Virus record (IMG/VR): IMGVR_UViG_3300043567_000149 | Span: 1 to 21,531 of that record | Source of the DNA: a virus | Direction: 5' to 3' (one strand) | DNA length: 21,531 nt | In this document: positions 1 through 21,531 of the stretch, one piece after another | How the letters are laid out: each line of letters begins with the position of its first letter | How positions within the stretch are numbered: position 1 is the stretch's first letter | Made by a program: the position numbers and the translations under genes | The notes under the pieces: generated by a model | What the model was told of the DNA's origin: nothing | Databases searched by the model: none | What the model saw: the letters and a program-made list of their open reading frames with translations, nothing else

Positions 1-358
1 GGTTAGGGTGATAGTTACCATTGGCTTTAAGAGCAAACTCTGTAGCTTTGTGTGCTAGATCGTCGTAGCTGGTAACTGGACCAATATACTGTTCTAGTTG
101 TCTATAACTTGCGCGATTAAATTCATCACCGTCATTGTAGTGGCGATAAACAATTTTGCTAGCCGCACGTAATACTTCACCTTCAATAGTTTCTGCCGCA
201 CCCTGTGCTGGTACTAATTTTTCATATAGCGCATCATATTCTTTTTGTAATGCGCCAGTACCACTCCAGTAAGTATGTGGGCTATCTGGTAATGTTACAC
301 GATCACGGCCTGTGTTCCAACCCTCTGCTAATTGTTTTTTAATTTCGCCAAATCTCAT
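1..358 (-). CDS. Unknown phage protein, C-terminus cut by window edge
   Basis: The reading frame is open from the ATG at 358 to the window edge (119 codons) and begins MRFGEIKKQLAEGWNTG. The ATG overlaps the TGA of the next gene upstream as ATGA (355-358), which indicates translational coupling in the HAD/nucleotidyltransferase operon. The visible part is charged and mostly helical by composition, with no signal peptide or membrane segment. I do not recognise a family. The first residues resemble the amphipathic N-termini of other genes here (see findings). The real-gene call rests on the long open frame and the exact overlap. Confidence 0.75.
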   Translation of the reverse strand, partial: MRFGEIKKQLAEGWNTGRDRVTLPDSPHTYWSGTGALQKEYDALYEKLVPAQGAAETIEGEVLRAASKIVYRHYNDGDEFNRASYRQLEQYIGPVTSYDDLAHKATEFALKANGNYHPN

Positions 359-1083
359 AGTCTATTGCTCCATTGTCTATACCAAGCGCCTGTGCCTGGC
401 AGGGCAGTGCTCTCGGGTAATTCTAAATTATCTTTAGCAAACGCTTCTTTAGCATCTGCTACCAATGCTGGGTAGTCGGGACGACCTTTAATTTTCTTAA
501 TGATAGTTTCAACTGACTCTAAATCAGCAGGGGTACCATTAATTAACACCTTTGCTATTTCTTGTGGGTTGGTACTAATAACTTCATTTGTTTCTCTATT
601 TATCAGTCCGTTTTTGTATGACCATTTCATACCTTGAGCTTTGGCAACGCTGGCCATTAATACATGACGATGTACACCTTTAAATGTACTGCCCTCTGGG
701 CTACCTCGCATACTAAATTGTTGCCAGGTTGGGTTACCAAACATAAAGTCTGTTTGTACATAACCATTACTCGCATCACCTAGGATAGGAGTTTTTAAGT
801 GTACACTATCACCAGACTTTTTAAGATCTGTACTGGGTATACCTTTGGTTAATAGTTGCTGTATTAAGACGTCTTTACTAATTGCGTTGGCATCTACTGC
901 TAGATCTAAATCACCCGATGTTTCTTTTCGACCTGTAGTGCCTAGCATATTATCTACTAGACTAAGACCTGTAAGTTGTTCTAGCCATTGTACTGTGGGT
1001 ACAACAGCATTGCGAGCAATACGTGTAGTTGCTTCACTACCGTCTTGATTCTTAAAAACGTTGCCGCCTTCTGTTAAATTCAT
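355..1083 (-). CDS. Nucleotidyltransferase-fold protein (Pol beta-like)
   Basis: The 242-residue protein has a short N-terminal helix region, then LGTTGRKETSGDLDLAVD (about residues 48-64). This resembles the G-S/T...D-x-D signature of the polymerase-beta nucleotidyltransferase fold, with D58 and D60 as candidate metal ligands. D112 in VQTDFMF is a plausible third acidic residue on a later strand. Such proteins transfer NMP units to protein, RNA or small molecules; the substrate here cannot be read from sequence. The start overlaps the stop of the HAD gene as ATGA (1080-1083), and its own stop overlaps the next start, so three genes form a coupled operon. The fold is supported by motif only, and a degenerate, non-catalytic version is possible. 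Confidence 0.65.
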   Translation of the reverse strand: MNLTEGGNVFKNQDGSEATTRIARNAVVPTVQWLEQLTGLSLVDNMLGTTGRKETSGDLDLAVDANAISKDVLIQQLLTKGIPSTDLKKSGDSVHLKTPILGDASNGYVQTDFMFGNPTWQQFSMRGSPEGSTFKGVHRHVLMASVAKAQGMKWSYKNGLINRETNEVISTNPQEIAKVLINGTPADLESVETIIKKIKGRPDYPALVADAKEAFAKDNLELPESTALPGTGAWYRQWSNRL

Positions 1084-1619
1084 CGTCCATATGCCTTGGC
1101 CAATCCGGCCTTTACTATATTTAAGCTATCTTCGTCTGCTTGATACTTAATACCAATGCCACCACGAGCTATCCATTTGCTAATGTTAGCACCACGATCA
1201 TCAATTAAGATGTTGGGGCTACCGTCCTTATTAACCGCATAGTGCTCTTTCATACCTGTGATAACAATCTCACTAGGTAGCGGATTTAAATGATCACCAA
1301 TCCACGCACGTTTCCACTTTTCGCTGTTGGCATGATCGCCGCGCAATGGGCTTGAACAAATAGCATACGTTGGTGTGTAGCTTAACGCTAAGGCAACTAG
1401 TCCGTCTGCTGTGGGGAACTTAGGTAAGCGATGGAAGAAGTCTGTGCCTATCATTTGATCTAATGTAGGGTCTTGTTTAGCTGGGGGAATATCTCTATAA
1501 CTACCACTAGTGACACCTGCCAACTTTGCGTATTCCGCAAAGAAATCAGCAAGAACTCCATCCATGTCTAGATAGATTTTAGTGTTTGTGGTTGCTCTAA
1601 TTAGTTCTTCTGCTCTCAT
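1080..1619 (-). CDS. HAD-superfamily 5'(3')-deoxyribonucleotidase-like phosphatase
   Basis: The 179-residue protein carries HAD motif I as YLDMDGVLADF (D18 nucleophile, D20 acid/base), motif II around ICSSP (residues 88-91), a Lys-rich motif III region (KWKRAW, 101-106) and motif IV ILIDDR (DD at 140-141). The DMDGVLADF form is typical of the 5'(3')-deoxyribonucleotidase branch, which dephosphorylates nucleoside monophosphates and is common in phages for nucleotide-pool control. It is first in the operon with the nucleotidyltransferase-fold gene. No convincing Shine-Dalgarno sequence precedes the ATG. A sigma70-like promoter lies 35-60 bases upstream and a late element only 7 bases upstream. 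The N-terminus MRAEELIRA matches the recurrent N-terminal pattern in this window. Confidence 0.8.
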   Translation of the reverse strand: MRAEELIRATTNTKIYLDMDGVLADFFAEYAKLAGVTSGSYRDIPPAKQDPTLDQMIGTDFFHRLPKFPTADGLVALALSYTPTYAICSSPLRGDHANSEKWKRAWIGDHLNPLPSEIVITGMKEHYAVNKDGSPNILIDDRGANISKWIARGGIGIKYQADEDSLNIVKAGLAKAYGR

Positions 1620-1626
1620 GATTTAG

Positions 1627-1634
1627 TATTTATC
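1627..1634 (-). promoter_or_regulatory. Candidate T4-type late promoter GATAAATA
   Basis: The minus strand reads GATAAATA. In the T4 geometry (element at about -13 to -6) the transcript would start near 1621, only two bases before the HAD start codon, so late mRNA would be almost leaderless. That makes this site less certain than the others. Confidence 0.45.
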
Positions 1635-1652
1635 GTAGTTTCAATATACCAC

Positions 1653-1681
1653 ATTATACATGAAAACGAAGTAAAAGTCAA
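1653..1681 (-). promoter_or_regulatory. Sigma70-like promoter for the HAD/nucleotidyltransferase operon
   Basis: On the minus strand a -35 TTGACT (1681-1676) and a -10 TATAAT (1658-1653) are separated by exactly 17 bases. The -10 sits in ATGTATAATGT, a string shared with the plus-strand promoter at 6880-6908. The predicted start is near 1646, giving a leader of about 27 bases. The -35 directly follows the T-run of the terminator for the upstream nuclease gene. Confidence 0.75.
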
Positions 1682-1704
1682 TAAAAAACCGCCACTTGGG
1701 CGGT
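1681..1704 (-). terminator. Rho-independent terminator downstream of the secreted nuclease
   Basis: A 6-bp GC-rich stem (ACCGCC/GGCGGT, 1688-1693 with 1699-1704) with a 5-base loop is followed on the minus strand by TTTTTTAT. It lies 18 bases after the nuclease stop codon and would end the transcript that includes the nuclease. The plus-strand side has the weaker run CTTTTGG. Confidence 0.85.
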
Positions 1705-1721
1705 CTTTTGGTTTGGATTAG

Positions 1722-2435
1722 TTACTTAGGTAAGGCAAATTTTAATCCTGATGCTTGCTCTACAGCAGTCACGGTAGTTTCGTACTTAGGTAAGTCTGCT
1801 ACTGGTAATGGGCCATTTGGCATTAACCATGCGCGAACTTTTTTGCTGTTCTTTTCAATAACAATCTTGTATAAGCGTGTAGGAATACCTAAGCCGTTGC
1901 CTGTTTTTTGATGGCCAGCATCAAAGATCCCGCCACTGATAATGTAGTAGTCTGTGCCTGGTTGACGAGCCCACTCACGTTCAAATGTTTCTAATTGTTT
2001 CCAAATACCACGATTGTTATTGGCAATTTGTGGTTCCATGTTGCTTAGGAAGAAACTTTCACTCATGACCACTGGATCTTGTGTGTTATTACCTGCTGGA
2101 CTCATATGACCACGGTCATGTGTACGACCCACTGTGGCATAGTCAGCTAATGTAGCTGAACAAGCTGGTGTAACTTTTGGATCTGGACGGAAGTCATCTT
2201 TACGTTTAGCAGGACCTGTCATGTCTTCCAAGGACAAACGTTCAAATACTGCGATAGGTGCTTTAACAGCACAGCTATGAATTACAGCATAGTTCTTGTG
2301 ACAAATTTCTTGGTCGCCTGGTTTGGCTGCGTATGTTGCGGCTCCTGCGGCTGTTAGGGCAGGACACTCTTGATTAATACCTGCCCATGCTGTTGATGAT
2401 GTTAAAATTGATAATACTAATAAAAACTTTTTCAT
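1722..2435 (-). CDS. Secreted DNA/RNA non-specific endonuclease (NUC family, beta-beta-alpha metal)
   Basis: The 237-residue protein starts with a classic signal peptide (MKKF, a hydrophobic core, then AWA with likely cleavage after A18). It contains the family signature DRGHMSPAGN (107-116) with the general-base histidine H110. N141 and E149 have the N-x7-E spacing expected for the metal-binding asparagine and following glutamate of Serratia-type nuclease. Length fits the family. The enzyme would cut DNA and RNA without sequence specificity and be exported through Sec. It has a good Shine-Dalgarno GAGGGA, a perfect late element TATAAATA just upstream and a terminator just downstream, so it looks like an independent late unit. 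Export would keep it away from phage DNA in the cytoplasm. Confidence 0.92.
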   Translation of the reverse strand: MKKFLLVLSILTSSTAWAGINQECPALTAAGAATYAAKPGDQEICHKNYAVIHSCAVKAPIAVFERLSLEDMTGPAKRKDDFRPDPKVTPACSATLADYATVGRTHDRGHMSPAGNNTQDPVVMSESFFLSNMEPQIANNNRGIWKQLETFEREWARQPGTDYYIISGGIFDAGHQKTGNGLGIPTRLYKIVIEKNSKKVRAWLMPNGPLPVADLPKYETTVTAVEQASGLKFALPK

Positions 2436-2454
2436 TGAATTTTCCCTCGTTGTT

Positions 2455-2988
2455 TTATTTATAAACGTAATTCAAGTTAATAACACATCTGGTCCTTTGA
2501 TCAGAGCATGATGAACCGGTGTGTTTAGCGCCAGCATCAAATGTTACCAAACGATTTTCAATTGAATTAACCTTTGTGCCTTGTTCAAATTGTGTGAAAC
2601 CGTTGTTTGTGTTTACATAGAATACCGCAGTTTTTTTCTCAAAACTATCATACTCGCTTGAGTAGTCAACATCGGTATGATAGTCGTATACGATTATATC
2701 ATCAGTACATGGTAGCAGGTTTGCTTTTATTCTTACAAGTTCAGTTACTTTATTTGGCAGTATAATTAATTTAAGCAACGGCGATAGGATATTAAACCAA
2801 TCACTGCGCACAATAGAATTGTTGTAGAATATATGTGTAAACTGATAATTGTATTTGTCTGCTACTGTTGACGGTTCAGTATATAAAACTTTTGTTGGGC
2901 ATAGATACCAAGGGAAATCCGAACCCAACAAAGTATTTTTGATTATAGAAAAATCGTCATCACTTAGACAACTATCTACTACATCCAT
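2455..2988 (-). CDS. 2OG-Fe(II) dioxygenase-like protein
   Basis: The 177-residue protein has a double-stranded beta-helix pattern with H104-x-D106 in YHTDVD, a distal H156 in AKHTGSS, and an arginine 9-11 residues later (R165 or R167) for the 2-oxoglutarate carboxylate. This is the complete facial triad plus co-substrate Arg of phage 2OG-Fe(II) oxygenases. Its ATG overlaps the TAA of the adhesin gene by one base (TAATG), so it is translationally coupled to the adhesin and made from the same mRNA. The substrate is unknown; the coupling suggests, but does not show, that the adhesin or another tail component is modified. It differs in sequence from the second oxygenase at 19350. Confidence 0.8.
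   Translation of the reverse strand: MDVVDSCLSDDDFSIIKNTLLGSDFPWYLCPTKVLYTEPSTVADKYNYQFTHIFYNNSIVRSDWFNILSPLLKLIILPNKVTELVRIKANLLPCTDDIIVYDYHTDVDYSSEYDSFEKKTAVFYVNTNNGFTQFEQGTKVNSIENRLVTFDAGAKHTGSSCSDQRTRCVINLNYVYK
2456..2463 (-). promoter_or_regulatory. T4-type late promoter TATAAATA for the nuclease
   Basis: The minus strand reads TATAAATA, identical to the T4 late consensus. It overlaps the stop codon of the 2OG oxygenase gene. The predicted start near 2450 gives a 15-base leader carrying the GAGGGA ribosome-binding site of the nuclease. Confidence 0.75.
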
Positions 2989-5900
2989 TAAGTACTTGAC
3001 CAGTTATAGTTACTGAGTGCTACTACCGCACCGTTAGCGTCAGTAATTCTTGCTGCTATACCCCATAACCCGCCATAGTCAACGCCGTTCCATGATAGGT
3101 AAATTGGCACGCCTGGAACAACGTCAATAGTTGCACTATACCAAGTTCCCCAACTACCGCCACTTAAAATACTAGTAGATTGATTTAGGTATACATTAAA
3201 AGCATTGTCACAGGTTGTTTGTATGTTAAGTTTAGTAGTAGTAGGAACAATTCTTACTCCAACATATCCATTATTACCACTGTTCGGCCAAATTACCTGA
3301 CCGTGATAGCTAGCGGTGTAGTCACTTGGCATACCTTTGCTAGCATACGCATTACCACCAGAACAGGTATCAGCTGTAGGAGTAAAGGCATAGTAGTAAT
3401 CACTAACTCGTGTAGCTATTCTAGCGTAATTATTATCTAATGATAATAGTAGTGTTTCTACACCTTCGACACCACTGTTAGCCGCCACAGCTAGATCGAT
3501 GTAGTTAGTAGTGCCAACCACAAAGTTGCCAGTTAAAGAACCAGATGATAAATCAGCTGATGTTATACCAGTGATAGTATATGCTACAGTTTCCCCTGTC
3601 GGAGCATTAGTTGTTAATGTATATCTTATTGCTCGATTTGGAGGATAATATTCCTCTAATACTGATACATTGCCGGCTAACGTATAAATTGGAGTTATTG
3701 ATGTATCATTGACTGTAATTGATGCTGACGCACTAACAACACCAGTAGTACGCATGGTCATAGTTTCTACGCCTTCTGTTGTTAGGTCTGCGGATAACAC
3801 TAGTACTCTGGTCTCATCAGCACCGACAACTAAGTTACCGGTTACTAGTTCCACACTTAAATCACTATTAGTGATACCTGTAATAATATATGGAATAACA
3901 GTTCCGCTGTCAACTCCTGTAGTAGATATTGTAAATGATACAGCACCACCTTCGCTAGCACTGCCCACATTAGCAGTTAATGTAGCTAATGGAGTTAGTG
4001 ATGTGTCGCCAATTGTAACATTACTACGTATCCCTAGATTGTTTAGTTCGACAGTAAATGTACGCGGACCTGTAGTAGCATTGTCTATTTTTGGTACGAA
4101 TGTAATAGTTTCGCTTGAACCAACAGTAAAGCTACCAGTTAACGAACCAGATAACAGTTGGCTACTAGTCAATCCAAATGCTGTGTATGGAATAATATGT
4201 CCAGTTGGCACATTTGTAGTAGACAGTGTAAAACTTACTGCTGCCCCTTCATTAACAGTTGATAAATTAGCACCAATTGAATATGTTGGTGCTACTACTT
4301 GTGCGTTTGGATTAGCTACTAATAGTTTCCAAACTCCGTCAACTTTAATCCAGCCATTAAAAATAGGTTTCCAAGTATTTGCTACTTTAACCCATGCCTG
4401 ATCAACCAATTTCCATTGGTCTGATTTTTTAACTGCTAGTGTAAATGATCGAATAAAATTAAATACAATTGCGCCGTCTAGTCCGGCATATCCCACTGTT
4501 TTGCCTGGATATTCAGCAACACCTAGGCCTCCCGGATTTCGCCCGGACCCTGCTAATACAACAGCACCGTAATTAGTACCGCCCTTGCCACCGCCACCGA
4601 TAGTGCCGCTTACACCAGCAAGACCTCCGTAGTAGCCACCACCACCACCACCGCCAGCTGATCCGCCAGCCCCTGATGATTGTCCTGTCCCTCGGGTATT
4701 ATACCCAACTCCGGAATTAGTTGCCGGAAGTCCATCTTCACCAATTCCGCTAGCACCGCCAGCAACTGAAATAATTGATGCTCCTGGTTGTGAAACTGAT
4801 TGCGCCCAAGAAATTCTAGCAGTACCATCACCCCCGGCACCACCACCATATGTTCCGCCTGCAGCACCAGTACCTTCTGAACCACCAGATGGAATTAAAT
4901 TACTGCCTTTAGACCCTGTGTATCCGCCGTTGTCACCACTGCCTGCAGCTCCGCCAGACCCACCGGATAATCCGCCACCACCAGCACCACCACCGCCACC
5001 GTCGCCGGATTTGTTTACACCGTTAGCACCTACACTACCACTAATTGTGGATTCACCGGCATTGGCATTGCCATTACTGTGATTGCCACCTCCACCACCA
5101 CCGCCGCCACCTGCGGCTACTGCTCGCGGGACTCCGTTTACTAAAATAACAGTTGAACCACCGCCACCACCACCAGCACCTGATGTACCCGAGCCACCAG
5201 CATTACCACCAGTACCACCTGAATATTGTCCATTGAGTGAAGCGCCACCTGCTCCACCACCATCACCGCGTCTAGCAGATAATCCGGGACGACCACCTTG
5301 GCCTACTCCAACTGTAACAACATCGCCCGGGCTTACTGATAGTGCTCCGGTTACTGACTTACCTGCTGACCCGCTGTAGCCAATATGACTATCATTACCA
5401 CCTCCACCGCCGCCAGCACCTACTAGGTCTATGTTAATAGAATTCACACCTTGGGGAACGGTCCAGTTTTCAACTCCGATAGTGTCAAAATATCGTTGAC
5501 CTGATGCACTACTAGTAACCGATGTAGGAGTCAGGCTATAGCCTTTTCTGCCACCAGCACCGCCTCCGCCACCGCCTGCGGCTACAGCGATTACTGTATT
5601 ATTAACTAATAAAACTGTAGCACCGCCTCCGCCACCTCCTGCGCTAGAACCACTTGCGCTACCACCACCAAAGTTAATTGGAGAAGTTGCGCTAGTACCA
5701 CCAGATCCAGTTGACCCACGTTTACCTACAGCAACCGTAATAATATCACCCGGATATATACGTACTTTAGAGTAAGCATATCCACCACCAGCACCTTTAC
5801 CACCTGTTGCGCCCGACACTGATGTAGTTACGGGCGGCACGGCTGGGATAGTTATAGGTTCCCATGATACAAATACTTGCCCGCTACCACCTGTTGACCC

Positions 5901-6488
5901 ACCCGAACCATAACCAGTGGCTGAGCCAGCGCCGGCGTTACCTTCAACTGCCCTTGCTGGAGAATTTGACCTAACAGCACGCCCAACACCAGCGGCGCCG
6001 CCGTCAGCAGTAACAACAACTACTCCGTTTATATCTACAACAGTAGCAGTACCTGCCGCGCCGCTGGCAGCAGTTCCACCACCCCTACCGCCACTACCGA
6101 TACTAGCATAAATTACTGAATTAGGTTCTACTGACACTTTAGTGGCAGCTACTTCGCCACCACCGCCCGCAGTACCGTATATATTATGATTTTTATCGCC
6201 GCCATCTGAACCACCACCACCACCACCGCCACCGACGGCTGTTATACTAACAGCAGTAACCAATGGTGGAACTACTAATTTTCCAGTAGCAGACAGAGGT
6301 ACCGTATTGCCGGGGATGTATACTTCGGCTTTACCTGGGTCTAAAGTTACAGATGTATCTGGGCCTTTGGCACCATCGCCACCACCAGCTCCCCAAAGAT
6401 GCATTTCAATTTCGCCAACGCCAGATGGCACAGTGTATGTATATACACCCGGCGTTGTTAGTTGTGTAGTACTAAAAATTAAAGACAT
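2988..6488 (-). CDS. Giant glycine-rich adhesin / tail-fibre protein with Calx-beta-like repeats
   Basis: The 1166-residue protein has four parts. Residues 1 to about 680 are extremely glycine-rich, with runs of GGGGGGG broken by short variable segments. Phrases such as YTVPSGVGEIEMHLWGAGGG (about 18-37) and WTVPQGVNSINIDLVGAGGG (about 342-361) recur; they match the glycine-rich domain seen in bacterial and phage surface proteins. Residues about 682-723 hold the Trp/Lys repeat (AWVKV..TWKPI..GWIKVDGVWK) common in phage tail proteins. About 733-1018 contain three Calx-beta-like beta-sandwich repeats. The C-terminal 150 residues form a Tyr/Trp-rich domain I do not recognise. Runs of glycine motifs recall the polyglycine-II sandwich of T2/S16 gp38 adhesins, so a receptor-binding tip role is inferred. 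No signal peptide is present. Confidence 0.8.
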   Translation of the reverse strand: MSLIFSTTQLTTPGVYTYTVPSGVGEIEMHLWGAGGGDGAKGPDTSVTLDPGKAEVYIPGNTVPLSATGKLVVPPLVTAVSITAVGGGGGGGGSDGGDKNHNIYGTAGGGGEVAATKVSVEPNSVIYASIGSGGRGGGTAASGAAGTATVVDINGVVVVTADGGAAGVGRAVRSNSPARAVEGNAGAGSATGYGSGGSTGGSGQVFVSWEPITIPAVPPVTTSVSGATGGKGAGGGYAYSKVRIYPGDIITVAVGKRGSTGSGGTSATSPINFGGGSASGSSAGGGGGGATVLLVNNTVIAVAAGGGGGGAGGRKGYSLTPTSVTSSASGQRYFDTIGVENWTVPQGVNSINIDLVGAGGGGGGNDSHIGYSGSAGKSVTGALSVSPGDVVTVGVGQGGRPGLSARRGDGGGAGGASLNGQYSGGTGGNAGGSGTSGAGGGGGGSTVILVNGVPRAVAAGGGGGGGGGNHSNGNANAGESTISGSVGANGVNKSGDGGGGGAGGGGLSGGSGGAAGSGDNGGYTGSKGSNLIPSGGSEGTGAAGGTYGGGAGGDGTARISWAQSVSQPGASIISVAGGASGIGEDGLPATNSGVGYNTRGTGQSSGAGGSAGGGGGGGYYGGLAGVSGTIGGGGKGGTNYGAVVLAGSGRNPGGLGVAEYPGKTVGYAGLDGAIVFNFIRSFTLAVKKSDQWKLVDQAWVKVANTWKPIFNGWIKVDGVWKLLVANPNAQVVAPTYSIGANLSTVNEGAAVSFTLSTTNVPTGHIIPYTAFGLTSSQLLSGSLTGSFTVGSSETITFVPKIDNATTGPRTFTVELNNLGIRSNVTIGDTSLTPLATLTANVGSASEGGAVSFTISTTGVDSGTVIPYIITGITNSDLSVELVTGNLVVGADETRVLVLSADLTTEGVETMTMRTTGVVSASASITVNDTSITPIYTLAGNVSVLEEYYPPNRAIRYTLTTNAPTGETVAYTITGITSADLSSGSLTGNFVVGTTNYIDLAVAANSGVEGVETLLLSLDNNYARIATRVSDYYYAFTPTADTCSGGNAYASKGMPSDYTASYHGQVIWPNSGNNGYVGVRIVPTTTKLNIQTTCDNAFNVYLNQSTSILSGGSWGTWYSATIDVVPGVPIYLSWNGVDYGGLWGIAARITDANGAVVALSNYNWSST
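3430..4290 (-). repeat. Three tandem Calx-beta-like protein repeats in the adhesin
   Basis: Three units of roughly 95 codons begin near 4287, 3997 and 3690. Each starts with an alternating strand such as YSIGANLSTVNEG or YTLAGNVSVLEE, includes IPYxxxGxTxxxL, then GSLTGxFxVG or GNLVVGADE. The first two end in DTSLTP and DTSITP. This is the Calx-beta/VEG pattern of extracellular adhesins. The units are diverged at DNA level, so these are old protein repeats, not recent duplications. Confidence 0.75.
4450..6470 (-). repeat. Glycine-codon low-complexity tract of the adhesin
   Basis: Dense GGN codons give long glycine runs on the minus strand and CCN-rich sequence on the plus strand. Glycine runs alternate with short non-repetitive segments. 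The tract explains the proline-rich frames on the opposite strand (for example 5083-5379), which are not genes. Confidence 0.85.
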
Positions 6489-6830
6489 TTAAAACCCTTT
6501 TGCTAATTTAGCGGCTTGCTGATGTACATGTGTGCTATAGTCAGCACCATGTTTTGTTCTTAATGATTTTAAGAAATCAAAGTATTCATGTTTAGTGTTT
6601 GGATCACGTACCGCATGATTGATATATTCACGTGCGCGAAGCACGTCAGACATGCTGTTATCTTCTTTTACAGGCACGCAGTTAGGAACTTCTTTAGATC
6701 CTTTACTTTTTGCGCCCACCATACGGTAACCATTCCAACACGGGTCGTCTGACGATGAGATTTTCTTAGCTTCAACAGTTGTTGTTTTTGTCGTATAGTC
6801 TGCATGTTCAAACATTTCACTTATAAACAT
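6489..6830 (-). CDS. Small phage protein with a Cys-pair 'CWNGY...VPNCVP' module
   Basis: The 113-residue protein begins MFISEMFEHADY, followed by a module with DPCWNGYRMVGAKSKG (about 29-44) and EVPNCVPVKE (about 47-56). I recall this two-cysteine motif as a recurring module in several T4-like marine phage proteins; its function is unknown to me. A second part (about 60-113) is helical and charged and ends KLAKGF. The gene stops one base before the adhesin start, so the two are adjacent in the same late transcript, with a GATAAATA element 29 bases upstream. The N-terminus fits the capsid-targeting-like pattern described in findings. Confidence 0.75.
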   Translation of the reverse strand: MFISEMFEHADYTTKTTTVEAKKISSSDDPCWNGYRMVGAKSKGSKEVPNCVPVKEDNSMSDVLRAREYINHAVRDPNTKHEYFDFLKSLRTKHGADYSTHVHQQAAKLAKGF

Positions 6831-6858
6831 ATATGAATCCGGATTTCTTTTATATGAA

Positions 6859-6866
6859 TATTTATC
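6859..6866 (-). promoter_or_regulatory. T4-type late promoter GATAAATA for the adhesin transcript
   Basis: The minus strand reads GATAAATA. The predicted start near 6853 gives a leader of about 23 bases before the ATG at 6830. It is divergent from, and separated by only 13 bases from, the sigma70 promoter at 6880-6908. Confidence 0.7.
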
Positions 6867-6879
6867 TTCATTTTATCTC

Positions 6880-6908
6880 TTGACAATATTAGAGAAAGAA
6901 TGTATAAT
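6880..6908 (+). promoter_or_regulatory. Consensus sigma70 promoter
   Basis: A perfect -35 TTGACA (6880-6885) and a perfect -10 TATAAT (6903-6908) are separated by 17 bases, with an A/T-rich region upstream. The start would be near 6915, 23 bases before the ATG at 6938. The -10 lies in ATGTATAATGT, as in the promoter at 1653-1681. Confidence 0.9.
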
Positions 6909-6937
6909 GTAACTTTCCACAGTCGTGAGACCATAAA

Positions 6938-7390
6938 ATGTCAACAAATGAATTACTATTAGATATTATTTCAGACCCTATCGACGGGCCCTACGAAGGT
7001 GAAGACTTTTGTGTAGACGAACAGGGTTACATTCAGGTCTATGACAATAACCCCAAAGTAGCCGCAATGATTATGCGTAAGGCTAATACTAGTGGCATGT
7101 TTGGTGTTAATCTGGTTAAAATTGGTCAGCGTGGTGACAGCATCCTGTTGTCATTTGATACACTAGCTGATGCTACACCAGTATACACTGCCGAAATTGG
7201 CTATTTAAAAGGTGTAGTTGCTGAAGTTAAGAAAGAACTTGATGGTAAGTTTTGTTTATATCTTAATAAAAAACGGTCAGCACGCTTGTTTAACAAGTTA
7301 ACCAGTGTAAAAGCATTTATTAAAAAACTAGATAAAGAGCTACAGCAACACGGACAAACTGTAGCTACCTACGAAGAATCGGAAGATTAA
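6938..7390 (+). CDS. Unknown, probably early-expressed phage protein
   Basis: The 150-residue soluble protein starts MSTNELLLDIISDP and ends in an acidic tail (EESED). It has an alternating alpha/beta composition and a basic middle segment (LNKKRSARLFNKL, about 109-121), with no recognised motif, signal peptide or membrane span. It is the only plus-strand gene between 355 and 18379 and stands behind a perfect sigma70 promoter, so host polymerase should transcribe it at once on infection. That suggests an early regulatory or host-takeover role, but this is inferred from context only. The Shine-Dalgarno is weak (GTGAG). Its TAA shares a TTAA palindrome with the stop of the convergent gene. Confidence 0.8.
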   Translation: MSTNELLLDIISDPIDGPYEGEDFCVDEQGYIQVYDNNPKVAAMIMRKANTSGMFGVNLVKIGQRGDSILLSFDTLADATPVYTAEIGYLKGVVAEVKKELDGKFCLYLNKKRSARLFNKLTSVKAFIKKLDKELQQHGQTVATYEESED

Positions 7391-8055
7391 AGGGTATTTT
7401 TAGCCTGCTGTGCTAGTGTCTTAAACTGATTTGCTAGTTTAGGATCTTGTGCGGCTTTGCTAACGATATCCATTATAGGCTCCATTACTTTAGCATCTGT
7501 GCTAGAGATTGGTTTGCCTTGACTAGCAGCATCTAGTGCTTTGGCTAAGTTAGGCGCCGGAGCAGATGATCCCGTGGCTGCCTTCATAGCGGCTGTCGCG
7601 GCTATTGCTTGTTTAATTGCGTTTGGATCTGCGGCTGGATTAGCCGGAGCATTACCCGGTTTAATTGGTTTAATTGGAGCAATTGTTTCAACTTCTTTAA
7701 CTGTGATATAACGTGGTTGTTCTTTATGCCCACGACGCCCTAGTTTATCAGCACGTGTGCCTTTGCGATGTGGACGGTTGGGTGCTACACCGATGTCATC
7801 TTCGTTAAACTTAGCCCACATTTCTTTAAGTTTGTTTTCAACAGACATATCTTGTGATAATTGACTAAGCTCGCCTAACATATTATAGCTTTCGCCTAAA
7901 GATGCTCGCATTTCTTCTTTGGTTTTGTTGTATTTTTGTTTGAACTCTGCGTCGGTTAGATCTTTAAGATCCATACTAACTTCTTTTACCTTACCTTCAT
8001 TTACAGGCGCACTGGCAAATTTATTCATTGCTTCTAATAGTTTACGCATTTCCAT
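7387..8055 (-). CDS. Unknown phage protein, probable virion or core component
   Basis: The 222-residue protein begins MEMRKLLEAMNKFASAP and contains LKDLTDAEFKQKYNKTKEEM (about 30-49), a phrase I associate with cyanophage-type structural proteins. A basic stretch follows (RPHRKGTRADKLGRRGHKEQ, about 94-113), then an Ala/Pro-rich low-complexity region (about 125-175) and a helical C-terminus. The layout (targeting-like N-terminus, helix, basic patch, disordered Ala/Pro) would suit an internal head or scaffold-associated protein, but I cannot assign it. The start is set by AAGGTG six bases before the ATG. It lies 3 bases after the dps gene and converges on the plus-strand gene with a 4-base overlap. 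Confidence 0.75.
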   Translation of the reverse strand: MEMRKLLEAMNKFASAPVNEGKVKEVSMDLKDLTDAEFKQKYNKTKEEMRASLGESYNMLGELSQLSQDMSVENKLKEMWAKFNEDDIGVAPNRPHRKGTRADKLGRRGHKEQPRYITVKEVETIAPIKPIKPGNAPANPAADPNAIKQAIAATAAMKAATGSSAPAPNLAKALDAASQGKPISSTDAKVMEPIMDIVSKAAQDPKLANQFKTLAQQAKNTL

Positions 8056-8058
8056 AGA

Positions 8059-8496
8059 TTACACCTTTGCTGTAGCACGTAGGAACCATGCGTGTTTAGC
8101 AAATGCGTCTTGACGATCTGCTAAGAAGTTTGACAGACCGTTTTCACCGCGTGCTTCTGCTTCCGTAAATAATACTTTCATAATTTCCTGCATCTTTTCA
8201 GCGTCACGTAGTAGTTCTGCTACCATAGCCTGCGGTGCTAATACTTCTACTTCGTCACTGACTGCTGATAGTGCCGAGAAACGTTCTAAACTTGCTGGAG
8301 CATAGGCTTTGATCTTACGGATATTTTCCGCAAACGCATCAACAGCACCATATACTTCTTCGTAGATAGTATCAAACAATTGATGTAGTTGATAGAAATC
8401 TTGCCCTTCTACGTTCCAGTGAAAGTTTTGTGCTTTAATAGCAAATGCATATTGGCTAGCAAATGCGATTTTTAATTGATTTACAAACTTATCCAT
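8059..8496 (-). CDS. dps: Dps-family ferritin-like DNA-protection protein
   Basis: The 145-residue protein shows the full Dps ferroxidase pattern: H26, H38, D42, D53 and E57. The spacings (12, 4, 11, 4) equal those of E. coli Dps H51/H63/D67/D78/E82. The surrounding motif FHWNVEG...LHQLFDTIYEEVYGAVD is characteristic. Dps forms a 12-subunit shell that oxidises Fe(II) with peroxide, stores iron and protects DNA. The protein lacks the long Lys-rich N-terminal tail that helps E. coli Dps bind DNA, so iron or peroxide detoxification may dominate. Its ATG overlaps by one base the stop of a 54-residue gene. It sits among probable late genes. Confidence 0.92.
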   Translation of the reverse strand: MDKFVNQLKIAFASQYAFAIKAQNFHWNVEGQDFYQLHQLFDTIYEEVYGAVDAFAENIRKIKAYAPASLERFSALSAVSDEVEVLAPQAMVAELLRDAEKMQEIMKVLFTEAEARGENGLSNFLADRQDAFAKHAWFLRATAKV

Positions 8497-8660
8497 TATT
8501 TTTTACTCTTTTTATTTTTAGGTCTAGTGCGAGATATAGTACCAACTCCGCCATTGAGGAATCCGTTGCCGCCGCCCATGCTGGTAGCAATTGAACTAGT
8601 TCCTGTTGCGCCAGCTGAACATTCCTTGATTGGTTTATTTAATACTTCGTTAATTTTCAT
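8496..8660 (-). CDS. 54-residue glycine-rich small protein
   Basis: A short frame encodes MKINEVLNKP followed by a Ser/Gly/Ala segment, a GGGNGFLNGGVGTISRTRP segment and a basic tail (KNKKSKK). The TAA at 8498-8496 overlaps the dps ATG as TAATG, the same coupling seen for other gene pairs here, which strongly supports it as real. I recall similar small Gly/Ser proteins with an 'FxNGGxGT' phrase and basic end in T4-like marine phages, with no known function. No Shine-Dalgarno is visible; translation may depend on coupling from the gene ending at 8669 or on a leaderless transcript. Confidence 0.75.
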   Translation of the reverse strand: MKINEVLNKPIKECSAGATGTSSIATSMGGGNGFLNGGVGTISRTRPKNKKSKK

Positions 8661-8665
8661 ATATG

Positions 8666-8673
8666 TATTTATG
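8666..8673 (-). promoter_or_regulatory. Weak candidate late promoter CATAAATA
   Basis: The minus strand reads CATAAATA, overlapping the TAA stop of the gene at 8669-9004. In the standard geometry transcription would start on the A of the 54-residue gene's ATG, giving a leaderless mRNA. It may be a chance match. Confidence 0.35.
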
Positions 8674-9004
8674 CTATTCTAAAAAGTATGTCCAAGGGAG
8701 TGACTGCTTTTATTACTACAAATTCTCTGCCAGCACTGCGTAGATAATGCATTTCAAATGCGGCTTGATTATCACTGTAGGTGATTGGATCTAACCGTAA
8801 CCTATGGTCTTGTTGTAGGTCTATCTTAGCAAATATTTCTTCGTGTAGCGCAATGTTGTTATCCCATACCCAAGAACGTTCTGTAATTAGATTTTCATCT
8901 AAGTATATTCTATATCTAGTGTCAGTGTATTTGGGATTGGTATTAGTTATAGCCCAGCCGGGTCTTGTACAAAAAATTTGAAAGTTGATATTTACATCAA
9001 GCAT
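8669..9004 (-). CDS. Unknown beta-rich phage protein
   Basis: The 111-residue protein starts MLDVNINFQIFCTRPGWAIT. It alternates polar and hydrophobic residues in a pattern suggesting beta strands (for example TRYRIYLDENLITERSWVW, about 29-47) and ends ILFRIA. It resembles in layout the protein at 9820-10266 (strand, 'Y/V-I/W-L/I-D', then an H-x-L-x-x-x-L strand), so both may be small beta-sandwich proteins of carbohydrate-binding-module type. That is weak, pattern-based inference. Its ATG overlaps the stop of the nucleotidylyltransferase as TAATG, so it is coupled to that gene. Confidence 0.65.
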   Translation of the reverse strand: MLDVNINFQIFCTRPGWAITNTNPKYTDTRYRIYLDENLITERSWVWDNNIALHEEIFAKIDLQQDHRLRLDPITYSDNQAAFEMHYLRSAGREFVVIKAVTPLDILFRIA

Positions 9005-9711
9005 TATACTAATCTAAGGGCTTTGGCGTTTTTGGTAGGAGTTTGCGGAGTTACATCAACACTTAAAGCGTTTGACCAGCGTGGATCTTTTGCTTCTTTC
9101 TTGTTCTTTGGAATGTATCCGCTACACTCTAACAACATACCTTTACGTACTGCTTGGTATAATGGTTCAGCTAATTTTCCAGCACCAGTGGCCTGCGCAA
9201 ATGCTTCTAAGTTACCTGCGGCTGCTGCCTCACGTGCGCTACTAGCACTAACACCAGCAATACCATCAGCGTCTGGGTCACGATCTCCACTGCTGACAAA
9301 ATTAATACTATCGAATTGGTAACTGCCTTCTTGACCATTGTATTTGTTTAATAGTTCTTGGAATTGAGATAGTCTATCACTGCCTGCTACAAATGTAACT
9401 GAGCGATAGCCTTTACTGTATAACCATTCAGCTACTTGTATGATTGTTTTTAGTTCTAGATTGTATACTACATGCTTTGAGTGTGAGGGAAACAATGCTT
9501 GAACAAATTTAACTTTAGTAGCATAGCCCAACGGGTTCTTTTTCTTATCTTGTGTTTGACTAACAAATACAAAATAATCACCGCCACGGCTAGCCTTAGC
9601 CACAGTGTCGATTAATTGCCCGTGACCAACAGTGGGCGGATTCATACGACCAAAACAAAAGGCAGCATGTCTTTTATTGTCTATTGCTTCGAATAATTGT
9701 GATAAAAACAT
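9004..9711 (-). CDS. Nucleotidylyltransferase (cytidylyl/NMN-adenylyltransferase-like) with C-terminal extension
   Basis: The 235-residue protein carries the HxGH-superfamily signature as FGRMNPPTVGH (20-30, with T27-x-G29-H30) and a second motif SASSAR near residue 156, matching the ISSTxxR phosphate-binding motif. The SGDRDPDADG segment just before it is usual for the phage branch. These enzymes couple a nucleotide to a phosphorylated small molecule with release of pyrophosphate. The last ~40 residues (GYIPKNKKEAKDPRWSNAL onward) form an extra segment I have seen in T4-like marine phage proteins. The N-terminus MFLSQLFEAI precedes the catalytic domain and resembles a capsid-targeting peptide. 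A late element lies 22 bases upstream. Confidence 0.82.
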   Translation of the reverse strand: MFLSQLFEAIDNKRHAAFCFGRMNPPTVGHGQLIDTVAKASRGGDYFVFVSQTQDKKKNPLGYATKVKFVQALFPSHSKHVVYNLELKTIIQVAEWLYSKGYRSVTFVAGSDRLSQFQELLNKYNGQEGSYQFDSINFVSSGDRDPDADGIAGVSASSAREAAAAGNLEAFAQATGAGKLAEPLYQAVRKGMLLECSGYIPKNKKEAKDPRWSNALSVDVTPQTPTKNAKALRLV

Positions 9712-9732
9712 AGTAAGTTAATTCCGTTACTA

Positions 9733-9740
9733 TATTTATC
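9733..9740 (-). promoter_or_regulatory. T4-type late promoter GATAAATA for the nucleotidylyltransferase
   Basis: The minus strand reads GATAAATA. The predicted start near 9727 gives a leader of about 15 bases containing CGGAA before the ATG at 9711. The rest of the 9741-9819 spacer is A/T-rich with a 10-bp palindrome (9777-9786) and no gene. Confidence 0.7.
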
Positions 9741-9819
9741 TTATAGTAAATTAAACAATTGTAAATCACTTATTGGTGGACGTCCAAATTACTACAGATG
9801 GCACGGTGATAATTGCAAG

Positions 9820-10266
9820 TTAAAGTTTTTCGAGCAGCCAAATATAGAAAGGACTGTTAAAATTTAAAGTGTAAGTACCATTCCATCCTAGATTAACACA
9901 GTTATCTAATTTAGTAATAGTCTTGCCTTGATATTCTTGTGGGTGGTCCAATGTGTAGTCTGACAACCATAGTATATGACCTAAACTTACATCATTGATA
10001 CGTATATCTTTGATGTTTAGTAACATGTCTTTAACTATTTCACCAGTTTCATCTTTGACAGTATCACTGTTATCTTTATTTTCAAGGCGAATTTTTAATG
10101 TATGTGGGCCTTCGGATAACCTACGTTGAAATTCTACTATATGTGGTTCTTTTGATATCTCAGATTGAATTGCTACTTGGTCATCTATCCAGACAGAAAA
10201 CTGGGGCAATTTGCCCCAGTGTGTTCCTGTTAATTCAACATAGAAATTGAGAGTTTCTTCGGACAT
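9820..10266 (-). CDS. Putative beta-sandwich (carbohydrate-binding-like) phage protein
   Basis: The 148-residue protein has strand-like segments: NFYVELTG, PQFSVWIDDQVAIQSEI (about 22-38), then HTLKIRLENKDNSDT (about 54-68) and DMLLNIKDIRINDVSLG (about 79-95). The 'x-V-W-I-D-D...HTLKIRL.NKD...' arrangement resembles Ca-dependent carbohydrate-binding beta-sandwiches; the match is by eye only. There is no signal peptide. Its start overlaps the glycosyltransferase stop by one base (TAATG), so the two are coupled and may act on the same glycan, or it may be a virion decoration protein. Confidence 0.65.
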   Translation of the reverse strand: MSEETLNFYVELTGTHWGKLPQFSVWIDDQVAIQSEISKEPHIVEFQRRLSEGPHTLKIRLENKDNSDTVKDETGEIVKDMLLNIKDIRINDVSLGHILWLSDYTLDHPQEYQGKTITKLDNCVNLGWNGTYTLNFNSPFYIWLLEKL

Positions 10267-11060
10267 TATTTAGGTTGATGTGCGTTCGGGTGTTCTGCTT
10301 GTTTCTTACCAGTTAACACATCTAAGTCACCAGCAAACTCGTAGTGACCACTGTGATTCAATAGTACTTTAGCATGAGCATAGATCTCACCACCAATAGC
10401 CGCCCAACGACGACAGAACAACCAATCTTCACTCAGATAGTGGCCTTTTTCGTCGATTGCTGTGTCAAAAATTGAATACATGTGTGGCTCAAACTGTTTA
10501 CCTAGGCCAACATCATCTACATACTTACATTCTGGATGCGCGGCAATTAGTTTTTCATACACATGACGTTTAAACATCATAAAGCCTGTGCCCATTGTGT
10601 CTACTGGGAAAATATCATTGATGATCTGTGTACCTGGTTTAACATTGATCACATACTGGATCGGTAATGCTTTCTTAGGATACAATCCACCGATAACATC
10701 TTTATCTGTAGCAATCATTTGAAAGATTGATTCTGGTTGGAAACGAATATCAGCATCAATAAACATAAAGTGTGTGGCTTTATCGTTGGTCATCATCTTA
10801 GCCATCAAGTTGTTACGAGCACGTGTTACTAGTGACTCGTTAACCATTGTGTCTAAACTCCACTGTAGACCGTAACGGCTAGCCATTAAAATGAAACGTA
10901 AGAAACTTGTGAAACAAGGCTCTGTAATTTGACCACCATAACAAGGAATACCAAAGTGAATATGTACCTTACTAAAGTCATATTGACCTGGCTGGGCCTG
11001 TGGTGCCTGAGTGATCATTTGTGGTGCGTTAGGTTTGATGCGTTTTGATTTAGTTGCCAT
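10266..11060 (-). CDS. GT-A fold glycosyltransferase
   Basis: The 264-residue protein has a disordered Pro/Gln-rich N-terminus (1-28), then a GT-A domain. It starts at VHIHFGIPCYGG (32-43), has an NESLVTRARN loop (74-83), the metal-binding D-x-D in FIDADIRF (D102, D104), MGTGFMMFKR (about 155-164) and a SEDWLFCRRW acceptor/catalytic segment. This order matches GT2/GT-A sugar-nucleotide transferases common in large phages. Substrates could be phage DNA bases, virion proteins or host surface glycan; the sequence does not decide. It lies between a 55-residue gene upstream and the coupled beta-rich gene downstream, with AAGAGAG as ribosome-binding site. Confidence 0.85.
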   Translation of the reverse strand: MATKSKRIKPNAPQMITQAPQAQPGQYDFSKVHIHFGIPCYGGQITEPCFTSFLRFILMASRYGLQWSLDTMVNESLVTRARNNLMAKMMTNDKATHFMFIDADIRFQPESIFQMIATDKDVIGGLYPKKALPIQYVINVKPGTQIINDIFPVDTMGTGFMMFKRHVYEKLIAAHPECKYVDDVGLGKQFEPHMYSIFDTAIDEKGHYLSEDWLFCRRWAAIGGEIYAHAKVLLNHSGHYEFAGDLDVLTGKKQAEHPNAHQPK

Positions 11061-11085
11061 TGAAAATCTCTCTTTATTAATTGAA

Positions 11086-11253
11086 TTATGCTACTTGAAT
11101 TTCTACAAGTGTGCTAGCACCTGCTAGTTCTTGTACTACTGCTTCTAAACTTTGTGTAACTTCGTCAGTTAAGATTACTGGTATTGCGGTAACATCGTCT
11201 CTCAACAATGTGCTTACTTTGATTACTACTACTTCTTCGTGTAATTTTGCCAT
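11086..11253 (-). CDS. 55-residue acidic small protein
   Basis: A short frame encodes MAKLHEEVVVIKVSTLLRDD followed by an acidic helical segment ending in VEIQVA. It has a textbook ribosome-binding site (AAGGAG, 6 bases before the ATG) and a late element GATAAATA 29 bases upstream with suitable geometry, so I regard it as a real gene. Composition suggests a beta strand (VVVIKV) plus a helix, with no membrane segment. I do not recognise the family. It is the first gene in a transcript that continues into the glycosyltransferase 25 bases downstream. Confidence 0.85.
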   Translation of the reverse strand: MAKLHEEVVVIKVSTLLRDDVTAIPVILTDEVTQSLEAVVQELAGASTLVEIQVA

Positions 11254-11281
11254 TTCAGGCTCCTTAATAATATGCTATTAT

Positions 11282-11289
11282 TATTTATC
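11282..11289 (-). promoter_or_regulatory. T4-type late promoter GATAAATA for the 55-residue gene and glycosyltransferase
   Basis: The minus strand reads GATAAATA, 11 bases after the clpA-like stop. The predicted start near 11276 gives a ~22-base leader that includes AAGGAG. Confidence 0.75.
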
Positions 11290-11299
11290 GGAGTCTTCC

Positions 11300-13600
11300 T
11301 TAGGCTAAAATAATTCCGTTCTCGTCAAGTGTTTTGTTCTCTAGTAGATCAATTGTTGCTGGCGGAATGATGATAAATTTAACCTGATCATCTGCCCAAT
11401 CAGCAGTAACAACACTGCCACTTTCTACATGCTCGAACAAAATCTTTTTACTTAACGGAACTTTTATCAGTTCATTAATCTTGCGTGCTAAAGGTCTAGC
11501 ACCCATAGCAGGATCAAATCCAACTTCAGTTAAGTGATTAACTAGTGCTTCTGTGGTACGTATCTTAATATTCTTTTCAACTAATAGGTCGTTTAATTCA
11601 TTTAAGAATTTAACTACGACTTTCTTCATCGAAATCTTGTCTAGTTTATTAAATTTAACCACAGCATCTAAACGATTGCGGAACTCCGGTTTAAAGAATT
11701 TCTTAGCCGCTTCGTCATCTGTTCCTGTCTTTTGCTGATCTCGTCCGAATCCAATGGCGTTTTGTTCACCGTCACTAGCACCTAGATTACTAGTTAGAAT
11801 TAAGATTGCGTTTCGGCAGTCTGCTTTCTTACCATTCGAACCGGTAATATATCGTTCGTCCATAACCTGTAACAGCAAGTTACTAATGTCTGGGTGAGCT
11901 TTTTCAATTTCATCTAGTAAGATAATTGAATGCGGGTTACGCTCAACTTCACTAATCAACAAGCCACCACCCAAGTTGCCATCTTCATAGCCAACATAGC
12001 CCGGAGGAGCACCGATAAGTTTGGCCATACTGTGTTTCTCTTGATATTCACTCATATCAAAACGTATTAACTTCATGCTTAAATTTTCACTTAGCAACTT
12101 ACATAACTCTGTTTTACCAGTACCTGTTGGTCCTAAGAATAAGAAGTTACCTACTGGTTTGTTATGAGCCTTCATACCAGCCTTGGCTACATAGATCTTT
12201 TCTAATACCTCATCAACAGCTGAGTCTTGACCGTATAAACGATCTTTAATAGTTGACTCTAAACTAATAAGGGTATCTGTTGCTTTTTCACCTAATAGAT
12301 TTTCTTTAGGAATCTTAGTTGCTTTGGCTAGTGTTTCGATAATATCAAGTTTAGTCACAGCAAAATCGGGACTCTTAATTTTAAGTTTAGCACAGCTCAT
12401 ATCAATTAAGTCTAGGGCTTTGTCTGGTAAGCGTTTGTCTGTTTGATATCGTACACTTAAATCTACTGCGCTATCGATAGCATCGTCACTAATAACCCCA
12501 CCGTGGAAGCGTTCAAAGTGTCCACGTAAGCCACGCAAGATGTCCTTGGCCACTGCCGGACTAGGCTCATCAATATTAAGTTTGTAGAACCTGCGCATTA
12601 AAGCACGGTCTTTTTCAAACGACTGGGTATACTCTTCAAAAGTAGTTGAAGCAATGACTTTAATATTACCTTTAGCCAGTGCTGGTTTAAGCATATTAGC
12701 AAAATCTACACTACTTGAACTGCCGGCGCCTGCGCCCTGCATTTGGTGTGCTTCGTCGATAAACAAAATAGTTTTACCTTTACTGCTCAATGCGGCCAAC
12801 ACATCTTTAAGTTTTTCTTCAAACTCACCACGATACTTACTGCCAGCAAGTAAACTACCGATTTCTAAATTATATACTGTGTAGTCTTTTAAGTATTCCG
12901 GAATGTCACTGTGTATAATTTTATATGCGATGCCTTCGGCAATAGCCGTTTTACCTACACCGGGATCACCAATCATCAATACATTTGATTTGTTACGGCG
13001 AGCTAGGACCTGTGTAATTTCTTCAATTTCGTATTCACGACCAATCAACGGATCAACTTTACCGTCTGTAACTTCCTTATTAAGGTTAGTACAATATTCA
13101 GCAAGTACACGATCTGCTTGTGATTCTTTCGGTTTGTTTTCTTTACGATTGTTGTAGCGTATATTTTCTTGTGCGTAGAATGCCACTAGGTCTTTGCGAT
13201 TGATACCCCATTTTAATAAGAAGTAAGCCGCATGACTTTGTGGTTCTTGACTAATGCTTAGGAATAAATCAATTGGCTCCATCATTTCGCGAGCACTGAA
13301 TAGCACCTGAGTAAACGCACGATTAAACACACGTTCTAACGCATGAGTTTTTTGTGGAACACTTTCATTATTAGCAAGGTCTATTAGACTATCTTGTTTA
13401 CCTAGATAGTCATAGAGATCCCGTATAAGTTCTTCAACTTCTACACCAAATTCTGTCATTAACCTATTAAAACTATCAAATTCGACCAGCGCAACTAAGA
13501 GATGTTCTAACGTTACGTATTGGTGATTATAGTCTCTAGCAATAATACATGCTTTGGCTATGATTTGTTCTATATCGGGATTTGATTTCATATTGCTCAC
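11300..13600 (-). CDS. clpA: ClpA-type AAA+ unfoldase with ClpP-docking loop
   Basis: The 766-residue protein has a Clp N-terminal double-helix repeat (about 8-150), AAA-1 with Walker A GDPGVGKT (211-218) and Walker B ILFIDEAH (278-285), and AAA-2 with Walker A GPTGTGKT (490-497), pore loop GYVGYEDG (534-541) and Walker B IILLDEIEKA (559-568). A small domain ends with GARPLARKI. No ClpB-type middle coiled coil separates the AAA domains, and length equals E. coli ClpA. NAIGFGRD (614-621) occupies the place of the ClpP-binding IGL/IGF loop, so it could dock on host ClpP. A GTG start at 13600 is preferred because GAAGG lies 6 bases upstream; the ATG at 13591 is too far. It has a perfect late promoter. 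Confidence 0.93.
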   Translation of the reverse strand: MSNMKSNPDIEQIIAKACIIARDYNHQYVTLEHLLVALVEFDSFNRLMTEFGVEVEELIRDLYDYLGKQDSLIDLANNESVPQKTHALERVFNRAFTQVLFSAREMMEPIDLFLSISQEPQSHAAYFLLKWGINRKDLVAFYAQENIRYNNRKENKPKESQADRVLAEYCTNLNKEVTDGKVDPLIGREYEIEEITQVLARRNKSNVLMIGDPGVGKTAIAEGIAYKIIHSDIPEYLKDYTVYNLEIGSLLAGSKYRGEFEEKLKDVLAALSSKGKTILFIDEAHQMQGAGAGSSSSVDFANMLKPALAKGNIKVIASTTFEEYTQSFEKDRALMRRFYKLNIDEPSPAVAKDILRGLRGHFERFHGGVISDDAIDSAVDLSVRYQTDKRLPDKALDLIDMSCAKLKIKSPDFAVTKLDIIETLAKATKIPKENLLGEKATDTLISLESTIKDRLYGQDSAVDEVLEKIYVAKAGMKAHNKPVGNFLFLGPTGTGKTELCKLLSENLSMKLIRFDMSEYQEKHSMAKLIGAPPGYVGYEDGNLGGGLLISEVERNPHSIILLDEIEKAHPDISNLLLQVMDERYITGSNGKKADCRNAILILTSNLGASDGEQNAIGFGRDQQKTGTDDEAAKKFFKPEFRNRLDAVVKFNKLDKISMKKVVVKFLNELNDLLVEKNIKIRTTEALVNHLTEVGFDPAMGARPLARKINELIKVPLSKKILFEHVESGSVVTADWADDQVKFIIIPPATIDLLENKTLDENGIILA

Positions 13601-13624
13601 AGAGTACCTTCTTCCTTATAAAAA

Positions 13625-13632
13625 TATTTATA
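13625..13632 (-). promoter_or_regulatory. T4-type late promoter TATAAATA for the clpA-like gene
   Basis: The minus strand reads TATAAATA, identical to the T4 late consensus, and its central TAA is the stop codon of dnaJ. The predicted start near 13619 puts an AAGGAAGAAGG leader directly before the GTG start of the clpA-like gene. Confidence 0.78.
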
Positions 13633-14452
13633 GACTAGACTTTAGGGTTCTAAGTATATTTAATTGTTCGTTTGATAGTGATGGGGTTTTAATAGTTAAC
13701 TGTGCTATTAAATCACCACGAACACTGCTATTCATCTGATACAGTCCTTGTCCTTGTAGCGAAAATCTAGTACCGTATTGGGCACCTGCTGGTATTTTAA
13801 CTAACCAAACACGCCCGTCAACTCCGGAAATTTCTTTGTCTATACCTGTCATAGCATCAATACTGTCAATGGTTAGTTCTGTAAACAAATTGATTCCATG
13901 TATTTCAAATTTAACTTCAGGCTGTATACTAATTATAACATAAAGATCGCCTCTTGTCAATGTTTCAAACATATTATCACCGAGTTGGCTGTATTTAATT
14001 GTAGTGCCGTTGCTTACTCCACGTGGAATATTAACATCTACATTAAATCTATCACCTTTGGTTGTTTGTACACTAACTGTTCTAGTCTGCGGCTCTAATG
14101 TGCTGGCTAAATTAATAACTATATTAATTCGTAGATCTTTGTTTCTTCGTGCTTGGCGTTGTTGCTGTTGGAAGGGATTATGTCCGCCAAAGAATTGACT
14201 AAAAATATCTTCGGGGCCACTGTTAAAATGAAATTCGTGATGGCCACCACCTCCAAACGGATTGGGATTATCGTGTTGATGACGTTTCTGAGGGTCAGTT
14301 AGTGTTTCGTATGCTGACTGTATCTCTTGGAACTTAGCAGTGTCGCCACCTTTATCGGGGTGGTGTTTGCTGGCCATGGATCGATAGGCCTTTTTAATCT
14401 CTGATTCTGTAGCGTTTTTACCTACGCCTAAGGTTTCGTATGCGTTTGCCAT
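13628..14452 (-). CDS. dnaJ: Type II J-domain co-chaperone (DnaJ/CbpA-like)
   Basis: The 274-residue protein has an N-terminal J domain (about 4-62) with an intact HPD motif at 31-33, a Gly/Phe/His-rich linker (about 65-100) and a C-terminal substrate-binding region. It lacks the CxxCxGxG zinc fingers of true DnaJ, so it is a CbpA-like type II J-protein. It would stimulate host DnaK ATPase and deliver clients. It is followed by the ClpA-type unfoldase, whose promoter overlaps its stop. No Shine-Dalgarno precedes the ATG, but a TTGACG-17-TATAAT promoter places the predicted transcript start on the A of the ATG, so translation may be leaderless. Phage-encoded J-proteins are uncommon. Confidence 0.92.
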   Translation of the reverse strand: MANAYETLGVGKNATESEIKKAYRSMASKHHPDKGGDTAKFQEIQSAYETLTDPQKRHQHDNPNPFGGGGHHEFHFNSGPEDIFSQFFGGHNPFQQQQRQARRNKDLRINIVINLASTLEPQTRTVSVQTTKGDRFNVDVNIPRGVSNGTTIKYSQLGDNMFETLTRGDLYVIISIQPEVKFEIHGINLFTELTIDSIDAMTGIDKEISGVDGRVWLVKIPAGAQYGTRFSLQGQGLYQMNSSVRGDLIAQLTIKTPSLSNEQLNILRTLKSSL

Positions 14453-14458
14453 ATGTTA

Positions 14459-14487
14459 ATTATATAATAAAAAAGGGTAAGCGTCAA
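14459..14487 (-). promoter_or_regulatory. Sigma70-like promoter for leaderless dnaJ, overlapping a terminator
   Basis: On the minus strand a -35 TTGACG (14487-14482) and a -10 TATAAT (14464-14459) are 17 bases apart. The -35 lies in the loop and stem of the terminator hairpin at 14471-14500. With the -10 at -12 to -7, transcription would begin at 14452, the first base of the dnaJ ATG. Confidence 0.65.
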
Positions 14488-14500
14488 TGCTTACCCTTTT
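14471..14500. terminator. Bidirectional rho-independent terminator ending the lysis operon
   Basis: A perfect 8-bp stem GGGTAAGC/GCTTACCC (14475-14482 with 14489-14496), extended by A/T pairs, encloses a 6-base loop. On the minus strand it is followed by TTTTTTATTATA; on the plus strand by TTTTATTT. It lies 25-50 bases downstream of the -1 frame stop at 14525 and would end the holin transcript before dnaJ. Confidence 0.9.
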
Positions 14501-14524
14501 ATTTACTACTTAATTTAACCGAAG

Positions 14525-15027
14525 TTAAGTTTTCTTTCTACGCAACGGGCGATCCGAGTCTGTTGCTGCTGGAGTTTCTGCCGGCATACCTGCTACAGCA
14601 TTCGCATACTCTTCTGCCACTACTGGGTCGTTCATTACAGGTGCTACATCAGCTACAGGTACGTTATCCTCTGGTGCGCTTTGGCTTAACCAAACTGGTT
14701 CGGAAGAACTTGCTACGGGGGTGTCTTCAAACCCTGTTATTTTCCCGCGTCACCTGCTTCAATGCTTGCTACTTTTTCTTTACCGCGTGTCCATGCCGCA
14801 ATACCTAAGATAGCACCCATGGAGATATGGTATAACCCACCACCTTGTAGTGTTAACGGTACCCACATGCCAATTGCTTGTCCTGGGTTCCAGTATTGTA
14901 GTATATTGAATAGGACTGGTCCTAAAATAAAATCAAACCAGATTGTAGCCATGTATGTTATAGCCATTAACGGACGCCATTTTGTGGTCATCCAATCTTC
15001 TGATTTTTTTTCTGCTTGAGTTGTCAT
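14525..15027 (-). CDS. Predicted -1 frameshift product: holin with a 71-residue acidic tail
   Basis: If ribosomes slip -1 on GGGAAAA (14746-14740), the 96-residue holin is extended by 71 codons to a TAA at 14525-14527, giving 167 residues. The extra tail starts ITGFEDTPVASSSEPVW, is rich in Asp, Glu, Pro, Ala and Val, and ends in a basic cluster DRPLRRKKT. The -1 frame is open throughout this 216-base stretch, has no ATG with a ribosome-binding site near its beginning, and fills the whole gap between the holin stop and the terminator. A base-call error (one A missing from an A5 run) would give the same continuous frame. Confidence 0.6.
14737..15027 (-). CDS. Three-TM holin (GTA-type), zero-frame product
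   Basis: The 96-residue product has a polar start (MTTQAEKKSEDWMTT), then KWRPLMAITYM leading into a first hydrophobic segment (about 20-45), and two further hydrophobic segments (about 52-62 and 65-80) before a charged end (TRGKEKVASIEAGDAGK). The W-R-P-L entry followed by D-F-x-x-x-P-V-L matches the 3TM holin family described from gene-transfer agents and marine phages. It would form the inner-membrane lesion that triggers lysis. AGGAG lies 7 bases before the ATG. The frame ends at a TAA that directly follows the slippery heptamer, so this may be the short form of a two-product gene. Confidence 0.8.
   Translation of the reverse strand: MTTQAEKKSEDWMTTKWRPLMAITYMATIWFDFILGPVLFNILQYWNPGQAIGMWVPLTLQGGGLYHISMGAILGIAAWTRGKEKVASIEAGDAGK
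14740..14746 (-). promoter_or_regulatory. Candidate programmed -1 frameshift heptamer G GGA AAA
   Basis: In the holin zero frame the last codons are GCG GGA AAA TAA, giving a heptamer of the X XXY YYZ form (GGG AAA A) directly before the stop. Five bases downstream GGGT (14734-14731) can pair with ACCC (14722-14719), and the loop GAAGA (14728-14724) can pair with TCTTC (14707-14703), a possible small H-type pseudoknot. The spacer length fits known sites. An alternative local hairpin (GTTC/GAAC) competes. Confidence 0.55.
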
Positions 15028-15055
15028 TGTCTTGCTCCTAGTGTTATTGTAATAA

Positions 15056-15063
15056 TATTTATT
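15056..15063 (-). promoter_or_regulatory. Late promoter-like AATAAATA for the holin
   Basis: The minus strand reads AATAAATA, fitting the cyanophage-type NATAAATA. The predicted start near 15050 gives a ~22-base leader containing AGGAG before the holin ATG. This could boost holin late, separately from the rest of the lysis operon. Confidence 0.6.
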
Positions 15064-15071
15064 TTTATAAT

Positions 15072-15326
15072 TTATAAAAGTGCTGTAGCCAGGTTCTCGA
15101 TACCGACTAATACTTCATTTAATGCTGATTTAAATGCCAAGTCATCAGCCGCACTAGCAATAGTGTGTGTACGTTTTAAATCATTAACTAATTCTTCGTA
15201 CTCAACACGACTGATTGCGCGACTTTCTACTAGTGTTTTTAGCTCTGCGGCCTGTTTAGCAAATGCCACAGCATTAACATTGTTACAGCCAATTAATTCT
15301 GCTAATTTTACATCTACGCTGCTCAT
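15072..15326 (-). CDS. Unknown small helical protein in the lysis cassette
   Basis: The 84-residue protein begins MSSVDVKLAELIGCNNVNAV, is rich in Ala, Leu and Glu, and should be almost entirely helical. It has no signal peptide, lipobox or membrane span, so it is probably cytoplasmic. Its ATG overlaps the stop of the second lipoprotein as ATGA (15323-15326), and the holin promoter follows in the 44-base gap downstream. Its position between spanin-like genes and the holin suggests a role in lysis timing or an unrelated passenger; the sequence gives no function. Confidence 0.7.
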   Translation of the reverse strand: MSSVDVKLAELIGCNNVNAVAFAKQAAELKTLVESRAISRVEYEELVNDLKRTHTIASAADDLAFKSALNEVLVGIENLATALL

Positions 15327-15736
15327 CTTGGTTTAGCTCCTATTACTGTTTTCATTGTACCTGAACTGTTTTCGATATTGTTAAATTTAAGTTCGCAGTA
15401 CTTTTTACTAACTTCGTCACCGCTGTCATACCGATCTTTAAGACCTTTAGTAATAACAGCAAGTTCTGTGGTCATTGTTACTGTATCTTTGTTGTGCGGA
15501 ATACTTGCTGAATAGTTACGAAGTTCTATACTCTTAACATACACAGTGTCTACATAGGCTAACACTTCTTTAGTACCGCATTTAGTCACGCCTACTTGTG
15601 CTTGTGTATGAATTTGATTAACTAAACTGTATTCGTTGTTGTCAAACTTAGCCATACGGTAAGCATCAATTATAGTATTAATGCTGGCGCAACCTGACAA
15701 TAGAACTACTAGACTAACTAAAGCTAGTTTTTTCAT
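15323..15736 (-). CDS. Second lysis-cassette lipoprotein, unknown function
   Basis: The 137-residue protein begins MKKLALVSLVVLLSGCAS, a clear lipoprotein signal with lipobox LSGC (acylated C16 after cleavage). The mature part is polar and mostly helical, with two further cysteines (KCGTKE and KKYCELKF) that could form a disulfide in the periplasm. It is coupled by ATGA to the o-spanin gene upstream and to the 84-residue gene downstream. It is not a typical Rz1 and I do not recognise the family; a lysis accessory or a superinfection-exclusion lipoprotein are both possible. Confidence 0.75.
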   Translation of the reverse strand: MKKLALVSLVVLLSGCASINTIIDAYRMAKFDNNEYSLVNQIHTQAQVGVTKCGTKEVLAYVDTVYVKSIELRNYSASIPHNKDTVTMTTELAVITKGLKDRYDSGDEVSKKYCELKFNNIENSSGTMKTVIGAKPR

Positions 15737-15993
15737 TTAACTTCCTCGTAGATACGACGTTGTTCTTTATACCAAATACCCCAGGCTTCATGTTTAGCTT
15801 GACACTCATAGTAGGTGCTGTAATTTTCACTTACATTGCCCACAACATCACTTAGTTTGTTGGTGTCTGCCGGTAGTTGTTTAAGAACAGGGCAATCTAT
15901 AGCAAGTTCACTAGGAACATCTGGAAATGTTGCTTTAACTGGCACTAGAGTTGAACAACCTGAGAGCAATAATACTATTAATAGATATCTCAT
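15733..15993 (-). CDS. o-spanin-like outer-membrane lipoprotein (Rz1 type)
   Basis: The 86-residue protein starts MRYLLIVLLLSGCSTLVPVK, with lipobox LSGC and acylated C13. The mature part has a Pro-containing start (FPDVPSELAIDCPVLKQLP) and ends in SENYSTYYECQAKHEAW, WYKEQRRIYEEVK. The 'C-x-x-L..LP...NY..Y.EC..KH..W' pattern is common to o-spanins encoded beside Rz-like genes. It would sit in the outer membrane and pair with the i-spanin from the gene just upstream, whose stop overlaps its start as ATGA. Together they would fuse inner and outer membranes in the last step of lysis. Confidence 0.82.
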   Translation of the reverse strand: MRYLLIVLLLSGCSTLVPVKATFPDVPSELAIDCPVLKQLPADTNKLSDVVGNVSENYSTYYECQAKHEAWGIWYKEQRRIYEEVK

Positions 15994-16442
15994 TTAGTTT
16001 CCTCCTTGCTAGGACCTTCTGCGGCTTTGTTTAGAATTTCAATAGCTTCTTTAGGCACTACACATTCACCGTTGATAATCTTTTCTTTTTCTACAATTTC
16101 TTTCTGTAGTTGGACCTGTATTTCTTTAACTCGTTTAATTTTAGTAACTACTTTAGTTTTGATCACTGTGTTTGTTTCTTGGCTTTTAACCACAGCCGCA
16201 TCTACTTTAGCCTGTAATTCTGCAGCACGCTCTCTCCACTGCATCTCAACTTCGTAGCCACCTTTAAAATATACACCTGCTACCAACAGCATAATGCCTA
16301 CAACCTGTACTATTAGTCGATAGGGTCTAAGATAACTAAAATTGAATACAAAGCCCAATAATGAAGTAATGATACCAGCATAGAATACAGAATTAACGAA
16401 CGCATGTAAGATGCTATCCGGAATAAATGTCAACATCCACAT
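15990..16442 (-). CDS. i-spanin-like inner-membrane protein (Rz type) with an extra N-terminal TM
   Basis: The 150-residue protein has two hydrophobic segments (about 15-35 and 44-60) followed by a long coiled coil (about 65-122, rich in Lys, Glu, Gln and Val) and a C-terminal ...GECVVPKEAIEILNKAAEG segment. The last phrase (Cys, 'VP..AI.ILN.AA') is characteristic of phage Rz-like spanins. Classical Rz has only one N-terminal anchor, so a two-helix hairpin would leave both ends on the same side; either the first segment is not fully inserted or the topology differs. AGGAG, inside the last codons of the endolysin, sets the start. Confidence 0.8.
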   Translation of the reverse strand: MWMLTFIPDSILHAFVNSVFYAGIITSLLGFVFNFSYLRPYRLIVQVVGIMLLVAGVYFKGGYEVEMQWRERAAELQAKVDAAVVKSQETNTVIKTKVVTKIKRVKEIQVQLQKEIVEKEKIINGECVVPKEAIEILNKAAEGPSKEETK

Positions 16443-16443
16443 A

Positions 16444-17289
16444 TTATTCTCCTAACATTTTTTTGATAGTTGCCGGCCCGACAATACCATCTGCTGTTAA
16501 GCCGTGTGCTGTTTGCCACGCTTTAACTGCTTTCTCTGTACCTGGGCCAAACTTACCATCTGCTGTTTGTCCGAGAGCCTTTTGTACCGCTTTAACTGTG
16601 TCGTTGTTGCTACCGACACGCACTGTTACGTACTCTGTAGCTGTGGCAGGTGCTGTGTGTGACTCTGCCACGTGCCCACCGCCTAATAAGTGTTTAGCTT
16701 CTTTGTAGTGCTTGGTACGGTCTTCTAGGCCAATTGTACCACCGTTAATGCGTTTGGTCATTTTAACAATATCATCTGCATCACAGATAGCGTTTAGGCC
16801 ATTTGTTTTCCAAAACCAGCATGCTGATTCAATAGCACCATCTAGTGTTTCTAAGTCTGCTACTGCTTCTTCTACTGTTAGGCCTACTGATTTAGCAAAC
16901 TTAGTGTAGTTGTCGCGCCCTGTCAGTTGAATAGCACCACGGCCACAAAACTTAAATCCATCACCACTTGCTTCTGGACCATTGCCCATACGTCCACCGT
17001 AGACTTTGTTAGCAATCTTTTCTGGTTGACGATGATATGGTTGCGCACTTGCTAGTGTAGGAAAGTATTTTTTAAAGATCTTATTTAAACCCTCTGCTGA
17101 GTAGTTTAAGTTTTCTTTGAGAATTGTAAAGCCTGCTGATTCATGACCGCACTGTGCTAAGAAGCCTGCCGCACGATTAACAGTGTTGATTTCATACTTT
17201 TCAAACTGCTCTGTAAGTACTTCTGCTAGGTCTTCTGGATGTTTATATTTTGGAAATAGTGCTTTGATTATACCTGCTGTAATTTGCAT
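16444..17289 (-). CDS. GH19 endolysin with C-terminal peptidoglycan-binding domain
   Basis: The 281-residue protein has an N-terminal GH19 chitinase/lysozyme domain (about 1-205) with the catalytic Glu in AQCGHESAGF (E50), a likely second acid E59, and the family signature CGRGAIQLTGRDNY. An Ala/Thr-rich linker (about 207-222) leads to a PG_binding_1 domain (about 223-281) with VGSNNDTVKAVQKAL, DGKFGPGTEKAVKAWQ and a half-repeat DGIVGPATIKKML. It hydrolyses peptidoglycan glycan strands. There is no signal peptide, so release depends on the holin encoded downstream. AGAGGA lies 8 bases before the ATG. Confidence 0.95.
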   Translation of the reverse strand: MQITAGIIKALFPKYKHPEDLAEVLTEQFEKYEINTVNRAAGFLAQCGHESAGFTILKENLNYSAEGLNKIFKKYFPTLASAQPYHRQPEKIANKVYGGRMGNGPEASGDGFKFCGRGAIQLTGRDNYTKFAKSVGLTVEEAVADLETLDGAIESACWFWKTNGLNAICDADDIVKMTKRINGGTIGLEDRTKHYKEAKHLLGGGHVAESHTAPATATEYVTVRVGSNNDTVKAVQKALGQTADGKFGPGTEKAVKAWQTAHGLTADGIVGPATIKKMLGE

Positions 17290-17304
17290 AATTGATGTCC
17301 TCTT

Positions 17305-17862
17305 TTATTTTAGTCCGGCTGCTATTCTTAAGCTCTCCGTAAAGTCATTCTTTGGTGCTTTAGTTGTAACTTCTACACCAGCGGCTGTTTTTAATTTGTC
17401 AATGTCTTCTTGCTCTCTATTGTACTTGCGTTCGTATTCTTCTGGACTTAGCGCAATAATGTTTGCTAGAGATTCTTCTGACAGATCGTGATCGGTTGTT
17501 GATTTATAGTAGCGAACACGCCATTCATCAACAGTTTGTTCTGTTAGATTCATTAGATCATTCATAACTTCCATAATTTGTTTTGGAAGAAGTGAACTAC
17601 GTTCTAATTCAACAAACACTAGGTAGTCGCCACCTTCTTTTTCACCTGAGCTAACATCAGCATCTAATACCCAGTCATAGCCCTTTTCAATAAAGCTAAC
17701 CAAGTCAGCACTGGGCTCTTTGCCTGAAACTTTAAAGCTGACTACGCTAACATCACTGTCATCGCCCATTTTACTTTTGTATTCGTCAATATGTAGCTCA
17801 GGGTGAACTAGGCGTTTTAAATCGCCCATTTCTAAGTTTTCTTTTAAAAAGGATTTAGACAT
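17305..17862 (-). CDS. Conserved T4-like marine phage protein, function unknown
   Basis: The best start is the ATG at 17862 (185 residues, MSKSFLKENLEMGDLKRLVH), because AGAGGAAGAAG lies just upstream; a longer frame to 17928 adds 22 basic residues and lies inside the neighbouring gene. The protein is acidic, with SKMGDDSDVSVVSFKV, a YDWVLDADVSSGEKEGGDYLVFVELER stretch read in two parts (about 74-84 and 91-100) and a helical C-terminus. I recall similar proteins as conserved in T4-like cyanophages and pelagiphages, with no function I can name. It overlaps the upstream gene by 8 bases and precedes the endolysin by 15 bases. Confidence 0.78.
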   Translation of the reverse strand: MSKSFLKENLEMGDLKRLVHPELHIDEYKSKMGDDSDVSVVSFKVSGKEPSADLVSFIEKGYDWVLDADVSSGEKEGGDYLVFVELERSSLLPKQIMEVMNDLMNLTEQTVDEWRVRYYKSTTDHDLSEESLANIIALSPEEYERKYNREQEDIDKLKTAAGVEVTTKAPKNDFTESLRIAAGLK

Positions 17863-18379
17863 TTTGTTCTTCTTCCTCTTGATCGTATTCGGCTGATTGA
17901 TCATCACCTTCTTCGTAGGCTTGTTCAATGTCTTCTAGGTCTAGTGTAGCACTTTCTAACTCTAAACTACCCTGTTGAATTTCCTGCATTAATTTTTTAG
18001 GCATAACAATGGTAACTAACCAAATTGGCTTTTTAGCCATTTTAGGCATTTTGGTGCCCGGTTCAAAATCATCTGGGGATTTGATATCCACCGGATATTC
18101 AAGATCGTCTTTAGCGTAAAATACTTCGCAGTCATAGCTAAGTAAGCGTTCGCCGCCGCGTGGATCTGGCATCATTTTGTGAGGCCACATAAAAGTACAG
18201 GTTACAAAATATTTTTCGTATACCGGACCTTCTACTAATTCGCCTTCTTTCCAGTTAGCAAATACGTAGGTGTCTAATTCATCTAACACACGTTCAAAGT
18301 CTAATAGCGTAGACAAACTGCTATCAGTCATGAAAATGTCTTTGGTGTTGTTAATAACGTCTGTGATTGGTTTAGCCAT
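17855..18379 (-). CDS. Conserved acidic T4-like marine phage protein, function unknown
   Basis: The 174-residue protein starts MAKPITDVINNTKDIFMTD. It has strand-like core segments (YFVTCTFMWPHKMMPDP, about 56-72; PIWLVTIVMPKKLMQEI, about 118-134) and a very acidic tail (EEGDDQSAEYDQEEEEQNV). The phrases 'PDPRGGERLL' and 'MPKKLMQEIQQGSLELE' look familiar from marine T4-like phages, where the gene sits beside the partner found here, but I cannot name a function. It is the first gene of the transcript, with a late element 20 bases upstream, so a structural or assembly role is plausible. Confidence 0.8.
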   Translation of the reverse strand: MAKPITDVINNTKDIFMTDSSLSTLLDFERVLDELDTYVFANWKEGELVEGPVYEKYFVTCTFMWPHKMMPDPRGGERLLSYDCEVFYAKDDLEYPVDIKSPDDFEPGTKMPKMAKKPIWLVTIVMPKKLMQEIQQGSLELESATLDLEDIEQAYEEGDDQSAEYDQEEEEQNV

Positions 18380-18398
18380 AGTTAAAACTCTTTTTTAT

Positions 18399-18406
18399 TA
18401 TTTATC
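18399..18406 (-). promoter_or_regulatory. T4-type late promoter GATAAATA
   Basis: The minus strand reads GATAAATA. The predicted start near 18393 gives a leader of about 14 bases with AAGAG before the ATG at 18379. It probably drives the acidic gene pair and reads on into the endolysin and spanin genes. Confidence 0.72.
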
Positions 18407-18575
18407 AAATGCGCAGGCTTGATGATAAGTTTGAGTTAAGTTGACTGTGTTGGATAGCTTAATACTTAGTCCAGATAAAAATAATTTAACTGCTCACAAA
18501 AAAATTAAAATTGGCTCATTAAATACCTGTGTACATGATGCCTTTAATCTGTACAACACTTCAAAGGAGCTTCAA
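18407..18575. other. Divergent intergenic region / phoH leader
   Basis: This A/T-rich region separates minus-strand late genes from plus-strand phoH. The phoH frame remains open back to a TTG at 18441, but there is no ribosome-binding site there. I could not find a convincing sigma70 pair: TTGACT at 18441 has no -10 at proper distance. No NATAAATA was seen on the plus strand. The phoH promoter is therefore unassigned. Confidence 0.5.
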
Positions 18576-19319
18576 TTGCCAAGACATCGTAGATCATCAC
18601 GCAGTAACAACTCAACAGCATTCGCAGTAGATAACACAGTCGTAAGTTTTAACAGTTACGTTCAGCAACGAAAAACAGTAAATTTAATTCCTAAGAGTAT
18701 TAACCAAGAAGAATATATTAGTTTATTGACCAATGATAGCAAGAGTATAGTGTTTGCTACAGGTCCAGCCGGTACGGGTAAAACCATGTTAGCCGTGTTA
18801 GCCGGCATTAAAGCCTATAAAGAAGGGGAGGTGAAGAAGATTGTACTAACTCGTCCAGCGGTAGGGGTGGATGATGAGAAACATGGTTTCCTACCAGGTG
18901 ATATTAACGCTAAAATGGAACCGTGGACTAGACCTCTGTTTGATGTATTTGCAGAGTATTATAGTCCCAAAGAAGTAGCCCGTTTGCTAGAAGAACAAGT
19001 GATTGAGATAGCTCCACTAGCATTTATGAGAGGTCGCACTTTTAAGGATAGTTGGATAGTAGCAGATGAAATGCAAAACGCCACTCCTGGACAGATGAAG
19101 ATGCTCCTAACGCGACTCGGCGAAAACTCCAAGATAGTTGTTACAGGTGATACACGTCAGGCAGACCGTAAAGATCCAGACAACGGTTTACTAGACTTTA
19201 AGAGTCTTGTTGCCACATACCAACATAGTAAGTATGTTGCCGGTGTTGAATTTGCCAATAAAGACATTATGCGCCATCCGGCCGTTAAGGAGGTCTTATC
19301 GATATACGGCGAAATATAA
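18576..19319 (+). CDS. phoH: PhoH-like ATPase
   Basis: From the TTG at 18576 the product is 247 residues, beginning with the basic PRHRRSSRSNN segment typical of phage PhoH. It has Walker A GPAGTGKT (63-70), a TRPAVGVDD segment (about 92-100), Walker B IVADEMQNAT (161-170) and TGDTRQAD, the PhoH/RecD-like P-loop NTPase pattern. PhoH is widespread in marine phages; it was named for phosphate-starvation induction but its role in infection is unclear, with RNA-related activity proposed. The TTG start is chosen because AGGAG lies 6 bases upstream; a longer frame to TTG 18441 lacks such a site. Confidence 0.92.
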   Translation: MPRHRRSSRSNNSTAFAVDNTVVSFNSYVQQRKTVNLIPKSINQEEYISLLTNDSKSIVFATGPAGTGKTMLAVLAGIKAYKEGEVKKIVLTRPAVGVDDEKHGFLPGDINAKMEPWTRPLFDVFAEYYSPKEVARLLEEQVIEIAPLAFMRGRTFKDSWIVADEMQNATPGQMKMLLTRLGENSKIVVTGDTRQADRKDPDNGLLDFKSLVATYQHSKYVAGVEFANKDIMRHPAVKEVLSIYGEI

Positions 19320-19349
19320 ACAGCTAGTAGGTGGTAACTAAATATCTAC

Positions 19350-19976
19350 ATGGATATTAGTTTTACACAAAAAAGATTCTTACTAGCATCTCTTAAATTT
19401 AACGCAACATACAATTATCATGAAGTCCAACAGGCCCTAGTTAACGAACACTGGGTCAGTTGGGCCGATGATTATCCAATGGGGCATGATAATCCTGGAT
19501 GGAACAAACGCTTCCGCATCAAGGATATACAAAGTCCTATTCTATTAGAAATACAATCGTTCTTACAATCAAATTCAGCACGTGACAAAATGTTAGATGT
19601 GCTGTATTCATTTGAGCCCGCCTTTCAAGGCCTTTGGAGTATAACTAAAGAACAAATGCGAGACTGGGCTATATTCCATATGGAGTATGTATTAGACAAA
19701 CCCGGCTTTTATTTAGGTCCACACAATGATTATCGACGATTGGTTGCTGCTGGTCTGGTATATCTTAACGAAAAAGACGATCCACGTATTGCTACTACAC
19801 TGTATACTGATAGGCAGTTAAGTAATCCACTAACTATGACTACCAATTTTGGCGATGGCTGGTTTGCTGCCAACGACTACTGTAATTGGCACGAAGGTGC
19901 TAACAATAGCGAGTACGATAGATATAGTATCCTATTGGGACTAACAATTAAATCACCGGAAGAATATGTCAAATAA
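19350..19976 (+). CDS. 2OG-Fe(II) oxygenase-like protein
   Basis: The 208-residue protein has the 2OG-Fe(II) triad: H125-x-D127 in GFYLGPHNDYRR and H181 in CNWHEGANN, with R191 ten residues later for 2-oxoglutarate. The 'D.PGF.L.PH.D' entry and AAGLVYLNEKDD strand match phage and bacterial oxygenases that act on proteins or small molecules. It lies between phoH (30 bases upstream) and the radical SAM gene, whose start it overlaps by 11 bases, so it is probably co-expressed with the latter and may act in the same modification pathway. No strong ribosome-binding site is present; GGTGG is about 16 bases away. Confidence 0.82.
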   Translation: MDISFTQKRFLLASLKFNATYNYHEVQQALVNEHWVSWADDYPMGHDNPGWNKRFRIKDIQSPILLEIQSFLQSNSARDKMLDVLYSFEPAFQGLWSITKEQMRDWAIFHMEYVLDKPGFYLGPHNDYRRLVAAGLVYLNEKDDPRIATTLYTDRQLSNPLTMTTNFGDGWFAANDYCNWHEGANNSEYDRYSILLGLTIKSPEEYVK

Positions 19977-21291
19977 AAAAGTATGGCCAATTAAAAGCGA
20001 AACAAGTTGCTATCTTAAATGGTCTTGGAGTACTATCTATCTTAACCGCGGTACTACAGCCAGTTGCCATAGAACTGTACACAACGACTTTGGCCCTGAA
20101 AACTTTGACGAGTTCCACAACTTACCTAAAAAATTAGATGATCGTAAGCGTATGCTTGCTGGCGGTTGGCCTGAAGAAAGCGAAACAGATAAGTTTGGCC
20201 TAAATGGTTGTACATACTGTAAGCACATGGAAGATAAAGGTGGTGTTAGTGATCGTCTAGTTCAACTGCGCAATATTAAAGGCGCCTTTGAGAATCATAC
20301 CAACGTATTGCCTCCAGAATTACTTGACAATCCAGAAGCCATAGAAGTCACTCCTACTATTGTAGAAGTTTACTTTAACAATGTCTGTAATATGGCCTGC
20401 TTGTACTGCGGCCCGCACTTCAGTACTATGTGGGAAGAAGAAAATCGCAAATTTAGTGCTGTAGAAGATGGTATCTTAGTTAACCCAAGTTGGGAACGTG
20501 ACCAAACTCGCTATGATAGTATGCGTGATAAACTGTTTGAATGGTTACGCAATCACGGGCACAAGATTTGGAACTTTGGTATGTTAGGTGGCGAGCCATT
20601 CTTCCAAAAAGAATTTGACATGGTCTTAGATCATTGGGACAACTATCCTAATCCAGATCTGTTCTTTACTATTGTTACTAATCTTAAAGTAGAGCATAAG
20701 CGTTTTGTTGGCTATATTGATAGACTTAAACGCATGGTTGACGATAAAAAGATTAAGCATCTTAACATCAGTGCTAGCATGGACTGTTGGGGTCCGCAGG
20801 CAGAATACATTCGTTGGGGATTAAAACTTAGCGAATGGGAAAAGAACTTTGAGTACATGGCCAAACAAGAATGGATTATTCTTAATGTTAATCTAACCAT
20901 TACTCCACTTAGTATTAAAACTCTACCTGAGCTTATTGAGAAACTAAATGCTTTAGATAAGTTTAGAGCACCAACTAAACACATCTGTATTAGTTTCATG
21001 CACGTGTTAGAACCTACACAGTTAAATCCTTTATGGTTTGGTGCGGGTGTATTTACAGAAGACATGCAGCGAGTTGTAGATGTAATGCCCACTGTTACCG
21101 AATACCAACGAAACTTTAAAGATTACATGATGGGTGTTGCTAACAGCATAGAAAAAACTCCTAGAGATCCAAAGAAGATTCTTATGTTAGAAACTTATCT
21201 AAATGAAATGGATCGACGTAGGGGAACTGATTGGCGAACACTTTGGCCTTGGTTAGAAGACCAATTTAGTCAAGCACGTACTGAATTATAA
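19966..21291 (+). CDS. Radical SAM enzyme with N-terminal twitch domain
   Basis: The 441-residue protein has the radical SAM cluster motif C-x3-C-x2-C as NNVCNMACLYCGP (C141, C145, C148). MLGGEPFF (about 204-211) corresponds to the GGE SAM-binding motif. The N-terminal ~90 residues hold four more cysteines (C15, C34 in TASCHR, C82 and C85 in GCTYC), fitting a twitch-type auxiliary [4Fe-4S] cluster placed before the barrel. Such enzymes modify peptides or small molecules by radical chemistry. GGAAGA lies just before the ATG, inside the oxygenase gene. The substrate is unknown; no obvious small peptide precursor lies beside it in this window. Confidence 0.9.
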   Translation: MSNKKVWPIKSETSCYLKWSWSTIYLNRGTTASCHRTVHNDFGPENFDEFHNLPKKLDDRKRMLAGGWPEESETDKFGLNGCTYCKHMEDKGGVSDRLVQLRNIKGAFENHTNVLPPELLDNPEAIEVTPTIVEVYFNNVCNMACLYCGPHFSTMWEEENRKFSAVEDGILVNPSWERDQTRYDSMRDKLFEWLRNHGHKIWNFGMLGGEPFFQKEFDMVLDHWDNYPNPDLFFTIVTNLKVEHKRFVGYIDRLKRMVDDKKIKHLNISASMDCWGPQAEYIRWGLKLSEWEKNFEYMAKQEWIILNVNLTITPLSIKTLPELIEKLNALDKFRAPTKHICISFMHVLEPTQLNPLWFGAGVFTEDMQRVVDVMPTVTEYQRNFKDYMMGVANSIEKTPRDPKKILMLETYLNEMDRRRGTDWRTLWPWLEDQFSQARTEL

Positions 21292-21531
21292 GTAGTACTT
21301 GTCGCTGGGTATGCTGGGAGTTTTAATAGTTACTACCTGGGTTGGCTCTAGATATTCAAGTTGATTAATATCACCAGGTTCTAATACGTATATATCACCA
21401 GCAGAAAAGATTTGACCATTAACCAACGCACGCCCACTGATAACTAGGGTAACTTCAGTTAATTCTTTGTGGTAGTGTGTTGGAGAATGTCCAGTGGGAT
21501 TATCTTGATAGCAAACTTCAAAGTCTTTAGT
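21286..21531 (-). CDS. Cupin-domain protein, N-terminus cut by window edge
   Basis: The last 81 codons of a minus-strand gene are visible. They contain a cupin-1-like metal motif HYHKELTEVTLVISG (H19, H21, E26 in the visible part), then VNGQIFSAGDIYVLEPGDINQ, and end KTPSIPSDKYYL. In the second motif the usual His after P-G is replaced by Asn (PGDIN), so one metal ligand may be missing. The 'vxIKxPSxPxDK' ending is seen in cupins near glycan or capsule genes. It converges with the radical SAM gene; both stop codons lie in one TTATAA palindrome. Confidence 0.8.
   Translation of the reverse strand, partial: TKDFEVCYQDNPTGHSPTHYHKELTEVTLVISGRALVNGQIFSAGDIYVLEPGDINQLEYLEPTQVVTIKTPSIPSDKYYL

Follow-up and report, generated by a model that had tools for sequence, protein, structure and literature searches.

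The window, i.e., the whole stretch of 21,531 nucleotides of viral DNA analysed here (IMG/VR record IMGVR_UViG_3300043567_000149), carries a lysis cassette on its minus strand, the last gene of which encodes a holin. The cassette comprises the following genes:

16444 to 17289, minus strand: endolysin of the glycoside hydrolase 19 type with a peptidoglycan-binding domain (profile matches)
15990 to 16442, minus strand: Rz-like spanin candidate (weak PHROG spanin matches; position)
15733 to 15993, minus strand: Rz1-like lipoprotein, LysC (PF23793, E=3e-6)
15323 to 15736, minus strand: cassette lipoprotein (lipobox-like start; syntenic)
15072 to 15326, minus strand: cassette protein of 84 residues (open reading frame; often syntenic in relatives)
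14737 to 15027, minus strand: holin gene, zero frame, encoding the short form of 96 residues (open reading frame)

A DnaJ gene comes after the holin in the window, and the order endolysin-Rz-Rz1-lipoprotein-holin-DnaJ is kept in the frameshift relatives described below wherever the locus is long enough.

The holin is identified by profile matches above the cut-off and by its place in a cassette with endolysin and spanin candidates; it is predicted to make membrane lesions through which endolysin is released. Its match to Pfam PF11351 (GTA_holin_3TM; E=1e-5, 26.4 bits for a cutoff of 24.8) spans only model positions 56-117 of 123, and PHROG 3427 (holin) matches with E=2e-7. A three-TM holin had originally been proposed, but the protein has only two hydrophobic stretches, at about residues 19-46 and 56-80, and its AlphaFold model, of moderate confidence (mean pLDDT 73.5), is a two-helix hairpin. 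It thus looks like a two-TM rather than a three-TM holin, and, as it has charged ends and a pair of membrane helices, its N-terminus and C-terminus are probably both cytoplasmic. Codon 13 is a conserved in-frame ATG (window positions 14991-14989); among the relatives, 69 of 88 have an in-frame ATG at codon 12-14, in the context D-W-M. This might be a second start, as in dual-start holins, and in the window it is preceded only by a weak AGAAGA.

The 3' end of the holin frame reads GCG GGA AAA TAA, and the following features are found there:

14740 to 14746, minus strand: slippery heptamer GGGAAAA, G_GGA_AAA in the X_XXY_YYZ pattern (sequence; GGGAAA[A/G] in 15 distinct loci; codon bias)
14737 to 14739, minus strand: zero-frame stop TAA, directly after the slip codons (sequence)
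14525 to 14740, minus strand: -1 frame tail of 71 codons plus stop, a C-terminal extension (translation, relatives, selection)
14471 to 14500, minus strand: intrinsic terminator after the tail, with a 12-pair stem plus a T run

The original prediction of a programmed -1 frameshift at the holin stop is borne out in these elements: the heptamer stands exactly in register before the TAA (14746-14740, minus strand), translation of the -1 frame gives 71 codons from ITGFEDTPV to position 14525, and the next feature after this tail is indeed the terminator of the lysis operon (14500-14471). The shifted product would be a long form of 167 residues, i.e., the 96-residue holin and the 71-codon tail, with the junction ...GDAGK-ITGFEDTPVASSSEPVWLSQ..., the end DRPLRRKKT and a stop codon at 14527-14525. 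Upstream of the slip site the -1 frame is open for three codons only. Immediately before the heptamer, the window has a Shine-Dalgarno-like AGGTGA, which is not conserved among the relatives.

Alignment with relatives had been set beforehand as the test of slippage. Scans of viral contigs yielded 142 loci, 88 of which differ from one another in the region of the holin and its end, and an in-frame G_GGA_AAR, closely followed by a stop and accompanied by an open -1 frame, was found in 15 of these 88, window included (L001, identical to the window, L002, L004-L006, L008-L012, L014-L016, L019 and L020). In these extension loci the -1 frame is open for 62-93 codons, and the zero-frame stop is immediate or follows within three codons. 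The stop codon varies (TAA, TAG) and is displaced in L014 (GGA AAA CAG TAG) and L020 (GGA AAA CCT CAG GGG TAG), while the heptamer stays, as GGGAAAG in six relatives and with four A in the others. The glycine codon of the slip site is GGA in 15/15, vs. 18/140 for the glycine codons upstream in the same genes; GGT, which accounts for 100 of those 140, never occurs at the slip-site glycine, nor does GGC. The codon before it always ends in G, being GCG or TCG in all 15 loci, and elsewhere in these genes GCG represents 13 of 154 alanine codons and TCG none of the 33 TCN serine codons. The slip codons are thus fixed against codon habit, which indicates selection on nucleotides rather than on amino acids.

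Some relatives do carry one long frame, as would be expected if the true gene were a single frame, broken in the window by a sequencing or assembly error or by a recent frameshift mutation. This is extremely improbable, since the same heptamer break recurs in 15 distinct loci from different samples with differing surrounding bases, the stop differs in identity and, in L014 and L020, lies one to three codons later, and both the heptamer codons and the downstream pseudoknot are conserved. A run of five A, the sign of a continuous frame, was not what the relatives show: they have A4, or A3 followed by G in six of them. Other relatives lack one of the two products, with the short form only in L037, L063 and L107, and the long form only in L023, L041 and L060. 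A second DNA scan for holin relatives returned no further members, a scan of genome contigs only one distant homolog; the distant homologs in the isolated phages Phosso, Atu_ph07, 30-3 and NCTB are without such a signal, and Rfam has no family at the slip site. Some candidate heptamers were set aside: the sequence reached through TTTAAAA in L039 is probably no more than the start of the next gene, and the heptamers of L034 and L040, deep within the tail, were left out of the count.

The tail has the properties of a selected protein segment. In the window it is rich in proline, alanine and acidic residues over its 71 residues, with the basic end RPLRRKKT, and across loci it keeps a PxW near its start and an end of the DPNRPLRRKK type (RPxRRKK-type motif). 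Pairwise dN/dS of the -1 frame is about 0.15-0.40 within alignable groups, rising to 0.4-0.95 for the pairs furthest apart, which align poorly; the tail is thus under purifying selection where alignable, with a strictness that differs between lineages. Termination-reinitiation is common in phage operons, and the tail could in principle be a separate gene expressed in that manner or from its own start. As predicted originally, however, the tail frame offers no early start: the first ATG, GTG or TTG is at codon 36 in the window and at codons 48, 41, 29 and 51 in others tested, and L014 has none at all. Independent initiation hence cannot yield the whole tail, yet its N-terminal part is conserved, and in fused relatives the tail lies in the holin frame, all of which makes a separate gene very unlikely. 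Readthrough in the zero frame was also rejected as the source of the tail, as it gives other sequence over 5-29 codons only across the loci and is closed after 7 codons in the window. With a selected tail, no early start and so short a readthrough, a -1 shift at the heptamer is the only plausible route. Gene callers end these proteins at the stop codon, so that the tail goes unnoticed.

Downstream of the slip site, an H-type pseudoknot is predicted, with support from covariation for each of its arms:

14731 to 14734, minus strand: stem 1, 5' arm GGGU, after a 5-nt spacer following the heptamer
14724 to 14728, minus strand: stem 2, 5' arm GAAGA, located within the stem 1 loop
14719 to 14722, minus strand: stem 1, 3' arm ACCC
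14703 to 14707, minus strand: stem 2, 3' arm UCUUC

Such a structure, starting 3-6 nt after the slip site, is possible in 19/19 distinct sequences, namely those of the 15 extension loci, where the spacer measures 4-6 nt, and of L013, L017, L018 and L021. Covariation was assessed on alignment A2 (4 pairs in stem 1, 6 in stem 2) against 500 shuffles. Over the 19 sequences, paired cells amounted to 92.6% vs. 79.1% in the shuffles, and cells with both partners changed to 28 vs. a shuffle mean of 8.6. The covariation score was 0.440 vs. 0.194 for the shuffles, none of the 500 scoring as high, and it dropped to 0.198 or 0.056 when the partner was slid by one base. Stem 2 occurs as GGAACA/UGUUCC (L010), GAAACA/UGUUUC (L016), GGAGA/UCUCC (L014) and GAAGA/UCUUC (window), and in L017 and L018, the letters of which are nearly unrelated, 8 pairs still form. 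Kinship among the sequences can inflate covariation, but the slid controls and the varied pair types argue against its being the whole explanation.

Within the set, the pseudoknot of the window itself scores weakest, with 6.5% of 200 shuffles doing at least as well, and minimum-energy folding without pseudoknots does no better than shuffles and is uninformative. A structure five bases downstream had been part of the original prediction; it can form at that distance from the heptamer, but it is unexceptional in the window alone, and the case for frameshifting rests instead on conservation and covariation in the relatives. The pseudoknot also bears on transcriptional slippage on the A run, which would give the same frames. 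Such slippage would leave the pseudoknot unexplained, and the run consists of only four A, or three A plus G in six relatives, in contrast with the runs of about 9 on which bacterial transcriptional slippage is described (PMC5009743); its probability as the origin of the long form is negligible.

In some relatives the arrangement is reversed. L013, L017 and L018 encode the long protein in the zero frame, with the tail fused, and have an in-frame G_GGU_UUU five nucleotides before the pseudoknot. A -1 slip at this GGGTTTT makes the next codon TAA, which would give a holin shortened to some 98 residues. Since both GGT and TTT are frequent codons, GGGTTTT alone could arise from Gly-Phe; a functional truncating frameshift is nevertheless the better reading, because the heptamer stands at an exact distance from a pseudoknot that is maintained, and a -1 stop follows at once. 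In E. coli, R_RRU_UUY motifs are among the shift-prone exceptions (PMC4066793). These loci are predicted to make the same two products with their roles reversed. In L021 (= L022, L026) the pseudoknot is kept and a -1 UAG is immediate, but the canonical heptamer is absent: A_CCU_UUU is followed by AG, with only a U_UUU tetramer before the pseudoknot, at which a weak slip is possible. The tail fused to the holin frame in L013 and L021 is the same one (PxW..., DPNRPKRRKKI, DPDRPLRRVKK). Relatives with an uninterrupted long frame, envisaged originally as evidence against slippage, thus do exist (L013, L017, L018 and L021), but all of them keep the pseudoknot. A family tree from 86 columns, which is weakly resolved, places reverse-mode and tail-changed lineages among extension-mode ones, with support too low to count switches. 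The reversed relatives suggest that it is important for the phage to have both forms.

Altogether, a conserved programmed -1 frameshift at the end of the holin gene has a probability of roughly 90%. Its signal would consist of the heptamer G_GGA_AAA, the H-type pseudoknot and, between them, a spacer of 5 nt in which the zero-frame stop lies. Most or many ribosomes would end at the TAA and produce the 96-residue holin, whereas a fixed fraction would slip from GGA-AAA to GGG-AAA and produce the 167-residue form, composed of the same two membrane helices and a 71-residue tail with a basic end; the ratio of the two forms would thus be set within the mRNA. That slippage takes place in the cell, and at what frequency, is inferred from sequence. 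High slip rates are plausible by analogy with published values for E. coli, which may not be the host: G_GGA_AAG is one of the three most slippery heptamers in that organism, and C_CCA_AAG with the pseudoknot stimulator of IS3 reaches up to 54% (PMC4066793). If slip rates are high, short:long ratios could be much alike in extension and reversed loci.

The role of the long form is less certain, and a holin/antiholin relation of the two forms, to which the original note likened them, would be hypothetical. The tail would form a flexible, acidic and proline-rich cytoplasmic arm with a basic end, and the reading that this arm is suitably positioned for slowing or tuning the assembly of the holin is slightly favoured; the long form would then probably tune lysis timing. 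Alternatively, the frameshift might be real and both forms alike in lysis, the tail being neutral, weakly useful or devoted to another job, e.g., the binding of a partner or of nucleic acid via its basic end. Since short-only (L037, L063, L107) and long-only (L023, L041, L060) relatives exist, either form can probably serve as holin, which is in keeping with this alternative; purifying selection on the tail, the maintained pseudoknot and the fact that the reversed arrangement still yields both products speak against it, and it appears less likely than not. The further proposal that a polarity-switching frameshift, which extends the holin in most lineages and truncates it in others (G_GGU_UUU; perhaps U_UUU in L021), maintains two holin isoforms, whose ratio acts as a translationally fixed lysis clock, a form of control not described before, stands at about even odds. 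Lysis timing in phages is a matter of holin control, and here the isoform ratio looks set by ribosome slippage, in uncultivated phages from many samples. Compensatory variants and reversals that occur in nature open the RNA signal, as well as the purpose of the long form, to direct testing.

The two-form holins known so far rely either on a pair of start codons or on antiholin genes of their own. Programmed frameshifting as such is a known kind of control; its use at a holin end, with a pseudoknot and polarity switching, was found in no paper of the open-access literature covered, nor was any other frameshifted holin, and holins go unmentioned in the searched text of the recoding reviews and surveys PMC5009743, PMC4066793, PMC3711429 and PMC10885494. 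Each of the nearest systems shares part of the arrangement. A -1 slip near the gene end likewise yields a short form and a C-terminally extended minor form at a fixed ratio in lambda G/GT (PMC5009743); P2-like tail frameshifts are without downstream structure (PMC3091744). Lambda G/GT is a tail gene located between the major tail protein and tape measure genes, whereas the present gene lies in the lysis cassette, encodes a membrane protein of lysis and has an H-type pseudoknot that is conserved. The heptamer of lambda G/GT is GGGAAAG. The two forms of dnaX (tau/gamma) also have their N-terminus in common; the -1 slip leads to an early stop in E. coli, and reversed arrangements are reported for other bacteria (PMC5009743), the same reversal as between L001-type and L013-type loci. 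However, dnaX is a chromosomal replication gene with a hairpin and a Shine-Dalgarno sequence as stimulators, in contrast to the pseudoknot here. A pseudoknot downstream of a bacterial -1 slip site does stimulate in the IS3 family (PMC4066793), where the protein is unrelated and the frameshift serves a fusion transposase. In lambda S105/S107, too, a single lysis gene has two products, one of them longer by a terminal segment (PMC9841429), but there two starts add 2 residues N-terminally, whereas here a frameshift would add 71 C-terminally. Finally, a link between frameshifting and the expression of a lysis gene was already drawn for MS2 (Kastelein 1982, as cited in PMC5009743 and PMC10885494); the frameshifted ribosome there terminates and restarts on another gene, with no two-form holin.

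A few observations lie beside this argument. In the related holin of L058 (2740-2770), which has the long tail in frame, codon 91 is the site of an in-frame C_CCA_AAG, the most slippery heptamer in E. coli, and in the -1 frame a stop comes one codon further on; a pseudoknot was not seen there, and the locus is a lead only. Between the holin tail and DnaJ, L010-L013, L015 and L019-L021 have about 800-1800 extra bases that are missing from the window. Right behind the lysis cassette of the window, on the same strand, a ClpA/ClpB-like ATPase (766 residues) and the DnaJ protein are encoded (11300-14452), a combination of chaperones that is unusual in phages. By eye, a Radical-SAM-like protein with a CNMACLYC motif was recognized at 19966-21291, adjoined by a PhoH-like ATPase gene at 18441-19319.
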